64,000 nucleotides of DNA from Odoribacter splanchnicus DSM 20712 (GTDB taxonomy: Bacteria; Bacteroidota; Bacteroidia; Bacteroidales; Marinifilaceae). The notes under the pieces were generated by a model. That model searched no databases and had not been told where the DNA came from. It worked only from the letters and a program-made list of their open reading frames with translations. Within the stretch, counting starts at the first letter, position 1; the number at the start of each line of letters is the position of its first letter. The position numbers were made by a program, and so were the translations under genes. Shown here one piece after another: positions 1 through 64,000 of the stretch. The stretch is taken from the NCBI RefSeq assembly GCF_000190535.1, contig NC_015160.1:3100001-3164000 (forward strand), given 5' to 3'.

Positions 1-132
1 ATCAACAACATAATGTGAAATTAATTCGTCTTTAGTTATACACATACTTCCTGATAAATGATCTTTCCCAGCCTTTAGTGGTAAATTCATTGTCCTAAGC
101 TCATCACCTGTAATTAATTTTTCATTTTCCAT
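1..132 (-). CDS. Partial hypothetical protein, N-terminal 44 residues
   Basis: An open frame reads leftward from ATG at 130-132 to the window edge without a stop. It begins MENEKLITGDELRTMNLP and runs 44 codons; the rest lies outside the window. I do not recognise the family. The A+T-rich 130-385 region and leftward orientation match the repressor operon to its right, so it may be a leftmost prophage gene or the first chromosomal gene beyond the prophage. No attachment-site repeat was seen here to decide. Confidence 0.5.
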   Translation of the reverse strand, partial: MENEKLITGDELRTMNLPLKAGKDHLSGSMCITKDELISHYVVD

Positions 133-182
133 AGTTATTATTCTTAAAATTACCAACACCAATTTTGTTTTAACTACTCATT

Positions 183-214
183 TTTGGACGTATTCATTAT
201 TTTCCTTAGTATTG
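183..214 (+). promoter_or_regulatory. Bacteroidetes-type promoter candidate
   Basis: TTTG at 183-186 and TAGTATTG at 207-214 are separated by 20 bases, close to the known TTTG-N19-21-TAnnTTTG pattern, with one mismatch in the -7 box. Transcription would start near 220. That favours the internal ATG at 261 over the ATG at 219 for the small membrane protein downstream. Confidence 0.45.
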
Positions 215-218
215 CAAC

Positions 219-419
219 ATGAAAACGATTCTCAATATATTGTCCATCGCTTCAGTCTTCATGATAGAATGGAGTATTGCTTATCTTTTTTGTAGATATA
301 CTGTTGGAAGTATTATCCTTTTCTTCAATAAAAATATGACAACAAAGCTTAGTATCATTCTCGCAATTCTTACTTTAGGACTTGTTATTGGATTGTGTCG
401 TTTTTCTCCTTTGTATTAG
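219..419 (+). CDS. Small membrane protein, unknown function
   Basis: This 66-residue frame has two predicted membrane segments, at roughly residues 5-33 and 43-60, and no recognised family. A start at the internal ATG at 261 would fit the promoter at 183-214 better and still keep both hydrophobic stretches. Its 3' end overlaps the end of the convergent gene at 385-1401 by 35 bases. Small membrane proteins next to a prophage repressor are sometimes superinfection-exclusion factors, but that is only positional inference. It could also be a chance frame. Confidence 0.4.
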   Translation: MKTILNILSIASVFMIEWSIAYLFCRYTVGSIILFFNKNMTTKLSIILAILTLGLVIGLCRFSPLY

Positions 420-1401
420 CTTTATAGAATTCAAGTAATTTATCAACATCACGAATTGTGTCTACATCCATTTTCTTTAAAACTTTTTGAAATACTTGAA
501 TCTTTTGTTGCCTATCAGCACTACTATTTCGATACTCATCCCAAGTTTTAAGGATTCCTGGATTAGTCATTTTAAAATCAAGCCCCCATGCACCTACTTC
601 AAAATTACCTCCTACAACCGCATTAACTAATATTCCAAATCCCAAAATTCCTTTAAAAGTTTTTGAAATAATTTCAACTCGTCCTCGAGATTGAAGTCCT
701 ATTTTTATTTCCTGCTCTTCATCAGGAATTCCACCAAAATACCTCTCAAAGTCATCAATAAAAAAACTTGTATAGTTACAAAATGTATCAAAATCATTCC
801 TCAGAATAGGATTGTCTGTCAGAATATTAATCACAAAATGTACTTTTTCATCCTTGATATATAAATCTGATATTGTTGAGTCTATGTATGGTGCATATTT
901 TGAAATATCTGTAATGATATGTCGGGAAGAAAATATTGGAAATAATTTGGGATTCAATCTATGTCTTGCTTCCTGATAAGTCCAATTTACATCCCAACGT
1001 TTTTGAAAAGGACATTTGTCTTCAGAGTTTTTACTCTTCATGTAAGGACTATCAGAAGTAATTATTCCGTATACTACTCTCCGAGAAGCATGATCAGGAA
1101 CTATAACAACATCTCCTTTTTTCAGGCCATGGACAAATCGAATCATTTGAGAAGCTGCGTATCCAGATTTATCAGCTTTTCCACTGATAGACAATTTAGA
1201 TTTTATATGAGTACTAACCGTCTTTTCATCAGCAAAAGTTAGATCTTTTATTGAAATTTCATTATAACCTATTCCAATAAAGTTATATTTAAAAAAATCG
1301 CTATAATAGGCACCACCTTGACTCCGAAAAAACCAATATCCCCTCTCATCACTAATTTGAGAAATTGACATTGATAACTCTGATAGATTATCTGTTGACA
1401 T
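385..1401 (-). CDS. Hypothetical protein co-transcribed with the prophage repressor
   Basis: A 338-residue soluble protein lies two bases downstream of the XRE repressor gene, so the two are almost certainly one leftward lysogenic operon. The N-terminal half (about 18-175) has an aromatic-rich pattern (GYWFFRSQGG, IGIGY, then LKKGDVVIVPD near 115) that resembles PUA/EVE-like modules found at the front of some restriction or defence proteins. This is a weak pattern match. The C-terminal half has a glycine-rich GFGILVNAVVGG stretch and no catalytic motif I recognise. Expression from the lysogenic operon would suit a superinfection-immunity or anti-phage role. The function is unknown. Confidence 0.75.
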   Translation of the reverse strand: MSTDNLSELSMSISQISDERGYWFFRSQGGAYYSDFFKYNFIGIGYNEISIKDLTFADEKTVSTHIKSKLSISGKADKSGYAASQMIRFVHGLKKGDVVIVPDHASRRVVYGIITSDSPYMKSKNSEDKCPFQKRWDVNWTYQEARHRLNPKLFPIFSSRHIITDISKYAPYIDSTISDLYIKDEKVHFVINILTDNPILRNDFDTFCNYTSFFIDDFERYFGGIPDEEQEIKIGLQSRGRVEIISKTFKGILGFGILVNAVVGGNFEVGAWGLDFKMTNPGILKTWDEYRNSSADRQQKIQVFQKVLKKMDVDTIRDVDKLLEFYKANTKEKNDTIQ

Positions 1402-1403
1402 AT

Positions 1404-1763
1404 TTATTTGTTTTGATTTAGCAATATTTGTATGGTTCGTTCTTTCTCTGCCAGTAATTGTTGCAAATGCTCGATCTCTTTCGCTTGAGTTTCGATCATT
1501 ATATTACCATCTCCGTGCTGTATTTTATTACCATTACCGGTAATTAATGGGCTTAGATCAGATATTTCAATGTTACGGTCAAAGAAATAATCAATAGGCA
1601 GTCGAAAGAAGTCTGCAATCTTTTCTAATGTATCTGCTCTGGGATTACCATCTTTAATAATAGCATCTAAACCTGATGGATATGTTTGCATATATTCTAT
1701 CAACGATTTCTTCTTAAGATGTCGTTCTTCTAGTAATTTACTGATTTTATGACCATTAAACAT
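1404..1763 (-). CDS. XRE-family phage repressor with C-terminal coiled coil
   Basis: A 119-residue DNA-binding protein. Residues 5-62 form a helix-turn-helix of the Cro/CI type (KISKLLEERHLKKKSL, then DTLEKIADFFRLPIDYFF). A glycine/asparagine-rich linker follows (about 75-88), then a heptad-patterned helix (about 92-117) likely to dimerise. It is transcribed leftward, away from the early genes, with a candidate operator in the 114-base gap. This is the usual arrangement of a prophage repressor that silences the rightward early promoter and regulates itself. It has no LexA-like protease domain, so induction would not be by classical autocleavage. Confidence 0.85.
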   Translation of the reverse strand: MFNGHKISKLLEERHLKKKSLIEYMQTYPSGLDAIIKDGNPRADTLEKIADFFRLPIDYFFDRNIEISDLSPLITGNGNKIQHGDGNIMIETQAKEIEHLQQLLAEKERTIQILLNQNK

Positions 1764-1791
1764 TTTTCCTATTTATAATTAGTCTAAAATG

Positions 1792-1828
1792 ATAGCATAT
1801 ATAGTAATTTTAACACAATATACGCTAT
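1792..1828. promoter_or_regulatory. Candidate repressor operator (inverted repeat)
   Basis: ATAGCATATA (1792-1801) and TATACGCTAT (1819-1828) are inverted copies with one mismatch, separated by 17 bases. They lie in the very A+T-rich gap between the leftward repressor gene and the rightward early genes, where a CI-like protein would bind. Confidence 0.4.
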
Positions 1829-1846
1829 TTATATTATCTTGTTTTG

Positions 1847-1854
1847 TATGTTTG
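1847..1854 (+). promoter_or_regulatory. -7 box of the early rightward promoter
   Basis: TATGTTTG is an exact match to TAnnTTTG, 23 bases upstream of the first early start codon. No clear TTTG is visible at the -33 distance, so the promoter may depend on an activator or be weak. Confidence 0.4.
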
Positions 1855-1877
1855 CAGTATAAATATAATTAAAAGAT

Positions 1878-2051
1878 ATGGAAGAAAAAACAACAAAAAG
1901 TATGAATCTGGCACTCGAACGTCCAACAGAGCGTCTTTATGTCTTGATTCCAACAGAAATGGAACGTTTGCTAAATGAAAAAGCAAAAGAAATGAACACT
2001 AAAATAGCCCATGTCGTCAGACTGGCCATTGCAGAATTTATAACCAAGTAA
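1878..2051 (+). CDS. Small ribbon-helix-helix-type DNA-binding protein
   Basis: A 57-residue frame starts at ATG 1878 and ends with TAA at 2051. Residues 19-57 read as a beta strand (ERLYVLIP) followed by two helices (TEMERLLNEKAKEMN and KIAHVVRLAIAEFITK), the layout of Arc/CopG-type RHH proteins. As the first rightward gene opposite the repressor, it occupies the position of a Cro-like or early regulatory protein. The start codon is 23 bases after a good -7 box. Confidence 0.65.
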   Translation: MEEKTTKSMNLALERPTERLYVLIPTEMERLLNEKAKEMNTKIAHVVRLAIAEFITK

Positions 2052-2113
2052 TTACTAACAAAAATCCCACTGCTAATCTTGGCGGACTCACAGCGGGATA
2101 AAATCTTTCGATC

Positions 2114-2680
2114 ATGGAAACAAATGTACAACACTTTGGCCAGAGTGCCAACATCCCGGCCGGGATATTTTCCGGAACGGAACTATTTGCCCACAACGGG
2201 GATATGTATGCTATTTACAACGGAACCAGTATTTTATTCCAGGATTTACCCAGTATGGAAAAACGCAATTTTATAGAAGTGTATATGCAGGATAAAGAAG
2301 CCCAGGAATTTATCCGGAAACAATTCGGGATCACCGGTTTTGAGTCCGGATTTAAACAATGGCTTTTCTGCAAGTTTGGTTCCCTGGACGGAGACCCGGA
2401 CTCCATCAATGGACAGATCACCCCTGACATCTATAATTCAGCATGTCAGCGGACAGATTGTTCTGGTCGCGGAAAAATATGCGGCAGCAATATAGCTTTA
2501 AAAGGACACGATATCGAAACTCTTCGTGAATTAAAATCCGGCAAAACAGCCAAAGAGATTGCAGACTCTTTGTGTATCTCCGAACCTGCTGTCAAAAGCC
2601 GGATCGAAAAGTTAAAAGACAAGTTTAATGTAGCCAATGCCGTCGCCCTGATCGGAATAGTTACAGAACTAGGAATATAG
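2114..2680 (+). CDS. LuxR-type helix-turn-helix regulator
   Basis: A 188-residue protein. The C-terminal 55 residues (about 133-188) form a LuxR/NarL-type helix-turn-helix (IETLRELKSGKTAKEIADSL, then SEPAVKSRIEKLKDKF). The N-terminal part has a cysteine cluster (about 110-123, CQRTDCSGRGKICG) that could bind a metal or be redox-sensitive. It has no receiver domain, so it is not a classical response regulator. In the early cluster it is a candidate activator of early or late phage transcription. The target is unknown. Confidence 0.75.
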   Translation: METNVQHFGQSANIPAGIFSGTELFAHNGDMYAIYNGTSILFQDLPSMEKRNFIEVYMQDKEAQEFIRKQFGITGFESGFKQWLFCKFGSLDGDPDSINGQITPDIYNSACQRTDCSGRGKICGSNIALKGHDIETLRELKSGKTAKEIADSLCISEPAVKSRIEKLKDKFNVANAVALIGIVTELGI

Positions 2681-2740
2681 TCTGTGTTGAGTGAATCCGG
2701 ATGCCGCACCGGAAACAAAAAGCGGTGAGTTCTTTCACAA

Positions 2741-2769
2741 TGTCCCGGCATAGCGTCATAGCCGGGACA
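2741..2769 (+). promoter_or_regulatory. Strong RNA hairpin before the tRNA-like gene
   Basis: TGTCCCGGC (2741-2749) and GCCGGGACA (2761-2769) form a perfect 9-bp stem with an 11-base loop. No U tract follows, so it is unlikely to be a simple terminator. It ends five bases before the tRNA-like element and may be a processing or attenuation structure. A weaker CACCG/CGGTG stem lies just upstream (about 2706-2726). Confidence 0.5.
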
Positions 2770-2773
2770 TCCT

Positions 2774-2871
2774 CCGGAGAAGATCGCAGGTGCGTAAAAT
2801 GTAAAGATAACGGCTATCGCGCGAACAGCTATCATAAGGTTATCTGGGTTCGAATCCCCTTCTCCGGTCCA
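2774..2871 (+). ncRNA. tRNA-like RNA with encoded CCA end
   Basis: CCGGAGA (2774-2780) pairs perfectly with TCTCCGG (2861-2867), followed by an unpaired T and an encoded CCA (2869-2871): a complete tRNA acceptor end. GGG-TTCGAAT-CCC at 2846-2858 matches the T-arm loop consensus, but the stem has only three good pairs. The middle does not fold as normal D and anticodon arms. Instead AGATAAC (2805-2811) pairs with GTTATCT (2839-2845) around a 27-base loop. At 98 nt with CCA it is too long for a class I tRNA. It could be a degenerate phage tRNA or a tRNA mimic. I would not assign an anticodon. Confidence 0.5.
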
Positions 2872-2888
2872 TTCCCAACGTCAAAACT

Positions 2889-3122
2889 ATGAAAAAGAAA
2901 AAAGAACAACAGTACCGCGTTTCTGACTTTGAAAACGCAATCAAGAAATCGGATCTCAATATCCAGGTTTCAATCATCAACTATCTTCCCGAATCTCTGT
3001 ATGTAAAAGAGATCGTCGGATTTGTTGAGCAGAACAACCGGGGTATCCGGGTAACCTGGAACAGTCAGGGTAAAGCATCTGTCGCAGGTGAAAGAACACC
3101 TGAGTTTGATATTAATCTTTAG
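2889..3122 (+). CDS. Small hypothetical early phage protein
   Basis: A 77-residue basic protein starts 17 bases after the CCA end of the tRNA-like element and stops two bases before the next start. It has no recognised motif; a lysine/glutamate-rich start is followed by an alternating strand-like stretch (VSIINYLPESLYVKEIVGFV). It belongs to the closely packed early operon. Its function is unknown. Confidence 0.6.
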   Translation: MKKKKEQQYRVSDFENAIKKSDLNIQVSIINYLPESLYVKEIVGFVEQNNRGIRVTWNSQGKASVAGERTPEFDINL

Positions 3123-3124
3123 CT

Positions 3125-3463
3125 ATGAATAAATATGTTATTAAGGCTGCCAAACACAAAAATGACGATCGGTTTGGTTTCAAGGAGGCTACAGAACATT
3201 TGTATTTTTTTGCTGCCGGATTAAAAGATTTGCAGAGAACAATCCGGTGTCTAACCCCACCCGGGTATCATGTCGGAAGTATGCAGTACTTTTCCCGTAT
3301 CCTCCGTTCCGGAAATGCTAAATTGATGAATCCTTTACTAAAAACTACCATGTTTGAAATAAAACTGGTCGGGCACCAACCTTTAGTTGAAAAGGAAATA
3401 GAATTGACTAATTCGGCGGGGTATAAATACAAACTGAAAGTAATATCACCGAAGTGTTGGTAA
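3125..3463 (+). CDS. Hypothetical early phage protein
   Basis: A 112-residue basic protein, with its start two bases after the previous stop. I see no conserved catalytic motif, signal peptide or membrane segment. The tight spacing and rightward direction place it in the early operon. Confidence 0.6.
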   Translation: MNKYVIKAAKHKNDDRFGFKEATEHLYFFAAGLKDLQRTIRCLTPPGYHVGSMQYFSRILRSGNAKLMNPLLKTTMFEIKLVGHQPLVEKEIELTNSAGYKYKLKVISPKCW

Positions 3464-3501
3464 ATCTAATTAATCCTAGCAATACTAATCTTTAACTAAT
3501 T

Positions 3502-3515
3502 GAGCCGTTTGGCTC
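3502..3515 (+). promoter_or_regulatory. Leader hairpin 17 bases before a start codon
   Basis: GAGCC-GTTT-GGCTC forms a 5-bp stem-loop ending 16 bases before the ATG at 3532. A near-identical hairpin precedes the methyltransferase gene at 4073, and differently sequenced hairpins sit at the same distance before 13395, 14001 and 29629. Confidence 0.45.
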
Positions 3516-3531
3516 GCAAATTCAAAAAATT

Positions 3532-4020
3532 ATGGGAGTAAGTGTATATGCTTTAAAAATCAAACAGTTTATCTGTAAAGAATATGATAGTAATTTAGAT
3601 GACAACGAAAATGCAAGATGTATTTTTTCTCTTGACTTCAAACCTATCATTCATTTAAGCCAATTTCCAGAGGGGTATTATGATACTCAGTTTTTAAATG
3701 CACCAGACTTTGATATGGGGTATGGCGGATACAATCATTTTAGACAAAAAATATGTTTAATGGTACATGGTGTCACTCCTGATGATATTTGGGACAATAT
3801 CGATAAATGGTTAGGGAAACCGTTTATCGAGTTTATAAATTTTGCTGATAATGAAGGTTCGTTTGATTTTGTAATCGCAGAAAAACTATACAAAAATTTT
3901 TCTGATTTTAAAGAAAAGGCCGAGAAGGAATTACCCGCTGACTTGTATCGTCGATATTGTGATTACATGGAAATACTAAAAGTCGTCTATGAAAATAAAG
4001 GTGTTATTTATTACAGCTAA
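3532..4020 (+). CDS. Hypothetical phage protein
   Basis: A 162-residue acidic soluble protein with many aromatic residues (for example EGYYDTQFLNAPDFDMGYGG near 44-63). I do not recognise the family. It is noticeably more A+T-rich than the genes after 4073, which suggests separate acquisition. It ends 52 bases before the methyltransferase start, and both genes have the same type of hairpin upstream, so they may be regulated together. Confidence 0.6.
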   Translation: MGVSVYALKIKQFICKEYDSNLDDNENARCIFSLDFKPIIHLSQFPEGYYDTQFLNAPDFDMGYGGYNHFRQKICLMVHGVTPDDIWDNIDKWLGKPFIEFINFADNEGSFDFVIAEKLYKNFSDFKEKAEKELPADLYRRYCDYMEILKVVYENKGVIYYS

Positions 4021-4041
4021 ACATTCAAGTATGCGGCGATT

Positions 4042-4057
4042 TGAGCCATTGGGCTCA
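4042..4057 (+). promoter_or_regulatory. Leader hairpin before the methyltransferase gene
   Basis: TGAGCC-ATTG-GGCTCA forms a 6-bp stem-loop ending 15 bases before ATG 4073. It has the same stem core as the hairpin at 3502 but a different loop. Confidence 0.45.
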
Positions 4058-4072
4058 TTAAAATACAACACT

Positions 4073-4888
4073 ATGCGAACACCAATAACCTATTATGGAG
4101 GTAAACAAGGTTTATCCGGCCGGATCATTCCGATGATACCCCGTCATCGGATTTATTGCGAACCTTTTTTCGGAGGTGGGGCTGTTTTCTTTGCGAAAGG
4201 GAAATCCGAAATAGAGGTCATAAACGACAAAAACGAAATGCTGATAAATTTTTATCAGATCTGCCGGGAAAAGTTTGGAGAGCTTCAAAAAATGATACAA
4301 CACTCTTTGCATTCAGAAGCCGAATTTTTAAAAGCCAAAGACATCTATAATAAACGCATAGAGAGTTGCGATGTCGAAAGGGCTTGGGCTTTATGGATTC
4401 TTTCACATGAATGCCATGCCGCCAATTTGCACGGAGGATGGAGGTATTGCAATGGGACTGCCGGAACTCATATTGGACGTGTTTTGCGGAAAAAGCGTGA
4501 AGAATTTACCAATAAACTGTATGAACGGATTTCTGAGGTTCAAATATCATGTAGGGATGCGCTGAGAGTGATTAAAGATAGGGATAGCGTAGAAACGTTC
4601 TTTTATCTCGATCCTCCTTATCCGGGAGCTTGTCAAGGGCATTACTATGGGTTTTCAGAAAAAGACCTGGCAGACCTATTGATGTTTATTTCTAAGTTAA
4701 AAGGAAAATTCATTTTATCAAATTACTGGACAGATACGCTAAGATCTGCCGTGGAAAAATACAAATGGAATTTCAAAGAGATAGATGTTACAACCCACTC
4801 TGCCGTCAATAAAAATGCACGGAAAAGTACAGAAGTTTTAGTTTATAACTATGAGCTTGAACCGACCTTGTTTAGCTCAATTTTTTAA
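4073..4888 (+). CDS. Dam-type (D12 class) DNA adenine-N6 methyltransferase
   Basis: A 271-residue enzyme that would transfer a methyl group from S-adenosylmethionine to adenine in a specific DNA site. The N-terminus has YYGGKQ (7-12) and the AdoMet-binding EPFFGGG (30-36). The catalytic DPPY lies at 180-183. This order and length are typical of the D12/Dam class. I place the start at 4073, because the 28 in-frame codons upstream overlap the previous gene and do not look conserved. No cognate endonuclease gene is nearby, so it is an orphan methyltransferase, probably protecting phage DNA from host restriction or marking replication. Confidence 0.9.
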   Translation: MRTPITYYGGKQGLSGRIIPMIPRHRIYCEPFFGGGAVFFAKGKSEIEVINDKNEMLINFYQICREKFGELQKMIQHSLHSEAEFLKAKDIYNKRIESCDVERAWALWILSHECHAANLHGGWRYCNGTAGTHIGRVLRKKREEFTNKLYERISEVQISCRDALRVIKDRDSVETFFYLDPPYPGACQGHYYGFSEKDLADLLMFISKLKGKFILSNYWTDTLRSAVEKYKWNFKEIDVTTHSAVNKNARKSTEVLVYNYELEPTLFSSIF

Positions 4889-4899
4889 CCTATTGAATC

Positions 4900-5082
4900 A
4901 TGGAAAACGTTGATCGGAACTGGTATTCTCCAGAAAGCCAAAAACAAGATCGGGAATCTGCGCAAAATGTTCTCGACAAAATGAAAGCATTAGAAATAAA
5001 ATTCTCCTGTTTTCGGGGAAAAGTTGTTGAAAAGACAGATTTCGGAATCCGAATTAGGTATGTAAAAAAGAAAGAGAAATGA
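4900..5082 (+). CDS. Small hypothetical phage protein
   Basis: A 60-residue, highly charged protein starts 11 bases after the methyltransferase and overlaps the next gene by four bases (ATGA), a typical coupled arrangement. The C-terminus is lysine-rich. No family recognised. Confidence 0.55.
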   Translation: MENVDRNWYSPESQKQDRESAQNVLDKMKALEIKFSCFRGKVVEKTDFGIRIRYVKKKEK

Positions 5083-5390
5083 ATTTCAGTGAACATCGTT
5101 TAACCGATTGGGCCTGGCAGGAATTATACCGGGCACAATTAGGCGAGAACACCTATAACGAGTATTTCAACTCTGTTTGGATGGCTCTCGACCGATTACA
5201 AGAAAACGAGTATTACGATATAGCTAAACAGGTCAAGACGGAAAATCGTGACCTCTTTATAAAAATCTGTTGCCAGTACGTGATGACACATAAAGAATAT
5301 GAATTTAGCAGTGATTACACTAAAATAATCAGAAGAGAATGTTTTATACTAACCGAAAACACTGGACAACGGCAGAAGAAAACTTCGTAA
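5079..5390 (+). CDS. Hypothetical early phage protein
   Basis: A 103-residue soluble, mostly helical protein rich in aromatic residues. It overlaps the upstream gene by four bases and the downstream HTH gene by 52 bases, so it is in a tightly coupled operon before the primase-helicase. No recognised domain. Confidence 0.55.
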   Translation: MNFSEHRLTDWAWQELYRAQLGENTYNEYFNSVWMALDRLQENEYYDIAKQVKTENRDLFIKICCQYVMTHKEYEFSSDYTKIIRRECFILTENTGQRQKKTS

Positions 5391-5755
5391 CAGAAAACGC
5401 TGATAAAATGACCACAGCCGAAATCGCCAGGAAGATAAACAGGACAGAAGTAGCTGTACAGCAATATATGCACAGGAAACGGATCAACCCGTATGAAAAG
5501 GTTGTTCGTAACCTGGTGCGTGAGATTTTAACAAAGAAATTTACAAATCCGGAATATTTCAACCCGAACCGGTCATTTTATGATTCGGTGGGTATCACAC
5601 AGAAGAGGTGGTGGGATCTCTATTACGGACGTAAACCCATTTCAGACAATGAATATAAAAAGCTATCATCACATTTCGGAATAGAACTGGATGATATAAT
5701 CGTGAACGAACAATTAAATCTATTCGATAATGCAGATTCCTCCGGAGATAATTGA
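5339..5755 (+). CDS. HTH protein with SANT/Myb-like N-terminus
   Basis: A 138-residue probable DNA-binding protein. Residues 8-50 (WTTAEENFVTENADKM, then TAEIARKINRTEVAVQQYMHR) have the three-helix SANT/Myb-like pattern common in phage regulators. Residues about 85-125 look like a second, XRE-like helical unit (SVGITQKRWWDLYYGRKPIS, then EYKKLSSHFGI). The 3' end overlaps the primase-helicase start by 26 bases, implying co-expression. Likely roles are early regulation or origin recognition beside the primase. Confidence 0.7.
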   Translation: MFYTNRKHWTTAEENFVTENADKMTTAEIARKINRTEVAVQQYMHRKRINPYEKVVRNLVREILTKKFTNPEYFNPNRSFYDSVGITQKRWWDLYYGRKPISDNEYKKLSSHFGIELDDIIVNEQLNLFDNADSSGDN

Positions 5756-8700
5756 TAAGATCCGCCAGGCTGCCGATATCGTCGATATTATCGGCAGTTA
5801 TATAACTTTGAAAAAGAAAGGTGCAAATTACTGGGGACCTTGCCCTTTTCATTCCGAAAAAACAGCCTCTTTTAGTGTCAGTCCGGCAAAGCAAATTTTT
5901 AAATGTTTCGGTTGCGGAGAAGGTGGTAATGTATTTACTTTCCTGCAAAAATATGATGGTCTTAGTTTTCCGGAAGCCGTCCGGCAGCTCGGAAAAAAAT
6001 ATAATATCGAAATTCCTGAAAATGAACTGACACCGGAAGAACTTGAAAAAATCCACCGCAGGGAATCTCTTCAGGTTGTGCTACGTGCAGCAACTCATTT
6101 TTTCCGACAACATCAGACTGACAAAACCGCTGAAAAATATCTTATCTCCAGAGGTTTTACCCCCGGAGATAAGATCCTGGAACAATATCACATTGGCTAT
6201 GCTCCTGCCAGCAATAAGCTTCGGGATGAATTGCAACGGCAGGGGTACGACCTGCAATTACTTCAGGATAATTCCCTGATAAAAGACGGGAAAAACGGAC
6301 CTGAAGATAAATTTCAGGACCGGATAATGTTCCCGATTTTTAATCTCACCGGAAATCCGATCGGATTTCAGAGCCGACGCATCAATGACGCTTTGACCAA
6401 AATACCGAAGTACTGCAACTCTGACAATAATGAACTGTTTTGCAAAGGTTCGATTATATTCGGCCTTTACCAAGCCAGAGGAGCTATCTCCCGAGAAGAT
6501 AAAGTGTACTGGGTAGAAGGACAATTCGATGTACTGACATTTGTAAAGGCTGAAATTCCGAATACAGTTTGTGGCTCCGGCACAGCCATGACCGAAGAAC
6601 AGATCCGGACACTGCTGCGTTTTACACGCAATATTACGTTGATCTATGACGGTGACAATGCCGGACAGGAAGCTGCACAGAAAAATATTACTGCCTTAAT
6701 CGAACAGGGCGCAATTGTCCGGTGTGTGAAATTACCTACTGGTGAAGATCCGGATAGTTTTGCCCGGAAAATGAATCCGGCTGACTTGAAAAAATACCTG
6801 AAAAAGCAGGAAAAAGATTTCGCCAGTTTTCTGGCCGAATTAAACGAGCCTCATTTTCACGATCCGGAATTAAAAGAAAAATGCCTGGAGGAAATATGTA
6901 GGCTGATCGCATTTCTCCGGAAAGAATCCCTTCAGGCTTCATATATTAAAAACATCGTAAAAATATTCGATCTGGATGAAGCAATTATCTGGAGTAAAAT
7001 CCGTGAAACGGTCAAATCTCTTCCGGCAGAAGCTTATATTAAAGATGGTTTCTACGGAATCGATGAATCCTTAGAAATGCTTCAGGACAACCCCGGTAAC
7101 TGTATCCTGACCGGAAATTTTGAACTTTTCTCAAAACACTACGGGAATGATCCGGTCGTATATTTTTCAGGACAGGTCCCGACCGATCAGATACAGAATT
7201 TTCAACGTTTCATTGACAATGTTGAGTTTCAGGATAATTATGCCCTGAACTTTGACGATAAAAAAGAATCGAAATCTTTACTGTTATTGAAAGCCCTGTT
7301 TCGAGCAGGCGTTGCTGTCACTGTTCTCTCTCCGGAATCCGGTGCTGTCGGGTTTGCACAATATTATGTGAAAATGTACGGCAGCGTAATGGACAGTGCA
7401 AATGAGACACAACGGGCTGTTTATGTTGATCGGTGTGCTGAGCTGATATCATGCGCCGGAGAAACTGTCCGTACAGTTATGGCGAATTCATGGGCTTCCA
7501 GTCTTGGATTGAAAATCGCACAATATAAAGACATCCTGAAACCTTATCTGGAAAAACGCCGGAGTAAATCCGCTATAAACACCCAGCGGATTGATGTCGA
7601 TGATTTCCTCATTGCTTACGATCCGGAAAAAATCCCGGAATACGTTGAGGAAAACGAGGAATACAAAAGAATTTACCGTCGTTACGGCTTTTTTCCACTC
7701 CTGAACAAAAAAAGCGAACCGGTATGTTATATGTTCCGCAACGAGAAAGGGGGACATATCCAGGTTTCTGATTTCTACATGACTCCCCTTTTACATATTT
7801 ACGATCAGGATTCTGAGTTCAACAAACGGGTTATAAAAATTACCCGGCTATATTCTCAACAGCCTCTCTATATCGAGGTGAAAAGTAAAAGCCTTGCTAA
7901 ACTTAGCAGCTTCGAAGAGATCCTTCTGAATGAGGAAGCCTTGAATTTTGAAAATGGTAACGATACATATTTCAAAAAGATCCGCCAGGCTATGAGCTAC
8001 AATTATACCAAATGTACTGAGTTAAAAGTATTCGGGCAACAATCAGAAGGTTTCTTTGCCTTTGCCAATGCTATATTCCACAAAGTCGAAAAAGAATTCC
8101 GGATCGATTACGCCGACGATCTCGGAGTCATGACGCACGATGATGAAAACTATTATAGTCCTGCATACAGCAAAATATACTCCGGTCTCCGGAAAGATTC
8201 CGACAAATATGAACAACACCGGTATTTCATTTTTAAAGACATCCCGGTAGAAAAACAATGTTCCTTCCAGGAGTGGGCCAGTCTGATGGACGAAGTATAT
8301 AAGATCAATCACAATGGCAAATGGGCCGTCATTTACGCAATTATGTGTACCTTCCGGTCAGATATCCACGCCATTGACCGATTATTTACCTCCTTGTTTT
8401 TCGTCGGACCAACCATGTCCGGGAAAACCCAGATCGCTATTTCCATCCGCTCCCTTTTCGTAGATCCCAAAGCTCCGTCCTTCAATTTAAACTCTGGTAC
8501 CGATGCCGCCTTTTTCACTCTGATGGAAGGTTTCCGGGACATTCCTCAGGTCCTTGAAGAATACAACAATAAGAGCATTACAGATGCAAAATTTCAGGGC
8601 CTGAAGGCTATCACTTACGACGGAGACGGGAAACAGAAACGGAAAAGGATAAACGACCGGGATCTGGATACCAGTAAAGTGAACAGCCCCGTCATTATTC

Positions 8701-9647
8701 TGGGTCAGGAAACCCCGGAACGGGACGACAACGCCCTGATGAATCGCGTAGTACTATGTGAAGTCCCCAAACGGACAGAAGAATATACTGCCCGGGAGAC
8801 TGAAGTATTTCAACGATTGAAAGATTCCGAAAAGACCGGACTTTGCAATGTTCTGTTTGAGATTTTGAAGCTACGTCCGATTGTACAGGACCACTTTAAA
8901 CATCTTGAGCGAACCACAAACAAGGAACTGACCGACGCCGTTCTTTCTGGAGGGGATGCTTCAGGCGACATGGTCCGGATTATAAAAACAGTCTCCCTGT
9001 TCCTGACAATGTGCCGTCTTTTAGAAACATATGCTCCGCATCTTCAATTACCCTTTACATATCAGGAATTTTTTAACCTGGCTAAAGACAAGGTTAAATG
9101 GCAAATAGAACTAATCAGTCACTCTGACAAACTAGCCGGATTCTTTAAGGCTATTGAGGTGATGATAAATACCGGGACTATAAAAGAAGGACGCGACTAC
9201 GATATCTCCCAACCAGGAAAATTGACATTAAAAGCTTCAGGTGGAGAATCGGCTCAGGTCAATCTAAAAGCCGACGAAAAAATCCTGTTCATCCGCTTGG
9301 CCAATTTATTTACCTATTACGCAAAATCGTCCTACAATACAGAAAGTGCAACACAATCGACTATCGAACAGAACTTACGGTCAAATCCGGCCTATATCGG
9401 TGTTGTCAGCAGCCGGAAATTCCGATGGAAAGAGGTCGAAGAAGTGCCGAAATCTGAAGTAAGCGGCAATATGGAAATGATCCGGATCATGAGAGACAGG
9501 ATACAAACAACTTCCTGTATTGCCCTAAACTACGATATATTCCGGAAGTATTTCGATATCGATCTGGAACGAAGTGCACCTCCTGAACAACCCGAAACAA
9601 CTGAACTGAAAGAAAGACAGCTTTGTGAAGACAAAGTACTATTCTAA
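5730..9647 (+). CDS. Primase-helicase: CHC2 zinc finger, Toprim and NTPase domains
   Basis: A 1305-residue replication protein. The N-terminus is DnaG-like: a CHC2 zinc finger with C38, H41, C59 and C62, then the primase core, then Toprim with the catalytic glutamate in WVEGQFD (E263) and the DGDNAG acidic motif at 307-312. The C-terminal half has a P-loop GPTMSGKT (893-900) and a likely Walker B/sensor region (SPVIILGQETPERDDN near 985-1000), typical of phage and plasmid helicases rather than DnaB. It would make primers and unwind DNA at the phage fork. The gene is followed by a strong terminator and then the iteron region, so initiator functions and origin are adjacent. A replicative polymerase is not encoded in the window, so host polymerase III is presumably recruited. 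Confidence 0.9.
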   Translation: MQIPPEIIDKIRQAADIVDIIGSYITLKKKGANYWGPCPFHSEKTASFSVSPAKQIFKCFGCGEGGNVFTFLQKYDGLSFPEAVRQLGKKYNIEIPENELTPEELEKIHRRESLQVVLRAATHFFRQHQTDKTAEKYLISRGFTPGDKILEQYHIGYAPASNKLRDELQRQGYDLQLLQDNSLIKDGKNGPEDKFQDRIMFPIFNLTGNPIGFQSRRINDALTKIPKYCNSDNNELFCKGSIIFGLYQARGAISREDKVYWVEGQFDVLTFVKAEIPNTVCGSGTAMTEEQIRTLLRFTRNITLIYDGDNAGQEAAQKNITALIEQGAIVRCVKLPTGEDPDSFARKMNPADLKKYLKKQEKDFASFLAELNEPHFHDPELKEKCLEEICRLIAFLRKESLQASYIKNIVKIFDLDEAIIWSKIRETVKSLPAEAYIKDGFYGIDESLEMLQDNPGNCILTGNFELFSKHYGNDPVVYFSGQVPTDQIQNFQRFIDNVEFQDNYALNFDDKKESKSLLLLKALFRAGVAVTVLSPESGAVGFAQYYVKMYGSVMDSANETQRAVYVDRCAELISCAGETVRTVMANSWASSLGLKIAQYKDILKPYLEKRRSKSAINTQRIDVDDFLIAYDPEKIPEYVEENEEYKRIYRRYGFFPLLNKKSEPVCYMFRNEKGGHIQVSDFYMTPLLHIYDQDSEFNKRVIKITRLYSQQPLYIEVKSKSLAKLSSFEEILLNEEALNFENGNDTYFKKIRQAMSYNYTKCTELKVFGQQSEGFFAFANAIFHKVEKEFRIDYADDLGVMTHDDENYYSPAYSKIYSGLRKDSDKYEQHRYFIFKDIPVEKQCSFQEWASLMDEVYKINHNGKWAVIYAIMCTFRSDIHAIDRLFTSLFFVGPTMSGKTQIAISIRSLFVDPKAPSFNLNSGTDAAFFTLMEGFRDIPQVLEEYNNKSITDAKFQGLKAITYDGDGKQKRKRINDRDLDTSKVNSPVIILGQETPERDDNALMNRVVLCEVPKRTEEYTARETEVFQRLKDSEKTGLCNVLFEILKLRPIVQDHFKHLERTTNKELTDAVLSGGDASGDMVRIIKTVSLFLTMCRLLETYAPHLQLPFTYQEFFNLAKDKVKWQIELISHSDKLAGFFKAIEVMINTGTIKEGRDYDISQPGKLTLKASGGESAQVNLKADEKILFIRLANLFTYYAKSSYNTESATQSTIEQNLRSNPAYIGVVSSRKFRWKEVEEVPKSEVSGNMEMIRIMRDRIQTTSCIALNYDIFRKYFDIDLERSAPPEQPETTELKERQLCEDKVLF

Positions 9648-9653
9648 AGAGAC

Positions 9654-9678
9654 AACCCGGCCGATTGGCCGGGTTTTT
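9654..9678 (+). terminator. Terminator after the primase-helicase
   Basis: AACCCGGCC (9654-9662), loop GATT and GGCCGGGTT (9667-9675) are followed by TTT. It lies seven bases after the primase-helicase stop codon. A second perfect hairpin, CCGGTATTCT/AGAATACCGG, follows at 9685-9709. Confidence 0.85.
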
Positions 9679-9847
9679 CAATTCCCGGTATTCTCGGCAA
9701 GAATACCGGAACCTTTCTTTCATATAAGGACTGGCCGGAATCGAAAACCATATGAGTCCGATCCAGTCATTTTTCCCCCCATACCCCCCCAATATTCAGA
9801 GGAAAATTATAAAAGAGAGTTTTTCTGAAAAATTTTCCAGAAAACAG

Positions 9848-10193
9848 CGACCTACCGACCTACCGACCTACCAAAGAAACTTTTTTCAAAAATAGAAACA
9901 CACGTAAAGCTTTATATATTATATATTTATAAGAAAAAATTATATATATATTCATAGGTAGGTCAATGGTAGGTTGGTAGGTTTTGGTAGGTCGGGTAGG
10001 TTTTAGCCTTATTCAGTGTTTTCTCCCTGTAAAAATCCTAAAACCTACCAAAAACGTCAAAAAAGGGCTTGGTAGGTCGGGTAGGTCGTCATTTTTCTAT
10101 GTTTTTTCACCTCTCCGTTTTTGCTTTTTGCTTTATTTTCAGTATATTAGCTTTTGAAATCCGGCCGTGGTAGGTCGGTAGGTCGGTAGGTCG
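9848..10193. other. Candidate phage replication origin with iterons
   Basis: The 626-base gap after the primase-helicase holds about 14 copies of a GTAGGT-centred repeat. Three tandem CGACCTAC octamers (9848-9871) mark the left edge. Three tandem GTAGGTCG octamers (10170-10193), the exact inverse, mark the right edge. Between them lie forward copies starting at 9958, 9969, 9977, 9987, 9996, 10072 and 10081, and one reverse copy at 10043. A long TATA-type A+T-rich block (about 9910-9950) is inside and looks like a duplex-unwinding element. Hairpins (9685-9709 and about 9730-9769) and C-tracts (about 9774-9788) lie to the left. Iterons plus an A+T-rich block beside a primase gene are the usual marks of an origin; the assignment is inference. 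Confidence 0.7.
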
Positions 10194-10273
10194 CAAAAAT
10201 TAGTGAAAACAATTTCAAAAAATAGTTTTTTGTCTTTTCCGGACAAAATCAGAGATATTAAATTCGGTTGAAA

Positions 10274-10816
10274 ATGGAAATTTATACAGTTAAAGTTGCA
10301 GTGAAACCCTATACAAAGGCATATCTGGAAAACAATTACGGCAATCCGGCGGATATCCGGCAAGATCCCGAGCTGAATGACATGGTCACCATGATGCTCC
10401 GCGAAGGATCCACGCGCCTGGATAAAATCATTTCATCCAACTTTCCGGCTACCGTGGAGCTGAGAATCACAAAGGATACTTTCTTCCGGTATGGATTTAC
10501 ACTCACTAAAACAGAAACGCTGAAACTAAATTCCTTTCTTGAAAAAAGAATCAAGTTTCTTGCACGGATTCACATCGCATACCATCAAAGCCTGGGCTAT
10601 TCGGTTGCGAAATGCATCCGGGATTTTCAGGAAACTTTCGGCTTTCCGGAAGACGTCTGGGGATATGATTCCATAAAAAAAGATTTCGACCGGAACGGCT
10701 CCCTGGTACAAAAACGGCTGATCGGAAATTTCAGGAACGAATTAAGCAGAATATTTATGGAAATGTTGTCGGATATCGGGACACCGTTGAAGGTTGTCGG
10801 TAAAAGACAGCTCTAA
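10274..10816 (+). CDS. Hypothetical protein beside the origin
   Basis: A 180-residue basic protein. I use ATG 10274; an in-frame TTG two codons earlier is possible. The sequence is helical, with a central ELRITKDTFFRYGFTL segment and a C-terminal amphipathic helix. I do not recognise the family. It begins 80 bases after the last iteron, so an origin-binding, replication-control or late-activation role is possible, but only from position. Confidence 0.65.
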   Translation: MEIYTVKVAVKPYTKAYLENNYGNPADIRQDPELNDMVTMMLREGSTRLDKIISSNFPATVELRITKDTFFRYGFTLTKTETLKLNSFLEKRIKFLARIHIAYHQSLGYSVAKCIRDFQETFGFPEDVWGYDSIKKDFDRNGSLVQKRLIGNFRNELSRIFMEMLSDIGTPLKVVGKRQL

Positions 10817-10826
10817 TAACAACAAT

Positions 10827-11237
10827 ATGGATAATACAGGTGGTTTAGTAAAAATATATGTCTGTCCGGTTTCAAACATTAGTGATTCTGGCCAGATTAT
10901 AGATCAGGAACGTTTAATTCAGGTTAATTTCATTCTGGATTCTGCCAAACGGAAATGTACCCGGAAAGATGATAAAAACGGGGAATATTACGACCTGAAA
11001 ATAGAATGCACTGTTGCCCGATCCGATAAAGACAACTTTTACACCGAATTACTCCTGAACAACTTCGTTGTGATCACATCCGATAGTAATAATATCACCC
11101 GGATTGACGGCACCCGGAATGAACCCTTGCGTTATGAAATTGAATCAGACACCGGCGAAGAATTTGAGGACCTGAATTGTGTAAAACTCAAGTTTTCCCG
11201 AAAATTACGCTTCCCTTCCCCGTTAATAAGTTTGTAA
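10827..11237 (+). CDS. Hypothetical phage protein before the late genes
   Basis: A 136-residue acidic protein starting at ATG 10827; an upstream in-frame TTG at 10794 overlaps the previous gene and is less likely. It is rich in strand-like segments (VKIYVCPVSN, LIQVNFILDS, LLLNNFVVITSD) and has no known motif. It is the last gene before the first late promoter-like element. Its function is unknown. Confidence 0.6.
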   Translation: MDNTGGLVKIYVCPVSNISDSGQIIDQERLIQVNFILDSAKRKCTRKDDKNGEYYDLKIECTVARSDKDNFYTELLLNNFVVITSDSNNITRIDGTRNEPLRYEIESDTGEEFEDLNCVKLKFSRKLRFPSPLISL

Positions 11238-11239
11238 CT

Positions 11240-11274
11240 GTCCTTTTTCCACCTGTCCGATAGCCATAATATTG
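11240..11274 (+). promoter_or_regulatory. Late promoter-like element 1
   Basis: GTCCTTTTTCCACC starts at 11240. TAATATTG (11267-11274) starts exactly 26 bases after the G. The same pair at the same distance precedes 18217, 21713 and 32750. The box ends 16 bases before the protease start codon. AATATTG in the box and CAATATT next to the ATG also form an inverted repeat. Confidence 0.55.
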
Positions 11275-11290
11275 CCTGAAAAACAATATT

Positions 11291-12364
11291 ATGGCGACTA
11301 CAGAATTCGACATTGATTCCTATATCGGGGAATGGGGCTACTCAAATCGTTACATTAAATCTTACCTGAATGCTGCCGGAAAAAATCCGGTTATTTGTCA
11401 TGTTTGCAGTGGTGGTGGCGACTTCCTGATGGCAATCAACATCAAAGATCAGTTTGCAGCTCACGGAAGTGTAACTGTAGATATTTCAGGGTACGCAGCC
11501 AGTGCTGCTACTTTAATAGGCTTGGGTGCAAAACATACCCGTATCAGCAATTCATCTTTCTACCTTATACATAAAGTCATGTCCTGGGTGAATGCCTGGG
11601 GAGGCATGAATGAAGATCAGATATCCGATCTGATTACTCACCTGGAAAAAGTTAAAGATGAAAATGAGAAAATGACTCTGGTAGCTGCAAAAGCATATGC
11701 AGACAGATCCGGAAAGCCGGTTCTGGAAATTCTGAACCTGATGAAAGAAGAAAAATGGCTAACAGCCGATGAAGCAAAAGAATGGGGCTTCGTTGACGAA
11801 GTGTATAACACTACAACCACAAAAATCAATCTGGCAAAAGTCTCTGAAAAATTCAACATGATGGGACTTCCCAAACTTCCGGATTTTTCCGCAACTGACG
11901 ATGACTCACTCGTTGGTAAAGTTGTTTCCGGAATCCGCGAATTCTTCAGCAAAGAAAATACTCCGATTTTTCCACAATCCAAAATAGATCAAATACCAAT
12001 GAAACAATTCACCCTACTCAACACGATTCTGGCTGTTACATCCCTGGAAAGCCAGGACGGGAAAGGCGCGTATCTGAATGAGGCACAACTTCAAGCCTTC
12101 GAAGATGCCATTTCCGGAAAGGACCACCGGATCACCGAACTCACTCAGCATGAAACAAACTACAACAATGCAGTCGATAAACTGAACGCCCTGCATCCGG
12201 ATGTTGCTTCAGCAAAAAACCTGGCAGAAAAAGTAAATGTTTTATCCCGGAAACTGGCAGAAAAACCAGGTGTTCCGGCTTCCGGACAGTCTGAAAATCC
12301 TCTGAATCAAAACGACGGGGTTGACTGGGATAAAATGATGTCTCTCAAACACATGAAAGATTAA
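11291..12364 (+). CDS. ClpP-like (S14) prohead maturation protease
   Basis: A 357-residue protein. The first 190 residues have the ClpP/crotonase-like serine protease fold: nucleophile S71 in GYAASAA and the catalytic histidine H94 in SFYLIHK. The C-terminal part (about 210-357) is charged, helical and coiled-coil-like, resembling a scaffold domain fused to the protease, as in many HK97-type phages. It would cleave scaffold and capsid delta domains during prohead maturation. It lies directly before the probable capsid gene, as expected, and behind a late promoter-like element. Confidence 0.85.
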   Translation: MATTEFDIDSYIGEWGYSNRYIKSYLNAAGKNPVICHVCSGGGDFLMAINIKDQFAAHGSVTVDISGYAASAATLIGLGAKHTRISNSSFYLIHKVMSWVNAWGGMNEDQISDLITHLEKVKDENEKMTLVAAKAYADRSGKPVLEILNLMKEEKWLTADEAKEWGFVDEVYNTTTTKINLAKVSEKFNMMGLPKLPDFSATDDDSLVGKVVSGIREFFSKENTPIFPQSKIDQIPMKQFTLLNTILAVTSLESQDGKGAYLNEAQLQAFEDAISGKDHRITELTQHETNYNNAVDKLNALHPDVASAKNLAEKVNVLSRKLAEKPGVPASGQSENPLNQNDGVDWDKMMSLKHMKD

Positions 12365-12385
12365 CCTTTAAACATCAATAACACA

Positions 12386-13348
12386 ATGAATGTATCTGAA
12401 ATTATCACCGCTTTCGGTGCCTATTATCTGAACTCAGGTCAGAACATGAACAACATCCTCCGGATGCTGACCCAGGGTGCTGTTACTCCCTCCTATATGA
12501 CTCCGATCAAAACGGAAGAGACAATTTACCGGATGTCTTCCGTTACTGTCGGGAGTCTTGTCCAATCTTTCCAGAAAGACTGGACCCCTTCCGATCCGGG
12601 AATATTCGTTCCGAACGAAATCCGGAAACGTCACATGAAAATAGATATCGATATTTTTCCGGACGATATCGAAGATACCTGGCTGGGTTTTCTGGCTTCA
12701 AACAATTTGTCCAAAAAGGACTGGCCGCTTATCCGTTACATGATCGAGAAAGTATATATTCCGAAGATTCATGAGGATCTGGAAATGAAAGCCTATTACA
12801 CCGGTAAGTACAAAGCACCGACTGCCAAAACAGCCAACAAACCGGAAGATGTCATGGATGGCCTGAAAAGCTTTATCCAGAAAGGGGTAGACGCCGATAA
12901 ATCTCACGTTCTTACCGATATCGGTGCGTTATCAAAAACAACTGTCTTCGACCAGGTAGAAGCTGCTATCGATCAGATTTCGGACGTTTACCAAGGTACA
13001 GAGATGCTTGTTTGTATGGCTCCGGTTTTTGCACGGGCATATCTCCGCGACAAACGTTCACAGGGATTCTACGACATCACCTCTGCTAAGCAGATCGATC
13101 TCGGTATTGATTTTTCACCCAGTCGCGTATGTCCGCTCCCATCGATGGGATCTTGCACAGACTTGTTCATCACGCCGAAAGCAAATCTTTTGCACATTAC
13201 TGACAAAACAATGAACAAAGAAACCTTCAAAATCGAGGAGAGCAAACGTACCGTATCCCTTCTGACCGACTGGCAGGAAGGTGTTGGAATCGCTCTGGAC
13301 GAACTTGTTTGGACGAACATTACAAAGACTCCCGGCGAAGGAGCATAA
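12386..13348 (+). CDS. Probable major capsid protein
   Basis: A 320-residue protein encoded 21 bases after the maturation protease, which is the usual position of a major capsid protein. Length and composition fit an HK97-fold capsid protein: central long helix region about 140-180, and a strand-rich C-terminal domain about 220-315 ending in WQEGVGIALDELVWTNITK. I did not identify a signature motif, so the call rests mainly on synteny, size and the neighbouring protease. Confidence 0.7.
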   Translation: MNVSEIITAFGAYYLNSGQNMNNILRMLTQGAVTPSYMTPIKTEETIYRMSSVTVGSLVQSFQKDWTPSDPGIFVPNEIRKRHMKIDIDIFPDDIEDTWLGFLASNNLSKKDWPLIRYMIEKVYIPKIHEDLEMKAYYTGKYKAPTAKTANKPEDVMDGLKSFIQKGVDADKSHVLTDIGALSKTTVFDQVEAAIDQISDVYQGTEMLVCMAPVFARAYLRDKRSQGFYDITSAKQIDLGIDFSPSRVCPLPSMGSCTDLFITPKANLLHITDKTMNKETFKIEESKRTVSLLTDWQEGVGIALDELVWTNITKTPGEGA

Positions 13349-13366
13349 TTTGTCATTCTTTAACCA

Positions 13367-13379
13367 TAGCCTCGGGCTA
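13367..13379 (+). promoter_or_regulatory. Leader hairpin before the virion gene at 13395
   Basis: TAGCC-TCG-GGCTA forms a 5-bp stem ending 15 bases before ATG 13395. Confidence 0.35.
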
Positions 13380-13394
13380 ATAAACTATATAAAA

Positions 13395-13961
13395 ATGGCT
13401 GTAGATTTTACTGATATTGATAAAAATCTCCCGGATGGTCAGAATATGGGCGGTATTCCGCAGTTGGTATATTTCGCTTTACAAAGTGACGTACTATCCT
13501 GGCCGACACCTCCAACCACCGACACTGAAAACATTACTATGGAGAAAATGGGAGCTTTAGTCGGAGATATAAAAATGAAAGTCGGAAAAAAAATGAATAG
13601 TTTCTACATAACCGACGATGAAGGGAAACTGGATTTCGAAGGTGTAGGAGAAAAAGACGGGAAAAGCTTCATCATGAAGCTGCGTATTTATAATCCGGGA
13701 TTGCAAAGTAAATTACTTGGTTTCATCAATCTTGCAAAAAATGAGAACCTGGTATTTATTGCTCCGGACAACAATGGCAATAATTTCCTGTTAGGTGACG
13801 CACTGCGGGGAGCGATTCTGGATAGTATCGACGGGATGACCACCGGACAGAAGACTGAAGAGCGTCCGGGTGCCGGAATGATATTCTCGTATAAAACAGC
13901 AAATATTTGCCAGTACACTGGCACAATTCCATCTGCTGTTGTAACTGAACCAGGTGCGTAA
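13395..13961 (+). CDS. Virion protein, paralogue of the 28432 gene N-terminus
   Basis: A 188-residue protein starting at ATG 13395; upstream in-frame codons overlap the capsid gene and are not conserved. It is clearly paralogous to residues 1-187 of the 385-residue protein at 28432: both begin DFTDI.KNLP.G.NMGG and share FEGVGEKDGKSFI, NPGLQSKLLGFIN and DGMTTGQKTEERPGAGMIF. Two copies in one phage, one next to the capsid and one in the tail cluster, suggest a decoration, head-tail or tail-tube role. I do not recognise the family. Confidence 0.7.
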   Translation: MAVDFTDIDKNLPDGQNMGGIPQLVYFALQSDVLSWPTPPTTDTENITMEKMGALVGDIKMKVGKKMNSFYITDDEGKLDFEGVGEKDGKSFIMKLRIYNPGLQSKLLGFINLAKNENLVFIAPDNNGNNFLLGDALRGAILDSIDGMTTGQKTEERPGAGMIFSYKTANICQYTGTIPSAVVTEPGA

Positions 13962-13964
13962 CCA

Positions 13965-13986
13965 GGTCCCGGTTTCTCCCGGGACC
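13965..13986 (+). promoter_or_regulatory. Leader hairpin before the coiled-coil gene
   Basis: GGTCCCGG (13965-13972), loop TTTCTC and CCGGGACC (13979-13986) form a perfect 8-bp stem. It ends 14 bases before ATG 14001 and four bases after the previous stop. No U tract follows, so it is probably a processing, stability or attenuation element. Confidence 0.45.
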
Positions 13987-14000
13987 ACATTTCTACAAAA

Positions 14001-14999
14001 ATGGGACTTATTAAGAATCAACAAATCGAAATAACCAACTGGCTAAATAGCGACCGGAATTACGACGACGGAGTTTTTCTCTATCAAAAATATGGGAAAA
14101 ATCCGGTTTTGAAACGCCTGTTTCCCGGTAGGGAAAAATTCCAGGCAGAAAAGCTCGCTTATGAACTCGGAAAACTGATTGGTCTTGGTTTTAATCAGAC
14201 ATTAGAAATTCAGGAACCTGATAACAAGCAGGTCCCGGATTCCGGATCTGATGAAACTACCCCGAATCCGACCAATACCCAATCAACCGATAAGGCTGAG
14301 ACATTTGCCGACAAAGCCGAAAGTTTCGCAGAAGATGCTGAAGATTTTGCCAATGCAGCCGAAGAGCATAAAAACAGTGCTGAAGAATTTTCGGAAGAAG
14401 CAAAGCAAGCAGCTAACGAAACAAAAGAATTTGCCGACAAAGCCAAGGCCGCAGCCGAAACGCTCGGAGCCATGGCCGCAGGTGATCCGGTTCCTGCCGG
14501 TAACTACCCTCCGGTAATAAACCAGATTATCGCAGAATTTTCCCGACTCTATAACGAGCGCGGAATGTTGAAAAAACAGGAAAACGATACACCGGACGAA
14601 AACACGCCGGAAAATATCGAAACACGCCGGAAAATTATCGAAAAAATCGAATCCATTTCCGCGCGTATGGATATCCTCTACGCTGCTAAAAAAGCTTATC
14701 TGGAAAAGGATATTGTTCCGGATGAAAAAGAGCTTTATCCGGTCCCAAATCAGCAAACAGCTTCAGATCCAACTGATTCCGGCCAGTTAATCATTAAACG
14801 GAACAACCTGCGCAGCTCTATTACCCGGGCAAAAAATCAGCTCGAATATCAGAGCCAGAAAAAAGCGGATAAACCAAACCCTATGCCGGATTGTCCGAAA
14901 CGCAGGGAACTCGAAGTAAGGATAACAGAGAAAGAAAAAGAACTTGCGGAAATCGAAGCAAAGCTGAACGATGCTGATCGATCTGAAAAACCTGAATAA
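14001..14999 (+). CDS. Coiled-coil repeat virion-cluster protein
   Basis: A 332-residue highly charged protein. Residues about 95-155 are a run of near-heptad alanine/glutamate repeats (units such as ADKAESFAEDAEDFANAAEE), predicted to form a long coiled coil. More helical, lysine/glutamate-rich segments follow at about 205-330. The N-terminal 60 residues are a different, compact region. Similar repeat patterns occur in phage fibre, scaffold and structural proteins. The position between capsid and terminase genes suggests a structural role. A terminator follows 16 bases after the stop. Confidence 0.6.
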   Translation: MGLIKNQQIEITNWLNSDRNYDDGVFLYQKYGKNPVLKRLFPGREKFQAEKLAYELGKLIGLGFNQTLEIQEPDNKQVPDSGSDETTPNPTNTQSTDKAETFADKAESFAEDAEDFANAAEEHKNSAEEFSEEAKQAANETKEFADKAKAAAETLGAMAAGDPVPAGNYPPVINQIIAEFSRLYNERGMLKKQENDTPDENTPENIETRRKIIEKIESISARMDILYAAKKAYLEKDIVPDEKELYPVPNQQTASDPTDSGQLIIKRNNLRSSITRAKNQLEYQSQKKADKPNPMPDCPKRRELEVRITEKEKELAEIEAKLNDADRSEKPE

Positions 15000-15669
15000 A
15001 ACAGAGCAAAACACAAAAGAACCGGAAAATCAACCGGTTCTTTTTTTACCAGTTTCTGAATGCAGGAATCTGGCTGACCCAGAAACATCCTTGCGGAAAC
15101 AGATCGGGATACTGGAGCATAATGTTTGTATAAACTTTTGGAGTTATGGCAGCTTTTCACTCCACGAACTAATGTTTTACATTCTTCAGCAAACAGGTCC
15201 GGCACATATCAACATGTGTACCTGGTCAATCAGTCAGGATGCTATCGAAAAGATCATCCGGAAATATCAAAAAGGTGGAATCCTTTCCATCCGTTTTCTC
15301 CTCGATCCGCGTGTAAAGGTCTGTAAAGCCAAACCGCTTCAGATGCTATCTGCCAATTTTCCGTATAAAATCCTTCGCGTACATGCTAAAGTTGTAACAA
15401 TCGAAAATGAAGCCTGGAAGATATCGGTAGTCAGCAGCCAGAACGCAACAACAAATCCCAAACTGGAACGCGGTGTAATCTTTATTTCCGACGAAATATT
15501 CAATTTTGACAAAACCGTATTCGAACATGAATTTAACACAGCAAGAACTGGAAACAATCGAGGAACTGGCAGGACTGTTCTACACCCCCAAACAGATTGC
15601 AATAATTCTGGAAATAGATCCGGAAATGTTCGAAACACAAATTCGCTCCGAGATTGGAAACATATATAA
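14971..15669 (+). CDS. Phospholipase D-like domain protein
   Basis: A 232-residue frame. A single HxK motif (H138-A-K140) followed by an S-S-Q-N-A-T-x-N segment is the hallmark of one PLD-superfamily half-site. PLD nucleases and lipases act as dimers when only one HxK is present. The GSFSLHELMFYIL helix and RFLLDPR strand upstream fit the fold. The annotated start is uncertain: a strong terminator (15015-15048) lies inside the first 26 codons, so TTG at 15091 (193 residues) is an alternative. The last 48 codons overlap the next gene in another frame. It could be a virion-associated nuclease or a DNA-processing enzyme. Confidence 0.6.
   Translation: MLIDLKNLNKTEQNTKEPENQPVLFLPVSECRNLADPETSLRKQIGILEHNVCINFWSYGSFSLHELMFYILQQTGPAHINMCTWSISQDAIEKIIRKYQKGGILSIRFLLDPRVKVCKAKPLQMLSANFPYKILRVHAKVVTIENEAWKISVVSSQNATTNPKLERGVIFISDEIFNFDKTVFEHEFNTARTGNNRGTGRTVLHPQTDCNNSGNRSGNVRNTNSLRDWKHI
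15015..15048 (+). terminator. Terminator after the coiled-coil gene
   Basis: AAAAGAACCGG (15015-15025) and CCGGTTCTTTT (15034-15044) form an 11-bp stem with an 8-base loop, followed by a T run. It lies 16 bases after the stop of the upstream gene, inside the longest version of the PLD-like frame. Confidence 0.75.
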
Positions 15670-15802
15670 AGCATATTACAAGGGCTATTACGAAGCTGAT
15701 ATCGAACTCCGGAAAAGCATCACACAATCTGCATTATCAGGTAGCTCACCGGCACAAACAATGCTCCGGGATATTCAAAAACAAAGCAGAATTTCAGAAT
15801 AA
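15527..15802 (+). CDS. Small helical protein, possible DNA-binding
   Basis: A 91-residue protein starting at ATG 15527 inside the 3' end of the PLD-like gene in another frame. The N-terminal 40 residues (QQELETIEELAGLFYTPKQI, then AIILEIDPEMFE) resemble a helix-turn-helix as in terminase small subunits, and the C-terminus is helical. A separate, larger terminase small subunit candidate lies at 18217, so this may be a related packaging or regulatory protein. Confidence 0.6.
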   Translation: MNLTQQELETIEELAGLFYTPKQIAIILEIDPEMFETQIRSEIGNIYKAYYKGYYEADIELRKSITQSALSGSSPAQTMLRDIQKQSRISE

Positions 15803-15806
15803 TTCA

Positions 15807-15814
15807 TATATTTG
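15807..15814 (+). promoter_or_regulatory. -7 box of an accessory-gene promoter
   Basis: TATATTTG is an exact TAnnTTTG match, 50 bases upstream of the secreted-protein gene. No clear TTTG is present at -33. It suggests independent expression of this accessory gene inside the late region. Confidence 0.4.
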
Positions 15815-15864
15815 CAAAAACATTAACTGTTTAGAACAATAAATTAATCTTTAAATTGTCAGAA

Positions 15865-17268
15865 TTGAAACATATATTATTGATCTTTTGCCTGTGTATA
15901 AGTTGTTCTTTATTTGCACAAAAAAAAATAAAGAATTCTGTTATTCTTTCTACAAATGACACTGTTAGTATCAACGACATTATCATTTTGAAAAAAGGAA
16001 TTGCAATAAACAATACTTTCCAATTCGTACGTACCAGATCAAATTTCAACGTTCCTTCACAATATGAAGGAAGCCAACAAAAAATATCATTCTTCAAAGA
16101 AATCGACAACAAATATTATGCTTACACTTTCAATTTTTTGGTGAATCTTGAGGAAGCTTTAAATAATGGAGAAATAATTATCAGTGGATTGGTAAAAAAT
16201 AAAATAACTCCTCCTTCACCTTTAATAGATACAATAATTCCATCTTCACCTATAATATTATACACCTTAACAGATATTTTATCTAATATTCCCTGGTATA
16301 AAACTCAACGGGAAATAAATAATTTTTACAGCAAGAATTTAAAAAATATCCCAAAATCGAGCTTTGGTAAAGATGGATATAGCGAAAGTTATCTATCAGA
16401 TATTTTTATTGGAAATTATAGAATGAGAATGAATTTCGTCATAAATAATGCCACGCAAACTCTGACACGGGTAACATTAAAGCCATTATTCAAATTAACA
16501 GATAAAAACTCAGATATTATTCGTGATAGCATAAATAGTATCCTTAAATCAATATTTGGTGAACCATTAATCACTCAAATAGACAGTTCTATCAAAGTTC
16601 ATTCTGCAATCACAAAATGGTTAACAGATAATTATTCTGTTGAGTCGGTATTTATGGGACATAAAGATTTTCAAACTGCCACAATAGGAATACAACCGAT
16701 TGATAAACAACCAGAAAATCAATCTTCAAAAAAAACTATAATTGAAAACATTGGAGTTAAATCTGATGATTTCAGAAATACTAAATGGGGTATATCAAAA
16801 AAACAAGTACAAAAAATAGAGTCAGCACAATTTATTGATGGGGTTACTGATATGTTACTCTATAAAGGGAAAATAGCCAATTTAGAATGTCAGATTATTT
16901 ATCAATTTATAGAAGATACATTATACAATGGCATTTATTTGATAAAAGAAAAGCATGTGAATAATAATGATTATATATCCGATTTTAAAAATTTGAAAAA
17001 TCTGTTGACTGAAAAATATGGAAAGCCTGAAATAGATAAAATGGTTTGGAAAGGAAATCTATATAAAGATGATGTAGCTAACTATGGAATGGCTGTAATA
17101 AGCGGTGAATTAATATATGTTGCCACTTGGAAAACAGAATCAACCAATATTCGTTTAATGTTATATGGAGACAATTTTACTCCATCACTCGGAGTTATGT
17201 ATGAGAGTGAGAAGTATAAAAATCTTGTCAAAAAAAATGAGAAACAAGAAGTTTTAAAGGATCTATAA
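15865..17268 (+). CDS. Secreted accessory (moron) protein, unknown function
   Basis: About 467 residues starting at TTG 15865; TTG 15856 is also possible, and there is no ATG near the signal sequence. The N-terminus KHILLIFCLCISCSLFAQ is a good Sec signal peptide. The rest looks like a periplasmic or surface protein, with two similar-looking C-terminal segments of the FRNTKWGISKKQVQKIES type (about 305-460). It has no phage structural features and is visibly more A+T-rich than the genes on both sides, so it is probably a recently acquired lysogenic-conversion gene. Confidence 0.7.
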   Translation: MKHILLIFCLCISCSLFAQKKIKNSVILSTNDTVSINDIIILKKGIAINNTFQFVRTRSNFNVPSQYEGSQQKISFFKEIDNKYYAYTFNFLVNLEEALNNGEIIISGLVKNKITPPSPLIDTIIPSSPIILYTLTDILSNIPWYKTQREINNFYSKNLKNIPKSSFGKDGYSESYLSDIFIGNYRMRMNFVINNATQTLTRVTLKPLFKLTDKNSDIIRDSINSILKSIFGEPLITQIDSSIKVHSAITKWLTDNYSVESVFMGHKDFQTATIGIQPIDKQPENQSSKKTIIENIGVKSDDFRNTKWGISKKQVQKIESAQFIDGVTDMLLYKGKIANLECQIIYQFIEDTLYNGIYLIKEKHVNNNDYISDFKNLKNLLTEKYGKPEIDKMVWKGNLYKDDVANYGMAVISGELIYVATWKTESTNIRLMLYGDNFTPSLGVMYESEKYKNLVKKNEKQEVLKDL

Positions 17269-17311
17269 ATACGCATAGCCGACTAGCTTCGCCTTTTTCT
17301 TTCCCTTCAAT

Positions 17312-17342
17312 TTTGCCACCTCAAAAATTTTACCTATCATTG
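17312..17342 (+). promoter_or_regulatory. Promoter of leader RNA A
   Basis: TTTG (17312-17315), 19 bases, then TATCATTG (17335-17342). The same layout with the same -7 box precedes leader RNA B. Transcription would begin at about 17349, so the RNA would start at or within the variable 5' strand. Confidence 0.65.
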
Positions 17343-17345
17343 CAA

Positions 17346-17550
17346 TGTTCAAACATTATCACGTAGGGTGGAGATAGACCGCCCTCGAATCCGAGTCGCG
17401 GATTTTTTATGTCTATCACTCAACACATGATAAACGCATGCGGCGTGTACCCCCGTCCTATGGTTATAATGATCATAGGGACCCTACGTGAGAGTTTGAA
17501 CACCGGGAAAGGCACGCCGTTTTCTGTGCCTAAAAGTTCAAAATCACGTA
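17346..17550 (+). ncRNA. Structured leader RNA A (candidate switch)
   Basis: TGTTCAAAC (17346-17354) pairs perfectly with GTTTGAACA (17494-17502), and CACGTAGGGT (17360-17369) with ACCCTACGTG (17481-17490). A second copy of the 5' strand, GTTCAAAATCACGTA (17536-17550), lies two bases before the start codon and can pair with the same central strand instead. Other conserved elements are GATAGAC (17373-17379) with GTCTATC (17411-17417), an AATCCG/CGGATT hairpin plus T run (17388-17408), and CGGCGTG (17441-17447) with CACGCCG (17513-17519). In copy B the variable stems differ but remain paired. It reads as a two-state leader controlling the gene at 17553; the ligand or trigger is unknown. Confidence 0.8.
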
Positions 17551-17552
17551 TT

Positions 17553-17879
17553 ATGGAAAAGAAAAACACCTCTCCCACTGTCGCGGAGCAAAAACAAGAA
17601 TTCTTGTTACCGAAATCTGCTAATGTATTTAAATCTGAACTTCTTAGAGCAGCCCGGGAGATTTTCAGTATTGCTAATAGAATCCGGATACAATCTGCAA
17701 TACTAACGGATGATGATCTGAGACCTTACACAAAAGAATTCAATGGTAGTATTCAGGAATTCACTGATGAAATGAACGTTTGTGCATCCTGTTTGATGTC
17801 TGCCTATACCAGTCTTGAAAAACTGAATGTACGTAATACTTCTGTATTTCTTTTGGAAAAGGAGGAAAGCCATGTGTAA
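17553..17879 (+). CDS. Small cassette protein behind leader RNA A
   Basis: A 108-residue protein. The first 15 residues (MEKKNTSPTVAEQKQ) are identical, in DNA as well, to those of the gene at 32020; the rest is unrelated. The body is helical and contains no recognised domain. In-frame codons extend upstream through the leader RNA, but the ATG at 17553, just behind the conserved RNA and matching the paralogue start, is the best choice. The stop overlaps the next start by eight bases, so the two genes are translationally coupled. Role unknown; likely expressed from its own promoter in the lysogen. Confidence 0.7.
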   Translation: MEKKNTSPTVAEQKQEFLLPKSANVFKSELLRAAREIFSIANRIRIQSAILTDDDLRPYTKEFNGSIQEFTDEMNVCASCLMSAYTSLEKLNVRNTSVFLLEKEESHV

Positions 17880-18135
17880 AAAAGAACTTACAGAACAGGC
17901 CATACAGGCCCTTAACGATCTGATGTGTGAATTCATAAAGCGTTATGCTCCGGCAAAGTCCTGGGAGCAGGCCGACGAACATTTCACATCGTCCGAAATC
18001 GCTGAAATGTTCAATTCCGTTTATCCGATACCTCTGGAAAATATTTTCGAGGCGTTGAAATCAAACGGCTTTACATGCGTACCTTTATCCGGACAGCCGA
18101 CTTTCGTCTGGCTGCTCACCCTTAAACAGAAATAA
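17872..18135 (+). CDS. Small hypothetical cassette protein
   Basis: An 87-residue, mostly helical protein starting at ATG 17872, overlapping the previous gene by eight bases. The middle (SSEIAEMFNSVYPIPLENIF, then EALKSNGFTCVPL) looks like a winged-helix or HTH-like unit, but weakly. It ends five bases before a strong terminator that closes the cassette. Function unknown. Confidence 0.6.
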   Translation: MCKKELTEQAIQALNDLMCEFIKRYAPAKSWEQADEHFTSSEIAEMFNSVYPIPLENIFEALKSNGFTCVPLSGQPTFVWLLTLKQK

Positions 18136-18140
18136 ACTTC

Positions 18141-18165
18141 GCCCCGGTTCACGCCGGGGCTTTTC
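18141..18165 (+). terminator. Terminator closing cassette 1
   Basis: GCCCCGG (18141-18147), loop TTCACG and CCGGGGC (18154-18160) are followed by TTTTCTTT. The next late promoter-like element begins inside the T-rich tail. Confidence 0.9.
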
Positions 18166-18203
18166 TTTGTCCTTTTCCATCGTCCGGATCCTGCTTTCCT
18201 TTG
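18166..18203 (+). promoter_or_regulatory. Late promoter-like element 2
   Basis: TTTGTCCTTTTCC starts at 18166 and TTCCTTTG (18196-18203) starts exactly 26 bases after the TTTG. It ends 13 bases before the terminase small subunit start. Confidence 0.55.
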
Positions 18204-18216
18204 CAAAAACATCGCT

Positions 18217-18789
18217 ATGAAAGCACTCGAAAATCAGGACTACGAAACCATCAAATCCTACATCCTGGAAGGAAATGAATCTACCCTTCCGCTCCGGCAA
18301 CGTGAAATGCTCAACCGCTGGGTCTCTGCCTCCAAACTTCTGGAAAAAAATCCGGTAACAAAAAATGCAGTTGCCATCCTTCAGGCAAAGTATCCCGGCC
18401 TGAGCCGGACACAGGCTTATGAAGATTGCCGGAACGCCGTCCGTATGTTCAACAGCCGCCAAACTTTCGATTATGAACTCTGGCGCAACTGGTTACTAAA
18501 CAATATTATCGAACTCTGCCAGAAAGCAAAGGACACCGGTAATCTGAAAGCCTGGGCAGCAGCTCAGGCAAATCTGATAAAAGCCCTGGGCGAAGCTCCC
18601 GAGAATAACATCGATCCGCGTCTGTTGGAAAAACATCAGATCGTTATCCCGATCCAGGTCAACAACAATACCTACAACCTCGACCTGAACAAATTCCTGA
18701 ACATACCCATCGATCAGCGCACACGCATTGCAGACGCTCTGATCAATCCGGCTACCGACGATGACATCACCGAAATCATGAACTCATGA
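18217..18789 (+). CDS. terS: Probable terminase small subunit
   Basis: A 190-residue helical protein directly upstream of the large terminase subunit and overlapping it by four bases (ATGA). The N-terminal half contains a putative DNA-binding helical region (SRTQAYEDCRNAVRMFNSR near 63-81), and the C-terminal part (135-190) is an oligomerisation-like tail. It would recognise phage DNA and load the large subunit. The call rests on position, size and fold pattern rather than a specific motif. Confidence 0.75.
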   Translation: MKALENQDYETIKSYILEGNESTLPLRQREMLNRWVSASKLLEKNPVTKNAVAILQAKYPGLSRTQAYEDCRNAVRMFNSRQTFDYELWRNWLLNNIIELCQKAKDTGNLKAWAAAQANLIKALGEAPENNIDPRLLEKHQIVIPIQVNNNTYNLDLNKFLNIPIDQRTRIADALINPATDDDITEIMNS

Positions 18790-20504
18790 TAGAGCAAAAA
18801 ATACAATTCAACCCGGCACAACAAATCGGCCTACTCCTTCAGGCCAAAAACAAAGCCGATATCTGGGGGCGAGGCACCGGGAAATCAGCCGGAATAGCCT
18901 GGGACATCAACCTGATTAACCGGACCATGCCCCGGGCTTTAACTGCCGTAACCGGACAGACTTTCGGACAGCTGCTCACACGTACACTCCCATCCACTTT
19001 TAAACTACTTGAAAGTATGGGCTATAAAATGCACGTCTCAGCCAAAGATCCCGGCAACTACGTCATCAACCGCCGACCGCCGGATCATTTCCTGCAACCC
19101 TACGAAAAAGTAATGAAGTTCGACAATTTTATTAGCTTTTCGAATGGTAACGGCTTATTGCTTCTTTCTCAGGACCGCGCCGGATCAGCGCGTGGAGCAT
19201 CCGTCGATTACGAGATTCTGGACGAAGCACTGACAATAAATAAACAACGTTACGACGAAGAAACATCACCGACCAACCGGGGAAATGAAGGTATTTTCGG
19301 ACCACACAGTCCGCAACCGATCCCCTGGCACCATGGTTTCCACTATTCCAGTTCCATGCCGTACACCGCCGAACAAAAATGGCTGCTTGATATCGGCAAC
19401 TACTATGAAAAAGAACGCGGAATCCGACTTTTCGAAATCTGGAACCGGATAATAAAATTACAGTTGGAGCTGCTCGACTGCGAATCAGAATCCGAATTCA
19501 AAAGTATCTGGAACGAAACGGTTCGTCTGAAAAAGAGTATTGCACCTTTTGTCAGCAAAGACGGCACACTGTTCACGCTGGCCAATGCTTTCGATAATAT
19601 CCAAAACGTAGGCTTTTCCTATATCAGACGGGAATATAAAAAACAAACGCTGCTGACCTTCCTGATTGAGATCATGAACATGGTGATCGATAAAGTAGAA
19701 GATTGCTACTATCCACTCTCCGACCGCCATATCTATTATAATGCTACGAACGACGCTTTTATCCGGGACGTAGCAGAAGATTCAAATTTCGACTGGAACC
19801 GGCTTTCCGAAAAAGATTGCCGCTATGATTCGGATTGTGACACACACAAACCTCTGGAACTTTCATTCGACTGGGGTGCCCGGATCAGCCTGATGACCGT
19901 CAGCCAACCCCGGAATTACGATTTTGTCACCGGCCTTTTTTCTGAGATAGAATTGCAGAATTTTATAAATGAATTTTTCGTCAAACCCGATCAGGCACCC
20001 ACAACAATGATAAATGCCCTGATCGACTCATTTTGTCGTTACTACGAACATCATCAGGAACGTACCATCATTTACATCCGCGACCGATATGGAGATCACC
20101 GACAGGCAAACAGTTCACAAAGCTACAACGAACAGGCTATCGAACGGCTGAAATCAAACGGTTGGTACGTTATTCCTCACGTTCATCAAGGGATGGAGCC
20201 ACCCCAACACGATAAATTCCTGCTCATCCAAAATATTTTCAAGGAAGCAGATCCGCGTTTCCCCGGTATCCGGTTTAACGGCGTCCGGTGTAAATTCTCC
20301 ATTATCAGTATGAATAATACCCGCGTAACCGAACACGATGGCCGTTTCGGGAAGGACAAAAAAAGCGAAAGCAGCCGGAGCGGAGTACTTCCCGAGGAAG
20401 CAACCCACTTCGGCGACGCTATCGACAAAATTATCTGGACAAAATTCAACAGTGCATTACGCTTCAATAACAACACTTTTGTCCCCGTTCGAATAAAAAA
20501 TTGA
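18786..20504 (+). CDS. terL: Terminase large subunit (packaging ATPase-nuclease)
   Basis: A 572-residue packaging motor. The N-terminal ATPase has Walker A GRGTGKS (28-34) and Walker B YEILDEA with D146/E147. The C-terminal RNase H-like nuclease starts around LSFDWGARISL with D362 as first metal ligand, and later acidic positions lie in YIRDRYGDH (about 434-442) and FGDAIDK near the end. It cuts concatemeric DNA and pumps it into the prohead. Length and domain order are normal. It is separated from protease and capsid genes by two accessory cassettes, which is unusual. Confidence 0.92.
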   Translation: MIEQKIQFNPAQQIGLLLQAKNKADIWGRGTGKSAGIAWDINLINRTMPRALTAVTGQTFGQLLTRTLPSTFKLLESMGYKMHVSAKDPGNYVINRRPPDHFLQPYEKVMKFDNFISFSNGNGLLLLSQDRAGSARGASVDYEILDEALTINKQRYDEETSPTNRGNEGIFGPHSPQPIPWHHGFHYSSSMPYTAEQKWLLDIGNYYEKERGIRLFEIWNRIIKLQLELLDCESESEFKSIWNETVRLKKSIAPFVSKDGTLFTLANAFDNIQNVGFSYIRREYKKQTLLTFLIEIMNMVIDKVEDCYYPLSDRHIYYNATNDAFIRDVAEDSNFDWNRLSEKDCRYDSDCDTHKPLELSFDWGARISLMTVSQPRNYDFVTGLFSEIELQNFINEFFVKPDQAPTTMINALIDSFCRYYEHHQERTIIYIRDRYGDHRQANSSQSYNEQAIERLKSNGWYVIPHVHQGMEPPQHDKFLLIQNIFKEADPRFPGIRFNGVRCKFSIISMNNTRVTEHDGRFGKDKKSESSRSGVLPEEATHFGDAIDKIIWTKFNSALRFNNNTFVPVRIKN

Positions 20505-20522
20505 AAAAAGTCGGCAAAAACT

Positions 20523-20552
20523 TTTGCAATAAACTAAAGTTTATTATCTTTG
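20523..20552 (+). promoter_or_regulatory. Promoter of cassette 2
   Basis: TTTG (20523-20526), 18 bases, then TATCTTTG (20545-20552), both exact matches to the Bacteroidetes consensus elements. It lies 30 bases before the first small cassette gene. Confidence 0.75.
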
Positions 20553-20582
20553 TAGTGAAGTTTAACCCCAAATACTAAGTTT

Positions 20583-20771
20583 ATGAGGGAATCTTTAAAA
20601 GAGTTCTTGGAAATTATTGAAAGTTGCGATCAGCCCACCACCTTCCACCGGGCAATGTTGGAAAACCTTTTCCTTCTTTACTCGAAAGGTTGGAAACAAA
20701 TGGGGCTGACGGAGACAGAAAAAGAAACGCTGATTAATGCGATTCTGGATCAGTTCTCTAAACTGAAATAA
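20583..20771 (+). CDS. Small hypothetical cassette protein
   Basis: A 62-residue acidic helical protein (LKEFLEIIESC, then ETLINAILDQFSKLK). It is the first gene behind a consensus promoter and is followed ten bases later by a perfect hairpin. No recognised family. It is probably expressed in the lysogen. Confidence 0.6.
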   Translation: MRESLKEFLEIIESCDQPTTFHRAMLENLFLLYSKGWKQMGLTETEKETLINAILDQFSKLK

Positions 20772-20780
20772 ACCAGGAAC

Positions 20781-20800
20781 GTGTCCCCTTCGGGGGACAC
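20781..20800 (+). terminator. Strong hairpin, possible attenuator in cassette 2
   Basis: GTGTCCCC-TTCG-GGGGACAC is a perfect 8-bp stem with a stable TTCG tetraloop, followed by ATTTT. It sits between two cassette genes, so it may partially terminate and reduce downstream expression. Confidence 0.6.
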
Positions 20801-20829
20801 ATTTTAAAGATTATAAAAAAGGAGGAAGT

Positions 20830-21306
20830 ATGAAAAAGACAACATTTTTTAGCAATGAGGATTTAGACAATATCCTCCGCGGAATGGAAGGTTTAACAAC
20901 CGACGAAAAAGAAGCTTATCTGGATGCCCGGCTGAAGGAACTCGAAAGCCTTCCGGACTCCAGTAAAAAAGAGCTGCAAGAGGCTGCTCGTGCAGGAATG
21001 CAACCAACCCTCGAACTGGCATCGCACATTAGTGTCATGAACGAATTACAGCGGATCGGCAATATCGTTTCATTTGCATCTATTGCAAAAGACTATTTCG
21101 GAAAATCAAAATTCTGGATCCATCAGCGGATAAACGGATATCTGGTGAATGGTAAACCGGCATGTTTTACAAATGAGCAAATCGTCCGGATGGCTGAAGC
21201 ACTGGAAGATATTGCAAAGCAAATGCAGGAAGCCGCTGCACACCTGAAAGTCATTGCTACCCAGGAAAGAAGCACTGTAAAAAAATTAGAAACAGGAAAG
21301 GAGTAA
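20830..21306 (+). CDS. DUF5053-like cassette protein
   Basis: A 158-residue protein. The central part (about 66-118: MNELQRIGNIVSFASIAKDY, FGKSKFWIHQRINGY, FTNEQIVRMAEALE) matches my recollection of DUF5053, a family seen in Bacteroides phages and mobile elements. It resembles a helix-turn-helix protein preceded by an acidic helical region. A purine-rich GGAGGA sequence lies six bases before the ATG, one of few Shine-Dalgarno-like sites here. Function unknown, possibly regulatory. Confidence 0.65.
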   Translation: MKKTTFFSNEDLDNILRGMEGLTTDEKEAYLDARLKELESLPDSSKKELQEAARAGMQPTLELASHISVMNELQRIGNIVSFASIAKDYFGKSKFWIHQRINGYLVNGKPACFTNEQIVRMAEALEDIAKQMQEAAAHLKVIATQERSTVKKLETGKE

Positions 21307-21309
21307 TTT

Positions 21310-21630
21310 ATGATTAATCTGACAAAGCATTCAGTTAATGGCAAGATTTCTGTAAAATCCCTGGTTAAAACTTTTGATGAATACCAGGCTAAAGAAAAAG
21401 AACTGGCCAATAAAATGTTTCACCTGCGCGGTGTATTTCCCCGACCGGAGGAATATATTGAGCTACGCAATGAAATGGCACAAGTAAAAACAACATTGTC
21501 CGACCTCCGGAACTGTCTGAAAATATATTGCCGGTATGGAAATATAAATGGCAAAGAAGTAATAAACGACTGTGAATTTACTCCTCCGGACGATTGGAAA
21601 AAAGCCGAAAGAGTATTTGATACTGTTTAG
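21310..21630 (+). CDS. Hypothetical cassette protein
   Basis: A 106-residue protein starting three bases after the previous stop. Residues 20-75 look like a helical hairpin or coiled coil (FDEYQAKEKELANKMFHLRG, ELRNEMAQVKTTLSDLRNCL). No known motif. It ends just before the terminator that closes cassette 2. Confidence 0.6.
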   Translation: MINLTKHSVNGKISVKSLVKTFDEYQAKEKELANKMFHLRGVFPRPEEYIELRNEMAQVKTTLSDLRNCLKIYCRYGNINGKEVINDCEFTPPDDWKKAERVFDTV

Positions 21631-21635
21631 AAAAG

Positions 21636-21660
21636 CGGAGCTTACAGCTCCGTTTTTTTT
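21636..21660 (+). terminator. Terminator closing cassette 2
   Basis: CGGAGC (21636-21641), loop TTACA and GCTCCG (21647-21652) are followed by eight T residues. Confidence 0.9.
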
Positions 21661-21695
21661 GTCCTTTTTTCTCCTTTCCTTCCCTCCTATTTTCG
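21658..21695 (+). promoter_or_regulatory. Late promoter-like element 3
   Basis: TTTGTCCTTTTTTC starts at 21658 and TATTTTCG (21688-21695) starts exactly 26 bases after the TTTG. It ends 17 bases before ATG 21713. Confidence 0.55.
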
Positions 21696-21712
21696 CCGAA
21701 AAGATTTGAACA

Positions 21713-21991
21713 ATGGCAACGATTCGGCGAAAAACTGTTCTTCAGGAAATGGATGTTAAAACAAACCCGAGAACCGGGGAACAGGAAGTTTTTAGTATTA
21801 CTTTCGATAAATTAAACGGCGAACGGGTATTTATCCCGCGTGGGGTAAGCTGCGGTCTGAACATGGACATGGCAGCCAACCGTTACAGGGGAGTACTTCC
21901 CGTTGATAAAAACGGTAACTCAACCGGACATCCCACTCCGGTAGGAATTGACCGAATCATTCGTTTTAACGGAAAGGAGGTCGTGTTATGA
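21713..21991 (+). CDS. Small hypothetical protein before the portal gene
   Basis: A 92-residue strand-rich protein (EVFSITFDKLNGERVFIPRG). It overlaps the portal gene by four bases, so it is coupled to it. The size and position fit a head or DNA-packaging accessory protein. No recognised family. Confidence 0.6.
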   Translation: MATIRRKTVLQEMDVKTNPRTGEQEVFSITFDKLNGERVFIPRGVSCGLNMDMAANRYRGVLPVDKNGNSTGHPTPVGIDRIIRFNGKEVVL

Positions 21992-23334
21992 GTGTAAAGC
22001 TGCTCACCTCCGAAAACGGGACTCCCTTAATGGCCTACGGCGGAAAATTCTTCGCTTCTACTATCGGCATACCCGAAACAGTTAAATCCTCCGTACAAAC
22101 CGAAAAAGTAGAAGACTCGGTAAAAGTAGGGAACTACGAATGTTGCGCCTGGACCACTTCCAACGATTTCCCACAAAAAGCAGCAACAATAATCGGGCAA
22201 ACCGGAGTTCTCAGCACCGGACTTAAATTCCTTCACCGGGTTGTCATGGGGCAAGGCGTTTTTCCTTGTAAAGTTGCCGGATATGACGCAAAAGGCAATG
22301 AGCTGTTAGAAGTCATTAATGATTCTCAGGTTATTAATTTCCTTCAGTCCCGGACAGTCCGGCGTTATCTTGCAAATGCCTACCGGGATATCCTGAAATT
22401 CGGGATATCCTTTCCACAGCTGATCCCAAATATAGCAGGGAATCAGATCGTTGGGATAAATGCCATCAACGCCCTGCATTGCCGTTTGACAAAGCCGCGT
22501 AACGGCATAATTGAAAACTGCATTGTCTCCGGAGAATGGCCGGATATCTCTAATCCCCAAAATATCGAAGTTTATCCAGTCCTCGATAACTACGATCCCC
22601 TGGCCGACCTCGAGCGTATCCGCTACGCCGGAAAAATTGCCGGAAGAAGTTACATCTATCCGCTCCGCGACGAGTGGGACAGTAGCGACATTTATCCTAT
22701 GCCTGCCTGGTGGGCTGCCAAATTAGCCGGATGGATAAGTATAGCCAATAAAATCCCTGCTTTCCTGGACAAAGCCTATGAAAATCAAATCAGTTGGACC
22801 TGGCATATAAAGATACCTTATGCGTACTGGGACAAACGGTATCCGGAAAAAGACTACAAAAATCCGGAAGAACGGCGGCAAAAGATTCAGGAAGAAATGG
22901 ACGCTATCGAAGAAAGCCTGACAGATACAAAGAACGCAAACAAAGCCATTTTCACCCATTACACGATCGGAAACAACGGAAGGCCTGAAGAGCAGTGGAT
23001 TATCGAACCTCTCGATAACAAATACAAAGCCGACGACAAACTGGTCACTTCAGCAGCTGCAAACAGCGAAATCCTGTTTTCGTTGATGGTCAATCCGAAT
23101 GTGTTGGGTGCCGGAATGCCTGGTGGCACATATGCCGGAAATCAGGGCGGAAGCAATATCCGCGAAGCCTTTCTGGTAAACATCGCCATGGCCTGGCTCG
23201 ATCGGCAGAACCTGCTCGATCCCATCGAAGCAATGCTGGAGTTCAACGGAGTAAAAGACATACAGCTACGCTTCCGGAATACAATATTAACAACCCTCGA
23301 TTCAGGATCAGGGACCACTAAAAACCTGGCATAA
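21988..23334 (+). CDS. Probable portal protein
   Basis: A 448-residue protein. Its length, position after terminase and before head-tail genes, and mixed helical organisation fit a portal protein, the dodecameric channel at the capsid vertex. The segment about 110-135 (QVINFLQSRTVRRYLANAYR) and the long helical stretch about 285-312 followed by PLDNKYKADDKLVT are reminiscent of portal clip and stem regions. The C-terminal MPGGTYAGNQGGSNIREAFL region resembles the conserved portal stretch in which a Gly-rich loop precedes a long helix. The product overlaps its neighbours at both ends by a few bases. Confidence 0.75.
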   Translation: MSVKLLTSENGTPLMAYGGKFFASTIGIPETVKSSVQTEKVEDSVKVGNYECCAWTTSNDFPQKAATIIGQTGVLSTGLKFLHRVVMGQGVFPCKVAGYDAKGNELLEVINDSQVINFLQSRTVRRYLANAYRDILKFGISFPQLIPNIAGNQIVGINAINALHCRLTKPRNGIIENCIVSGEWPDISNPQNIEVYPVLDNYDPLADLERIRYAGKIAGRSYIYPLRDEWDSSDIYPMPAWWAAKLAGWISIANKIPAFLDKAYENQISWTWHIKIPYAYWDKRYPEKDYKNPEERRQKIQEEMDAIEESLTDTKNANKAIFTHYTIGNNGRPEEQWIIEPLDNKYKADDKLVTSAAANSEILFSLMVNPNVLGAGMPGGTYAGNQGGSNIREAFLVNIAMAWLDRQNLLDPIEAMLEFNGVKDIQLRFRNTILTTLDSGSGTTKNLA

Positions 23335-24254
23335 TGTTATTCTCAGAAAACCCAGATCAGCTAATTGATGAACTGAAGGACTACATTCAGATTGCATCAT
23401 CCTACGACTGTAGCCGGATTCAAAATCTTTTACTGGCTACGGAAAACACATATATAATCGCTCTGCTTGGGACCAAGCTGTTCAACCGGATCGCAAAAGA
23501 TCAGACAACGTTCCCCGATGAAATCGGAATGTGCCGGAAAGCAGTTGCAAACATCACTGTGTATGAGAATTTCACACTCCTGAATACACTCCTGCTTTCC
23601 GGAGGATTTGCCCGGGTTGCCGGAGAAAATACCGATTCTCTCTATCGTTATCAGGAGGAAGACCTGAAACAGATCTTCAGGCGAAATGGTTTCGATCAGC
23701 TCGACCTTATCATCAATCATTTTCTTGACAAAATAGATTCGTTCCCCGAATTTAAAGAGTCTGAGTATTACAAAGCCGGACGGGGAGAACTGATCCCGGA
23801 CCGGTTTGTTTTCTCACAATATTACAAACCAATAGGACATATCGTATTCCGTTATTTGCAAGCTTTTATCAGACGGGCCGAGGATCTGGATATATCCGAT
23901 ATCGTTGATTTGAGTGAACTCCGGCAGGCAGTGTTATCAGGCACCATTTCAGATCAACAACAACGCACCATCGAACTGGTTCGCCCTGTTATTGTCTGTC
24001 TGGCTGTTGCCTACGCCATGGAAGATATGGGAGTAAACATAGACAATGCCGGAATCTGGATGGAAAGAAGAGTCGCAGCCGACGGTATCCGGGAAAAGAA
24101 CCCACCGGATACAATCCTGGTCAACACATTGGTTTCAAAATACAGAAATATGGCAAACAGATATTTACGCGAGCTTCAGAAACATCTGTCCGGAGCGACA
24201 AATACCAATCCGCTGATCCGGGATAATAAAAACAAAAAAACTACCTGGCAATGA
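23334..24254 (+). CDS. Hypothetical head-tail region protein
   Basis: A 306-residue helical protein whose start overlaps the portal stop by one base. No catalytic motif, signal sequence or membrane segment is apparent. Its place between portal and lysis genes suggests a virion or assembly protein. Family not recognised with certainty. Confidence 0.65.
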   Translation: MLFSENPDQLIDELKDYIQIASSYDCSRIQNLLLATENTYIIALLGTKLFNRIAKDQTTFPDEIGMCRKAVANITVYENFTLLNTLLLSGGFARVAGENTDSLYRYQEEDLKQIFRRNGFDQLDLIINHFLDKIDSFPEFKESEYYKAGRGELIPDRFVFSQYYKPIGHIVFRYLQAFIRRAEDLDISDIVDLSELRQAVLSGTISDQQQRTIELVRPVIVCLAVAYAMEDMGVNIDNAGIWMERRVAADGIREKNPPDTILVNTLVSKYRNMANRYLRELQKHLSGATNTNPLIRDNKNKKTTWQ

Positions 24255-24463
24255 GAGAACACATCATATACCTATGGAATTACCTCTATAACAGCATAGG
24301 GGTCGGCCTGAACAGCTTTTTTGTTTGGATTAAGGTAAACGACTGGTTAAGTCTCCGCAATGTCAGTGAGCTTGCCGGAACATTGGTTCCGATCCTGGCT
24401 CTGATTTGGTGGTGCATTAAAATAATTCAAACCCTTAAACGCAGGAAACATGAGAAAAATTAA
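24251..24463 (+). CDS. Candidate holin
   Basis: A 70-residue protein with a hydrophobic helix at about 41-60 (ELAGTLVPILALIWWCIKII), a weaker amphipathic N-terminal segment and a strongly basic C-terminus (KRRKHEKN). It overlaps the endolysin gene by 14 bases. This is the standard size and position of a holin that permeabilises the inner membrane for endolysin release. Confidence 0.65.
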   Translation: MREHIIYLWNYLYNSIGVGLNSFFVWIKVNDWLSLRNVSELAGTLVPILALIWWCIKIIQTLKRRKHEKN

Positions 24464-24869
24464 CCTTATCGTAATCCATTGTTCGGACACCTATGCGCGG
24501 ATGGACATCGGTGTGAACGAAATCAGACAGTGGCATCTTCAGCGCGGATTCAACGACATTGGATATCACTATGTCATCCGCCGCGATGGCGCGATAGAGC
24601 AGGGCCGCCCGATAGAAAAGCCAGGAGCGCACGCCGCCGGATACAACACAAACAGTATCGGTATTTGCTATGCCGGAGGAAAAGGAGACAATAATCAGCC
24701 TGAAGACAACCGGACACCGGAACAAAAACAAGCAATGTACGATCTGGTTGCCAGTCTGAAACAACAATTTCCACAGGCAGAAATCACCGGACACCGCGAT
24801 TTACCCGGAGTACATAAGGATTGCCCTTGTTTCTCAGTCAAAAACGAATTTAAAACCAAGCAAGTATGA
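24450..24869 (+). CDS. Endolysin: N-acetylmuramoyl-L-alanine amidase
   Basis: A 139-residue single-domain amidase_2 (PGRP-like) enzyme that cuts the bond between N-acetylmuramate and L-alanine in peptidoglycan. Zinc ligands are probably H10 (IVIHCSD), H115 (GHRDLPG) and C125 (HKDCPC). The GYHYVIRRDG and GYNTNSIGICYAGG segments are characteristic. There is no signal peptide, so release needs the holin encoded just upstream. Confidence 0.92.
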   Translation: MRKINLIVIHCSDTYARMDIGVNEIRQWHLQRGFNDIGYHYVIRRDGAIEQGRPIEKPGAHAAGYNTNSIGICYAGGKGDNNQPEDNRTPEQKQAMYDLVASLKQQFPQAEITGHRDLPGVHKDCPCFSVKNEFKTKQV

Positions 24870-25525
24870 TCGATAGGATTTTAAAAAATTGGAAAACGAC
24901 AGTTCTTGGACTGGCAATTTTAATAACTTGTTTTATCCTGGTGTTTATGGAAAAATCTACCCTGACGGAAGTTTCTGTATTTATTTGCGGCGGTTTTTTC
25001 GTTCTCTTCAGTAAAGATTCCATGCTTCGAAAAAAAGGTCCGGTAAGTGTAATTATTTTCGGGTCTTTACTCCTTTTTGCCAGTTGCCGGCCATACAGGT
25101 CCTTTACAACAAACACCGAACGTATAGTCAGGGACACCATCACAATCAGGGATTCCATTCCTTTCCGGATAGAAATTCCGGGAGATACTGTCCGGATCAC
25201 ATCGGATTCGATCGTCTACGATACGGTTTGCCTCGATCAGCTCCAGTCTGGCCGTTTTAGTCTTCCGCCCTGGGAAACGTCTACCAAATTTGCTTATGCG
25301 CAAGCCGGAATTACCAATAGTGTGCCCTGGCTAAATCTCCGGCAGAATCCGATCAATATCGACACACTCATTTATATCAATAAAATCAAGATACTTGAAC
25401 GGACCATCAGGGAAATGGAGTCCAGAATCATAGTGCCGGAAAAAGATCCGTTCTATAAAAATGTCTGGCTCTGGATATCAGTCATGCTGGGAATAGTTTT
25501 ATTCAGAAGATATGCACGAAATTAA
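24866..25525 (+). CDS. Membrane lysis-region protein, candidate spanin
   Basis: A 219-residue protein with hydrophobic helices at about 12-29 and 33-50, a third at about 60-74 that ends in a lipobox-like LLLFASC, and a C-terminal helix at about 198-212. The intervening periplasmic part contains a helical segment (KILERTIREMESRI). Directly after holin and endolysin, a protein spanning the envelope is most likely a spanin-like factor for outer-membrane disruption. The combination is not canonical, so the call is positional. Confidence 0.55.
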   Translation: MIDRILKNWKTTVLGLAILITCFILVFMEKSTLTEVSVFICGGFFVLFSKDSMLRKKGPVSVIIFGSLLLFASCRPYRSFTTNTERIVRDTITIRDSIPFRIEIPGDTVRITSDSIVYDTVCLDQLQSGRFSLPPWETSTKFAYAQAGITNSVPWLNLRQNPINIDTLIYINKIKILERTIREMESRIIVPEKDPFYKNVWLWISVMLGIVLFRRYARN

Positions 25526-26261
25526 GATTACATATAAAAGCTTTTTCCGGAACCGGGAGATCATCACCTCCTTCCCCACGACATGGAGCGAAATGAATTG
25601 CCGGCAATTTACCGCATTGCATAAACGTCAGGACGATACAACCCTCCTTGCAGTTATGCTCAATGTCCCGAAAAGAATAGTCCGGAAAATGAATTTACAT
25701 CAGGTCTATGAACTGGCCAAACTTTTCGACTTCATTCAAAAAGACACCAAGACCAGTAGTTTCAATATAGAATCTGTTTGTTTCCCGGGCTTGGGCACTC
25801 TTTATGCTCCCCGGCCCAAACTGGCAGACATGACATTTTTACAATTCATTTATGTAGATAGTTTCTACATGCAATATGCTGAAACCGCAAATCCGGACAT
25901 CTTACGTGATTTCATAGCACATTTATACACTCCGGGAACCGGATACGATAAAAAATCAGCAGATCAGGCTGTACCGAAACTGAAAAAAGCCGATCTGCAG
26001 ATTTTTGAAGCAATCGCATTAAACTACGGCCTGGTACGGAAATGGATCGCAGACAGATATCCCCTTATTTTTCCGGCTCAGAAGCAATCATCCGGAAAAA
26101 AGTCCGGTTCTTGGGCTGAAATCTTCGACGATATCGTCGGTGACGATCTGAAAGATCAGGACAAATACGCTGAGATACCGATAAATTCAGTGTTCAGGTT
26201 CATCACAAGAAAGATTAAGGAATCCAGAAAACAAAGAGAACATGCAGCAAAATTACACTGA
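25512..26261 (+). CDS. Hypothetical tail-region protein
   Basis: A 249-residue soluble helical protein that overlaps both neighbours. The C-terminal region (DIVGDDLKDQDKYAEIPINS) and general pattern are compatible with a tail assembly chaperone-like protein, but the tape measure gene is far downstream. No firm assignment. Confidence 0.6.
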   Translation: MHEIKITYKSFFRNREIITSFPTTWSEMNCRQFTALHKRQDDTTLLAVMLNVPKRIVRKMNLHQVYELAKLFDFIQKDTKTSSFNIESVCFPGLGTLYAPRPKLADMTFLQFIYVDSFYMQYAETANPDILRDFIAHLYTPGTGYDKKSADQAVPKLKKADLQIFEAIALNYGLVRKWIADRYPLIFPAQKQSSGKKSGSWAEIFDDIVGDDLKDQDKYAEIPINSVFRFITRKIKESRKQREHAAKLH

Positions 26262-26709
26262 CATAGCCGACTATTTTGAGCAACTTGCAGATAAGCACAA
26301 ACAGATAAAAACATTCTGCCGGTACGAACTCGATGAACTACTTTCCAAAACAGCCAGTATAAAGGCTTTCCCCTGTCTGGTTGTCGAAGGCTTCGACTTT
26401 GACTTTGCAGGCTCTTCTCCGGACAACATCCTGAAGAACCGGCATGGTGCTTTTTCAATTGTCGATAAATGCGACATTTTCAATCCGGCAAAGCGGTGTG
26501 AGACACTTGAGCGGACCGAAATTATTGCAGGACAGATCCTGTCCAAAATGGTTGATGATAAACGGCAGCGACTTCCATTAATGACCAGTTTTGAAATCAA
26601 TTCTGCCGAAGGGCTTAATTTTATAAACCCGATACTTGGTTATGCCTTTTGCCGGATCAGCTTCACATTTAAAACGAAGATCGGGGAGGATCTGACGGTA
26701 TGGCAATAA
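26242..26709 (+). CDS. Hypothetical tail-region protein
   Basis: A 155-residue protein overlapping both neighbours (20 and 10 bases). It has an N-terminal helical part and a strand-rich C-terminal part (SFEINSAEGLNFINPILGYA). Position between the lysis genes and two large tail proteins suggests a tail terminator or connector role. No recognised motif. Confidence 0.6.
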   Translation: MQQNYTDIADYFEQLADKHKQIKTFCRYELDELLSKTASIKAFPCLVVEGFDFDFAGSSPDNILKNRHGAFSIVDKCDIFNPAKRCETLERTEIIAGQILSKMVDDKRQRLPLMTSFEINSAEGLNFINPILGYAFCRISFTFKTKIGEDLTVWQ

Positions 26710-28427
26710 CAATAAAACAACAACCGGAGGAATTATCCGCTTCCGGCAACCGGATGTATTTCCTGGTACATACCGACCGGACCAATACGATCAACTATAA
26801 AATGACAGCTCAGATTCAACTCATTGAGTCCGCCAATAAAGTCGTAGAATTGCCATTGATGCGGTTATATCCAAATGCTGACGGGGATGTAGACATGGAT
26901 ATCAGCAAAATTATCGATAACCGCCTCAGGCCGGAATTCCCCGGTTTGGAGACTAACGAATACTGCAAACTGAAGGGCTTCACTTTGCAGTATAAAGTTG
27001 TCTTTACTGAAGAGGGTAACTACATACCGATCAATTCCACAACAACAGATATACTGACTGCTGTAAAAGGAAAATTTCCGGCTTCTCCGTCTGAATTTAT
27101 CCGGAAAAATGATTTTCTGACAAACTTTCAAGCTTTCGAAACAGTAGCCGACGGAGTCCATTTTTTGGTAGCATTAATTCTGAATCCCGGAAGCTATACT
27201 ATCAATTCCAGTTTTTCCTATACAGACGGAACTACCAGAACCACTTCTTTTGGACGTATAACTACAACATCGCAATATGAAATGTACGCCATTCCAACTG
27301 GATTACAGCAGCTTAAATTATCTGGGGTCAAAAAATATTCATTTTGGTTATCCGGAGAAACTATGTGCGAAAAAAGGATGACCTATGATGTTGTCCGGAT
27401 AGTAAAAGCCCATAAGCCTATTTTATACCTTAACCGACTCGGTGGTATTGACTGCATCATTGTCTCAGAAATTTCTAACTCTATCAAGACAGATAAAGAG
27501 ACATACCAACGTGACAATTCATATGCACAGGGTATTATCACAGATTACTCTGAAATTTTTGAAGTAACAACCGGATATATTACCAGGGATATGGCATTCC
27601 TGTCCAAAGAATTCATTCTTTCTGATTCAGTTTACACTTCAGAAAATAATGTATTGTTACCCATAAATATAGAAAAAGGCACATTCAACATTTATGCGGA
27701 TGCCGACGATTTACATTTCTATACATTCAAATATTCATTTGCAAACCTGAATTTTCATCTTCTGTCATCCGGTACTCCTGAACCACTGCCCGAATCGGTC
27801 ATGGCTTGCTGTCCGGACGGAGTCGATGATTATTTTACAATTACTTCCCCGACGCTGACAAATATGATGAATATATTCCCATGCGACCCTGGGCAGAAAA
27901 TAGTTTATTCGATGGATATGATTCCCGGAAACGGATCCATGTTTTCCTTAGGACTAATGGCCGGAATTTATCTGGAATTTTTTTACAGCGGTTTGATATT
28001 TGGAATCATATGTCTATGTAAAAGCAAAAAATACATGTTTTATCAGGAATCATCTTCGGTTAATATTGATAAACGTGTAAAAGTTGAGCTTTCTGTTTCC
28101 AACAATAACAACACTCTGGAATTTGGGCTAAAAATCAATTCATTACCAGAAACACTGACGTTATCAGAGGCAGAAATTACCAATACAACTAATTTCATGT
28201 ACTTATTCAAAAAAACAAATAATGTTCCTTATGGAGACAGTAAACTAATTAGTTTCAGTATAGATAAAATAATTAGCGAAACGAAAACCAACCTTATATT
28301 GTGGGATTTTAACGGAGAATCTTCAACCGAAAGATTAAAAAATAAAATCGAAAATGGCACAGCATATGACCTCATGGCAAATAACATTGCAAATATAGAC
28401 GATATAATAAAACCACTTAAAATTTGA
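26700..28427 (+). CDS. Tail protein with shared C-terminal module
   Basis: A 575-residue protein. Residues 1 to about 365 form a strand-rich tail-protein part. Residues 368-575 are a separate module that begins ACCPDGVDDYF and ends with WDFNGE, LKNK and MANN. The same module, diverged but recognisable, forms residues 188-385 of the next gene. Such duplicated, strand-rich C-terminal modules are often receptor- or carbohydrate-binding domains on phage tails; this is inference. The module is followed by a four-base gap to the next start. Confidence 0.65.
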   Translation: MAITIKQQPEELSASGNRMYFLVHTDRTNTINYKMTAQIQLIESANKVVELPLMRLYPNADGDVDMDISKIIDNRLRPEFPGLETNEYCKLKGFTLQYKVVFTEEGNYIPINSTTTDILTAVKGKFPASPSEFIRKNDFLTNFQAFETVADGVHFLVALILNPGSYTINSSFSYTDGTTRTTSFGRITTTSQYEMYAIPTGLQQLKLSGVKKYSFWLSGETMCEKRMTYDVVRIVKAHKPILYLNRLGGIDCIIVSEISNSIKTDKETYQRDNSYAQGIITDYSEIFEVTTGYITRDMAFLSKEFILSDSVYTSENNVLLPINIEKGTFNIYADADDLHFYTFKYSFANLNFHLLSSGTPEPLPESVMACCPDGVDDYFTITSPTLTNMMNIFPCDPGQKIVYSMDMIPGNGSMFSLGLMAGIYLEFFYSGLIFGIICLCKSKKYMFYQESSSVNIDKRVKVELSVSNNNNTLEFGLKINSLPETLTLSEAEITNTTNFMYLFKKTNNVPYGDSKLISFSIDKIISETKTNLILWDFNGESSTERLKNKIENGTAYDLMANNIANIDDIIKPLKI

Positions 28428-28431
28428 TATC

Positions 28432-29589
28432 ATGGCAATCGACTTTACAGACATTACCAAAAACCTTCCATCCGGGAATAATATGGGAGGGATCGGACAA
28501 ATCGTGTACTATGCCCTTCATAGGGATGTAGCGAAATGGCCCATACGACCCAAAGCAGGAGCAGACATTACCATCGAACAAATGGGAGAACTCTCCGGCA
28601 ATATCGAAATGAAAGCCGGAAAAGCATTCCACAAACTATACATTACCGACGATGAAGGAAAACTGGACTTTGAAGGTGTCGGAGAAAAGGACGGGAAAAG
28701 TTTTATTGTAAAACTAAGAGTTTACAACCCGGGATTACAATCTAAACTACTCGGTTTCATTAACCTTGTAAAAAATGACAATCTGGTATTTATCGTTCCC
28801 GACTGCAATAGTGGCCTTTTCCTATTAGGGGATGAATTACGTCCTGCTATTCTTGACAGTATGGACGGGATGACCACCGGACAAAAGACCGAAGAGCGTC
28901 CTGGTGCCGGAATGATCTTCACATACAAAACACCTGGGATATTCCGGTATAAAGGTAATATCCCAACTGTAATTGTTCCCACGACTATTCGTGCATGTTG
29001 TCCGGACGGAGTAGATGATTACCTGTCTTTTAATGCCGGCATTACAAAAAACTTGTTTATGCCGACAGATAATAAAAAGCTGATTTGCGTAATGGATTTG
29101 ATTCCTGGGGATTCTACTTTCGAATTTAAAATGAAAGATACATTCTTATATAATTTCAGTTTGATTGGTGGTAATGCTGTACTTTGGCTATTTATAAACG
29201 GAACTGGATATGCAATTATATTTCAGTCTGGAAAGAATGGAAATGAACGCATAAAAGTCAGGATGGAATTAGGACTTGAAAATAATGCTCCGATTTTTAC
29301 TGCATTTGTGAATGATATACTGGTAGAGTCAGCAATGGAATCAACAGAAGATATTATCGCACCTACCGAAGATGCGATGAATATTTTGACAGCTCGTGGC
29401 GGATATTTTAGTGGAAAATTATTTTCGTTTGAAATATTCCAAGAAAAAACGCCAATTACAAAATGGAATTTTCAGGGAGAAATTCCGGGTGAATGCCTAA
29501 AAAATAAAGTAAGTACTATGTTTGCACTTACTGCCAACAACGTCGATGATATGAGCCAGTTTATCAAAGACATCCCTATTCCTGCATAA
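28432..29589 (+). CDS. Composite virion protein: 13395-like part plus tail module
   Basis: A 385-residue fusion. Residues 1-187 are paralogous to the 188-residue protein at 13395. Residues 188-385 are paralogous to the C-terminal module of the preceding gene (ACCPDGVDDY at the start; WNFQGE, LKNK and LTANN near the end). This looks like domain shuffling within the phage: a conserved structural base carrying an exchangeable surface module. I infer a tail-tube or decoration base with a binding domain; neither is proven. Confidence 0.7.
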   Translation: MAIDFTDITKNLPSGNNMGGIGQIVYYALHRDVAKWPIRPKAGADITIEQMGELSGNIEMKAGKAFHKLYITDDEGKLDFEGVGEKDGKSFIVKLRVYNPGLQSKLLGFINLVKNDNLVFIVPDCNSGLFLLGDELRPAILDSMDGMTTGQKTEERPGAGMIFTYKTPGIFRYKGNIPTVIVPTTIRACCPDGVDDYLSFNAGITKNLFMPTDNKKLICVMDLIPGDSTFEFKMKDTFLYNFSLIGGNAVLWLFINGTGYAIIFQSGKNGNERIKVRMELGLENNAPIFTAFVNDILVESAMESTEDIIAPTEDAMNILTARGGYFSGKLFSFEIFQEKTPITKWNFQGEIPGECLKNKVSTMFALTANNVDDMSQFIKDIPIPA

Positions 29590-29592
29590 CCA

Positions 29593-29613
29593 GAACCGTC
29601 TAAAAGACGGTTC
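29593..29613 (+). promoter_or_regulatory. Leader hairpin before the tail gene at 29629
   Basis: GAACCGTC-TAAAA-GACGGTTC is a perfect 8-bp stem ending 15 bases before ATG 29629. It could act as a weak terminator (followed by ATTTT) or a processing site. Confidence 0.5.
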
Positions 29614-29628
29614 ATTTTAATACACATT

Positions 29629-31314
29629 ATGATTGAAATGTTCGTAAACGACCAGGCTTTAACTCTGCCTGATGATTTAAATATCCGGATTGAACTGAAC
29701 TTCCCGACTTTCGAAAGTGATGTCATTCCGGCAAGTATCATTTATCATTTTGATTTACCATTTCTCGGAAATGAATCAATTTTAAATTACAGCAACCATA
29801 TCGAAGTAATGGGGAAATTCTATGAATATCCCTGGCGAATGAACTTTGACGGAATAAACCTGTTTTCCGGAAAACTGATTGTAACATCTGTTGCTGAAGT
29901 CTTCCGATGTGCTGTAACTTTACGACAGCTCCCTGCCGATTTTGCCGATAAGAATATTGATAGCTTCACATTTCCTACCTTGCAATTAGTTCCTACAGGC
30001 TCTGGAATCAACAATACATCCCAAATCCCGGGAATCACACATAAATTATTTACACTCCCCAAAATATACGCACCGGAACTGTTTTCGTCCAATCCGGCAT
30101 GGTGTAAAATTGTCAACCGTTTTCCATCTACCGAACAGAACCGGTACAGCGAAAGTGCAATTCCAATATTCTACGTATTTAAAATCCTCGAAATAATATT
30201 TACTTCAGAAGATTTTTTCGTAGCATATAGCGATTCAGCTTTAGCAAAAAATTCCCTGATTTTCGATTCATTATTATTCTTCAATAACTACACTCTCGAT
30301 ACATCTCCGGAAGAATACGTCGGAACATCATCTTTAAATATATATTACTACAAGAATAATATATATCCCAAAAATCATTTGCCTGCCATTAGTGTAAATA
30401 GTGTATTGGTCGGCCTGAAACAAATGTTTACCCTGACCACCTTTGTCGATAACCAGACCAACATGGTTCAGTTTCTGTTTTTCAAAGATATTGCGGATTC
30501 GAAAATCCTCGATCTCTCCGATATTGTTTTGGACGGCCATGAGGTTCTGATCAACGAACCGACCGCGTTTCATTTAAAATTCAGTGACGACGATTACAAG
30601 GTCGATGGCCCTGTAACCGCTTACGGGACACTCAGCCACGCCGGTACTCCAAGCCGCGAAGATTTACTGATAAGTGTGCAGGCTGTAAACAGCTATTATA
30701 AATCAGTTCCGGGCTCTGATTTCACCCCGGGGGGTGACGTGATCGACATCCTGGAATGGAAAAGAGTGGGTAACAGCTTCTTCCCTCTGAAAACTAATCC
30801 CGATCTCTCAAAAACAGAAGAGGTATCGATCGAAGCATCTCCTATGCCAATGGATTATTTCGCAAATACCCCCTATCCATTTTACGAAGAAGGAGGTGTT
30901 TCCCCACGTTTCGCGCCAGACGCTTCCAAAACAGATAAACTAATCTTCTTTTTTACCGATAAATTGAATCGGAACCTGGGAACATCATCGGAAATACAAT
31001 CTAATGGAACTGTCTATTCCGACCGTCCGGGATTAAAAATAGGCACCTCATACGGTCTATATAACAAACTACTCAAACCCTGGTACGATTTCCTTGAAAA
31101 CGCAAACGAATATACTTTTTCTTTCAAATGTTCCATTGAGGATATCCTTCGGATCATTCCGATTTTCGGATATCAGGAAGCAAGTACACGAGACCAGATC
31201 CGCCGGATCCGGGTCCGGAATCAAGTCTATATCCCCAAACAATTCACATTCGAACTGACTCATACAAAAATAACCTGTCAGGCAAAACTCATGAAAGATG
31301 ACGGAAATCATTGA
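29629..31314 (+). CDS. Large tail-region protein, unknown family
   Basis: A 561-residue strand-rich protein without signal peptide. It has an N-terminal part with MFVNDQALTLPDDLNIRIEL and a C-terminal part rich in arginine/isoleucine. In size and position it could be a distal tail, baseplate or tail-associated protein. I saw no motif that settles this. Its stop overlaps the next start by 17 bases. Confidence 0.65.
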   Translation: MIEMFVNDQALTLPDDLNIRIELNFPTFESDVIPASIIYHFDLPFLGNESILNYSNHIEVMGKFYEYPWRMNFDGINLFSGKLIVTSVAEVFRCAVTLRQLPADFADKNIDSFTFPTLQLVPTGSGINNTSQIPGITHKLFTLPKIYAPELFSSNPAWCKIVNRFPSTEQNRYSESAIPIFYVFKILEIIFTSEDFFVAYSDSALAKNSLIFDSLLFFNNYTLDTSPEEYVGTSSLNIYYYKNNIYPKNHLPAISVNSVLVGLKQMFTLTTFVDNQTNMVQFLFFKDIADSKILDLSDIVLDGHEVLINEPTAFHLKFSDDDYKVDGPVTAYGTLSHAGTPSREDLLISVQAVNSYYKSVPGSDFTPGGDVIDILEWKRVGNSFFPLKTNPDLSKTEEVSIEASPMPMDYFANTPYPFYEEGGVSPRFAPDASKTDKLIFFFTDKLNRNLGTSSEIQSNGTVYSDRPGLKIGTSYGLYNKLLKPWYDFLENANEYTFSFKCSIEDILRIIPIFGYQEASTRDQIRRIRVRNQVYIPKQFTFELTHTKITCQAKLMKDDGNH

Positions 31315-31765
31315 AAATATTGAATCATTCAACAAAGATATCGTCTCCTGGGGACACCGGACCCGACAGACCATCCTGGGAAAGATCCCAAAGGGCCGGC
31401 ATGCTTCAGGTGCAAAAGAAGAACCACTGGCCCGTTCATTCCGAATGAATACTTCAAAAACATTCGGAGAAATCGACCGGATCGGTTTTTCTTTCAGCCT
31501 GCATGGCGTTTTCCTGCAAAAAGGAGTCGGACGGGGTTATATTTCCAAAAACGGTGTCGTTATGCGAGGCGAACGGATAAATCATTCCAGAAATCCCAAA
31601 ACAAAATCAACCGACTTCAGAACCATTCCCGGCGTTATCTCCAGGCGCAAACTGGATTGGTTCAACGGTCCATTGCAATCCAGATTCGAAAACTTATCGG
31701 ATCTTGTTGCTGAACACAAAGCTGATCAGGCTATTCTTAATTTCAAGCGGATGAAAATTCAATAA
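31298..31765 (+). CDS. Hypothetical tail-region protein
   Basis: A 155-residue basic protein overlapping the preceding gene by 17 bases. It is rich in arginine and glycine (GVFLQKGVGRGYISKNGVVM) and has a helical C-terminus. It is the last gene of the third late unit, followed 14 bases later by the promoter of cassette 3. Function unknown. Confidence 0.6.
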   Translation: MTEIIENIESFNKDIVSWGHRTRQTILGKIPKGRHASGAKEEPLARSFRMNTSKTFGEIDRIGFSFSLHGVFLQKGVGRGYISKNGVVMRGERINHSRNPKTKSTDFRTIPGVISRRKLDWFNGPLQSRFENLSDLVAEHKADQAILNFKRMKIQ

Positions 31766-31779
31766 AACTCCGTAAACGC

Positions 31780-31810
31780 TTTGCCACCTCAAAAATTTTC
31801 CTTATCATTG
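31780..31810 (+). promoter_or_regulatory. Promoter of leader RNA B
   Basis: TTTG (31780-31783), 19 bases, then TATCATTG (31803-31810): identical elements and spacing to the promoter of leader RNA A. Transcription would begin near 31817. Confidence 0.65.
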
Positions 31811-31813
31811 CAA

Positions 31814-32017
31814 TGCAAAAACAAACTCAGTAGGGTGGAGATAGACCGCCCTTAAATCCATAGGCGGATTTTTTATGTCTATCACTCAACACATGATAAA
31901 CGCATGCGGCGTGTACCCCCGTCCTTAGCTGTAATGGCGAAAGGAAACCCTACTGAGAGTTTTTGCAACGGGACAGGCACGCCGTTTTCTGTGCTTAAAA
32001 ATGCAAAAAACTCAGTA
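31814..32017 (+). ncRNA. Structured leader RNA B (candidate switch)
   Basis: TGCAAAAAC (31814-31822) pairs perfectly with GTTTTTGCA (31959-31967), and CTCAGTAGGGT (31826-31836) with ACCCTACTGAG (31947-31957). TGCAAAAAACTCAGTA (32002-32017), two bases before the start codon, repeats the 5' strand and can pair with the same central strand. GATAGAC/GTCTATC, the CGGCGTG/CACGCCG pair and a terminator-like hairpin with T run (AAATCC/GGATTT, 31854-31874) are retained. Compared with copy A, the outer stem changes at three adjacent base pairs with both sides compensated, and the third strand follows. Confidence 0.8.
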
Positions 32018-32019
32018 TT

Positions 32020-32274
32020 ATGGAAAAGAAAAACACCTCTCCCACTGTCGCGGAGCAAAAACAAATCTTAGAGACTTGTGTACACAAACTTGAAGAAGTC
32101 AATGCCTGTATTCTGGCAATGTATCCCACGTTATCAACCAATCTGCCTTTATCAGATTATACGAATGAAGAACTGATTGCCCATGAACTTTGCGAGGATA
32201 TTTTTTCAGATTTTATCCGGTTTGGACATATTCTGATCGAAGTTGTCAGAAAGGAGGTAGTTTATGAAAACTAA
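32020..32274 (+). CDS. Small cassette protein behind leader RNA B
   Basis: An 84-residue protein whose first 15 residues and their DNA are identical to the gene at 17553; the rest differs. The body is helical and acidic (EELIAHELCEDIFSDFIRFG). Expression is probably governed by the leader RNA. The 3' end overlaps the next gene by 11 bases. Function unknown. Confidence 0.7.
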   Translation: MEKKNTSPTVAEQKQILETCVHKLEEVNACILAMYPTLSTNLPLSDYTNEELIAHELCEDIFSDFIRFGHILIEVVRKEVVYEN

Positions 32275-32470
32275 CGAACCAATCAAGATCCAGCGGGATG
32301 AAACCATTATCTACGGTTCTCAGCTAAGGGAAGAGTATTATTTCTTCACATGGAAGGGATATTGCTGCGAAGAAACATTCTCGTACGACGAAATTATAGC
32401 TATTCATGAACTTACAGGCCGGATGATTGCAGAACACAAAGAAAAGGTGGCTTATAATGGACAAAAATAA
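32264..32470 (+). CDS. Small hypothetical cassette protein
   Basis: A 68-residue protein coupled to both neighbours by short overlaps (11 and 14 bases). The upstream AAAGGAGG gives it an unusually clear Shine-Dalgarno-like site for this organism. No recognised motif. Confidence 0.6.
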   Translation: MKTNEPIKIQRDETIIYGSQLREEYYFFTWKGYCCEETFSYDEIIAIHELTGRMIAEHKEKVAYNGQK

Positions 32471-32663
32471 AATTCTTCAGTTTGTTGCCCAGTTACAGGA
32501 ACTCCGTGACAACGTCGAAGATTTCATGTATTTTTCTACCATACCCGTAGAACATCTGGAGATTAATTTCAATGAAGGTATGGATAGAGCAGTAGAAGCT
32601 GTATTATTCCTATACGGGGAAATCGTGTTAGACGAAATTCAGCGTAAAAAAGTATCAAACTAA
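32457..32663 (+). CDS. Small hypothetical cassette protein
   Basis: A 68-residue acidic helical protein starting at ATG 32457; ten further in-frame codons upstream lie inside the previous gene and are unlikely to be used. It is the last gene of cassette 3, seven bases before a strong terminator. Function unknown. Confidence 0.6.
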   Translation: MDKNKILQFVAQLQELRDNVEDFMYFSTIPVEHLEINFNEGMDRAVEAVLFLYGEIVLDEIQRKKVSN

Positions 32664-32669
32664 TATCAC

Positions 32670-32696
32670 AGCCCGGCAATCCGCCGGGCTATTTTT
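32670..32696 (+). terminator. Terminator closing cassette 3
   Basis: AGCCCGGC (32670-32677), loop AATCC and GCCGGGCT (32683-32690) are followed by ATTTTT, which merges into the next late promoter-like element. Confidence 0.9.
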
Positions 32697-32731
32697 GTCC
32701 TTTTTCTCCCCTCTGATCCTCTTTACCATTG
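32694..32731 (+). promoter_or_regulatory. Late promoter-like element 4
   Basis: TTTGTCCTTTTTC starts at 32694 and TACCATTG (32724-32731) starts exactly 26 bases after the TTTG. It ends 18 bases before the tape measure start. Confidence 0.55.
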
Positions 32732-32749
32732 CCATAAAATATTACAATT

Positions 32750-35700
32750 ATGGCATCTAAAAGCACAATTAACAAACGTGTAAACATTTACATCAACGGC
32801 CGGGAAGTCAGCAATGACATAAAATCCATCCGGACTGAAATGCAAAAGGCAGTCAATGATATTGCCCGTATGAAACGCGGCAGCGATGAATACAACGCGA
32901 AAGCCAAAGAAATCCGCACCCTTAAAGCCATTATCCAGGAACACAACCAGCAACTCCGGACAACGGAGCAACGGTGGTCTTCTCTAAATAACGTTGCCAA
33001 TGGCTTAAAGAAATATTCCGGTATTATTCTTTCTTTTGTTGGTTCGCTCACCGGAGCAACATTAGGTTTTCAAAAGTGTGCCGAAGAAGCTGAAAAATTT
33101 GAGGAAAATTTGGACAACCTTTCTGCCCTGACCGGACTGGGAGGGAAAAATCTTTCCTGGTTAGGCGATCAGGCAAAAGAGATGTCTGTAAAAACAACAG
33201 AGTCCGGAATAAAAATCAAACAATCGGCAACTGATATTCTGGACGCCTTCACAAAAATAGGATCACAACGGCCGGAACTGCTCAAAAACAAAGAAGCTTT
33301 GGCTGCCGTAACGGAAGACGCTATTATTCTCAGCGAAGCTGCAAAGATAGAGCTGGAACCGGCAACAGCATCCCTAGCTAATGTCATGAATCAGTTCAAT
33401 GAAAAATCTTCCTCCAGTCGCAGGATCATCAACGAACTAGCCGCGGGGTCTCAGACCGGTTCGGGAGATATCCAGTATCTTTCCAATGCAATAGAAAAAT
33501 GCGGTACCTCTGCCTACCTCATGGGTATGAAAACCAATCAGACAATCGGTGTAGTCGAAGCTATTGCCCCGAAATTCAAAGATGCATCTCAGGCCGGTAA
33601 CAGCTTTGACAAGGTATTGCTAACAATGAAAGATAAACAAATCGGTTATCAGTCCGGCCTGTTTAACATGAACGATGCATTGGATGAACTTCAAACCAGA
33701 TTTGCTAAAGGGGAAAAAGCATCCGACCTTTTTGGAAAAGAACACGCGAAAATGGCTGAAGTTCTCGTTATGGCTAAAGATGATGTAATACGCTATACTG
33801 AGGCTGTTACCGGAACGGACAAGGCGTTGGAACAAGCAGCAAAAAATACGAACAACAGGGCAGCCAAACGCGCTCAGGCCATGAATCGTCTTAAACTGGT
33901 GATGATTGATCTCGGAGAAAAAGTAGCTCCGGCAATCACCATGGGAACCAATGCGTTCACTTCTTTCCTCACTTATCTTTCAAAAGCCCCGACGCTCTTC
34001 CGGGAAAACAAACAGCTTATTCTTGCTCTGGCTACTGCTTTTGTTGTCCTTCAGGGAAAAACTATTCTTGCTACGCTAGCTTCCATGAAAAACCGTGCAG
34101 CACATCTGCTCGAAGCTGCTGCAAAAATGAAGAATGCAACGGCAACAGCCTACTTAAATACCTATGCAGAACAATACAGGATGACTCAAGGAAACGTTTC
34201 CCGGGGAGTGTTGAAATTGCGGACTTCATTTTCCTTACTTTGGAAAACAATTGTTGCTAATCCAGTCGGAGCAATAGTTACAGGAATATATGCTTTGATC
34301 ACTGCCGTGAATTTCATGGAAAAACATACCGATAGTGCCATGAGAGCCGAAAAACTCAAAAATAGTATCCTTTCCAAATCCGAAACAGCAACTAAACTAG
34401 CTACCGATGCAAATAGAGAATTTGCCAAATCAATCAGCAATGTTAATCGCCTCAGTACAGAAGAACGTCAACGTCTTCGGGAACAAATCAGCGATCGTAT
34501 AAAATTGACAGAGGCCACATTAAACCAACTGAAAGCCGAACAAGCCGAATTAAAGCAGACTGCAACTAAAGTCGGATTCTGGCAAACACTAAAAAACAGC
34601 TTTCTCTCCGGTGGATTTGGTGAACCTTCCGTCAATAATTATGAGAATTTCCAAAAATTACAGCAAAATGATGCCTTAAAAAACGGTCAGGAAGCAGCTG
34701 ATGAAATGAATGAAAGTATCCAGAAACTCGAAGAAAGTAACGCGTCACTTAAATCTCAATTAGATGATTTTAATGAAACATTTAATGCTGAAATAAACGC
34801 TGATAAGATTGGTACTAAAACTATTACAGAACTTCAGGAAAAAGTAAATCTGTATCGTACCGCTTTGGAAAATGCGACCTTACAAAGTGAAGAATATGAA
34901 CGGATTCAAAATAAACTAATCGCAACTGAAAAACAACTGAATCAGGCAATCAAATCAAGGGACATAAACGATACTCCCCTACCATCAAAAGACAATAAAA
35001 ATCCACTTCAAAACAAAAAACTAGAAGCCGAACAAAAGCTTGCCACTGCAATCTCTCAAATACGGAAAAAACTTTATCTGGAAAACCTTACAGAATCAGA
35101 AAAAGAAATTTTGCAAACTCAACAACAATACAATGAACTAATTGCTCTCTGCCAACAATTCGGGATTGATACAATAGAAGTGTATAATGCATACTCAGAA
35201 AAGATAGAAGCCATTATTGACAGAGAACTGGAAAATGAAGTTAGTGCATCCATTGCAGCACAAGACCGAATTAATCAGGCTTTAATGTCTTCCTCGGAAC
35301 GGGAAAAAGCTAGTGTCAGGCAAAAATATGCGGAATTAATCGCACTTGCTGAACAATATGGAATTGATACTTTGGCTTTAAAAGAAAAAATGGATGAAGA
35401 ATTAGCCTCCATAAAAGAAGACGAAGAACCACAAGATATATTCGGAATGTCACCCGAAGACTGGGAGGATCTGGAGGGGAAAATAGGAAAGGCGATTCAA
35501 TTGGCCGGTCAATTAGCTGATATCTGGGGACAATTTAATCAGATTCAGGCCGATAAAGAAAAAAAAGAACTACAAGAATATGAAAGGAGTTGTAACCGAA
35601 AAAAAGAACTACTCAATAAACAGCTCAACGCCGGGAAAATAAGCCAGGAACAATATAACGCCCGTACCTCCCAACTGGATGCTGATTTAGAAAAAAAGAA

Positions 35701-36310
35701 AACTGAGATAGCTAAAAAACAGGCAAAACGTGACAAAGCGCAATCAATTTTTTCGGCTATAATTAGCACTGCTGCTGCAATAGCCCAAGCCCTTCCGAAT
35801 ATTCCATTATCTATTATTGCCGGTATTATGGGGGCTGCACAAATAGCAGTCATTGCCAGTCAGCCACTTCCCGAATATGCAAAAGGTGGTCTAACCGATG
35901 GCGCAAAAATGTACATTGCCGGAGAAGCCGGACAGGAATGGATTTCTCCCAACTGGATGCTGAAAGACAAAACAACCGGACCAATTATTCAACAATTGGA
36001 AATGGTCCGCTCCGGTATCTTATCTCCGGAACAACTGGCTCCGATCAGACCGGATTTTCAAACTATGTCTGCTATTCCAATGTATGCTTCAGGTGGATTT
36101 ACATCTACCGGTTCGATGGAAACAAACTATTACACCACAACAACCACTACAAATCAAGATAATGACACATTGATGAATATCAATGAAAATATTAAAATCC
36201 TTATTGAATATCTTTCCGATCCACGTAATCGACAAGCAGTTATTTCCAACGATCTATTGCAAAAACACAACGAAGAAATAAACATGATAAATCGTTTAAA
36301 AAGGTTGTAA
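32750..36310 (+). CDS. Tape measure protein
   Basis: A 1186-residue, largely helical protein. It has several hydrophobic segments (about 86-106, 424-446, 502-520 and 1005-1040), long coiled-coil regions (about 535-980), and an N-terminal coiled coil. This is the typical make-up of a siphophage tape measure that sets tail length and is ejected during infection. It is the longest tail gene, alone in its own late unit behind late promoter-like element 4. Length predicts a tail of roughly 170-180 nm by the usual 0.15 nm per residue rule, which is only an estimate. Confidence 0.85.
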   Translation: MASKSTINKRVNIYINGREVSNDIKSIRTEMQKAVNDIARMKRGSDEYNAKAKEIRTLKAIIQEHNQQLRTTEQRWSSLNNVANGLKKYSGIILSFVGSLTGATLGFQKCAEEAEKFEENLDNLSALTGLGGKNLSWLGDQAKEMSVKTTESGIKIKQSATDILDAFTKIGSQRPELLKNKEALAAVTEDAIILSEAAKIELEPATASLANVMNQFNEKSSSSRRIINELAAGSQTGSGDIQYLSNAIEKCGTSAYLMGMKTNQTIGVVEAIAPKFKDASQAGNSFDKVLLTMKDKQIGYQSGLFNMNDALDELQTRFAKGEKASDLFGKEHAKMAEVLVMAKDDVIRYTEAVTGTDKALEQAAKNTNNRAAKRAQAMNRLKLVMIDLGEKVAPAITMGTNAFTSFLTYLSKAPTLFRENKQLILALATAFVVLQGKTILATLASMKNRAAHLLEAAAKMKNATATAYLNTYAEQYRMTQGNVSRGVLKLRTSFSLLWKTIVANPVGAIVTGIYALITAVNFMEKHTDSAMRAEKLKNSILSKSETATKLATDANREFAKSISNVNRLSTEERQRLREQISDRIKLTEATLNQLKAEQAELKQTATKVGFWQTLKNSFLSGGFGEPSVNNYENFQKLQQNDALKNGQEAADEMNESIQKLEESNASLKSQLDDFNETFNAEINADKIGTKTITELQEKVNLYRTALENATLQSEEYERIQNKLIATEKQLNQAIKSRDINDTPLPSKDNKNPLQNKKLEAEQKLATAISQIRKKLYLENLTESEKEILQTQQQYNELIALCQQFGIDTIEVYNAYSEKIEAIIDRELENEVSASIAAQDRINQALMSSSEREKASVRQKYAELIALAEQYGIDTLALKEKMDEELASIKEDEEPQDIFGMSPEDWEDLEGKIGKAIQLAGQLADIWGQFNQIQADKEKKELQEYERSCNRKKELLNKQLNAGKISQEQYNARTSQLDADLEKKKTEIAKKQAKRDKAQSIFSAIISTAAAIAQALPNIPLSIIAGIMGAAQIAVIASQPLPEYAKGGLTDGAKMYIAGEAGQEWISPNWMLKDKTTGPIIQQLEMVRSGILSPEQLAPIRPDFQTMSAIPMYASGGFTSTGSMETNYYTTTTTTNQDNDTLMNINENIKILIEYLSDPRNRQAVISNDLLQKHNEEINMINRLKRL

Positions 36311-36511
36311 TTCAGAAAGATTATAAACAATGAAATTAATACAGTTCTATTTTAGATAAAACACTGCTAATAAACTCATTGTTGTCATCAACTCAAAAAA
36401 AATAAAACGGTTTGACTATACTCACCCGGAGGCCCCGCCCTATCACTCAACGCAATTTCACACATACTTTTCAGGAAATATGACAGGTCAGGTCGCGTCC
36501 TACTAGACAGC
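36311..36511. other. Non-coding gap after the tape measure gene
   Basis: No credible gene is present. TATCACTCAAC at 36441-36451, preceded by CCGCCC, matches a conserved stretch of the two leader RNAs and may be a remnant or chance match. Confidence 0.4.
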
Positions 36512-36547
36512 AAAACCGCATAAAAGTCCTACTGTTTCTGCGGTTTT
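36512..36547. terminator. Bidirectional terminator between tape measure and integrase
   Basis: AAAACCGCA (36512-36520) and TGCGGTTTT (36539-36547) form a perfect 9-bp stem with an 18-base loop. The A and T runs at the ends suit termination from both sides of this convergent junction. Confidence 0.65.
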
Positions 36548-36572
36548 GATTCCGAGAGTTGTGAGCATTTGT

Positions 36573-36609
36573 ATGCAATTGCATTTGCAATTGGTAGGTT
36601 GATAGGTCG
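36573..36609. repeat. Palindrome and origin-type repeats by the integrase gene
   Basis: ATGCAATTGCAT (36573-36584) is a perfect palindrome nested in a second inverted repeat, CAATTGCA-TT-TGCAATTG (36576-36593). GTAGGTTG and ATAGGTCG (36594-36609) follow immediately and match the repeat unit of the origin region. Possible binding sites for integrase, excisionase or the origin-binding protein. Confidence 0.45.
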
Positions 36610-36612
36610 CAA

Positions 36613-37827
36613 TCACAAAGTATCAAGACAGGGAAACTTGTTTTGAATTTCCTTATTGACAACACCGAGTTTATGCTTCAGATAGATCTCTGTGGTTTGT
36701 ACCGATGTATGTCCGTTCTGGTCGCGTAGAGCCAACATGTTTATATCGCTGTCTGCTGCCAGTGAATTACCGGTGTGTTTCCAACTGTACAGCTTGTAAC
36801 TATCCGGCATATTTAATCGGGTCCGGAAACCATTAAAACGGTTCTTCAGATTATTCTTTCCAAGTGGTGTAAGTCCCGGTTTATATTCTTTACCAAACAC
36901 ATAGTAATCCCGGTTGTATTGCTGCAATTGGTAGATATTCCGCAGTTTCAGCATAAAATGTCGTGGAATGGTTGCATAACGTTCCCGATTCGTTTTTGCC
37001 CGGAATCGATCCACATTAATCAATCCTCTTGCAAAATCAATATCCCCGATCTTCAATAGTCGTAATTCCTTTCCTGGTCTCAGAAAACAATATGTTTCAA
37101 ATTCAATGGCCATCCACAATTGTGGGTCATTCTTTGTAATAGCTTCCCGGAATATCTCGATATCCCATTCAGCAACCGGACGCGGTGCCATATCTTTATC
37201 CACACCTGAAGGAATATTGTAAACCGGATTCTCCGAGATTTTACCCTGATCTTTTATAAAATCAAAAGCAGAACTTATAATTTGACGATAGTCATTTATT
37301 GTACCGGTTGCCAGTTTTTTCTTATTTACAAGATAATTGAAAAACTCCAAGATTAACGCATTATCAAAAGCTGTAATATCAATCTGGCCTTTGTTGGCTT
37401 CAGACCATACAGTCAGCATCCGTAATTTACTAACATACGTTTGTATTGTTTTCTCCTCCAGTTTCTCTTTCTTCTTTTCCTCGATATACTGAGATGCAAA
37501 CATTCGAAAAGTAGCATTAGCAGCCTTTTGGGTACCATATATGTCGGCCACATGTTTATACTGAAGTTGATCTTCATATATAGCTTCAGTATCATCCAGA
37601 AAAGGAGTCCACCCCTTCTTCAATTTAACAGTAAGTTCCTGAATAATTTTGTCAGCACGTTCACGCCGTACCGATTCATCCGGATGGGATAAACCGACAT
37701 GATCCTTAAAACGTTCCATCTTATCCGTCCGGGGATCACGAACAGAATAATAGACAAACCATTTTTTTGACAAATTACCACCTGCATCGTTCAATTTCGG
37801 CAGGATCACTATTTTTTTCCTTTTCAT
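36613..37827 (-). CDS. int: Tyrosine-type site-specific integrase
   Basis: A 404-residue recombinase. An N-terminal arm-binding domain (about 1-95) and SAM-like core-binding domain (about 105-200) precede the catalytic domain. Probable active-site residues are R250 (CFLRPGKE), K278, H351 (in SWKHTG, with K350 where most relatives have arginine), H373 (NGHTSVQTTEIY) and nucleophile Y382. It is transcribed leftward and ends next to a bidirectional terminator; its start faces the tRNA-Pro gene 124 bases away. This is the expected arrangement for integration into that tRNA gene. Confidence 0.92.
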   Translation of the reverse strand: MKRKKIVILPKLNDAGGNLSKKWFVYYSVRDPRTDKMERFKDHVGLSHPDESVRRERADKIIQELTVKLKKGWTPFLDDTEAIYEDQLQYKHVADIYGTQKAANATFRMFASQYIEEKKKEKLEEKTIQTYVSKLRMLTVWSEANKGQIDITAFDNALILEFFNYLVNKKKLATGTINDYRQIISSAFDFIKDQGKISENPVYNIPSGVDKDMAPRPVAEWDIEIFREAITKNDPQLWMAIEFETYCFLRPGKELRLLKIGDIDFARGLINVDRFRAKTNRERYATIPRHFMLKLRNIYQLQQYNRDYYVFGKEYKPGLTPLGKNNLKNRFNGFRTRLNMPDSYKLYSWKHTGNSLAADSDINMLALRDQNGHTSVQTTEIYLKHKLGVVNKEIQNKFPCLDTL

Positions 37828-37867
37828 GACATCTGGTTTTTAGAGCTTCCCAACATCAAAAACCATT

Positions 37868-37907
37868 TTTGTCAACTTTTTGTCAACTCCTCAAAAATTT
37901 GTCAACT
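37868..37907. repeat. Three TTTGTCAACT repeats, candidate integrase arm sites
   Basis: TTTGTCAACT occurs at 37868-37877, 37879-37888 and 37898-37907, between the integrase start and tRNA-Pro. Short direct repeats next to an attachment site are typical arm-type integrase sites. They could also be part of the integrase promoter, since they read as TTGACA on the minus strand. Confidence 0.55.
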
Positions 37908-37918
37908 TTAAACAAAAA

Positions 37919-37939
37919 ACGCACTGATAATCAGTGCGT
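37919..37939 (-). terminator. Terminator of tRNA-Pro
   Basis: ACGCACTGA-TAA-TCAGTGCGT is a perfect 9-bp stem; reading leftward it is followed by TTTTTTG. It lies 11 bases beyond the tRNA 3' end. Confidence 0.85.
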
Positions 37940-37950
37940 CCTGTTTTTTG

Positions 37951-38023
37951 TCGAGATGACTGGACTTGAACCAGCGGCCTCCACGTCCCGAACGTGGCGC
38001 GCTACCAACTGCGCTACATCTCG
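37951..38023 (-). tRNA. tRNA-Pro (anticodon CGG)
   Basis: A complete 73-base cloverleaf on the minus strand. The acceptor stem is CGAGATG/CATCTCG with discriminator A. The T arm is CTGG-TTCAAGT-CCAG and the anticodon arm CCACG-TTCGGGA-CGTGG with anticodon CGG. The CCA end is not encoded. The 3' end faces the prophage, so phage integration probably occurred in the 3' end of this gene and reconstituted it. Confidence 0.95.
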
Positions 38024-38064
38024 TTTGCGGATGCAAATGTAATAAAAGTATCAGGAAAAAATAC

Positions 38065-38089
38065 TATATTTGTTGAAAAATTTTTCAAC
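38065..38089 (+). promoter_or_regulatory. rbfA promoter box and overlapping palindrome
   Basis: TATATTTG (38065-38072) is an exact -7 box. It overlaps by one base a perfect 18-base palindrome, GTTGAAAAATTTTTCAAC (38072-38089), at the expected start of transcription. The palindrome may be an operator or leader hairpin. Confidence 0.45.
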
Positions 38090-38103
38090 TTAATTCAAAT
38101 ACG

Positions 38104-38439
38104 ATGGATTCGATAAGACAAAATAAGGTAGCACGCCTGATTCAAAGAGATTTAAGTGAGATGTTTCAGCAGGAGTGTAAAGAATATACAGAAGGAGCAA
38201 TGTTGTCGGTAACAGCGGTACGGGTCAGTCCGGACCTTTCTTATGCCAAGATTTATGTCAGTATTTTCCCTTCGGAACGGGTGGAGGCTGTCATGAAAAG
38301 CCTGGAAGAAAAAAATAAAAGCATCCGGTTCATTTTAGGGAAAAAAGTCGGCAAACAAATGCGCATCGTGCCGGAACTTCGTTTCTTTGTCGATGACAGC
38401 CTGGACTATATCGACAAAATCGACGAATTATTAAAATAA
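38104..38439 (+). CDS. rbfA: 30S ribosome-binding factor A
   Basis: A 111-residue protein with the KH-like fold of RbfA, which helps mature the 5' end of 16S rRNA in the 30S subunit. Typical signs are the N-terminal RQNKVARLIQRDLSEM helix, DLSYAKIYVSIFP strand pair, and the C-terminal VPELRFFVDDSLDYIDKID. The length is normal. It stands first in the host region after tRNA-Pro, 52 bases before the permease gene. Confidence 0.92.
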   Translation: MDSIRQNKVARLIQRDLSEMFQQECKEYTEGAMLSVTAVRVSPDLSYAKIYVSIFPSERVEAVMKSLEEKNKSIRFILGKKVGKQMRIVPELRFFVDDSLDYIDKIDELLK

Positions 38440-38491
38440 TTCATCTATCCGGATACCGCTCTTTGTTACCGGACATCAATTCAATCCAGGA

Positions 38492-39694
38492 ATGAAACTG
38501 TCTTTGTTTATTGCCAAACGCTATCTGTTTTCCAAAAAGAAACAGAATGCCATTAATATCATTTCGGTCATCAGTGTCGTTGGAGTTGCTATCGGAACTT
38601 CGGCATTGGTAATCATCTTATCTGTTTTCAATGGCATCGATCTGTTATTACAAAAGAGTGCGGACAGCTTCACCCCCGATCTGGTCATCAGTCCTCTGAC
38701 AGGTAAATTCTCCCACTTCGACGATTCTTTGTATCAGGCACTTCGCAATAATTCGTCCGTTGCCTACTACAATCAGATCGTCGAAGAGAAAGCGCTCGTA
38801 AAATACGATGACAAGCTTTCGCCGGTAACGATCAAAGGAGTTGCCGACGACTATGCCCGTAATACCCATTTCGAGGATAACATCATACAAGGTACTTTTC
38901 AACTCAAAACCGGAGATACCTACAAATCGGTTGTCGGTTACGGTCTGGCTGCAGAATTAGGTATAGGTCTCAATTTCCTAACGCCTATGGTATTTTATTA
39001 TCCGGATAAAAATGCCGGAGTTTCTGCTTCGGCTTTAAATACAGCATACCTGTACCCATCGGCTTTCTTTTCTTCCCAGCAAGAAATAGAAGGTCAATAT
39101 GTACTTACAGATCTTGAATTCGCCCAACGTCTTTTCGGCATAAACGATCAGATTTCGAAGATCGAAATTAAACTGAAAGACAGTAAGCTGATCCCGGAAG
39201 TAAAAAAAGAATTATCCGATTTCACCGATACAACATATCGTCTGGAAGACAAATACGAATTGAACAAGGCCTTTTATGCTATGATGAAATCCGAAAAGCT
39301 GGCTGTCTTTATGATTCTTCTGTTTATCTTATTGATCGCTTCGTTCAACATTATCGGTTCAATTTCGATGCTCATCCTGGATAAAAAAGAAGACCTCGGT
39401 ACTTACAAAGCTCTGGGAATGACAAATCAAAGAATCATTTCCGTATTCAAAACCGAAGGAAATCTTATCACAATGGCCGGCGCAGTCATTGGACTCGTCT
39501 TTGGGACGCTCATCTGTCTGTTACAGGAAAAATATGGATTGATCACACTCGGCGACGGGAGCTATATCATCACGGCCTATCCGGTCAAAATTGTTTTCGA
39601 AGATATTTTACTCATCGTGCTTGCCGTCTTATCGATCGGCTATACAGCCTCCTATTTCCCGGTAAAATATCTGGTGAATAAACTTGCCAAATGA
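38492..39694 (+). CDS. LolC/LolE-type ABC transporter permease
   Basis: A 400-residue inner-membrane protein with one N-terminal membrane segment (about 20-45), a large periplasmic domain (about 46-265), and three C-terminal segments (about 270-295, 318-345, 365-385) forming an FtsX domain. This matches LolC/LolE permeases that release lipoproteins from the inner membrane for outer-membrane sorting. The ATPase subunit is not adjacent. The gene overlaps the following isomerase frame by four bases if the earlier isomerase start is used. Confidence 0.85.
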   Translation: MKLSLFIAKRYLFSKKKQNAINIISVISVVGVAIGTSALVIILSVFNGIDLLLQKSADSFTPDLVISPLTGKFSHFDDSLYQALRNNSSVAYYNQIVEEKALVKYDDKLSPVTIKGVADDYARNTHFEDNIIQGTFQLKTGDTYKSVVGYGLAAELGIGLNFLTPMVFYYPDKNAGVSASALNTAYLYPSAFFSSQQEIEGQYVLTDLEFAQRLFGINDQISKIEIKLKDSKLIPEVKKELSDFTDTTYRLEDKYELNKAFYAMMKSEKLAVFMILLFILLIASFNIIGSISMLILDKKEDLGTYKALGMTNQRIISVFKTEGNLITMAGAVIGLVFGTLICLLQEKYGLITLGDGSYIITAYPVKIVFEDILLIVLAVLSIGYTASYFPVKYLVNKLAK

Positions 39695-39708
39695 AGAAAG
39701 GAGAAAAT

Positions 39709-40521
39709 ATGAAAAAGTTCTTTTGTGTATTATGTGGAATCTGTCTTTTTTACATGGGATATGCTCAGGAAAAAGAAGTAAAAGCGGTTATCGAGACGAA
39801 TCTCGGTAACATGATTGTAAAATTATACAACGACACCCCCAACCACCGGGACAATTTCGTCCGTCTGGCCAAAGCCGGACACTATGACGGCAGTCTGTTT
39901 TATCGTGTAATCAAAAATTTTGTGATCCAGGGAGGTTCGTCGGATAGTAAAAAAGCCATTAAGGGAGCTGCAATCGGGTACGGTAAACCGATCGTTATCG
40001 ATGCGGAAATCAAACCGGAGCATTATCACAAAAAAGGAGCATTAGCAGCACCGCGCCAACCCGACCGGGTTAATTTTTTCAAAGAATCGGACATTTCCCA
40101 ATTTTATATCGTCCAGGGTAGGAAGTATGATCCCAAAGAACTGGATATCATAGAAAAACAAGTAAATGTTCCGATCAAAAGGGCTATTCAGCGAAAATAC
40201 TATACTCCGGAGAAAAAAGCTATCCTGGACACCCTCCGAAAACAGAAAAAAGTAAAAGAATTCCGGGAAATTGCCGAGAAAATCAAACAGGATATCGCTT
40301 TCGACTGGAATGCCAATCCCAACAAAATTTATATGCCGGAGGAAAAACGGAATGCCTATATAAACGAAGGAGGTATACACCATTTGGATAAAGAATATAC
40401 TGTTTTCGGAGAGGTGATCGAAGGTTTTGAGGTAATCGATAAAATTGCCGCCCTTCCGACAGACGGAAACGACCGGCCTATCACCGATGTCAGAATAAAA
40501 GTCAGAATTTTGAGCGAATAA
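39709..40521 (+). CDS. Periplasmic cyclophilin-type peptidyl-prolyl isomerase
   Basis: A 270-residue protein. I choose ATG 39709 because it begins a clean signal peptide (KKFFCVLCGICLFYMGYAQ); a start at 39691 is possible. The cyclophilin domain begins with IETNLGNMIVKLYNDTPNHR, and FYRVIKNFVIQGG and QFYIVQG are present. A charged, helical insertion of about 90 residues then interrupts the domain before YTVFGEVIEGFEVIDKI. It would catalyse proline isomerisation during folding of exported proteins. Confidence 0.88.
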   Translation: MKKFFCVLCGICLFYMGYAQEKEVKAVIETNLGNMIVKLYNDTPNHRDNFVRLAKAGHYDGSLFYRVIKNFVIQGGSSDSKKAIKGAAIGYGKPIVIDAEIKPEHYHKKGALAAPRQPDRVNFFKESDISQFYIVQGRKYDPKELDIIEKQVNVPIKRAIQRKYYTPEKKAILDTLRKQKKVKEFREIAEKIKQDIAFDWNANPNKIYMPEEKRNAYINEGGIHHLDKEYTVFGEVIEGFEVIDKIAALPTDGNDRPITDVRIKVRILSE

Positions 40522-40526
40522 CCCCA

Positions 40527-40928
40527 ATGCCAATGTATATGAGCAGTAAACTTCGCCATATTTTTATTCTGGCCAATATTTTATGGGTCGTGATTATTTT
40601 TATTCTCTGTGCGATGCCCAGTGATGACATCCCTGATCCACACTGGAATATCCCTCATCTGGATAAGGTAGTTCATTTCGGTATGTATTTCGTTTTATCC
40701 ATTCTTTTAATCTTTCCACTCGAGGAATATAGTTGCTTAAAACTAAGCCGGATCTATCTGATCGCCATCCTGGTGGCACTGATCTACGGAGGAGGAATTG
40801 AAATATTGCAAGCCAATTTTTTCAACCGAAGCGGGGATGTGTGGGATTTGGTCGCAGATGTTTCAGGCGGCATCGCAGGCTGTCTGTGTTATCCTATTGT
40901 AAAAAGATTCATCCCCATGAAAAATTGA
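40527..40928 (+). CDS. VanZ-like membrane protein
   Basis: A 133-residue integral membrane protein with four predicted segments (about 10-27, 48-66, 76-92 and 105-122). It carries the VanZ-family pattern of HLDKVVHFGMYFVLSILL and a GGGIEILQ segment followed by RSGDVWDLVAD. It starts five bases after the isomerase stop, so the two are probably co-transcribed. The biochemical role of most VanZ-like proteins is unsettled. Confidence 0.85.
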   Translation: MPMYMSSKLRHIFILANILWVVIIFILCAMPSDDIPDPHWNIPHLDKVVHFGMYFVLSILLIFPLEEYSCLKLSRIYLIAILVALIYGGGIEILQANFFNRSGDVWDLVADVSGGIAGCLCYPIVKRFIPMKN

Positions 40929-40941
40929 ATTCTATTCTAAA

Positions 40942-40986
40942 TTTCAATTTTCAATTTTTAATTCTCAATTAATTAAAGTAGTTTTG
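40942..40986 (+). promoter_or_regulatory. pheS promoter with A+T-rich repeat module
   Basis: TAGTTTTG (40979-40986) is an exact -7 box. The 34 bases before it form a CAATTTT/TTAATT-rich module that recurs, with few differences, directly before the prs -7 box (47792-47826). The repeated part may be the upstream promoter element. Confidence 0.5.
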
Positions 40987-41013
40987 TGACTTTGATAATC
41001 AAAAGCCTTTACC

Positions 41014-42033
41014 ATGTTAGACAAGATTAAGCAGATTATATCAGAGATCGGGAGCTTCACCGCTACCACACCTGCAGAGGTTGAGCAATTCAGGATTAAG
41101 CATTTGAGTAAGAAAGGTACCATTGCCGCTTTATTCGATGATTTCAAAAATGTACCGGCAGATCAAAAAAAAGAAATCGGAAAAACTTTGAACGAATTGA
41201 AAACAGCAGCCTTAGATAAAGTGAATGAGTTAAAGGAAAAGCTTTGTAATTCCGATCAGGGTAAAACCGGTGTGGATCTCACTTTACCGGGAGACCTGAT
41301 CAAGCTAGGAAGCCGTCATCCATTGTCCATCGTAAAGAATGAAATTCTGGCTATTTTTAATAAACTAGGTTTCACGATATCAGAAGGTCCGGAAATAGAA
41401 GACGATTGGCATAATTTTTCAGCCTTGAATTTTCCGGAAGAACACCCGGCCCGGGATATGCAAGATACCTTCTTTATCGAGAAAAATCCGGATATCGTAT
41501 TGCATACCCATACTTCTTCGGTACAGGTTCGCGACATGGAAACTCATTCCTTACCCATCCGGTTAGTGACGCCGGGAAGAGTGTTCCGTAATGAAGCTAT
41601 TTCAGCTCGTGCACATTGTATTTTCCATCAGATCGAAGCGCTTTATATCGATGAAAATGTTTCTTTTGCAGATTTAAAACAGACGCTGACTTATTTTGCC
41701 AAAGAACTTTTCGGTCCGGAAACCCGAATCCGGCTGAGACCGTCTTACTTCCCATTTACCGAACCTTCGGCAGAAATGGATGTTTCCTGTTCGTTGTGTC
41801 ATGGAGAAGGATGTAATGTATGTAAAGGTACCGGCTGGCTGGAAATTTTGGGTTGTGGAATGGTCGATCCCAACGTATTGGAATTAAATGGAATCGATAA
41901 GGAAAAATATACCGGTTTTGCTCTTGGAATGGGTATCGAGCGTATCACAATGTTAAAATACGGCATCAAAGATTTACGCTTGTTCTTTGAGAATGATATT
42001 CGTTTTCTGGAGCAGTTTACTGCAGCAATATAG
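41014..42033 (+). CDS. pheS: Phenylalanyl-tRNA synthetase alpha subunit
   Basis: A 339-residue class II aminoacyl-tRNA synthetase subunit that charges tRNA-Phe together with PheT. It has an N-terminal coiled coil (1-90), motif 2 (GRVFRNEAISARAHCIFHQI), a CxxC cluster (SCSLCHGEGCNVCKGTG) and motif 3 (GFALGMGIERITMLKYGI). The length is normal. pheT is not adjacent, as is common in Bacteroidetes. Confidence 0.95.
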   Translation: MLDKIKQIISEIGSFTATTPAEVEQFRIKHLSKKGTIAALFDDFKNVPADQKKEIGKTLNELKTAALDKVNELKEKLCNSDQGKTGVDLTLPGDLIKLGSRHPLSIVKNEILAIFNKLGFTISEGPEIEDDWHNFSALNFPEEHPARDMQDTFFIEKNPDIVLHTHTSSVQVRDMETHSLPIRLVTPGRVFRNEAISARAHCIFHQIEALYIDENVSFADLKQTLTYFAKELFGPETRIRLRPSYFPFTEPSAEMDVSCSLCHGEGCNVCKGTGWLEILGCGMVDPNVLELNGIDKEKYTGFALGMGIERITMLKYGIKDLRLFFENDIRFLEQFTAAI

Positions 42034-42050
42034 AAAAGATAGAAGGTGTA

Positions 42051-42104
42051 AAATAAAAGGTAAAAGGTTGAAAAATATCACCTTATACCTTTTACCTTTT
42101 ATTT
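42051..42104. terminator. Bidirectional terminator formed by an intergenic repeat
   Basis: AAATAAAAGGTAAAAGGT (42051-42068) and ACCTTTTACCTTTTATTT (42087-42104) form a perfect 18-bp stem with an 18-base loop between convergent pheS and the OmpA gene. The right arm covers the OmpA stop codon. Related AAAGGTAAAAGG repeats occur at 47732-47758 and 53240-53284. Confidence 0.7.
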
Positions 42105-42929
42105 CAATATATCCATCAGCTTATCCAATTTCGGCGCCATGATGATTTCGGTACGCCGGTTGTGTGCCCGTCCCTCTACACTTTCGTTATTGTCCACCGG
42201 CATAAACTCCCCCCGGCCGCAAGGTAAAATCTGTAAAGGATTCACCCCATAATCTTTGGTCAGAATACGTACGACAGAAGTAGCACGTACGACACTTAAA
42301 TCCCAATTATCTTTAAATTGCACGGTTTTAATGGGTTTGTTATCGGTATGCCCCTCGATGAAAACATCGATATCATGCTGTTTTTTCAGCACTTCCGCTA
42401 ATTTACCCAACGCTTCTTTACCCTGTTTGTTGACCTGTGCACTCCCCGACTCGAACAACAGCTTATCCGACATAGCCACATATATTTTCCCATTCTTTTC
42501 GGTCACGGTCAATTCATCCGAGCTAAATCCAAGTAAAGCATCCTTGACACTATTCAATAAACTTTGAAGACGTGCGTTTTGCGCATCGACTTCGGCCTGT
42601 AATTTATTGATGGTAGCTTCCCGTTCGGCCAGTTTCTCCATTTTTTCCTTCAGTAACATATTCAGTTTTTCCTGTTCGGACAGATTGGAATACAATGATT
42701 TTCGATAATCGCGGATGGCTTGACCTAAACGAGTCGTATCACTCATCAGGTCAGTGATCTGTTGCTTCAATTTTGCAATCTCATCTTTCTGTTGTCCCAA
42801 ATTTCTGTTCAGTACCCGTTCACGGCTTAAAGCTGCCAACCGACCGTTTTCAGCAACCATATACTTCTTTTTAGATACACACGACGTCACTGCAATCAAT
42901 AAGCATAAGGCAAAAATGATTCTTTTCAT
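42099..42929 (-). CDS. OmpA-family lipoprotein with coiled coil
   Basis: A 276-residue protein. A lipoprotein signal ends at C17 (LLIAVTSC). A long coiled coil follows (about 33-130). The C-terminal OmpA/MotB peptidoglycan-binding domain begins about 140, with the signature FIEGHTDNKP and LSVVRATSVVRIL, and ends with GRGEFMPVDNNESVEGRAHN. It anchors the outer membrane to peptidoglycan. A -7 box on this strand (TAAGTTTG, 42995-43002) lies 66 bases upstream. Confidence 0.9.
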   Translation of the reverse strand: MKRIIFALCLLIAVTSCVSKKKYMVAENGRLAALSRERVLNRNLGQQKDEIAKLKQQITDLMSDTTRLGQAIRDYRKSLYSNLSEQEKLNMLLKEKMEKLAEREATINKLQAEVDAQNARLQSLLNSVKDALLGFSSDELTVTEKNGKIYVAMSDKLLFESGSAQVNKQGKEALGKLAEVLKKQHDIDVFIEGHTDNKPIKTVQFKDNWDLSVVRATSVVRILTKDYGVNPLQILPCGRGEFMPVDNNESVEGRAHNRRTEIIMAPKLDKLMDILK

Positions 42930-42994
42930 TTGTGTAAAGAAATTATTTATTTGTAATATAATTAAAATCTACCGCTCTAACTACCATTTCACCA

Positions 42995-43002
42995 CAAACT
43001 TA
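42995..43002 (-). promoter_or_regulatory. -7 box of the OmpA-family gene
   Basis: On the minus strand this reads TAAGTTTG, an exact TAnnTTTG match, 66 bases before the start codon. Confidence 0.4.
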
Positions 43003-43084
43003 AAAATTATTCTGCAATTATGAAAATCCCTTTTTATGGATAGAATTAATTGGGAAAGTAGTTCCGGGATAATGCAGAATATTC

Positions 43085-43092
43085 TAACTTTG
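43085..43092 (+). promoter_or_regulatory. -7 box of the DUF1460 gene
   Basis: TAACTTTG is an exact TAnnTTTG match, 32 bases before ATG 43125. The -33 region is not recognisable. Confidence 0.45.
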
Positions 43093-43124
43093 TAGTTAGA
43101 AATACCGATAAGAACTATTCAAAT

Positions 43125-43988
43125 ATGATCCGGCTAATTTTACATCTTTTCTTATTTTTGTTCCTTTCTAGTTACAGTTGTGAGGCTTACCGCCTCTCTT
43201 CGTCCGATCAGAAAGTATTAAATTCTTTTTGGAAATATGCAGAAGAACATCGCTTGGGCAATCTTCCTGTAAATGAAAGAATCCCTTCTATCGCCCGTTT
43301 TTTTTTAGGGACTCCTTATCAAAGCAATACTTTGAACGTCACCCGGGAGGAACTGCCGGTTATCAATCTACACGAATTAGATTGTGTGACGTTCGTGGAA
43401 AATGTCCTTGCTTTGGCATTTTTGGAACAATATAATCAACAATCGACAGAGGCTTTCGTGCAAAATATTATCCGGCTCAGATACCGGAATGCAGAGATCG
43501 TCGACTATACTTCCCGTTTACACTATTCTTCAGATTGGTTATATGAAATGCAACAAGCTCATTTGCTGACCGATATTACACAATTTGCCGGCGGGATCCC
43601 TTATTCCAAGCAAATCTGCTTTATGTCGGAACACAGTCAGAAATATCCACAACTCCAAAAAGACTCAAGCTTACTTAAAAAGATCAAAACCATTGAAACA
43701 GCAATAAATCAAAGGACGTATTATTATATTCCAAAAGATAAGATTAATGAAGCTTGTAATAAAATAAAAAATGGAGATATCATCCTGATCACAACGCATA
43801 TAAAAGGGTTGGACACCTCTCATTTGGGTTTTGCCTGGAAAAAAGAAGGTAAGACTTATCTATTGCACGCTTCCAGCAAGGGTAAGCAAGTGATGATTAG
43901 TTCCCTTCCCCTCCAGGAATATATGGAAGGGATCGATTCCCAAAGTGGAATTATGCTCGCCAGAGCCGCTAAAACATTAGCAGAATAG
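43125..43988 (+). CDS. DUF1460 family protein (NlpC/P60-like amidase fold)
   Basis: A 287-residue secreted protein with an N-terminal signal sequence ending near residue 20. The ELDCVTFVENVLAL motif (about 86-99) supplies the likely catalytic cysteine of a papain-like/NlpC-P60 fold, and HLGFAWKKEGKTYLLHASS (about 226-244) supplies histidines. DUF1460 members in Bacteroides cut peptidoglycan-type amide bonds. Its likely role is cell-wall turnover or recycling. Confidence 0.85.
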   Translation: MIRLILHLFLFLFLSSYSCEAYRLSSSDQKVLNSFWKYAEEHRLGNLPVNERIPSIARFFLGTPYQSNTLNVTREELPVINLHELDCVTFVENVLALAFLEQYNQQSTEAFVQNIIRLRYRNAEIVDYTSRLHYSSDWLYEMQQAHLLTDITQFAGGIPYSKQICFMSEHSQKYPQLQKDSSLLKKIKTIETAINQRTYYYIPKDKINEACNKIKNGDIILITTHIKGLDTSHLGFAWKKEGKTYLLHASSKGKQVMISSLPLQEYMEGIDSQSGIMLARAAKTLAE

Positions 43989-44059
43989 ATATACAAATTT
44001 TATTCTCTCATTCTGGCATAAGAATTGATTGATAAATCAAAAACTAAAACAAATATATT

Positions 44060-44662
44060 ATGAGAAAGATTTTCACTGTAACGATAGTATTCGCACTGGC
44101 AATTGCCTTCAGCAGTTGTGCCACACGTAAAGTATCCCGTGTCAATACGAACGAAGTCATCGATTTAAGCGGTCGCTGGAACGATACGGACTCACAACTG
44201 GTTTCAGCCGAGATGATAGACGATCTTCTTGGAGCTCGCTGGTTGCCGGTTTATGAGAGCCAGCACAACAATAAACGTCCGGTAGTTGTTGTCGGAACAG
44301 TTACCAACAAGAGCCATGAGCACATCAATTCGGAGACTTTCATCAAAGACATAGAGAAAGCAATCATTAAAAACGGAAGTGTCCGGCTTGTACAAGCCGG
44401 GGAAAAACGGCAGGAATTACGTACCGAACGGGACGAACAAAACCAAGGTTATACTTCGCCGGAGACAGCTAAAAAATGGGGACTGGAATTGGGTGCCGAT
44501 TTCATGTTGCAAGGAACCATCAATAGCATCGTCGACAGCTACAAAAAAGAACAGGTTGTCTATTATCAGGTAGATCTGGAACTGACCAACCTGGAAACGA
44601 ACGAAGTGGTTTGGATGGGAGATAAGAAAATCAAAAAACAAGTTAGCGACAGAGCCCTGTAA
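44060..44662 (+). CDS. LpoB-like penicillin-binding protein activator lipoprotein
   Basis: A 200-residue lipoprotein (lipobox FSSC, C20). The domain about 70-195 matches the LpoB family: PVVVVGTVTNKSHEHINSET, then GLELGADFMLQGTINSIVD and a C-terminal VDLELTNLETNEVVWMGDK. LpoB activates PBP1B in enterobacteria; the function in Bacteroidetes is assumed. It forms a set of surface lipoproteins with the gene that follows (112 bases downstream). Confidence 0.88.
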   Translation: MRKIFTVTIVFALAIAFSSCATRKVSRVNTNEVIDLSGRWNDTDSQLVSAEMIDDLLGARWLPVYESQHNNKRPVVVVGTVTNKSHEHINSETFIKDIEKAIIKNGSVRLVQAGEKRQELRTERDEQNQGYTSPETAKKWGLELGADFMLQGTINSIVDSYKKEQVVYYQVDLELTNLETNEVVWMGDKKIKKQVSDRAL

Positions 44663-44690
44663 GAGAAAGGCCACCCAGATATTAATTTTA

Positions 44691-44759
44691 GATTTGCGGT
44701 TTTCGATCGATCACTTACGTACAGTTAGCTGTAACGTTATACATCGTAAGTCGCAAATC
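44691..44759 (+). other. Compound inverted repeat in a leader region
   Basis: GATTTGCG (44691-44698) and ACTTACG (44713-44719) pair with CGTAAGTCGCAAATC (44745-44759), with a 14-base bulge on one side. The structure lies between the LpoB-like and TPR lipoprotein genes, 14 bases before the second start, and may be an attenuator or a mobile repeat remnant. Confidence 0.5.
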
Positions 44760-44773
44760 AAAAACTCTAAATA

Positions 44774-46159
44774 ATGAAATTCCGGTTTTGTATCGTCCTA
44801 TTCCTTTGTTGGATCGTTTCAAGTTGTGCCACCTGGTATCAACGCACAGCCGCATTTCAGGATGCTGTAAGTAAAGGCGAGTTCGAGCAAGCTGAAAAAC
44901 TCCTGCAAAAGGATAAAAAACAAGCCCGGGATAAAAACAAAATACTGTATTACCTGAATCAAGGTTATGTCGAATTTATGTTAGGCCATTACGAAAAGAG
45001 TAATCAAGCTTTCGAAATCGCCGAACAGCTGACCGAAGACCAACAACGTAATCTGCTGACAGAAGCTGCCGTATTGATCTCGAATCCGGAAATCCGTCCT
45101 TATCGCCCGGAAGATTTCGAAGTGATCATGATTAACTTTTACAAGGCTCTGAACTACCTTCAGTTGAATAATATGGAAGATGCTTTGGTAGAAGTACGTA
45201 AAATCAATATTCGTCTACAGCAATTAAATGACAAATACCCGGATCATAAAAACCGTTATCAACGGGATGCATTTGCCCAATTACTGATGGGCTTGATATA
45301 CGATGCTGCAGGAGATTACAATAATGCTTTCATCGCCTACCGGAATGCTTATAACACCTATCAAACCGACTATTTAAAAAATTTCGGGTTAGCTGCTCCC
45401 GAACAATTAGAAAAAGACTTGCTGCGTACAGCCTATCAATCGGGACTCACCCAAGAGTTAGCCGGGTATGAAAAAGAATTCCAACAGAAATATACCCCGG
45501 CTCCGCTCCCGGCCAACGGACAATTAGTATTTTTTTGGCTGAACGGTTTCGGGCCGGTCAAAGCAGAATGGGGAATTACTTTTACCAAAATCGATAAAGG
45601 AGACGGGGTTATCGTATTTCACAACGAAGAACTCGGTTTGACCTTTCCTTTCTTCTGGGGAAACGGATATAGTGAAAACGACCGCAATTCCCTGGCGAAC
45701 ATCGATGTAGTCCGGGTCGTATTCCCGAAATATGTCGAACGCCCGCGTCCTTTCACCCAAGGAGTTATCAGCTATGACGGGAAAAACTATACTTTACAAA
45801 TGGCCGAAGACATCAATCAAATCGCCTTCAAAACGCTGCACGACCGCATGTTGAGGGAATTATCCAATTCGCTGTTGCGGGTAGGCATTAAACAAGGCTT
45901 GAAATATGCAACCTCCAAACAAAATGAATGGCTCGGTCTGGCCGTCAGCCTGACCAATGCAATTACAGAGAAGGCAGATACCCGCAACTGGCAAACCCTT
46001 CCCTACTCGATTTCTTATGCCCGTGTTCCTCTACAAGCCAGTGAAAACAATATCGAATTAAAGTTCTCAGGCAATCATCCCGGAACCCAGGATCTGCAAA
46101 AACTGACCATTCCTGCCAATGGTAAACGAACCCGCTTTTTCGTCTATACCACGCTATAA
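44774..46159 (+). CDS. TPR-like lipoprotein, COG3014-type
   Basis: A 461-residue lipoprotein (lipobox VSSC, C18). The N-terminal half (about 30-215) has helical repeats of the TPR type (LNQGYVEFMLGHYEKSNQAF; ALNYLQLNNMEDALVEVRKI; LLMGLIYDAAGDYNNAFIAY). The C-terminal half is a strand-rich domain. This matches my recollection of COG3014 proteins, often found next to LpoB-like lipoproteins as here, so the pair may act together in envelope biogenesis. Biochemical function unknown. Confidence 0.8.
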   Translation: MKFRFCIVLFLCWIVSSCATWYQRTAAFQDAVSKGEFEQAEKLLQKDKKQARDKNKILYYLNQGYVEFMLGHYEKSNQAFEIAEQLTEDQQRNLLTEAAVLISNPEIRPYRPEDFEVIMINFYKALNYLQLNNMEDALVEVRKINIRLQQLNDKYPDHKNRYQRDAFAQLLMGLIYDAAGDYNNAFIAYRNAYNTYQTDYLKNFGLAAPEQLEKDLLRTAYQSGLTQELAGYEKEFQQKYTPAPLPANGQLVFFWLNGFGPVKAEWGITFTKIDKGDGVIVFHNEELGLTFPFFWGNGYSENDRNSLANIDVVRVVFPKYVERPRPFTQGVISYDGKNYTLQMAEDINQIAFKTLHDRMLRELSNSLLRVGIKQGLKYATSKQNEWLGLAVSLTNAITEKADTRNWQTLPYSISYARVPLQASENNIELKFSGNHPGTQDLQKLTIPANGKRTRFFVYTTL

Positions 46160-46222
46160 GGATAAATCAGAAATGCGATCCGGCCAATTTTTTGCGAATC
46201 GGCTAATCCCCGGTAAAAATTA

Positions 46223-46273
46223 GCGGACCTACGATTCTGATAGTAAAATCCAGTCAGAGAAACATAGGTCCGC
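46223..46273. terminator. Bidirectional terminator-like hairpin
   Basis: GCGGACCTA (46223-46231) and TAGGTCCGC (46265-46273) pair perfectly, with a second TCTGA/TCAGA stem inside the loop. It lies between convergent genes. Confidence 0.65.
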
Positions 46274-46296
46274 CAATTTAAGTAGTATGAAGAAGA

Positions 46297-47667
46297 TTAA
46301 TGCACATCTTCTACAAAATGCTTGTAGAATAACGGAATAGTACGAATGCCGTTAAAGAACTGCTCTAACGGATAATTCTCATTAGGTGAATGGATAGCAT
46401 CGGCTCCCAGTCCGAAGCCCATCAAAATAGATTTGATTCCCAGCACTTCTTCAAAAGTAGCGATAATTGGAATACTACCTCCCGAGCGCACCGGTATCGG
46501 TTGCTTTCCATAAACTTCTTCATATGCTTTTTCTGCAGCTTTATATGCAGGTAAATCTATCGGACAAACATAAGACGGTCCGCCATGCAGATAGCTTACT
46601 TTCACTTTCACATATTCCGGAGCAATGGATTCGAAATATTCCTGGAACAATTTAGCAATTTTATCGTGTTTTTGATTGGGAACCAAACGGCAACTGATTT
46701 TTGCATGGGCCACAGAAGGCAGTACTGTTTTTGCCCCTTCTCCGGTATAACCTCCCCAAATACCACATACATCGAATGTGGGACGAATACCGGTTCGCTC
46801 GTTGGTAGAGAATCCTTCTTCGCCATGTACGGCTTTTATACCTAAAGATTTTTGGTAAGCTTCCAGATTAAACGGAGCTTTGGCCATTTTGGCCCGCTCA
46901 TCTGCACTGACTTCCAATACGTCGTCATAAAATCCGGGAATAGTGATATGTCCTTTGTCATCGATCATATCTCCGATCATCTTACACAATACATTGATCG
47001 GATTTGCCACAGCACCTCCGAAAATACCGGAATGTAAATCAGCATTCGGGCCGACCATTTCCACCTCCCAATAGGCCAAACCTCTCAAACCGGTAGTAAT
47101 AGAAGGAACGTCGGGAGCTATCATACTGGTATCGGAAACCAGAATAACATCGGCTTTCAGCATCTCCTTGTGATCCCGGCAGAATTTCGGCAAGCTCGGA
47201 GAACCGATTTCTTCTTCACCTTCCAGCATAAATTTCACATTACACTTGAGATTACCGGTTTTCACCATATATTCGAAAGCTTTAGCATGCATAAACGATT
47301 GGCCTTTATCATCGTCTGCACCACGAGCCCAGATCTTTCCGTCTTTGATCACGGGTTCAAAAGGCTGCGTATGCCACAATTCCACCGGATCGACAGGCAT
47401 AACGTCCATATGTCCGTATACCAATACAGTCGGCAGAGACGGATCGATGATTTTTTCGCCATAAGTAACCGGATTTCCTTCGGTCTCATAAACTTCGGCT
47501 TTATCGGCACCGGCCGCCAGTAAAAGGGATTTCCATTTTTCTGCACAACGATACATATCGGGCTTGTGTTCTACCTCAGATGAGATAGAAGGAATACGTA
47601 TCAACTCGAACAGCTCATTCAGAAACCGCTCCTTATTCTCCTCGATGTATTGGTTTAATTTTTCCAT
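46297..47667 (-). CDS. M20-family dipeptidase
   Basis: A 456-residue zinc exopeptidase that hydrolyses dipeptides or related compounds. Metal and catalytic motifs are in family order: VYGHMDVMPVD (H86, D88), GADDDKGQS with the bridging aspartate, EGEEEIGS with catalytic glutamate and metal ligand, SDTS, and the C-terminal DAIHSPNENYPLEQF. A lid/dimerisation domain lies between. No signal peptide, so cytosolic. The length is typical. Confidence 0.92.
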   Translation of the reverse strand: MEKLNQYIEENKERFLNELFELIRIPSISSEVEHKPDMYRCAEKWKSLLLAAGADKAEVYETEGNPVTYGEKIIDPSLPTVLVYGHMDVMPVDPVELWHTQPFEPVIKDGKIWARGADDDKGQSFMHAKAFEYMVKTGNLKCNVKFMLEGEEEIGSPSLPKFCRDHKEMLKADVILVSDTSMIAPDVPSITTGLRGLAYWEVEMVGPNADLHSGIFGGAVANPINVLCKMIGDMIDDKGHITIPGFYDDVLEVSADERAKMAKAPFNLEAYQKSLGIKAVHGEEGFSTNERTGIRPTFDVCGIWGGYTGEGAKTVLPSVAHAKISCRLVPNQKHDKIAKLFQEYFESIAPEYVKVKVSYLHGGPSYVCPIDLPAYKAAEKAYEEVYGKQPIPVRSGGSIPIIATFEEVLGIKSILMGFGLGADAIHSPNENYPLEQFFNGIRTIPLFYKHFVEDVH

Positions 47668-47731
47668 AGTTAGGTTGAAAATTGAAATTAAATAATTAGA
47701 AATTCTTCACAAACGGTATAAAGATAAGAAG

Positions 47732-47758
47732 AAAAGCTAAAAAGTAAAAGGTAAAAGG
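47732..47758. repeat. Intergenic AAAGGTAAAAGG repeat, copy 2
   Basis: This sequence contains AAAAGCTAAAAAGTAAAAGG and GGTAAAAGG, near-identical in reverse complement to the block before leuS at 53240-53284 and related to the terminator arms at 42051-42104. It sits upstream of the leftward dipeptidase gene. Confidence 0.5.
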
Positions 47759-47791
47759 CAAAAAAGGCATTTCCCTTTACAGACTAAATTA

Positions 47792-47836
47792 TTTTCAATT
47801 TTCAATTTCTAATATTCAATTAATTACTTACTTTTG
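47792..47836 (+). promoter_or_regulatory. prs promoter with A+T-rich repeat module
   Basis: TACTTTTG (47829-47836) is an exact -7 box, preceded by the same CAATTTT/TTAATTA-rich module as before pheS, ending two bases upstream. The leader to the prs start is about 85 bases and contains a CTCAC/GTGAG inverted repeat. Confidence 0.5.
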
Positions 47837-47926
47837 TTGCAAAATAGCTCACAAGTGAGTTGGGTAATAATATCTGAAATTCGATTTTACAGCGTCTTAA
47901 AACATAAATATTGAAACGGCTAAATT

Positions 47927-48865
47927 ATGTCAGATCTTTCCGAAGTTAAGATTTTTTCCGGGGAAAACAGCAAGTATATTGCTGAGAAAATTGCTAAATC
48001 GTTGAATTTAGATCTCGGACAAAAGACTTTATTACATTTCAGTGACGGAGAATTTGCGACTTCTTACGATGAAACAGTTCGTGGTGATCATGTTTTTATC
48101 GTACAATCCACTTTCCCGCCTAGTGATAACCTCATGGAGTTATTAATGATGATCGATGCGGCTAAACGTGCTTCTGCCTATAAAGTAGTAGCTGTCATTC
48201 CGTATTTCGGTTTTGCACGTCAGGACAGAAAAGACCGTCCGCGGGTAGCTATCGGTGCTAAGTTAGTAGCCAATTTGTTATGTGCTGCTGGGGTCGACCG
48301 GATCATGACGATGGACTTACACGCAGATCAGATTCAGGGATTCTTCGATATTCCGGTAGACCATTTGTATGGTTCCACGGTACTTGCTCCCTATATCCGT
48401 TCTCTGAAACTCGAGAATCTGGCTATTGCTTCACCGGATATCGGCGGATCTAAACGTGCTAATTCATGGGCAAAATTCTTCGATTCAGGGTTAGTGATCT
48501 GTCACAAAACCAGAGAAAGACCGAATGAAGTGGCCGACATGAAAGTAATCGGAGATGTAGAAGGTAAGAATGTAGTGATCGTAGACGATATGATCGATAC
48601 TGCCGGAACTATCTGTAAGGCTTCCAGTATCCTGAAAGAGAAAGGTGCTTTATCGGTAAGAGCCGTAGCTACTCACGCCGTACTTTCGGGAAAAGCCTAT
48701 GAGAATATCGAAAAATCAGCTTTAGACGAAGTTATATTTACGGATTCTATTCCTTTACACCAGGAATGCAGTAAAATCAAAGTGATTTCTGTTGCCGACA
48801 TGTTTGCAGAAACAATCCGGAATGTCGTTGAACACCGTTCTATCAGTGATCACTTTATTATGTAG
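47927..48865 (+). CDS. prs: Ribose-phosphate pyrophosphokinase
   Basis: A 312-residue enzyme making PRPP from ribose 5-phosphate and ATP, for nucleotide, histidine and tryptophan synthesis. The signature elements are SGENSKYIAEKIAKSL at the N-terminus, the flexible-loop YFGFARQDRKDRPRV, metal-binding MDLHADQIQGFF, and the PRPP-binding VVIVDDMIDTAGTI. Length and motifs are those of class I PRPP synthetases. Confidence 0.95.
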   Translation: MSDLSEVKIFSGENSKYIAEKIAKSLNLDLGQKTLLHFSDGEFATSYDETVRGDHVFIVQSTFPPSDNLMELLMMIDAAKRASAYKVVAVIPYFGFARQDRKDRPRVAIGAKLVANLLCAAGVDRIMTMDLHADQIQGFFDIPVDHLYGSTVLAPYIRSLKLENLAIASPDIGGSKRANSWAKFFDSGLVICHKTRERPNEVADMKVIGDVEGKNVVIVDDMIDTAGTICKASSILKEKGALSVRAVATHAVLSGKAYENIEKSALDEVIFTDSIPLHQECSKIKVISVADMFAETIRNVVEHRSISDHFIM

Positions 48866-48885
48866 TCTTTACCTGATCGGATATA

Positions 48886-48915
48886 AAAAGCGAAGCATGG
48901 TCTTCGCTTTTTTTT
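48886..48915 (+). terminator. prs terminator
   Basis: AAAAGCGAAG-CATGGT-CTTCGCTTTT followed by TTTT: a perfect 10-bp stem 20 bases after the prs stop. Confidence 0.92.
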
Positions 48916-48977
48916 GTAACCTGGCTCATGGAATACCGTAACATAACGAAACGTTTTTTACTTAACCACACCCATAA

Positions 48978-49853
48978 ATGATGCCCGCTTTAACTTCCCA
49001 GGAAACCAAACAGTTATTAGCATTTCAAACTAATGAAATCACCGAACACCATATCTACCATCAACTATCACTTTTACAAAAAAATGAAAATAACCGCCGG
49101 ATATTAACCGAGCTAGCAGCAGAAGAATCAGGACATTACCAGCTCCTGAAAACATATACCCAAAAGGAAGTAGGGCCTAAAAAAGGCAAAGTTCGTTTCT
49201 ATGTTTGGATTGCCCGTTTATTCGGGCTTACTTTCAGTATCAAACTGATGGAAAATAGTGAAAAATATGCTCAGGAAGCCTACCGTCAAACTCATTTGGA
49301 AGATTTACAAAAAATTGCCCGGGATGAAGAAATTCATGAATCGAGATTAATCGAGCTTATCGATGAAGAAGGGCTGAATTATATGAGTTCTGTCGTTTTA
49401 GGACTGAACGATGCGCTGGTAGAATTTACCGGAGCCCTGGCCGGCTATACTTTTGCCCTTCAACATGCCAAACTGGTAGCCCTGACAGGCGCTATTACCG
49501 GCATTGCAGCAGCTCTTTCCATGGCTGCCTCGGAATATCTCTCTACCCGAACTGAAAACGATGTTCACAAAAATGCACTAAAAGCCGCCGTATACACCGG
49601 AATCGCTTATGTTATCACTGTCGTTGTCCTGATTTTGCCTTTCGTCCTCCTGTCCAATGTATATTGGGGGCTGGGCGTCTGTCTGTTCGGAGCATTAGTG
49701 ATTATAGCTATTTTCAATTACTATTATTCCATTGTCAAAACAGAAAGCTTCCGGCATCGCTTTACTGAAATGGCAATAATCAGTATAGGCATAGCAGCGA
49801 TCAGTTTCCTAATCGGCTATGCACTTCGGGTTTTTACAGGTATAGAGTTGTAA
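48978..49853 (+). CDS. Ferritin-like plus VIT1/CCC1 metal transporter
   Basis: A 291-residue fusion. The N-terminal 125 residues are a rubrerythrin/ferritin-like helical bundle with metal-binding residues (E48, E49, H52 in EESGHY; E117 and H120 in EEIHES). The C-terminal half (about 135-291) is a VIT1/CCC1 membrane domain with five segments and the conserved GLNDALVEFTGALAG and SMAASEYLSTR motifs. Such proteins move iron or manganese across the inner membrane, with the soluble domain as a metal sensor or store. Confidence 0.9.
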   Translation: MMPALTSQETKQLLAFQTNEITEHHIYHQLSLLQKNENNRRILTELAAEESGHYQLLKTYTQKEVGPKKGKVRFYVWIARLFGLTFSIKLMENSEKYAQEAYRQTHLEDLQKIARDEEIHESRLIELIDEEGLNYMSSVVLGLNDALVEFTGALAGYTFALQHAKLVALTGAITGIAAALSMAASEYLSTRTENDVHKNALKAAVYTGIAYVITVVVLILPFVLLSNVYWGLGVCLFGALVIIAIFNYYYSIVKTESFRHRFTEMAIISIGIAAISFLIGYALRVFTGIEL

Positions 49854-49860
49854 GCCCGGT

Positions 49861-50253
49861 TTATCTGACAGGATATACCCAGGTCCGTTCTTTTCCTGGT
49901 TCTCTCACAATCCGGTTCAGAGCCACTTGTGCCTCTTTACGAGTTTCATAGCCATCATAAGTGACCATGCTCATATTATAAAAAGGAACAATCCGGGAGT
50001 CGTAACCTTCCTGGATTAATTTAGCCTGTAAACGTTCAGCATTCTCCGGAATTTTAAAACATCCGGCCACCAGATAATAATTCACCTGTTTCACAACAGG
50101 TTTCGGTTCTTCTTTAGGAGGAGCCACCGGTTCCGGTTTTGCCACTTCAACAACTTCTACTTTCTGTGTCGTCAATTCTTCTTTTACCTTTTTATCCTTA
50201 CAGGAAAAAAGACACAACAAAGAAAGGGCTAGTAAAATAACAGTAATTTTCAT
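49861..50253 (-). CDS. SPOR-domain lipoprotein
   Basis: A 130-residue protein. I start at ATG 50253 because it gives a lipoprotein signal (ITVILLALSLLCLFSC); eight in-frame codons upstream are unlikely to be used. A proline/glutamate-rich linker leads to a C-terminal SPOR domain (about 58-130: NYYLVAGCFKIPENAERLQA and DGYETRKEAQVALNRIV), which binds denuded peptidoglycan at division sites. Confidence 0.88.
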   Translation of the reverse strand: MKITVILLALSLLCLFSCKDKKVKEELTTQKVEVVEVAKPEPVAPPKEEPKPVVKQVNYYLVAGCFKIPENAERLQAKLIQEGYDSRIVPFYNMSMVTYDGYETRKEAQVALNRIVREPGKERTWVYPVR

Positions 50254-50337
50254 CGTGCTGTAATTAATTTCTATCACTATTACGCTTTATCGGCGTTAAA
50301 GATAACATTATAAAATAATTTTAACAAATCTATGAGG

Positions 50338-51786
50338 TTATATTGCTTCTACTATTCGTTTACGGAAAATCCATAAACCCAGAAAGCACAAAAAACCATT
50401 CACCAATAAAATTTCAAAACCGAAACAATAGCCCCAAAACCATTGTTCTGAAAAATGATCGAGGACATAAGAAATCAGGGGTGACAGCAAACATATCCAA
50501 GGCAGAAATTTTCCTTTTACCTGATATTCGGTCATCAGCCCAAAAGTAAACAACCCTAAAATCGGCCCATACGTATAACCGACAGCTTTCAATACCGCAT
50601 TGACGACACTGGTATTATTCAATTCCCGAAAAAGAATTACTACGATACACATCAATAGTGAAAAAGCCAGATGTACTCCTATTCTCCGGCGTTTTTGCAA
50701 AGGATCCTTTGGATCGATCTTCAAAAAATCGATACTGAAGGAAGTGGTTAAAGAGGTCAGGGAAGAATCTACAGAAGAGTAAGCAGCTGCCGTTATGCCC
50801 AGCAAGAAAAATAAACCGGTGGTTACTCCGAAATAGTTCATCGATAAAAAAGCAAAAACATCGTCCGATTTTCCGGGAAGTTCTACGATTTTCATCTCCG
50901 CATATATATATAATAAAGCTCCCAACGCGAGAAATAAAACATTCGTAAGTAAAAACAGAAAAGAAAAAGAATACATATTGATCCGGCAGTCTCTCAGTGA
51001 ACGACAGGTCAAGCTCTTTTGCATCATATTTTGGTCCAATCCATTAATAGCAACCGTAATCGCTATTCCGGCCAGAAACTGTTTCAGGCTATTGTGGGAA
51101 GAACGCCAGTCCCAATCAAAGATACGGGCATAAGAACTCTCCCGAATAGAACCGGCCATCGTACTAAAATTCAGATCCAGCTCCTGACAAATGACGGCAA
51201 TAGTCAAAACCACCGAAATCAGCATAAAAACCGTTTGTAAGGTATCCGTCCAAACAATCGTTTTTATACCACCCCGAAAAGTGTATATCCACACTAATCC
51301 TAAGGTAATAAATACCGTCAAAGCAAATGGAATTCCCAGACTGTCGAATAAAGCCAATTGCAATACTCCAACCACTAAGAACAAACGAAACGAAGCGCCG
51401 ACCAACTGAGATAAAATAAAGAAAAACGATCCGGTCAAACGGGCTTTTTCACCGAAACGGATACCCAGCCAGGAATAAATGGACACCAAATTCAACTTGT
51501 AAAATAAAGGTAATAAAACCAAGGCAATCACCACATATCCGATGCAATTTCCCATTACGACGGGCAAATAAGTCCAATTGCTATTCCCGACTTCACCCGG
51601 TATGGAGATAAACGTTACTCCTGAAAGGGAGGTCCCGATCATCCCAAAAGCCACCAAATACCAGGGGGAAGTCCGATTAGCCGTAAAAAAAGTCTCATTA
51701 TCCGATTTCCGGGAAGTAAAATAACTGATCAAAATCAGTATCCCGAAATAAGCAAGCAAAATAAATAGCACTAAACCCGACGACAT
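50338..51786 (-). CDS. Sodium:solute symporter (SSS family)
   Basis: A 482-residue inner-membrane protein with about 13 hydrophobic segments. It has SSS features: an N-terminal GMIGTSLSGVTFISIPGEV motif and the mid-protein AAYSSVDSSLTSLTTSF sodium-site region. It would import an unidentified solute with sodium. Transport substrate cannot be read from the sequence. It is divergent from the beta-propeller gene that follows. Confidence 0.88.
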   Translation of the reverse strand: MSSGLVLFILLAYFGILILISYFTSRKSDNETFFTANRTSPWYLVAFGMIGTSLSGVTFISIPGEVGNSNWTYLPVVMGNCIGYVVIALVLLPLFYKLNLVSIYSWLGIRFGEKARLTGSFFFILSQLVGASFRLFLVVGVLQLALFDSLGIPFALTVFITLGLVWIYTFRGGIKTIVWTDTLQTVFMLISVVLTIAVICQELDLNFSTMAGSIRESSYARIFDWDWRSSHNSLKQFLAGIAITVAINGLDQNMMQKSLTCRSLRDCRINMYSFSFLFLLTNVLFLALGALLYIYAEMKIVELPGKSDDVFAFLSMNYFGVTTGLFFLLGITAAAYSSVDSSLTSLTTSFSIDFLKIDPKDPLQKRRRIGVHLAFSLLMCIVVILFRELNNTSVVNAVLKAVGYTYGPILGLFTFGLMTEYQVKGKFLPWICLLSPLISYVLDHFSEQWFWGYCFGFEILLVNGFLCFLGLWIFRKRIVEAI

Positions 51787-51832
51787 ATCCTTGTTTTAAG
51801 CCCATTACCGTACGAAAGTAATTATTTTTTTA

Positions 51833-51840
51833 TACATTTG
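51833..51840 (+). promoter_or_regulatory. -7 box of the beta-propeller gene
   Basis: TACATTTG is an exact TAnnTTTG match, 25 bases before ATG 51866. Confidence 0.45.
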
Positions 51841-51865
51841 CTAAAGAACCCTAATTCCCTTTCCG

Positions 51866-53038
51866 ATGCGGCTACTTTTTTTCTGTCTATTCGCTTGTTT
51901 CCTATTCAATTGCGGGCACCCAACCGTCCCCCGAAATATAGATGTTACCCGTATTTCTAAAAGCGACTTGCAGAAAGTCCGGTCTTTCGATCCAACCCAA
52001 CTCATCGACAGTTGTACCTACATCCCTTTAGAAACCTCGGATCGGATTTTAATCGGCAGAGTAAAACAGCTGAAAATCACCGATAAATATATTTTCCTGG
52101 TAAATTCGGAAAACGATTCCCTCTATGTTTTCAACCGTCAGGGGAAATTTCTGAATACCATCGGTACCCGGGGCAGAGGCCCACGGGAATATCGTTCTAT
52201 TCAATCTTATTGTTTTCCGCCTCAGGCAGACACAGTGATTATTTTCGATTCGGATAAGCTCTTATTTTATACGCCCACAAACCGATTCATCCGGAGTGTC
52301 GATCTGGTACCCCAACTACATCGGGATACCGATATCATCCGTAGTATAAACTCGATCGATTTTGCCGAACCGGGGAAATTACTTTTCAAATACGACCTGA
52401 TGTATCGATGTAACGTATTTTATTCCACTTATAATTACAATACCGATGAACTCAAAGATATCGGATATGTCCCGCTCTCACTCGATTTAGGCAATACTCT
52501 TAACCGGGTAAACCTCGATTTTTTTGAAACGGCACCCTATAAACAAGAATTGAGTTGTGCCATACTCTATAACGATACGATCTTCCAATACCGGCAAGAT
52601 TCTTTATCTCCCCGTTTCATTATCAATGCATTAAAAGACAAAGTTATTCCGGACCGGATTCTCCGGCAACTGAACGGTTCGGATCCCATGAAAGCAGGCA
52701 GTCTTTTGGTCAGCTCCGGTATCTTTATCAAAAATATATACGAATCGGATTCTTATTTTTTCATTTTATACAATGGCTCCGAACCTCAGGAACTGATCTG
52801 GAATAAAACGACACACCAAGGTATACTCGTCGAACTAAACGATAACTTTCGCGGTCACACTTATGCTCCGATGGCTGTTTCCGCCTTAGCAGTATTGAAC
52901 GACGACGAAAAATACTATGATCCCAACAACGGAAATCGATATTTACCGGTCTCCCGACAAAAGCAAACCTTACAATTCCGACTGAAAGAAGAAGATAACC
53001 CTGTCATCGTCATTTATCACCTGAAACCACAATTCTAA
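51866..53038 (+). CDS. Six-bladed beta-propeller lipoprotein
   Basis: A 390-residue lipoprotein (lipobox LFNC, C16). The N-terminus after the signal (SKSDLQKVRSFDPTQLIDSC, YIPLETSDRILIGRVKQLKI) and repeats such as DKYIFLVNSENDSLYVFNRQ and GKFLNTIGTRGRGPREY match the PF17170-type 6-bladed beta-propeller proteins that are abundant in Bacteroides. Likely exported to the cell surface; ligand unknown. A degraded relative follows at 53128. Confidence 0.88.
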   Translation: MRLLFFCLFACFLFNCGHPTVPRNIDVTRISKSDLQKVRSFDPTQLIDSCTYIPLETSDRILIGRVKQLKITDKYIFLVNSENDSLYVFNRQGKFLNTIGTRGRGPREYRSIQSYCFPPQADTVIIFDSDKLLFYTPTNRFIRSVDLVPQLHRDTDIIRSINSIDFAEPGKLLFKYDLMYRCNVFYSTYNYNTDELKDIGYVPLSLDLGNTLNRVNLDFFETAPYKQELSCAILYNDTIFQYRQDSLSPRFIINALKDKVIPDRILRQLNGSDPMKAGSLLVSSGIFIKNIYESDSYFFILYNGSEPQELIWNKTTHQGILVELNDNFRGHTYAPMAVSALAVLNDDEKYYDPNNGNRYLPVSRQKQTLQFRLKEEDNPVIVIYHLKPQF

Positions 53039-53127
53039 CCTCATGCAAATCATTATCCTTCCGGCTTATTATCGTTGACCGTCTGTCATCCGGCTACTGT
53101 CCGGGATAAAGATCTCCTGTATACCGC

Positions 53128-53220
53128 GACCGGCAAGACTTACAGGAAATCAAACATTTCAAGCCGGAACAGCTTACCGGCAGCATTATCTGCATGACTT
53201 TAGAAACTTCTGTCATTTTA
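53128..53220 (+). pseudogene. Remnant of a second beta-propeller gene
   Basis: In this frame the 31 codons read DRQDLQEIKHFKPEQL, then TGSIICMTLETSVIL. This aligns with residues about 33-63 of the protein at 51866 (SDLQKVRSFDPTQL, then IDSCTYIPLETSDRIL). There is no start codon or continuing frame, so it looks like the decayed end of a tandem paralogue. Confidence 0.55.
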
Positions 53221-53239
53221 TGTTCCGCCACAACTTTAT

Positions 53240-53293
53240 CCTTTACTTTTTAGCTTTTACCTTTTAGCTTTTACCTTTTACTTTATATCTTTG
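53240..53293 (+). promoter_or_regulatory. leuS promoter with tandem repeat
   Basis: Two tandem units of the AGCTTTTACCTTTT type (53252-53279) lead into TATCTTTG (53286-53293), an exact -7 box, 37 bases before ATG 53330. The repeated block belongs to the AAAGGTAAAAGG intergenic family seen at 42051 and 47732. Confidence 0.5.
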
Positions 53294-53329
53294 TGCCTCA
53301 AAATGAAATCATAAACAATCTATATTATC

Positions 53330-56101
53330 ATGGAATACAACTTTAAGGAGGTAGAGAAAAAGTGGCAGAGCTACTGGAAAGAAAATCAGACTTACAAAGT
53401 CGACGTCGATCCGTCCAAACCGAAATTTTATGTACTGGATATGTTCCCTTATCCTTCCGGAGCCGGTTTGCACGTCGGCCACCCACTCGGCTACATCGCA
53501 TCCGACATTTATTCCAGATATAAACGTCTGAAAGGATTCAATGTGTTGCATCCGATGGGATTCGATGCATATGGTTTGCCAGCCGAACAATATGCCATCC
53601 AAACAGGACAACATCCGGCCATTACAACAGAGAAAAATATTGCCCGCTATCGGGAACAACTCGATAAAATCGGTTTTTCTTTCGACTGGGACCGGGAAGT
53701 GAGAACTTGCGATCCGAAATATTATAAATGGACACAATGGGCATTTATCCAAATGTTCAACCATTGGTTCAATAAAGATACTCAAAAAGCCGAACCGATC
53801 GCCAAACTGGTAGAAACCTTTGAAAAAGAAGGGAACGCAAATATCAATGCAGCCAACTCGGATACCCCGATCTTCACGGCCGAAGCCTGGAAAGCCATGG
53901 ATATCCGGGAACAACAGCGTGTATTGTTGAATTACCGGATCGCTTATCTGGCCGATACGATGGTGAACTGGTGTCCTCAGCTGGGAACTGTGTTAGCCAA
54001 TGATGAAGTCAAAGAAGGACTCTCGGTGAGAGGTGGTTTCCCGGTCGTACAAAAGAATATGCGACAGTGGTCTTTACGGGTTTCTGCCTACGCACAGCGT
54101 TTGCTGGACGGATTGAACCACCTGGAATGGTCCGATTCGCTGAAAGATATCCAACGCAACTGGATCGGACGTTCGCAGGGAGCCGATGTGATTTTCGATG
54201 TAAAAGACTCGGATATACAATTGAAGATCTTTACAACCCGTCCCGATACGATCTATGGGGTGAGCTTTATGGTACTGGCACCGGAAAGCGATTATGTCAG
54301 GCAACTGACCACCCCCGATCAGGAAAAAGCAGTAGCTGAATACCTTGACTATGTAGCTAAACGTACCGAACGCGAACGCCAAAGCGAGATCAAAACCGTG
54401 ACCGGCGTATTCACCGGTTCTTATGCGATGAATCCGTTTACCAACGAAGCGATTCCGGTATGGATCAGTGAGTATGTATTGGCAGGCTACGGAACGGGAG
54501 CTATCATGGCCGTACCGGCCCACGACAGCCGTGACTACGCTTTTGCACGTAAGTTCAATCTGCCGGTCATCCCGGTTATCGATAACGGCCAGCCTATCGA
54601 TCTCAGCAAGAGTTCGTATGATGCCAAAGAAGGGAAGATGATCAACAGTGGACTGATCGACGGCATGGAAGTAAAAGAAGCTATCGCTTTCATCGCCGAA
54701 GAAGTGGAGAAACGGGGGATCGGGAAGAGCAAGATCAATTACCGCCTACGGGATGCCATTTTCAGTCGTCAACGGTATTGGGGCGAACCGTTTCCTGTAT
54801 ACTACAAAGACAGTATGCCCTATATGATAGATGAGGCAGAATTACCTTTGGAATTACCTGAAATCGATAAATATCTGCCCACGGAAAACGGAGAACCTCC
54901 TCTCGGCCGGGCTAAAAACTGGACCACGAAAGAAGGATATCCGATCGAGTTGAATACCATGCCGGGATTTGCGGGATCATCGGCTTATTACCTCCGCTAT
55001 ATGGACCCGCACAACGATAAAGCATTGGTCAGCCATGAAGCAGATGCGTACTGGCGTAATGTCGATCTGTATCTGGGAGGAGCAGAACACGCAACAGGGC
55101 ACTTGATTTATTCCCGTTTCTGGAATATGTTTTTATATGACTTAGGAGTAGTTTGTGAACCGGAACCTTTCAAGAAACTGATCAATCAGGGAATGATACA
55201 AGGGCGTTCGAATTTCGTATACCGCATCGTAGGGACCAATACCTATGTATCTGCCGGTTTGAAAAGTCAATACGAAACAACCGAGATCCATGTAGATGTC
55301 AACATCGTCAAGAACGACATTTTGGACACAGAAGCCTTCAGAAAATGGATGCCTGATTATGCCGATGCCGAATTTATTCTCGAAGACGGTAAATACATCT
55401 GTGGCTGGGCCGTTGAAAAAATGTCGAAATCTATGTTCAACGTAGTCAATCCGGACGATATCATCGAACAATTCGGAGCCGATACTTTACGACTTTACGA
55501 AATGTTTCTGGGACCGCTTGAAGCACACAAACCCTGGGATACACAAGGCATCGACGGCGTATATAAATTCTTACGTAAATTCTGGCGTTTGTTCCTGAAC
55601 GGAGAAGAATTCTCTGTCAGTGACGAAGTACCGACCAAAGAAGAATTAAAAGTACTTCATAAAACCTTGAAAAAAATCGAATTCGATATCGAAAATTTTT
55701 CTTTCAATACTTCTATTCCGGCTTTTATGATTTGTACCAACGAATTGGCTGCACTGAAATGCAATAAACGGGCTATTCTCGAACCCCTGGTCGTTGCTAT
55801 AGCACCCTATGCTCCTCATATTGCTGAAGAATTGTGGCATTTGTTGGGACATGCCGAAAGCGTAACCGGAGCAACTTTCCCTCAATGGGAAGAAAAATAC
55901 CTGGTGGAAGATAGCTTTGAATATCCGGTTTCTTTCAACGGTAAAGTACGTTTCAAACTGAATATGCCGTTGACTGCAACCCAGGCAGAAATCGAAGCTG
56001 CAGTCAAAGCCTCCCCTGAGGCAGGCAAATGGCTTGAAGGAAAAGAAATCCGGAAAATGATTATTGTTCCGAAAAAAATCGTTAATGTCGTGATCGCATA
56101 A
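53330..56101 (+). CDS. leuS: Leucyl-tRNA synthetase
   Basis: A 923-residue class I synthetase that charges tRNA-Leu. The HIGH-type motif is HVGH (48-51), the KMSKS signature is at 697-701, the CP1 editing domain occupies about 220-420, and a LeuRS-specific C-terminal region is present. Size is normal. Followed by a double hairpin terminator at a convergent junction. Confidence 0.96.
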
Positions 56102-56123
56102 CCGGTGTAATTCTATATTATAT

Positions 56124-56188
56124 AAAGGGAACGGTGTCAATACTGTTCCCTTTTTCTTTCTATTCCGAAATCGGAATAGAAAGAAAAA
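56124..56188. terminator. Overlapping terminators between leuS and the DUF454 gene
   Basis: AAAGGGAAC (56124-56132) pairs with GTTCCCTTT (56145-56153). TTTTTCTTTCTATTCCGA (56151-56168) pairs with TCGGAATAGAAAGAAAAA (56171-56188), an 18-bp stem with a two-base gap. The two share TTT and are mutually exclusive at that point. Confidence 0.85.
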
Positions 56189-56224
56189 ATAAACTTATGG
56201 CCGGGCGGCGGCGACTGTACGATC

Positions 56225-56617
56225 CTACCGGGCCTCTTCAGATCCCGGATTTTGCCGCTTAGCAGTCGGGACGATCAATAATATACTTCCTGTACCGATA
56301 GCTCCCAATATCAACAAAAGAACACGTATTTTGAAATCTTCAAGGATAAGAAAAGCAGAAATACTGATCATGATCCACATACAGGCAATCGAAATGAATT
56401 TACCGGTTAAACTCATCCCTTGCCGGGATTCGTAACGGCGGATATATTTTCCAAGGGGGGAACGATGTAAACGATCATGCAATCGCTTCGAACTTTTATA
56501 AAATAACCAGGAACTCAATAAAATAAAAGGGGTAGTGGGTAATCCAGGCACGAATATTCCGATTATTCCCAAGATTACAGAAAGGACACCTATGGTAATG
56601 AACAAAAATTTTTTCAT
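56225..56617 (-). CDS. DUF454 (YbaN-like) membrane protein
   Basis: A 130-residue membrane protein with hydrophobic segments at about 4-45 and 72-110. The segment GVLSVILGIIGIFVPGLPTTPFILL and the following WLFYKSSKRLHDRLHRSPLG are typical of DUF454. Function unknown. It ends 12 bases after the next gene in the same leftward unit. Confidence 0.85.
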   Translation of the reverse strand: MKKFLFITIGVLSVILGIIGIFVPGLPTTPFILLSSWLFYKSSKRLHDRLHRSPLGKYIRRYESRQGMSLTGKFISIACMWIMISISAFLILEDFKIRVLLLILGAIGTGSILLIVPTAKRQNPGSEEAR

Positions 56618-56629
56618 CGAATTTTCCTG

Positions 56630-57607
56630 TTAAGAAGTAAATATTGCTTTTACACTTTCGGTATACTGCTGTAAGCGGGTAGACTTTTTAATCCGTTTCA
56701 ATAACTTCCGGTCAGTTTCAGGCAAAAAATATTCCCACAAGGTCTTCATCTTCACCAGCAATTGAGTTTCTCCTTGAAGTACCTGGGAATAGGCTGAAAA
56801 AAGCTCTTCATGGAAGGCAAAATATATTGACATACGTTGTTCGGGCAAAAAAGTTTCATTTCCTTTAAATTCCTTAGCCAACAAAGGCGAAGACAACAAT
56901 CCACGACCGATAAAAACGCCCTTCAGCAGAGGAAACCGAGTCAGAATTTGTCGGATATCCGACAAAGATTCAATATCACCATTGTAGTAAAGCGGATGCT
57001 GGCAAAGCTCATAGAAACCCTGAAATGCTTCTAAATCCGGATGGCCTTTATATTGTTGTTTGCCGGTTCGGGCATGAAGAGCGATGCGGCTAAGGCGAAG
57101 GGTATTCAACAATTCAACCAACACCATGCATTCGCTCGCATTTTCCCAACCCAACCGCATTTTCAACGAAAACTGAATTTCCGGATACTCTGCAATGGGA
57201 GCCAGTACCTCCGCTACCTGTGCGGGATAAAGTAACATTCCAGCCCCTTTGTGCTTACCGGCAATCATCGGGAAAGGACAACCCAGATTAATATCGATCT
57301 GCCTGTATCCCTTCTCTCCCACTGCATCGGTCAACAAACGAAATTCATCGGCACTACCGGGAAGAATCTGAGGAATCAAGTCAGCAACCGTATTCGTTTC
57401 AGGTTCTATATCCCGAAGATCACGCTTGCGAAGAGCCCCTTTTTCTACCCGGATAAAAGGGGTATAGTACACCTCCACCCCACCGAAATAGTGAGCGAAA
57501 GCATTTCTATAAATCCGGTCTGTATAACCCTGTAGAGGAGAAAAATGAATAGAATATCTATCGGAATCCATAAAATCAATTTCGTTTGCAACAAAGGTAA
57601 TATCCAA
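56630..57607 (-). CDS. dus: tRNA-dihydrouridine synthase
   Basis: A 325-residue flavoenzyme that reduces uridine in tRNA D-loops. The N-terminal FSPLQGYTDRIYRNAF, catalytic cysteine motif INLGCPFPMIAGKHKGAGML, lysine/arginine region FSLKMRLGW, IALHARTGKQQYKG, and YYNGDIESL are all in the Dus order. An internal start at 57571 (MDSDRYSIHF) is an alternative to the longest frame used here. It precedes the DUF454 gene by 12 bases, suggesting an operon. Confidence 0.92.
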   Translation of the reverse strand: MDITFVANEIDFMDSDRYSIHFSPLQGYTDRIYRNAFAHYFGGVEVYYTPFIRVEKGALRKRDLRDIEPETNTVADLIPQILPGSADEFRLLTDAVGEKGYRQIDINLGCPFPMIAGKHKGAGMLLYPAQVAEVLAPIAEYPEIQFSLKMRLGWENASECMVLVELLNTLRLSRIALHARTGKQQYKGHPDLEAFQGFYELCQHPLYYNGDIESLSDIRQILTRFPLLKGVFIGRGLLSSPLLAKEFKGNETFLPEQRMSIYFAFHEELFSAYSQVLQGETQLLVKMKTLWEYFLPETDRKLLKRIKKSTRLQQYTESVKAIFTS

Positions 57608-57672
57608 ACACCGAAAAAATAACAGTAAACCACTAAAAGTCCTGTTTTATTTATAGAAATGATTTAAACCTC

Positions 57673-58171
57673 TTATTTTCGTGAAATTTTCTTTAGCAGC
57701 AGGATAGCGAAAGCCAGATAATTCCAAGATGTCCGGCTGGAAACAGTAGTGTCAAACCGGTTTAGAACCGTTCTGAAGCTATCCACCCAGGCGTCGGTCC
57801 GCTCTATGTAATACCTTTCGGCATACAGTTCGTCGTCCACCAGAATATCATCGGCGTTGTCCCTTCGTTTATTGGCACGGATGTTCGTGATGACTTCCTT
57901 CTTTCTCAATACGTTGCGCAGGACATGTCCAATTCAGTACGGTAGTTGTCAAGTAGCTGAATCCATACGGATTTCCATTTGCCGCCCTTGCTCCATTCCC
58001 TGTAATGATGGTAACAGTCCCGTATGTCAGTACCTTGACGCTAAACAAGGCCTCTACCGGAAAAAGCGACCATTGGCAGCCTGTCTTGAGTTTGTACAAA
58101 ATGGCGTTTGCCACCTCAATAAGGCAACTTTGAGTGACATAACCATGTTTTGCTGTGGAAAGCCAGAGCAA
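57673..58171 (-). pseudogene. Decayed IS5-type transposase
   Basis: Two minus-strand frames carry separate pieces of one transposase. The N-terminal piece (57869-58171) has SCLIEVANAILYKLKTGCQW, and then runs out of frame. The C-terminal piece (57673-57909) ends RTDAWVDSFRTVLNRF, then SWNYLAFAILLLKKISRK, typical of IS5/IS1182-like transposases. The central catalytic part is missing and the frames shift, so it is inactive. It marks the start of the accessory stretch. Confidence 0.8.
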
Positions 58172-58531
58172 TATTTGGTCACCTATAATATAAAGAACAT
58201 TTCTATTTGTATGCTGTATTTTAATATCTTAATGCATTTTTAAGAAACTAACATAAGTTCAAATCACTTCAATAAATGAACAATAGATAATCAATAAGTA
58301 AATGTTTGAAAAGTGTAAGGAAAAACTTTTCAAATTACTGGCATTCATCCATCTTTTGCAGAATCAGGCGGTGACGTTTGGAAAACGGAAAGAACAGGTT
58401 GTCTGTATGAATTTTAAAATTTTAATGTTAAAAAATAATTTGAATATGGGATATTGCATGTATTATACATATATTTGTAGGCATATAAAATATGATATAT
58501 ACATGTATATTACAAAATAATTAAAAATTGT
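58172..58531. other. Non-coding A+T-rich gap before the MarR gene
   Basis: No convincing gene is present; a 72-codon frame at 58302 has no recognisable features. TATATTTG (58470-58477) is a -7 box candidate for the MarR gene, 54 bases before its start. TTTG at 58439-58442 is 27 bases upstream, farther than usual. Confidence 0.45.
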
Positions 58532-58951
58532 ATGCAAAATCAAATTGATACTTTAAGGCAATTAAACTACGAATTGATTAAAAACCTGGGGTTGTTCAGG
58601 CAGCGGGCAGGGCTTTCCTTCGGACAACGTCACACACTATACCATATCAATGCCCATCAAGGACTGTCTATTCAGGAACTGGCAGAGCTTTTACAGGTGG
58701 ATCACTCCACGATGAGCCGGAATGTCAAAAAGCTGATGCAGGCGGATTTGGTGGAAACATTTCAGGACGATGCCGACAAAAGGCGTAAGATGATTGCCTT
58801 GTCTGCAGTAGGCCGGCAAGTGTTGGACGAAGCGACGGAATCCATCAACCTCACCATTTCCAATGCTCTGCAATCACTTGATGAAGATGAAATAGAGAAT
58901 GTCATTACAAATCTCAGAAAATACAGCAAAGCCCTGGAAGGGGTTCGTTGA
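58532..58951 (+). CDS. MarR-family transcriptional regulator
   Basis: A 139-residue winged-helix regulator. The DNA-binding region is about 47-96 (LSIQELAELLQVDHSTMSRN and the wing ETFQDDADKRRKMIALS), flanked by dimerisation helices. It lies 30 bases before the ornithine cyclodeaminase-family gene and is followed by a SusC/SusD pair, so it may regulate this locus in response to a small molecule. Confidence 0.88.
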   Translation: MQNQIDTLRQLNYELIKNLGLFRQRAGLSFGQRHTLYHINAHQGLSIQELAELLQVDHSTMSRNVKKLMQADLVETFQDDADKRRKMIALSAVGRQVLDEATESINLTISNALQSLDEDEIENVITNLRKYSKALEGVR

Positions 58952-58981
58952 CAATGTTTTAAATTCGAAAACAGACAAAAT

Positions 58982-59965
58982 ATGGAAAAAGGAACATTGG
59001 TGCTGACACGGAGTGATATTCAGAATGCCCTTTCTTTGGCAGAATACTTACCTGTCATTGAAGAGGCACATGCGTTGCATGCACAAGGGAAGGTGTATGC
59101 GCCGGATTTACTACATGCGGATGTCAGGAACGGGGAATTTCATTTGAAGACAGGCGGGATATGTTATGGGGATGAAGAATATTATGGAGTAAAAATAAAC
59201 GGAGGCTTTCCGGGAAATATGGAAAATTACGGTTTACCTAGCATTCTGGGGATTATCTATATATGCGATGCCCGGAACGGAAGTCCTATAGCCATCATGG
59301 ATTCTGTAACTATCAGCAAATGGCGGACCGGGGCGGCGACAGCCGTGGCAGCCAAATACCTTGCTCCTGAAGGGAGGGTTCAATTAGGCGTATTCGGTTA
59401 TGGCACACAAGCGGAAATCCAGGCGAAGTCCTTGTCATTGGTGAGACCCATTGAGATAATCCGGGTAAGCGGAAGAAATGTGAGAAAAGCGGAATCGTTT
59501 TCAGTCAGGCTGCAAAAAGAACTCGGCATACCGGTAATCTGCTGTTCCGGGGAAGAGGCTGCCCGGTGCAGCAACCTTATCGTAACAGCCACTCCGGCAC
59601 ACAAGTATTATATCCGCAAAGAATGGATACAGCCGGGATGTTTCATTGCCGCAATCGGAGCGGACAGTCCCGGCAAGCAGGAACTGGATCCGCGCTTGGT
59701 CGCTTCTTCCGTCGTTGTCACCGACATTAGGGTGCAGGCATGCCGGGTGGGGGAATCACAACACGCCATATCCCAGGGGCTGATGGGTAAGGAGTCCATC
59801 TATGCAGAATTGGGGGAAATCGTCACAGGCCGGAAAATATGCCCCGCCTCTCCCGAATCAATCATTATCTATGATTCTACAGGCACAGCACTCCAGGACA
59901 TCAGCGTCGGAGTGGCAATCGTTAAAAAATTGAAGTCAAAGCACTGTAACAGAATCTGTTTTTAG
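58982..59965 (+). CDS. Ornithine cyclodeaminase / mu-crystallin family enzyme
   Basis: A 327-residue NAD(P)-dependent enzyme. It has the substrate/NAD fold of the family: GVKINGGFPGN, LGIIYICDARNGSPIAIMDS, ISKWRTGAATAVAAKYLAP, the dinucleotide loop GVFGYGTQAEIQAKSL, and VTATPAHKYYIRKEWIQPG. Members act as ornithine cyclodeaminases, alanine dehydrogenases or imino-acid reductases, so the substrate is open. Neighbouring MarR and SusC/SusD genes suggest a role in processing an imported amino-acid-like nutrient; this is inference. Confidence 0.85.
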   Translation: MEKGTLVLTRSDIQNALSLAEYLPVIEEAHALHAQGKVYAPDLLHADVRNGEFHLKTGGICYGDEEYYGVKINGGFPGNMENYGLPSILGIIYICDARNGSPIAIMDSVTISKWRTGAATAVAAKYLAPEGRVQLGVFGYGTQAEIQAKSLSLVRPIEIIRVSGRNVRKAESFSVRLQKELGIPVICCSGEEAARCSNLIVTATPAHKYYIRKEWIQPGCFIAAIGADSPGKQELDPRLVASSVVVTDIRVQACRVGESQHAISQGLMGKESIYAELGEIVTGRKICPASPESIIIYDSTGTALQDISVGVAIVKKLKSKHCNRICF

Positions 59966-60179
59966 AAAAAAAACGCTCGTTTTTTCTGGACAATAATTCC
60001 AATTTTCCGTGTCCTGAACAACACTTTTTCCGATACTTTTCTGTTTCTGTTATCTATTAATTTTTAATTGTTTATATGATTTGTGATTTTTAGGTTTCAA
60101 CAATTGATTCCGTTCGTTTTCAAGGTCTGCCGTATCCAGAAAAAACGAACGTTTTAAATTGTCGTTAAACCTTAAACTC
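59966..60179 (+). promoter_or_regulatory. Leader region of the SusC/SusD operon
   Basis: AAAAAAAACG and CGTTTTTT around 59967-59985 resemble a terminator after the cyclodeaminase gene. Further on, GTTCGTTTT (60112-60120) and AAAACGAAC (60142-60150) form a 9-bp inverted repeat with a 21-base loop, 29 bases before the SusC start. It may be an attenuator or regulator site. No exact -7 box was identified. Confidence 0.5.
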
Positions 60180-63100
60180 ATGAAAAAGAAACAACTTTAC
60201 GGACGGGGAGTCCCTATGCTCTGCATAGCCTGCCAACTCACAGTGGCTCCTCTGTTTTTTTCAAGTCATGTGCAGGCAGTCCCGGTCGCTCCAACCTTCC
60301 TGACGACCGCACAAACACAAGAGATGAGAACAATCAAAGGGATTGTCAGAGATGTCAACAACCAGCCATTACCCGGAGCGACCATCCGGATTAAGGGTAC
60401 CTCTACAGGCGTGGTGTCGGATGTGGACGGGAATTATACCATTACCGTACCCGATGACCCGAATACTACCCTGCTCGTGTCGTTTGTCGGCATGAAACCC
60501 CAGGAGCAGAAAATTGGCAAATCGACGGCACTGAATTTCATCCTCGAAGAGGATGCCACCGTCTTGGATCAGGTGGTGGTGAACGGAGTATTTGAACGTA
60601 AGGCTAACACTTTCACCGGTTCGGTGAGGACTATCGGGAAAGATGACCTAAAGCGCGTGGGGAACTCTAATGTGTTGCAGTCGTTGAAGAACCTGGATCC
60701 TTCCATCATGTTTTTCGACAACATGTCTTTAGGTTCGGATCCGAACGCTATGCCTGAAATGGTGTTACGCGGCAAGTCCTCCATTAATATGGAAGATGTG
60801 GATCTGAAGGCGACCTACCAGAACGACCCGAATGCGCCTTTATTCGTGCTGGACGGTTTCGAGACCTCCCTCCAGAAAATCATGGACCTTGATATGGATA
60901 GGGTGGAAAGTTTGACCATTCTGAAAGATGCCTCGGCAAAGGCCATTTATGGTTCGAAAGCAGCCAATGGTGTGATTGTCATTGAATTGAAGAAGAATCC
61001 GTCCGGAGACTTGCGCGTCACTTACAATGGAAGCATGGAAATCGAGGCTCCGGACCTCAGTTCGTACGATTTGTGCAATGCTGCGGAAAAACTGGAGGTG
61101 GAACAGGCTTTCGGGATGTTCAACGATCCGGGAGCCGATTTCGAATCACAGCGCATGATGATTAAAATGTATAACCAACGCCAGTCGGCCGTCAAATCGG
61201 GAATCAACACGGATTGGATATCCAAGCCGTTGCGGTTGGGTGTGGGCAACAAGCATAGCCTTTCTGTGGAATTGGGCGACAAGGCATTACAGGCCATCGT
61301 CGATTTGTCTTACCAGAACATCAAGGGGGTTATGAAAGGTTCGGATCGTACAAACATCTCCGGAGCAATCTCCCTGTTGTACAGGCATCAGAATTTTCTG
61401 TTCAGAAACCAGTTGACTATCACTTCCAACGAAGCGCACGACTCCAAGTACGGGACTTTCGATGAATACACCAAACTCAACCCTTATTACACACCCTACG
61501 ATCAATACGGTCATTTGACCGACAATATCGTCCCTTCTTTGGATCCGGGAAACAGTGTCACGGTGAATGCATGGTATGAGGATATTGAATTTGAGGCGAA
61601 TCCCCTGTACAATGCACAGTTGAACACACTCTTACAGGACAAATACGTCGACATCACCAATAATTTCGAACTACAATGGTTTGTCATGACCGGCCTGAAG
61701 GCTACAGCCCGTTTCGGACTTACAGAACAACGCAGCAGGAGCGACGAGTTTTATCCGTCGGATCATCTGAAATTCGCCTCCTACAGTACCGACCGTCTGA
61801 CGGAAAAGGGGAGCTACGACCTGGAAAACGGCGAACAACATTCCTTGAGCGGTAAGTTCGACGTACAATATAACAAGAATTTCCTGAGTGTGCATGACAT
61901 TTTTGTCAATGCAGGTTTTGATCTGTCGCGCAAACAGTCTTCCACCAATCTGCAACAGGCAGAAGGTTTTCCGAGCGACAAGATGACCGACATTATCTTT
62001 GCCCGGCAATATCTGAAAGATGCCAAGCCCAAAGGGACGGAGGAGACTGTAAAGGATTTCGGTTATTATCTGTCGGCAAACTATTCCTATGACAATCGTC
62101 TGAACTTCGACGCCACTTTCCGTCAGAGCGCATCCAGCATGTACGGAGCCAACAGTCGTTGGGGGAAATTCTGGAGTGTGGGAGGAAGCTGGAACATACA
62201 CAACGAGAGCTGGATGGAAGGTTCCAACATCACCCAATTGCGCTTAAGGGCAACGACAGGCTCGACCGGTTCCCAAAGCTCGGCAGCTTATAACGCATTG
62301 GCCTCATACGAATATTTCCTTGACAAGACATACGGAGGCCAGTTGGGAGCGCAATTGCTGAACATGCGCAACGAGGATTTACAGTGGCAGGAGAAAGTAG
62401 AGCAGAACTATGGCTTTGACTTCAATTATAAAAACCGTTATTCGTTTACTTTCGAATACTACCATTCCATTACAAACAATGCGGTGAACCCTCTGAGCCT
62501 GGCTCCGTCTACCGGTTTCACCACCGTTCAGGAAAACGTCGGAAAAGTATTGAACCGGGGGTTCGACCTACGTGCCGGAGCGACCGTATGGCAACAGCCG
62601 GCAGACCGTTCCTATCTGTCGTTCTCCCTTATGATATCGCGCAACAAAAACATCCTGAAGGAAATATCCGAAGCCATGCGTTCCTATAACGAACAGCAGG
62701 AGGAACTGGCTACTGAAGGTAATGTACCTGTCCAGAAATATTACGACGGTGTTTCCATGGATGCCATCTGGGCGATGCCTTCCTTAGGGATAGACCCGGC
62801 CAATGGCCGCGAAATCTATATCGCGAAAGACGAGAACGGCAATCCTTACCGGACCTATACTTACGATGCGGCCCAGCAGGTCATCTGCGGTGATGAACTA
62901 CCCAAATTCCAGGGGAATGCCGGTGTCAATTTCGAGTACAAAGGATTCGGCATCAATGCTGTACTGACTTATCAGTACGGGGCCAAAATGTATAACCAGA
63001 CATTGGTTGACAAAGTGGAAAACGCCGACATGAAATATAACGTGGACCGACGCATCTATACCGACCGTTGGCGCAAACCGGGAGATATCGCCTTGTACAA

Positions 63101-63386
63101 AGCAATCAGCGAAGAAGTGTATGTGTCCGAAAAGCAGCAGTTCGCTTCAGAGAAGACATATCCTACCTCCCGTTTTGTGCAGAAACGGAACGAATTGAAG
63201 ATATCCTCCCTGCAACTGTCATACGACTTCTTCCGTCATGACTTTGTGAAGAAAATCGGTCTTGAAAGGATTCTGCTGCGGTTCAATGCAAACGACCTTT
63301 TCACCTTTTCAAGCATCGACATTGAGCGGGGAACCTCCTATCCTTTCGCCAGAACGTTCAATTTCTCCTTAAATGTGACCTTATAA
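60180..63386 (+). CDS. SusC-family TonB-dependent outer-membrane transporter
   Basis: A 1068-residue outer-membrane receptor. I use ATG 60180, which starts a signal peptide; seven extra codons upstream are unlikely. The N-terminal extension has a CarboxypepD_reg-like domain (about 48-125: IKGIVRDVNNQPLPGATIRI and GVVSDVDGNYTITVPDD). The plug follows, with the typical VDLD..RVESLTILKDASA and YGSKAANGVIVI segments, then a 22-strand barrel ending FNFSLNVTL. It would import a glycan or peptide with SusD; substrate unknown. The product spans the normal length. Confidence 0.95.
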   Translation: MKKKQLYGRGVPMLCIACQLTVAPLFFSSHVQAVPVAPTFLTTAQTQEMRTIKGIVRDVNNQPLPGATIRIKGTSTGVVSDVDGNYTITVPDDPNTTLLVSFVGMKPQEQKIGKSTALNFILEEDATVLDQVVVNGVFERKANTFTGSVRTIGKDDLKRVGNSNVLQSLKNLDPSIMFFDNMSLGSDPNAMPEMVLRGKSSINMEDVDLKATYQNDPNAPLFVLDGFETSLQKIMDLDMDRVESLTILKDASAKAIYGSKAANGVIVIELKKNPSGDLRVTYNGSMEIEAPDLSSYDLCNAAEKLEVEQAFGMFNDPGADFESQRMMIKMYNQRQSAVKSGINTDWISKPLRLGVGNKHSLSVELGDKALQAIVDLSYQNIKGVMKGSDRTNISGAISLLYRHQNFLFRNQLTITSNEAHDSKYGTFDEYTKLNPYYTPYDQYGHLTDNIVPSLDPGNSVTVNAWYEDIEFEANPLYNAQLNTLLQDKYVDITNNFELQWFVMTGLKATARFGLTEQRSRSDEFYPSDHLKFASYSTDRLTEKGSYDLENGEQHSLSGKFDVQYNKNFLSVHDIFVNAGFDLSRKQSSTNLQQAEGFPSDKMTDIIFARQYLKDAKPKGTEETVKDFGYYLSANYSYDNRLNFDATFRQSASSMYGANSRWGKFWSVGGSWNIHNESWMEGSNITQLRLRATTGSTGSQSSAAYNALASYEYFLDKTYGGQLGAQLLNMRNEDLQWQEKVEQNYGFDFNYKNRYSFTFEYYHSITNNAVNPLSLAPSTGFTTVQENVGKVLNRGFDLRAGATVWQQPADRSYLSFSLMISRNKNILKEISEAMRSYNEQQEELATEGNVPVQKYYDGVSMDAIWAMPSLGIDPANGREIYIAKDENGNPYRTYTYDAAQQVICGDELPKFQGNAGVNFEYKGFGINAVLTYQYGAKMYNQTLVDKVENADMKYNVDRRIYTDRWRKPGDIALYKAISEEVYVSEKQQFASEKTYPTSRFVQKRNELKISSLQLSYDFFRHDFVKKIGLERILLRFNANDLFTFSSIDIERGTSYPFARTFNFSLNVTL

Positions 63387-63397
63387 CACCGAGAACC

Positions 63398-64000
63398 ATG
63401 AAAAAGAATATCATATATAGTTTGTCATTGTTCCTGCTCCTTTCCCTGTCGGCCTGCAACCAATGGCTGGAAGTGGAGCCTAAAACGGAAATCAAGAGTG
63501 ACAAGATGTTTGAGAATGAAACCGGCTTCAGAGATGCCCTGATCGGATGCTACATGATGATGGCGGATTCCACCCTTTACGGGCGGGAATCCACTGTCTG
63601 CTTTTTTGATGTGCTGGCACAGCAGTATGACATGGCCACGAACAATCCTTACAACAATCTCAAGCAGTACCGTTATGAAAGCTATACCGGGACCATCGAC
63701 GGTATCTGGCAAAAAACCTACCGCATCATCGCCAACCTGAACGCGCTGCTCGAAGTGAGCGACGAAAAAAAGGCCATCCTGCATCCCACCACTTACGGCA
63801 TCATCAAAGGAGAAGCCATCGGTCTGCGGGCTTTCCTGCACTTTGAACTGCTGCGCATATTCGGCTGGGGAAATCTGGAGAACCAGCCTTCCAACCTGGA
63901 CAAGCTTTCCATCCCTTACGTGACGGAGTATAGCAAGGTGCTCACCAAACAATCTACCGTAAAAGAAGTACTGGGATACATTCACCGGGATCTTGCGGAA
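63398..64000 (+). CDS. SusD/RagB-family lipoprotein, partial
   Basis: The first 201 codons of a SusD-type surface lipoprotein; the window ends before a stop. The signal ends in the lipobox LSLSAC, with the lipid-modified cysteine at residue 20. After it come WLEVEPKTEIKSDKMFENE, a typical SusD N-terminus, and helical TPR-like segments (FLHFELLRIFGWG, KEVLGYIHRDLAE). It starts 11 bases after the SusC stop, the standard paired arrangement, and binds substrate over the SusC lid. Confidence 0.93.
   Translation, partial: MKKNIIYSLSLFLLLSLSACNQWLEVEPKTEIKSDKMFENETGFRDALIGCYMMMADSTLYGRESTVCFFDVLAQQYDMATNNPYNNLKQYRYESYTGTIDGIWQKTYRIIANLNALLEVSDEKKAILHPTTYGIIKGEAIGLRAFLHFELLRIFGWGNLENQPSNLDKLSIPYVTEYSKVLTKQSTVKEVLGYIHRDLAE

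Follow-up and report, generated by a model that had tools for sequence, protein, structure and literature searches.

Antisense RNAs of phage immunity regions and the layout of leader A

The c4 RNA represses ant and underlies the heteroimmunity of phages P1 and P7 (PMC12197685). The CI RNA of P4 is described as ending transcription by pairing with two sites, seqA on its upstream side and seqC on its downstream side, and IsrK of Gifsy-1 is reported to be a short terminated RNA that activates translation of its own read-through transcript (PMC4825925). In E. coli, symE is controlled by the antisense RNA SymR (PMC1891008, partial text). Weinberg et al. (2010) reported C4 from Proteobacteria and phages, and c4-a1b1 from gamma-Proteobacteria and phages (PMC2864571, in the excerpt available). 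No description of a C4-like or antisense immunity RNA in Bacteroidota was found in the titles and abstract openings of the open-access literature. Searching P4 with Rfam places C4 at 8420-8507 and isrK at 8615-8692. P4 also uses a Rho-dependent site.

The window, that is the whole stretch of 64,000 nucleotides of Odoribacter splanchnicus DSM 20712 that was analysed, contains a prophage ending at an integrase gene that adjoins tRNA-Pro. Two differently tagged copies of one leader element, A and B, head two cassettes of this prophage (Table 1). In leader A a central strand, C, is complementary to an upstream target strand, S5, and to a downstream target strand, S3. The original prediction had described a single strand able to pair with either of two partners but not with both, the 3′ partner being at the start codon; the pairing computation confirmed this, and the coordinates of the strands proved correct. 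Pairing of S5 with C, which had been given as 9 + 10 bp, holds but computes as 9 + 11 bp (-30.9 kcal/mol), and its score is reached by 0/400 shuffles. C:S3 computes as 7 + 7 bp (-16.0 kcal/mol). The leader also starts at a promoter, as had been claimed: it is of the Bacteroidota type, and its box, TATCATTG, has one mismatch to TAnnTTTG and lies 3 nt 5′ of S5. The C domain of A comprises an outer helix (GGCGTG/CACGCC + CCCGT/CGGG), hairpin H and strand C, followed by a T run and GGCAC..GTGCC. Helix 1 of the outer helix around C crosses the S5:C pairing, with which it forms a pseudoknot; the full leader is therefore a pseudoknot.

Table 1. Features of the two cassettes and of the surrounding prophage, in window coordinates.
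Feature	Position	Strand	Remarks
Primase gene	5730-9647		Prophage
Leader A as a whole	17312-17552	+	Heads cassette A
Promoter of leader A	17312-17342	+	TTTG 17312-17315, TATCATTG 17335-17342
S5 of A, upstream target strand, predicted RNA 5′ end	17346-17369	+	Counterpart of P1 a1b1 / P4 seqA
Antiterminator hairpin of A (predicted), AGGGTGG / CCGCCCT	17365-17385	+	5′ arm overlaps end of S5
Intrinsic terminator 1 of A (predicted)	Hairpin 17379-17401, T run 17403-17408	+	Folding
Antisense-RNA domain (C domain) of A	17442-17531	+	Models R1, R2
Hairpin H, loop TATAATG	17457-17479	+	Within C domain of A
C of A, central strand	17481-17502	+	Complementary to S5 and S3
T run directly 3′ of outer helix	17520-17525	+	Candidate terminator freeing a discrete C RNA (prediction)
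S3 of A, downstream target strand	17536-17550	+	2 nt 5′ of ATG; counterpart of P1 a2b2 / P4 seqC
First gene of cassette A	17553-17879	+	108 aa; homologues include Odoribacter splanchnicus
Second small gene of cassette A	17872-18135	+	87 aa from chosen start; ORF list 17827-18135
Terminator-like hairpin ending cassette A	18141-18164	+	Pattern scan
Leader B as a whole	31780-32019	+	Heads cassette B
Promoter of leader B	31780-31810	+	TTTG 31780-31783, TATCATTG 31803-31810
S5 of B	31814-31836	+	-29.4 kcal/mol with C of B
Antiterminator / terminator of B (predicted)	31832-31852 / 31846-31867, T run 31869-31874	+	Folding
Antisense-RNA domain of B	31908-31996	+	Model R1, 90.4 bits
C of B	31947-31967	+	Inside antisense-RNA domain of B
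S3 of B	32002-32017	+	2 nt 5′ of ATG at 32020; -16.4 kcal/mol with C of B
First gene of cassette B	32020-32274	+	84 aa; first 15 codons as in A gene, then different
Terminator-like hairpin + T run ending cassette B	32671-32696	+	By eye
Tape-measure gene	32750-36310		Prophage

The element shares the C4 layout: it is encoded within the leader of the operon that it would target, it has target sites, recognised by complementarity only, on both sides, and, like C4, it has its downstream site where translation of the first gene begins. The P1 record gives the order a1, b1, C4 RNA, a2, b2, icd, ant, which is the order seen in the Bacteroidota leaders. P1/P7 C4 (RF01695; a1b1 RF03163) and the element share, in this order, a promoter, an upstream target, a terminator-like hairpin, an antisense RNA with an outer helix that closes it, and a downstream target ahead of the first gene. 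However, the element has one hairpin and a continuous antisense strand where C4 has two hairpins, and it carries a T run past the outer helix, unlike C4. Its S5 is at the RNA 5′ end, whereas a1 of P1 lies ~30 nt past the -10 box. Moreover, C4 heads an antirepressor operon, whereas most Bacteroidota first genes are not recognisable antirepressors. P4 CI resembles the element as one antisense RNA that has sites on both sides in the same transcript; it controls transcription termination, which for the element is predicted by folding on average, with exceptions. P4 controls replication genes (PMC4825925), whereas S3 lies on the start codons of varied genes. IsrK (RF01394) resembles it in combining a short terminated RNA with a read-through mRNA from one promoter, but is reported in that excerpt as an activator, unlike the repression proposed here (PMC4825925). 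SymR is encoded opposite symE, whereas the element has its antisense RNA within the leader and on the strand of the gene.

The Rfam C4 model (RF01695, threshold 45 bits) matched neither the window nor 24 loci at relaxed thresholds; the positive controls P1 and P4 scored 68.8 and 74.9 bits. Model R2 had no match in P1 48000-58500 or in P4 (E up to 10). The window matched Rfam at the gathering threshold in tRNA-Pro only, and at relaxed thresholds (E up to 5 for 4 loci, up to 1 for 20) the 24 loci gave only weak, unrelated matches. Neither isrK (RF01394) nor any Rfam riboswitch class matched the window or the 24 loci, and the view that this RNA belongs to no described family therefore stands as far as these searches reach. 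We read the element as working like C4 and CI; by the sequence model it is not a C4 member, and common descent is not implied.

Covariation and concerted change of the three strands

A covariance model of the C domain alone, with S5 and S3 kept out, was built from seven copies. The first model matched 14/393 genomes of the order and 4/395 of the phylum, and the second matched 3/395 genomes of the class and 5/8 of the genus (E up to 0.1); these counts take in the source genome, and searches of more than 40 genomes were run under strict filters. Pattern searches with hairpin H alone added 31 viral contigs (27 + 4), whose hosts are not stated. The final collection comprises 62 non-identical elements from Bacteroidota genomes and viral contigs. 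The first set retained 33 of 36 matches (L034 repeats L029). A later search gave 37 matches, of which 3 were already in the set and two (L045, L064), cut at the locus end, were left out. Together with the 32 new elements and L069 and L070 this made 67, from which five identical ones (L051, L056, L057, L063, L068) were removed; the truncated L005 and the later finds L075-L078 and L088 are outside the 62. One element (L008) is from Pinibacter, which we take to be a member of the Chitinophagaceae, and three (L014, L016, L018) are from other orders or classes of the phylum. A pattern scan of genome contigs had returned five stretches: L008 and L012 were retained, L011 is the same contig as L006, and L009 and L010 were rejected by eye as chance matches. 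Leader A had no DNA match in the phage and plasmid record collections. Apparently, these elements form a large, uncatalogued RNA family of Bacteroidota prophages.

The outer helix and hairpin H around C covary strongly. In the C-domain alignment of 33 distinct sequences, which was fitted to the model and so leans towards it, standard pairs fill 97.8% of the pair cells. Covariation scores 0.719, compared with 0.206 for shuffled alignments, of which 0/500 reach 0.719, and at most 0.107 when partners are slid. A covariance model with a check for covarying pairs had been suggested in the original prediction; the model recovered relatives, and 15/19 pairs change on both sides (shuffled mean 11.7; 15 reached by 2/500 shuffles). 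Helix 1 varies on both sides at 6/6 pairs (GGCGTG/CACGCC, GGTTTC/GAAACC, AACGTG/CACGTT and others) and hairpin H at 8/8; helix 2 (CCCGT/ACGGG) shows hardly any variation. A T run past the outer helix, at least 5 T in the first 9 nt, is present in 32/33 distinct sequences. This suggests that a discrete C RNA could be released, C4 being a discrete RNA of ~77 nt that acts in trans.

Independent variation of the three strands had been named beforehand as a refutation of the proposed pairing. Instead, the strands change together across the 62 homologues. C scores a mean of 26.8 against its own upstream region and 12.0 (sd 2.5) against those of other elements, and its own S5 is strictly best over all 61 others in 51/62 elements (24/29 among those found after the first set). 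Three of the 11 failures lack S5; for each of the other 8, just one other element attains the own score, and in 7 cases the C of that element is identical or near-identical. Against S3 the means are 18.2 for own and 11.8 (sd 2.3) for crossed comparisons, and the own S3 is strictly best in 23/62. A threshold of 14 was loose (12.7 expected by crossing) and 18 was therefore used. A score of at least 18 is reached by 40/62 elements, with 1.4 expected by crossing, and it is this family-wide excess that makes S3 firm for leader A, where it is, taken alone, only modestly beyond chance (score reached by 7/400 shuffles). Ten of the 62 elements score below 14 and are without S3. Given these ten, and that the own S3 is strictly best in so few, translation control is not universal.

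Both target strands are held in register. S5 is present in 59/62 elements; L029, L036 and L037 have none and are omitted from all counts out of 59. In 58/59 elements (3.25 expected from shuffles) S5 follows, at a distance of 2-4 nt, the end of a TAnnTTTG box that has no more than one mismatch, and in 32/59 (0.15 expected) the box is exact. This places the beginning of S5 at or near the RNA 5′ end. A TTTG 14-26 nt further 5′ of the box is found in only 32/59. As for S3, 38/40 strong sites overlap an ATG or lie within 10 nt of one; by comparison, the best match of another element's C overlaps or adjoins (10 nt or less) an ATG in 118/372 cases. At the loose threshold of 14, S3 begins inside the ATG in 22 elements, and B, L004, L008, L024 and L065 are among those that also have an ATG just after S3. 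The start codon is inside S3 in L023 (Rha), L014, L018, L032 (SymE) and L025 (Bro-N), so that S3 there encodes the first residues.

The predicted attenuator and the mode of control

Absent from the original prediction were the outer helix with its pseudoknot, three further copies in the genome, and a terminator and antiterminator predicted between S5 and C. With S5 free, the 5′ arm of the terminator is predicted to be paired upstream with a probability of 0.93 in A and 1.00 in B. Thermodynamic prediction gives terminator 1 of A a probability of 0.00 with S5 free and 0.99 with S5 blocked, and the terminator of B 0.00 and 0.97. When S5 is free, A, B, L004 and L007 still fold a different short hairpin that lies ahead of the T run or reaches into it; in A it spans 17388-17404 and takes up the first T, and the pattern scan flags it at 17387-17405. 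The size of the effect is therefore uncertain, and read-through in A is not assured.

A run of at least 5 T lies between S5 and the C domain in 54/59 elements (shuffles average 18.2), 25-39 nt past S5 in 51 of those 54, and 53 have a hairpin before the T run. For these 53 a hairpin-specific measure was used together with an upstream-shuffled control, which is the fairer yardstick since blocking any competitor raises the terminator somewhat. With S5 free the terminator had a mean probability of 0.37; blocking S5 brought this to 0.89, and shuffling the upstream part to 0.71. Antiterminator pairing was 0.37 in native against 0.13 in shuffled sequences. The native terminator was below its shuffled value in 40/53 elements and the native antiterminator above its own in 37/53. 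Blocking S5 raised the terminator in 44/53 and lowered it in L004 and L019; in 15/53 its probability was at least 0.7 even with S5 free. Applied to P1, the same folding test gave the terminator 0.39 when a1b1 was free and 0.99 when it was blocked. There, in the immI leader (L074, 256-315), a predicted antiterminator overlaps b1 and competes with an intrinsic terminator before C4. We also considered whether the family in general has a second antiterminator that pairs across the T run after the C domain, but this was not supported (own mean 8.1 vs 7.1 crossed, sd 2.0; a score of 10 reached by 16/62 vs 12% of crossed pairs). A-like members do carry a second antiterminator.

Each leader is probably a C4/CI-type antisense-RNA control unit, with C acting mainly in trans, on transcription through S5 and on translation through S3. 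Structure, covariation, the concert of the strands, their registers and the gene types enter this reading as computed, and terminator competition enters as a folding prediction. Transcription would start at S5 and polymerase would then meet the attenuator, where the unbound S5 end would help to build the antiterminator and polymerase would tend to read on, first through the C domain and next through the mRNA. Either termination at the T run of the C domain or processing would free this domain, which would accumulate and act in trans. On S5 of a new transcript it would dissolve the antiterminator and transcription would end; on S3 of read-through transcripts it would cover the start codon and block translation. 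We infer release of C, trans action, repression as the outcome and the biological role: where C RNA is present, as in a lysogen or with a resident cassette, the gene would be off, and arrival of the element in a naive cell, or titration of C, would turn it on. In A and B, C is complementary over ~20 bp to S5 of its own molecule and could thus be trapped in cis, which counts against this mechanism.

An opposite sign of control is unlikely, though it has a precedent. Here the short S5-terminator RNA would act in trans and activate by drawing C off S3 of the full-length mRNA, as IsrK does in the available account of activation by a short RNA (PMC4825925). Rfam isrK matches P4 upstream of CI, and terminator 1 would, by the folding prediction, yield such a short RNA here. 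However, activation of this kind leaves the overlap of S5 with the antiterminator unexplained, and the nameable genes are antirepressors or SymE toxins, for which repression would be the expected default.

The original prediction took the leader for a self-contained two-state translation switch. Such a purely cis switch might be driven by a ligand or protein. S5:C is indeed far stronger than C:S3, so that S5 could keep S3 free within one molecule, and the conserved loops could bind a factor. Yet C is made only after polymerase has passed terminator 1, which renders the coupling of S5 to the terminator useless in cis and sensible only if C from an earlier transcript acts in trans, and strands that change in concert and are specific to each element would serve no purpose in a ligand switch. 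As the main mechanism the cis switch gives way before the position of S5 upstream of a predicted terminator that S5 blocking mostly favours, and before the closest known layouts, P1 immI and P4 immunity, which are those of trans-acting antisense RNAs. We consider a purely cis switch improbable, with some cis contribution possible beside the action in trans. That the element is DNA- or RNA-guided (a bridge-RNA-like recombination guide, a small ribozyme or intron, or transposon target duplications), with S5 and S3 as targets and C as guide, would fit direct repeats flanking a structured domain that holds their complement, but is extremely improbable given the fixed distance of the promoter box from S5 (58/59), the register of S3 with the start codons of unrelated genes and the absence, from the loci searched, of any Rfam match to a ribozyme or an intron.

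Tags, cassettes and downstream genes

In the antisense-RNA reading, S5, C and S3 would together be an address tag, and co-resident elements would accordingly differ. Copy B (31780-32064) is 87% identical to A and has the same layout but different strand sequences, the leaders differing mostly in the three strands and hairpin H. Crossed pairs are weaker than own pairs: C of A gives -18.1 kcal/mol with S5 of B and -6.5 with S3 of B, and C of B gives -16.3 and -3.2 with those of A. The second model finds five element places in the source genome, A, B and three elsewhere, and none of the five copies matches another copy's S5 at its own strength (highest crossed S5 score 18, A with B, vs own 19-32). 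Crossed S3 scores reach 16, more than the own S3 (10-11) of the three copies without S3. Two or more copies per locus, each with its own tag, are found at L029, L036 and L031 (G555, G796), and likewise in the viral contigs L044, L048 and L049. Two copies in the source genome (L019 and L020, near 1506323 and 1504719) and three in the same genus (L027, L076, L078) consist of the C domain and an upstream strand with no S3-bearing gene. At each of these five, a convergent ORF of 74-81 aa lies 7-55 nt further on and by eye resembles an XRE-type helix-turn-helix repressor.

The genes around the cassettes are mostly without a name. A Clp-protease-family gene of the prophage (11291-12364; PF00574, E 4.2e-15) is possibly a prohead protease, and the genes after cassette A may encode terminase, 18786-20504 having a sub-threshold Pfam terminase match (E 0.15) and no PDB match. 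Both cassettes consist of small genes, that of B lying directly 5′ of the tape-measure gene, and look like two morons. The terminator pattern scan found 3 sites against 1.0 expected in shuffles. The first gene of A matched nothing in Pfam or PHROG, and no relatives of the A and B genes were confirmed in viral contigs. The first 15 codons of the two first genes (17553-17597, 32020-32064) are letter-for-letter identical.

Among database proteins for the A and B genes, 29 of the 47 listed were examined for upstream extensions that translate S3. Fifteen proteins with the gene-A body carry KKFKNTRI (six), LKIAKIYV (eight) or KSSKSRI (one); with the gene-B body, two carry KKCKKLSI, three KSSKSRI and one KKFKNTRI, and one is frame-shifted. 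The same gene body therefore stands behind different tags, which suggests that leaders and gene bodies reassort, with the qualification that many contigs are short and A/B assembly chimeras possible. From 17409 to 17552, the leader of copy A has no stop in the reading frame of the gene, so gene callers can extend the protein into the leader, to a 156 aa ORF here and to 127 aa in protein P0014 of O. splanchnicus, which is of another tag type. Copy B has a stop codon in the corresponding frame.

After omission of doubtful genes (L012, L020, L027, L029 (2219), L037, L043, L062), 52 of 59 first-gene candidates were scanned. Bro-N was found in 8 (one below cut-off; KilAC in 2 of them) and Rha in 5, together 13/52, and SymE in 3/52. 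The remaining first genes, those of A and B included, had no convincing profile match. Conversely, the element was present at 3/10 SymE loci sampled from the order (149 genomes), among them a copy in the source genome ~650 nt 5′ of the SymE match, and at 1/30 Bro-N loci drawn from a longer list of such places in the order. The element is thus one option at these loci, not the rule.

P1/P4-type antisense-RNA immunity is known from phages of Proteobacteria. We tentatively propose, as a possibility to which we would not yet commit ourselves, that the leaders are a phylum-specific RNA address system, in which unrelated cassettes carry self-silencing leaders whose strands re-tag together, giving an RNA-based heteroimmunity of Bacteroidota prophages and islands. 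This same proposal would embrace cassettes of antirepressors, SymE toxins, morons among structural genes and tandem arrays, together with orphan copies lacking S3 or a gene; situated next to convergent genes for XRE-like repressors, these copies would target incoming relatives in trans only. A large counterpart of P1/P4-type immunity in Bacteroidota would mean that phages of a dominant gut phylum use or have reinvented the same logic, one RNA with two target copies, and that this logic combines attenuation with a translation block. Prophages could then be grouped by immunity specificity from sequence, some mis-annotated N-terminal extensions of small genes would be accounted for, and orthogonal RNA repressors could be had for Bacteroides genetics.

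Lastly, a truncated leader with the 5′ part only was found in the same genus (L005, 1501-1612). By eye it is followed by an apparent tRNA gene, and the site is perhaps a prophage end.
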